Shown here in pieces: positions 1 to 5,660 of a DNA stretch of 5,660 nt (positions are counted from its first letter, which is position 1; every line of letters starts with the position of its first letter). Made by a program: the position numbers and the translations under genes. The notes under the pieces were generated by a model, which saw only the letters and a program-made list of their open reading frames with translations, searched no databases and was not told the DNA's origin. Source of the DNA: Candidatus Mcinerneyibacteriota bacterium (lineage in GTDB: Bacteria; AUK180; JAQVHJ01); assembly GCA_030630935.1 (NCBI GenBank), contig DAOVMD010000228.1, positions 1 to 5,660 on the forward strand, read 5' to 3'.

Positions 1-1
1 A

Positions 2-238
2 ATGTTTACTTCAGAAGCTGCATGGATGACCTTTGATGAAAAGGAACGGGGTAGTTTGGAACCAGGGAAGATCTCTGATTTGGTAATTTTAAATATGAAT
101 CCTTTAGATTTAGATCCAAAAAATTTGAAGAAACTAAAATGTGAACAACTTCTTTTGAGCGGGAAACCATATCGACCAGGTCAAGGAATATCAAGTATGC
201 TTTTTAAAAGTTTATTCAGAAGGAAGAAAAAGATTTAA
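2..238 (+). CDS. Amidohydrolase, C-terminal end (5' end outside window)
   Basis: The open frame runs in from the left edge and ends in TAA at 236-238, so only the last 78 codons are visible. The segment 'GSLEPGKISDLVILNMNPL' followed by 'LLLSGKPYRPG' is the classic end of metal-dependent amidohydrolases, most like the Amidohydro_3 (YtcJ-like) group: a 'G-S-I/L-E-P-G-K-x-A/S-D-L-V-V-L' strand followed by a last strand with 'GGKxxY'. This is the small composite beta domain that packs against the TIM barrel. The metal-binding His/Asp residues lie upstream of the window, so substrate and activity cannot be judged. The protein ends in an unusual basic tail (about 20 residues, finishing RRKKKI) beyond the normal domain end. 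The first ATG in the window is probably internal. The methyltransferase gene follows after 26 nt on the same strand, suggesting one transcript. The superfamily is secure; the subfamily is a guess. Confidence 0.85.
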   Translation: MFTSEAAWMTFDEKERGSLEPGKISDLVILNMNPLDLDPKNLKKLKCEQLLLSGKPYRPGQGISSMLFKSLFRRKKKI

Positions 239-264
239 AAATAAGTTAAAAAAGGAGAATCAAA

Positions 265-819
265 ATGGGTAAAGTCTGTCCCTGGTGGATTGGATATTTT
301 CTATTAAGTCCTATTCGGAAATTGCGTCAGAACCCGGATAAAATTTTATCTCCATATATTGAAAAAGGAATGAAAATTCTGGATATTGGTTCAGGAATGG
401 GGTATTTTAGTTTGCCGATGGCTTGTATGGTTGGGGATAAAGGTAAAGTTATCTGTATTGATCTTCAGGAAAAAATGCTAAATAAACTTAAGAGACGTGC
501 TGATAAAGCAGGATTAAATAAGACAATAGAAACAAGGTTATGTCCTTCAGAATCTTTGGGAATTGAAGACCTGAAAGACGAGATTGATTTCGTATTGTTA
601 TTTGCACTGGTTCATGAAGTACCGGATATAAAGATTTTATTCACTGAAGTTTTTGAAACATTAAAATCACGTGGTAAGGTTCTTGTGTCAGAACCAAAAG
701 GGCATGTTACAGATAAAGAACTTGCTGAGACTGCTGCGATTGCTGAAGAAGTTGGTTTTGAAGTGATCGGTCAACCCAATATTAAACAATCCAGAAGTGT
801 TTTACTACAGAAAAAATAA
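265..819 (+). CDS. Class I SAM-dependent methyltransferase (CPWW type)
   Basis: A complete 184-residue protein. The ATG has a good ribosome site, AGGAG at 253-257, seven bases upstream. Motif I of the Rossmann-type methyltransferases is at residues 38-48 (ILDIGSGMGYF), binding S-adenosylmethionine. The acidic residue ending strand 2 is D66 in 'VICIDLQEKML', and 'IDFVLLFALVHEV' supplies the post-motif region with a His-Glu pair. The C-terminal half ends in 'GKVLVSEPKGHV' and a short final sheet, as in the Methyltransf_11/31 families. The N-terminus 'VCPWWIGYFLLSP' is a signature of a small group of stand-alone bacterial methyltransferases whose substrate is, to my knowledge, unknown. There is no signal peptide, so the protein is likely cytosolic. 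The length is typical for a minimal single-domain enzyme. It follows the amidohydrolase by 26 nt and ends facing the convergent DUF72 gene. Methyl transfer is secure at family level; the acceptor cannot be inferred. Confidence 0.9.
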   Translation: MGKVCPWWIGYFLLSPIRKLRQNPDKILSPYIEKGMKILDIGSGMGYFSLPMACMVGDKGKVICIDLQEKMLNKLKRRADKAGLNKTIETRLCPSESLGIEDLKDEIDFVLLFALVHEVPDIKILFTEVFETLKSRGKVLVSEPKGHVTDKELAETAAIAEEVGFEVIGQPNIKQSRSVLLQKK

Positions 820-837
820 TAGCATCGCTTCACTCTG

Positions 838-894
838 CAATTAAGAATTAACAATGAAGAATGAATAATATCTTGCACTATGTATTACAATGCA
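838..894 (+). repeat. Dispersed intergenic repeat, copy 1
   Basis: The stretch from 'gcaatta' (838) to 'aatgca' (894) resembles 3321-3379. They share 'gcaatta', the exact 15-mer aatgaagaatgaata (853-867 here, 3330-3344 there), and a terminal 21-nt hairpin-like segment beginning and ending in tgca (874-894 and 3359-3379, 16 of 21 identical). A 14-nt part (850-863) also recurs inverted at 3565-3578. No coding potential is seen. The order of modules is the same in the two direct copies, which makes chance A-rich similarity unlikely. What generates the family is unknown. Confidence 0.6.
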
Positions 895-924
895 GTAGGG
901 GTTTCCGGTCGGAAACCCCTACTG
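893..924. repeat. Perfect 15-bp-arm palindrome
   Basis: The left arm cagtaggggtttccg (893-907) is followed after two bases (gt) by its exact reverse complement (910-924). It is far more GC-rich than its surroundings and touches the end of repeat copy 1. RNA from either strand would fold into a very stable stem. Neither side is followed by a T-run, so it is not a canonical intrinsic terminator, although its place between convergent gene ends would suit transcript-end stabilisation or termination. Short GC-rich palindromes of the 'gtagggg...cccctac' kind are, from memory, dispersed in several uncultured-phylum genomes; membership in a family here is inference. Confidence 0.85.
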
Positions 925-951
925 ATATCTATAAAACGACTGCTTTCTATT

Positions 952-990
952 CTCTGTTCAAGCAACAGAGTTGCTTGAGAACGCAGTTCT
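952..990. other. Overlapping alternative hairpins between convergent genes
   Basis: Three inverted repeats overlap here. One is ctctgtt/aacagag (952-958 with 964-970, 5-nt loop). The second is tcaagcaac/gttgcttga (958-966 with 970-978, 3-nt loop). The third is agaac/gttct (978-982 with 986-990). The first two share bases and cannot form together. They sit just beyond the DUF72 stop codon (994-996), and no T-run follows. They may protect the 3' end of the minus-strand operon mRNA or act as a bidirectional end signal; the function is inference. Confidence 0.5.
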
Positions 991-993
991 GCA

Positions 994-1788
994 CTATTCG
1001 GACAGGCTTTTCTTAAGTTTTATTGCGTTCCTGACGGCTTTTGCCTGGTAATGGTTATTAAAGATAACTACTAACATCTTTAATTTCTTGACCATCTTGA
1101 GAATTCTTTTTTTAATTTCATTCTCAATTTCATCATCGGAATATTCATAATTATAACGCTCATGAACTTCTCCGGGCTTCCACCATTTATCCTTGTTTCT
1201 TCCATGTAATCTAAAATATCCGATTGAATTGGTTATCTTATTTACATCTGACGGAAAGAGTCCCTTGACTTTGGGAGTATCAACATTGGTTATAATAAAG
1301 TTGTTCTCTTTCAAGAAATCGTAAACTTCCTTGTTATCCCAAGAATAATTTCTAAATTCAATTGCTTTCTTGAAATCAAATTCAATAGAAATTCTTCGAA
1401 GGTATTCCAGGTTCTCAAGGTTAAATCTAAATGAATATGGAAATTGAAATAGAACAATGAATTCTCTTTCGGTCTGGATAAGAGGTTTTATACTATTATT
1501 AAAATCTTTTCGAGTATCTTCAAAATTTTCTCTGTGATGTGTAATGTTTTGATGCATCTTCAATGTTAATAGAAAATCCTTCGGTGTATTTTTTACTAAG
1601 AACCAAAAATATCCAGGTTGCAGAATTCGGTAATAAGTTGAGTCAATCTCAAGCGTATTAAAATACTTCAAGTAATGTTTAATTTTCTCCCCGCCTTTCT
1701 TAACACCTTCAGGATAGAATATTTCTTCCCAATCCGAATACGAATATCCCGCAGTGCCGATCCTTATACCTTCTAAATTATCCTTCAT
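994..1788 (-). CDS. DUF72 (YecE-like) protein
   Basis: A complete 264-residue protein of the DUF72 family, which has a TIM-barrel-like fold and no firmly established biochemical function; E. coli YecE is a member. Family marks are 'IRIGTAGYSYSDW' at residues 8-20, 'FYP' at 23-25, 'FNTLEIDSTYYR' at 43-54 (usual form VEINSTFYR), 'FLLTLKMHQNITH', 'RLHGR' at 192-196 and 'FNNHYQAKAVRNA' at 243-255. All the conserved blocks are present and the length is normal, so the gene looks intact. The start at 1788 is supported by AGGAG (complement of 1796-1800) seven bases upstream. The reading frame overlaps the end of the phosphohydrolase gene by 11 nt, which points to translational coupling in one operon. 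No signal peptide is visible. Family assignment is secure; any catalytic role is unknown. Confidence 0.95.
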   Translation of the reverse strand: MKDNLEGIRIGTAGYSYSDWEEIFYPEGVKKGGEKIKHYLKYFNTLEIDSTYYRILQPGYFWFLVKNTPKDFLLTLKMHQNITHHRENFEDTRKDFNNSIKPLIQTEREFIVLFQFPYSFRFNLENLEYLRRISIEFDFKKAIEFRNYSWDNKEVYDFLKENNFIITNVDTPKVKGLFPSDVNKITNSIGYFRLHGRNKDKWWKPGEVHERYNYEYSDDEIENEIKKRILKMVKKLKMLVVIFNNHYQAKAVRNAIKLKKSLSE

Positions 1789-3259
1789 TTACCAGCTCCT
1801 TGCATCTTTTCCCGTCAGTCTCAGGGGTTGGTAATCCTGCTAACATAGAGAGAGTAGGGAATACATCAATGATACTGATATCGCTTTTGAAGTTTTTATT
1901 TATACCATCACCTGCGAAGATATAAATCCCTTTTAGATGATGAATTCCCTGGTGAAAATCTTCTAACCCTTCTACTAATAAATCACCCTTACCCTGATCA
2001 CTGAAACTACCGGAGAATGTTATTCCGGGTTCCGGGACGATTATTAAATCAGGAAGAGAATCAAATCTGGAACCTTTATATAACTCTTCCTTTGTGAATA
2101 TTGTATTGATAACTTTTCGAGTACCAAGTTGATTTAGTTCTTCAAGATTCATAATTAATTCTTTCCTGAACGAATTTTTATCTTTCACGAGTTTCTCGTT
2201 AATATATATGAATCCATAAGAACTTCGGCCTATTGCAATAACTTTTGATTTGGACCAGAGGATCGGTTGAGTTGCTTTCTCAACGGCATTCAACCATTTA
2301 TCTTTGAAAACTTTTTTAAGAATCCCTAGTAAATCAAATTTACGCAGAGCGCGGATTGTTAAACTTTTAAATGAATTTGAAGAATTTAAATTTCTTATAC
2401 AATAATTCTTGGTTGAAAGAAAATCTCCAAGGTTAATTCGTTTATCGTGAGGTTGGAAACCATGGTCTGAGATAATTGTTACAAGTAAATCTTCATGTGT
2501 TGATTTAATTTGGTTCACCATTGACTGCAAACGATTATCTAAAAATTTATAGAAATTATTACCTATGTTATTATAAGCTTCTGAACTGTAATCTTTATGG
2601 TTTTTATCTAACTTCTTCCAATACGGATGCTGTAGAATATCAGTTACTTGAAAATGTACCATCATTAAGTCAGGGTCTTCCTTGTCAAATAAATATAATG
2701 CCGCATCTTTTCTTGTATCAATAATCTTCCGTAATTCAAGTAAATACCTGTCAATTTCTTTATATGAAAAATCCTTCTTGATCCTACTTAACTGGAAAAT
2801 ATGATAGCTTGGATTATTATTTAAAAATTCAGTTTTGAAATTACGCGGATAAATAAAATTTGAATCAATTCCAGGAGTTAGCATTCCCGAGATTATTACG
2901 CCATTTACTTTTCTGGGGGGGAATGTCATAGGGACATTTAACGAAACTACTTTTTTACCTTGCTCTGAGAAATATTCCCAGATTGTTTTTGGGAGATTCT
3001 TCCCATTTACAATTCCAAGCTTATTGTTTTCCAGATCAAGTGTTACAAAATCTACATATCCCAAGTCTCCTGGTTTCATTCCTGTCTGAAACGCTCCCCA
3101 TGCAACAGGAGTCTGTGGTGGAATTGTGGATATTAAATTACCTGATGCCCCGGATTCTCGCAAAGATGCTAAAAAAGGCATGTACCCATCTTTTATTAAC
3201 TCATCATAGAGTTTCCAGGAACCACCGTCTAATCCAATTATTAATATTTTCTTCTTCAT
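1778..3259 (-). CDS. Alkaline phosphatase superfamily phosphohydrolase (COG3379-like)
   Basis: A complete 493-residue protein of the type I phosphodiesterase/nucleotide pyrophosphatase branch of the alkaline phosphatase superfamily. All seven expected two-metal site residues can be placed: D11 in 'IIGLDGG', nucleophile T50 in 'PPQTPVAWGAFQTG', D207 and H211 in 'VTDILQH' (D-x3-H), D265-H266 in 'IISDHGF', and H440 in 'GIHHLKG'. 'DVFPTLSMLAGLPTPETDGK' is the usual family C-terminus. Such enzymes cleave phosphomonoesters or diesters using two metal ions, commonly zinc. There is no signal peptide or membrane segment, so unlike many relatives it should act in the cytosol, as is usual for COG3379-type members; the substrate is unknown. 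It starts 6 nt after a predicted -10 box and lacks a Shine-Dalgarno site. It overlaps the downstream DUF72 gene by 11 nt. Nothing in the neighbourhood reveals its pathway. Confidence 0.93.
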   Translation of the reverse strand: MKKKILIIGLDGGSWKLYDELIKDGYMPFLASLRESGASGNLISTIPPQTPVAWGAFQTGMKPGDLGYVDFVTLDLENNKLGIVNGKNLPKTIWEYFSEQGKKVVSLNVPMTFPPRKVNGVIISGMLTPGIDSNFIYPRNFKTEFLNNNPSYHIFQLSRIKKDFSYKEIDRYLLELRKIIDTRKDAALYLFDKEDPDLMMVHFQVTDILQHPYWKKLDKNHKDYSSEAYNNIGNNFYKFLDNRLQSMVNQIKSTHEDLLVTIISDHGFQPHDKRINLGDFLSTKNYCIRNLNSSNSFKSLTIRALRKFDLLGILKKVFKDKWLNAVEKATQPILWSKSKVIAIGRSSYGFIYINEKLVKDKNSFRKELIMNLEELNQLGTRKVINTIFTKEELYKGSRFDSLPDLIIVPEPGITFSGSFSDQGKGDLLVEGLEDFHQGIHHLKGIYIFAGDGINKNFKSDISIIDVFPTLSMLAGLPTPETDGKRCKELVNEG

Positions 3260-3265
3260 AGGTTT

Positions 3266-3294
3266 AGTATAAACTTTTTTATTTTAAAAATCAA
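3266..3294 (-). promoter_or_regulatory. Promoter of phosphohydrolase-DUF72 operon, apparently leaderless
   Basis: On the minus strand, TTGATT (3294-3289) and TATACT (3271-3266) are separated by exactly 17 bp. Six bases (AAACCT) then lead to the ATG at 3259, so initiation at the usual distance would fall on the A of the start codon. No Shine-Dalgarno sequence is present in those six bases. The boxes match the housekeeping sigma consensus at 4/6 and 5/6 positions. The region is AT-rich, which lowers the weight of such matches, but the spacing is ideal and the same geometry recurs at 4413-4441. Confidence 0.65.
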
Positions 3295-3320
3295 GGAAAA
3301 TTTATGAAAAACCATGCTGC

Positions 3321-3379
3321 GCAATTAAAAATGAAGAATGAATAAGTAAGAATGATTTTGCATTAATGATTATAATGCA
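3321..3379 (+). repeat. Dispersed intergenic repeat, copy 2
   Basis: This is the second direct copy of the fragment at 838-894. It shares 'gcaatta', the 15-mer at 3330-3344 and the terminal tgca...tgca segment, which here is a clean hairpin: tgcatta (3359-3365), 7-nt loop, taatgca (3373-3379). It has an extra module, aataagtaagaatga (3341-3355), that is absent from copy 1 but occurs exactly inverted at 3585-3599. It lies just upstream of the phosphohydrolase promoter. No protein is encoded. Confidence 0.6.
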
Positions 3380-3564
3380 CTTGTTCAGAGAAATATTTCA
3401 TAGTAAAATTATTGGTTATCCATAATTGACAAATGAAGAGATTCATTCTGTTCTCTACGTCTGGAGTTTACCAGAATTTACTTCGGGGCGGTGAAAGAAG
3501 CATTCTTTAGTTCATTTAAGCAATTTCAGCACTGAGTAAGAGCATTGTCGTATATAACGCAAAC
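3380..3564. other. Unassigned intergenic sequence
   Basis: This is the rest of the 318-nt spacer between the flavodoxin/ferredoxin gene and the phosphohydrolase operon. I see no gene, RNA gene or clear terminator. A small inverted repeat tctgg/ccaga occurs near 3460-3475. Around 3480-3490 the sequence is somewhat more GC-rich than the rest. The sequence lies between two inverted copies of the same repeat module (3341-3355 and 3585-3599), so it may be the interior of a decayed element. Confidence 0.4.
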
Positions 3565-3599
3565 CATTCTTCATTGTTCATTTTTCATTCTTACTTATT
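3565..3599 (-). repeat. Dispersed repeat, inverted copy overlapping a gene end
   Basis: On the minus strand this reads as the module aataagtaagaatga (3599-3585) followed by a short A-rich joint and aacaatgaagaatg (3578-3565). The first module is identical to 3341-3355, the second to 850-863. The two modules are in the opposite order from copy 2. The copy contains the stop codon and last six codons of the flavodoxin/ferredoxin gene, implying that the repeat reshaped that protein's C-terminus. Confidence 0.6.
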
Positions 3600-4405
3600 T
3601 TGTTGGGTCCTTTATACCTGAATTTACCTGAAGTAAATAGTGAATTAATTGCTTTTGTCGGACAAATATTAATACATCCATAACAACCGATACAATCACC
3701 TTTCGGTTTAGGGAACTTGGCAAGGTTAATCCTTCCGGTCGGGCAGACCTCTTCACATTTTCTGCATCGAATACAGAGCTCAAGGTCAACAATAATTGGT
3801 AAGAATTTTCCCAGGAATTTTTTATTAAATAAAACTCTAACCCAGTTAATCGGGGAATAAGATGGTTTGAAATTTTTAATTTCATGTTTACCATGAATAA
3901 AACCAAGGAATGTCTGATATAAAGTACTTGCAAATGTATATATATCCTGGTCAGCTAAATCATGAATATTTTCGGGATACTTAGATATAAATTTAAGAGT
4001 CCTTAATATTGGCCATGAGTCTATCATTGAGATTGAACAATCAGATAGAACTGAATATCCTTTAAATGTTAATTTCTTAGCAAAATATCTTGAAGAGCCA
4101 TAAGGTCCCCCGCCATTTGTATGGAATAGGAAACATGGTTTCCCGCCCCCGGGCGGGAGAGTATAGAAATAATCAATCATTGTTAACATTGGCTTGAATG
4201 CAAAAACAGGATAACAAAATCCGATGAAATCAAACTCAGTAACATCCTTTTCCAGCTTTTCTCTGACCCGATGTTTATATGGCGTGAAATTAAATTCAAT
4301 TAGATATTCCGCAAGTTTATCAACTGCCCACTTAGTATTTCCGGTTGCAGAGTCCCATAATAATAAGACATTAATTTTCCTATTTATATTCTGTTCTTCA
4401 TTCAT
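3578..4405 (-). CDS. Flavodoxin-like / 2[4Fe-4S] ferredoxin fusion (EFR1-like)
   Basis: A complete 275-residue protein. The N-terminal domain is flavodoxin-like: 'VLLLWDSATGNTKWAV' (13-28) carries the T/S-x-T-G-N-T phosphate-binding loop for FMN, 'FDFIGFCYPVFAFKP' (58-72) is the next strand-turn, and 'KPCFLFHTNGGGPYGSS' (89-105) follows. The C-terminal domain is a bacterial ferredoxin with two CxxCxxCxxxCP motifs, at C211/C214/C217/C221 and C238/C241/C244/C248, so it should bind two [4Fe-4S] clusters. This architecture matches the EFR1-type ferredoxin proteins of anaerobes; the partner reaction is not known to me. No signal peptide is visible, so it is probably a cytosolic electron carrier or oxidoreductase. 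The ATG lies 7 nt after a perfect TATAAT, with no Shine-Dalgarno site. The last six residues (ISKNEK) and the stop are encoded inside a dispersed repeat. Cofactor binding is confidently predicted; the role is not. Confidence 0.93.
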   Translation of the reverse strand: MNEEQNINRKINVLLLWDSATGNTKWAVDKLAEYLIEFNFTPYKHRVREKLEKDVTEFDFIGFCYPVFAFKPMLTMIDYFYTLPPGGGKPCFLFHTNGGGPYGSSRYFAKKLTFKGYSVLSDCSISMIDSWPILRTLKFISKYPENIHDLADQDIYTFASTLYQTFLGFIHGKHEIKNFKPSYSPINWVRVLFNKKFLGKFLPIIVDLELCIRCRKCEEVCPTGRINLAKFPKPKGDCIGCYGCINICPTKAINSLFTSGKFRYKGPNKISKNEK

Positions 4406-4412
4406 GATTTAG

Positions 4413-4441
4413 ATTATAACATAAAATTAGATTCAAGACAA
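4413..4441 (-). promoter_or_regulatory. Promoter of the flavodoxin/ferredoxin gene, apparently leaderless
   Basis: On the minus strand, TTGTCT (4441-4436) and a perfect TATAAT (4418-4413) are separated by 17 bp. Seven bases (CTAAATC) follow before the ATG at 4405. Initiation at the normal distance would be on the A of ATG, and there is no ribosome-binding motif. The geometry is nearly the same as at 3266-3294, which strengthens both calls. Confidence 0.7.
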
Positions 4442-4521
4442 TAAAAATTTTTAGTTTATTCGGTATGTTTTATTCGAAGATGCATTGACATTCAACCGTA
4501 AAATAATATAAAGACATTATT

Positions 4522-4684
4522 TGTCATTGCGATGGAATGTAATGACTGAAGCAATCTCTGAACGAAGTGAAGGTTCTGATTTAGTCAATAATGTTTCTTC
4601 AATATAGTTAAGAATGAAACAAACAACAATATTGATAAAGTAAAAATAAAAAACTCGCTTCGCTCAAACTTTTTTAAAATGACA
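4522..4684. repeat. MITE-like palindromic element (tgtcattgcga family)
   Basis: The left end begins tgtcattgcga (4522-4532) and continues to gaagcaatctc (4548-4558). The right end closes with aatgaca (4678-4684), the reverse complement of the first seven bases. Internal parts 'gaacgaagtgaag' and 'actcgcttcgctc' are roughly complementary, so the 163-bp unit is a decayed palindrome. From memory, the pair 'tgtcattgcga...gaagcaatctc' is a very widespread intergenic repeat found in unrelated bacterial genomes. It has no reading frame. It lies in the large spacer and does not disturb a visible gene. Confidence 0.65.
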
Positions 4685-4824
4685 GAGACTTTTACGAGAC
4701 TTATAAGGGACAAGTAAAAATATAAGAATTGTTTCCCAAACGGTGTTAACATTGACCACAAGATCTTAATCTTCCGTCGGGTGTTATGAATAAAAATATA
4801 GATATTAAAGAATCGGGATAACTG

Positions 4825-4849
4825 CGCTACGCTTGTTAGCGGCTTTTTT
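4825..4849 (+). terminator. Weak terminator-like hairpin with T-run
   Basis: cgcta (4825-4829) pairs with tagcg (4837-4841) around a 7-nt loop, and six T residues follow at 4844-4849. The stem has only 5 bp, and no plus-strand gene is visible upstream in the spacer. It may be a fragment of another repeat or may end an unrecognised RNA. Low confidence. Confidence 0.25.
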
Positions 4850-4886
4850 ACAAGATTTAAAAAGTTTTTTTTCTTTGTTTTTTTTT

Positions 4887-4916
4887 AGTTCTCTTAAGTT
4901 CTCTTAAGTTCCCTGT
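4887..4916 (+). repeat. 10-bp tandem repeat
   Basis: The unit agttctctta occurs twice perfectly (4887-4896 and 4897-4906), followed by a diverged third unit, agttccctgt (4907-4916). The period is about one DNA helical turn. It follows directly on a long T-rich tract. Related words (aagtcc, aagtct, aagtccctg) recur with irregular spacing at about 4984-5017. Confidence 0.7.
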
Positions 4917-5086
4917 AAATTTAATTTTGCATTCAATCGAATTCTCAAGCATCAAATGATTTAAACAATTATAAACTATATAAGTAAGTCCATTACAAGT
5001 CTTTTTAAAGTCCCTGTTTAATTTTTTATTTTCTTTTTTTTATCTTTGTTTTTTTATGTCCTTGAATTCAGTGTAAAAAACACAAC

Positions 5087-5115
5087 TTGATTTTCAGATA
5101 TATTTAAGTTATAAT
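5087..5115 (+). promoter_or_regulatory. Strong sigma70-type promoter
   Basis: TTGATT (5087-5092) and a perfect TATAAT (5110-5115) are separated by 17 bp. Initiation is expected near 5122. That gives a leader of about 36 nt to the mini-ORF at 5158 and about 227 nt to the secreted-protein ATG at 5349. No clear terminator is seen in between, so it is the best candidate promoter for that gene. Confidence 0.65.
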
Positions 5116-5157
5116 AAGATGTAAGCGTGAAAAAAATATTTAAAGAAGGATGTACTT

Positions 5158-5184
5158 ATGAAAATTAAACAAAGAATAAAATAA
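5158..5184 (+). CDS. 8-codon mini-ORF (leader peptide or decayed gene start)
   Basis: The ATG at 5158 is preceded by a purine-rich site, agaagga (5144-5150), at normal spacing, and encodes MKIKQRIK before TAA at 5182-5184. A second TAA follows directly after the first. It lies about 36 nt downstream of the predicted start of the 5087-5115 promoter and 164 nt ahead of the secreted-protein gene. The peptide has four Lys/Arg residues in eight and no run of one amino acid with an obvious biosynthetic link. It could be a regulatory leader peptide, or the surviving start of a lost gene. Translation is plausible from the sequence; the role is inference. Confidence 0.4.
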   Translation: MKIKQRIK

Positions 5185-5280
5185 TAAACTACACACTTTT
5201 CATACTTGTATTTAAATTATACAAATTGTATAAAGAAAATATCAATAAATCATTAGTTATTATTAATGGTTTTGATTTTA

Positions 5281-5318
5281 TCCCAGTATATGGGAAAATA
5301 TGAACTTGGCATATTTTC
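5281..5318 (+). promoter_or_regulatory. Overlapping hairpins in the leader of the secreted-protein gene
   Basis: tccca (5281-5285) can pair with tggga (5291-5295), and gaaaatatg (5294-5302) can pair with catattttc (5310-5318, 7-nt loop). The two stems share bases 5294-5295, so full pairing of one competes with the other. They end about 19 nt before the AGGAGG ribosome site. They may be an RNA switch or, as DNA, an operator. Function is inference. Confidence 0.4.
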
Positions 5319-5348
5319 TGCCATAATATAAGAAAAAGGAGGTTACAC

Positions 5349-5660
5349 ATGAAAAGAATCTCATCATTTATCTTGGTTATCATGATGATTATTCTACTCT
5401 CTGTACCAAGTTATGCAAAGAAAAGGAGACCGAAAAAGCGGAGAAAACCGCCAAAAGTGGAGAAAACAGAATCAAAAACAAAGGTGATAATTAAGGAAAT
5501 AATAGAAGCAAACTTCGCTATTTCTTATGATGTCTTCACTAAATCATTCAGGAGTCATACTCTTCAATTAGCTGAATATCAAACCAACTATTTCATTCCG
5601 CATCCTACAGGAATTCAAATGAAACTTTCCAGGGATGATCTCTTTATGAAAATAGGCTTG
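5349..5660 (+). CDS. Secreted protein with very basic mature N-terminus, partial
   Basis: The frame is open from ATG 5349 to the window edge (104 codons seen), so the 3' end is missing. The start has a full AGGAGG (5337-5342) six bases upstream. Residues 1-23 form a Sec signal peptide: basic MKR, a hydrophobic core (about 7-17, FILVIMMIILL) and a probable signal peptidase I site after 'PSYA' (A23). No lipobox cysteine is present. The mature chain begins with ten Lys/Arg among thirteen residues, mixed with prolines (24-36), then a charged linker and a mixed region from about residue 46 onward ('ANFAISYDVFTKSF', 'YQTNYFIPHPTGIQMKL'). The latter could be beta strands of a periplasmic or outer-membrane domain. 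I do not recognise the family. Its promoter is probably at 5087-5115, giving a long structured leader. Confidence 0.8.
   Translation, partial: MKRISSFILVIMMIILLSVPSYAKKRRPKKRRKPPKVEKTESKTKVIIKEIIEANFAISYDVFTKSFRSHTLQLAEYQTNYFIPHPTGIQMKLSRDDLFMKIGL

Follow-up and report, generated by a model that had tools for sequence, protein, structure and literature searches.

Do bacterial genes whose promoters lie only 6 or 7 nt ahead of the start codon give mRNAs that begin at the ATG itself, and is such leaderless expression a regular habit of the lineage that carries them? The question is raised by two minus-strand genes, here called gene A and gene B, in a window of 5,660 bp. The window is an entire contig (C278) of the draft genome G000, an assembly of 3.16 Mb in 471 contigs that is 80% complete. 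No 16S rRNA was found in the G000 bin. Its RpoB shares at most ~49% identity with that of named bacteria and forms a long branch, from which the lineage is judged to be a deep one. The RpoB tree offered Elusimicrobiota as the neighbour of G000, a long-branch placement that was not trusted. RpoB and RpoC are encoded in one ORF with no stop between them (L188:1474-6738, contig C426), and the RpoC-type RLASPEKIRSWSFGEV follows directly after the end of RpoB; no clear case of such a fusion was found among 80 RpoB loci of other bacteria.

Gene-level analyses of G000 were carried out on a sample of this fragmented draft, 120 contigs of 33% GC that add up to 832 kb, or 26% of the genome. Home-made gene calls, produced without using upstream signals, gave 617 genes on these contigs. 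Genes opening with ATG were sorted into 223 'first' and 249 operon-internal genes, and 47 intermediate genes were set aside. The comparison genomes were G001, which belongs to the family of G000, and G002-G006, which are each at least 91% complete and belong to another family (f2) of the same class.

The window and its two predicted promoters

The window holds the end of an amidohydrolase gene (2-238), a methyltransferase gene (265-819, plus strand), a DUF72 gene (994-1788, minus strand; PF01904, E 7.3e-51), gene B (1778-3259, minus strand), gene A (3578-4405, minus strand) and a secreted-protein gene (5349 onward, plus strand). Gene B encodes a putative 493-aa member of the type I phosphodiesterase / nucleotide pyrophosphatase family (PF01663, E 1.5e-31). 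It is the first gene ahead of the DUF72 gene, with which it shares an end overlap of 11 bases, and the order methyltransferase / DUF72 / phosphodiesterase is also found in G001. Gene A encodes a putative EFR1 family ferredoxin of 275 aa (NCBIfam NF038196, E 3.9e-32, above the cut-off; Fer4), made up of a flavodoxin-like part and a 2[4Fe-4S] part.

The first-pass annotation had assigned both genes -35 and -10 boxes at 17-bp spacing, 6 or 7 nt before the ATG, and all of these boxes were recovered at their positions. On the minus strand ahead of gene A, the -35 hexamer TTGTCT (4436-4441) is separated by a 17-bp spacer from an extended -10 element, TGtTATAAT, whose hexamer TATAAT occupies 4413-4418, and a 7-nt discriminator, CTAAATC (4406-4412), leads from the -10 box to the ATG at 4405. 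Gene B has the -35 hexamer TTGATT (3289-3294), a 17-bp spacer, the -10 hexamer TATACT (3266-3271) and a 6-nt discriminator, AAACCT (3260-3265), before the ATG at 3259, all on the minus strand. Neither ATG is preceded by a Shine-Dalgarno (SD) motif. The SD sites that the annotation had reported elsewhere in the window, as a contrast to genes A and B, were likewise confirmed: AGGAG at 253-257 (plus strand) ahead of the methyltransferase ATG at 265, AGGAG at 1800-1796 (minus strand) ahead of the DUF72 ATG at 1788, and AGGAGG at 5337-5342 (plus strand) ahead of the secreted-protein ATG at 5349.

As read from the sequence, the annotated starts of genes A and B are sound and unambiguous, because alignments with homologues of gene B begin at residues 1-4 and gene A has no alternative in-frame ATG, GTG or TTG within 20 codons upstream or 30 codons downstream. 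No downstream SD-led start was found in the first 25 codons of either gene. The best relatives of gene A are paralogues or distant homologues with 25-33% identity, and the nearest copy of gene B, in G001, is truncated where its contig stops; for neither gene was a close orthologue found whose upstream sequence can be read.

Both promoter-like sequences might be chance occurrences in AT-rich intergenic DNA, with the genes being transcribed from elsewhere, for example by read-through or from a promoter in the repeat element between them, into mRNAs with longer leaders that lack an SD site. Such a reading can point to a plain consensus promoter scan of the window, which returned 29 sites where shuffles gave 25.0, no excess, and to the fact that about half of the first genes in G000 have no obvious SD. 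The plain scan says little. A paired -35/-10 model was learned from G000 first genes; only sites lying 12-60 nt ahead of the start entered the training, which kept short spacings out of it. The model converged on TTGA(C)(A/T), a 17-bp spacer (in 85% of modelled promoters) and TATAAT. It scored the gene A and gene B sites at 9.6 and 10.0, against 4.8 and 4.3 for the next-best upstream sites. Against the gene A site, its -35 hexamer is without the position-4 A present in ~90% of modelled G000 promoters. No better site lies within ~70 nt upstream of either gene, and scores of at least 9.5 at 5-8 nt from the start were reached in 0.022% of shuffled upstream regions, which argues against chance. 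Promoters at 6-7 nt spacing are thus well supported statistically for both genes.

Two further features of the window concern its intergenic DNA. An interspersed repeat of 277 bp (3323-3599) lies between genes A and B, has imperfect terminal inverted repeats (3323-3388 vs 3596-3532, 73%) and looks like a MITE-type element; the final codons of gene A and its stop codon lie within it. At one position it is matched by up to 30 other places in the sampled 26% of the genome, and the larger region 3100-4500 has 68 genome matches, itself included. Within 837-924 lies a further copy of the repeat end and, after it, a 32-bp palindrome that is nearly perfect (893-924, CAGTAGGGGTTTCCGG...CCCCTACTG). With a GTAG at the foot of the palindrome, the arrangement recalls REP elements; the region 799-987 has up to 29 other matching places. 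Ahead of the secreted-protein gene, a strong plus-strand promoter (TTGATT-17-TATAAT, 5087-5115) lies ~230 nt before the ATG, and the resulting long leader would contain an 8-codon frame at 5158 (MKIKQRIK) behind GAAGGA, a possible leader peptide.

Promoter-to-start spacing across the genome and the class

From the two genes the first-pass annotation had extrapolated to routine use of leaderless mRNAs in the lineage, and it had proposed a search for TATAAT-like boxes 6-8 nt before ATGs that sets first genes against operon-internal ones. When the -10 hexamer was scanned alone, G000 first genes showed no excess at 6-8 nt from the ATG (10 seen vs 11.7 expected); at 15-35 nt such boxes were clearly over-represented. 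This result would suit an origin of the two sites by chance. The absence of a peak is explained by the abundance of hexamer matches, which are too common in DNA of 33% GC and leave such a scan little power. Taken by itself, the null would refute the lineage claim under the annotation's own condition of no genome-wide enrichment of -10 boxes at this distance, a reading that was dropped after the joint -35/-10 test came out positive. In the joint test, scores of at least 8 at 5-8 nt were found for 6/223 first genes vs 0/249 operon-internal genes; at a score of at least 7, six first genes compare with 0.5 expected, and genes A and B are two of these six. The proposed enrichment is therefore seen with the -35 box included and not with the hexamer alone.

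The same short spacing stands out when strong non-coding sites in the sample are sorted by d, the distance in nt from the -10 box to an ATG that opens a real ORF. Seven such sites fall at d=6, three at d=7 and one at d=8, compared with one at d=0-5 and four at d=9-14, and a broad mode begins at 15 nt. SD sites separate the two modes, being present in 0/11 cases at d=5-8 and in 73/93 at d=15-40. The spacing peak is specific to ATG, since GTG was found 0 times and TTG twice as the start at d=5-8. The d=5-8 genes encode a PASTA protein, an AraC-type regulator, an OmpA protein and several membrane or secreted proteins, and this diversity means that they are not one copied locus. They make up ~10% of the strong sites that have an ATG-opened ORF within 40 nt.

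Several d=6 sites in G000, among them L093:2426 (minus strand) and L184:9133 (plus strand), have TATAAT/ACT-ATTAATATG in common and lead into short frames that start with MSRKLKIEYR or MNRQLRRLKN. These frames resemble degenerate copies of a single repeated gene, perhaps one for a REP-associated transposase; a Pfam search of the fragments returned no match.

For whole genomes, the pattern TTGA-N19-TAWAMT-N(d)-ATGA was counted at d=1-4, 5-8 and 10-13. The respective counts were 20/53/21 in G000 and 11/24/18 in G001, and in family f2 they were 6/35/6 (G002), 5/39/8 (G003), 9/56/5 (G004), 7/80/15 (G005) and 5/39/16 (G006), or 32/249/50 for G002-G006 summed. Fifty-three genomes of other groups, taken together, gave 120 matches at d=5-8 vs 112 at d=10-13, and reversed-pattern controls gave 0-6 matches at d=5-8 across the seven genomes of the class. 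At d=5-8, G000 shows a modest excess and G001 a weak one (24 vs 18 at d=10-13). Several of the G000 matches at d=1-4 are one repeated sequence and some at d=6 share the repeated ATTAATATG family, so the G000 counts are not all independent. Within the 5-8 class, the peak is at d=6-7 in G000 and at d=5-6 in family f2 (22 and 10 matches in G006, 21 and 20 in G004, 17 and 9 in G002). Relative to sites at d=14-40, the 5-8 class amounts to 16% in G000, 10% in G001 and 24-43% in G002-G006, shares that are rough, with background unsubtracted, several ATGs possible per promoter and leaders longer than 40 nt uncounted.

The extrapolation to the lineage is thus supported, with a qualification on routine use: an SD-free peak at 6-8 nt recurs across the genome and the class, and in G000 it is a minority mode that accounts for ~10-16% of strong promoter-proximal starts. 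This recurrence also weighs against chance as the source of the gene A and gene B sites, an explanation that we now regard as unlikely, if still the strongest of the competitors.

Predicted transcription starts and translation of genes A and B

We consider it likely that genes A and B are expressed from sigma-70-type promoters with RNA starting at or near the A of the ATG, that they belong to a small group of promoter-proximal G000 genes distinct from the majority, and that the same two-class architecture extends across the class. At each gene, RNA polymerase would recognise a promoter of the sigma-70 type with its -10 box 6-7 nt ahead of the ATG. Transcription usually begins ~6-9 nt past the -10 box, a distance that leads here to the A of the ATG or an adjacent base, and both RNAs would thus begin on the start-codon A or no more than one or two bases away from it. 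For gene A, the transcription start is predicted at the A of the ATG at 4405 or no more than ~2 nt from it, and for gene B at the A of the ATG at 3259. Most promoter-proximal genes of G000 would instead have an SD site and a 5' leader of at least ~8 nt, and the two-class architecture would run through the whole class, being more pronounced in the sister family represented by G002-G006.

The base before the ATG bears indirectly on the point of initiation. Pyrimidines occupy this position in 78% of d=5-8 sites vs 58% of leadered sites (G004 and G006 combined, p=0.0015), and in the G000 sample T is found there in 7/7 d=6 genes. RNA polymerase usually prefers to start at a purine preceded by a pyrimidine, and the enrichment fits initiation on the A of the start codon. 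An alternative is that the promoters are real and the RNAs carry a very short leader of ~2-5 nt, translation being initiated in some other SD-independent way (S1-dependent or at an unstructured start). The choice of start by the polymerase does vary by a base or two, and possible starts are offered by the purines at 4407-4410 ahead of gene A and at 3263-3265 ahead of gene B. The 6-7 nt spacing mode and the pyrimidine before the ATG fit initiation at the A better, and a leader of this size would differ little in function from none. We therefore regard such short leaders as improbable.

In other bacteria, 70S ribosomes bind leaderless mRNAs at a 5'-terminal AUG, and several species show a strong preference for AUG (PMC9031893). 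By analogy with these literature cases, the leaderless mRNAs of genes A and B, without an SD, might be read by the 70S ribosome on their 5'-terminal AUG. At three other G000 loci (L089:7511, L182:1054 and L112:3461), an ATG at 7 nt from the promoter has an SD-led start shortly downstream, an arrangement that resembles the 5'-terminal AUGs of E. coli (PMC4965119). It is very improbable that in genes A and B, too, the promoter-proximal AUG is a mere 5'-end feature with the protein made from a downstream SD-led start, as for E. coli 5'-uAUG mRNAs. In favour of this reading, the L089 case has a second in-frame ATG behind AGGAGG and those at L182 and L112 open tiny ORFs; against it, genes A and B have no such start in their first 25 codons and the homologues of gene B align from its very first residues.

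With leaderless transcription from the two promoters as the favoured reading, a deep lineage, known here from draft genomes only, joins the lineages for which predictions make leaderless expression a common mode. The sequence rule TTGA-N19-TAWAMT-N5..8-ATGA, evaluated against flanking spacings, offers a means of finding such lineages in AT-rich drafts where -10-only scans fail. Gene callers may misplace leaderless starts; at L091 the simple caller applied here chose a start 17 codons past the predicted leaderless ATG, and it missed other such starts.

Comparison with known leaderless systems

Leaderless genes of this kind are already known, and our addition is an AT-rich, essentially undescribed class; no report of leaderless expression in such a lineage was found in the open-licence literature. 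Zheng et al. (2011) recorded such genes in 207/953 bacterial genomes, at ~20% of genes in Actinobacteria and ~40% in Deinococcus-Thermus (PMC3160421). We lean, with less assurance than for genes A and B themselves, towards a wider proposal. The AT-rich class would have two discrete architectures, one leadered and SD-led and the other leaderless and ATG-only with full -35 and -10 boxes. In its main family, the leaderless genes would account for between a quarter and two fifths of the strong promoter-proximal genes, a proportion comparable with that of Deinococcus and arising in a distant lineage.

The leaderless genes of D. radiodurans have the -10 motif at 6-7 bp, and this geometry, the same as that seen here, is found at nearly a third of genes in Deinococcus (PMC12340547). 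G000 resembles Deinococcus-Thermus in having a -10-like box 6-7 bp from the start and no SD, alongside GGAG-led genes (PMC12340547). The Deinococcus-Thermus motif is TANNNT, in GC-rich DNA and at nearly a third of genes (PMC12340547), whereas G000 has a full TATAAT/TATACT, a strong TTGA -35 and AT-rich DNA, and uses the arrangement for a smaller share. The TA-led genes of Firmicutes (Lactococcus) are similar to those of G000 in their low GC and full TAtAAT, sometimes with TG, ~10-12 bp before the start (PMC3160421). For Lactococcus, that survey infers that the -35 box may be absent (PMC3160421), in contrast to the strong -35 box of G000 and the 17-bp spacing of most of its modelled promoters. 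Mycobacteria share with G000 a sizeable minority of leaderless mRNAs beside SD-led ones (PMC9031893); Mycobacterium smegmatis initiates efficiently on leaderless mRNAs at GUG (PMC9031893), whereas in the G000 sample the short spacing of 5-8 nt is never paired with GTG.
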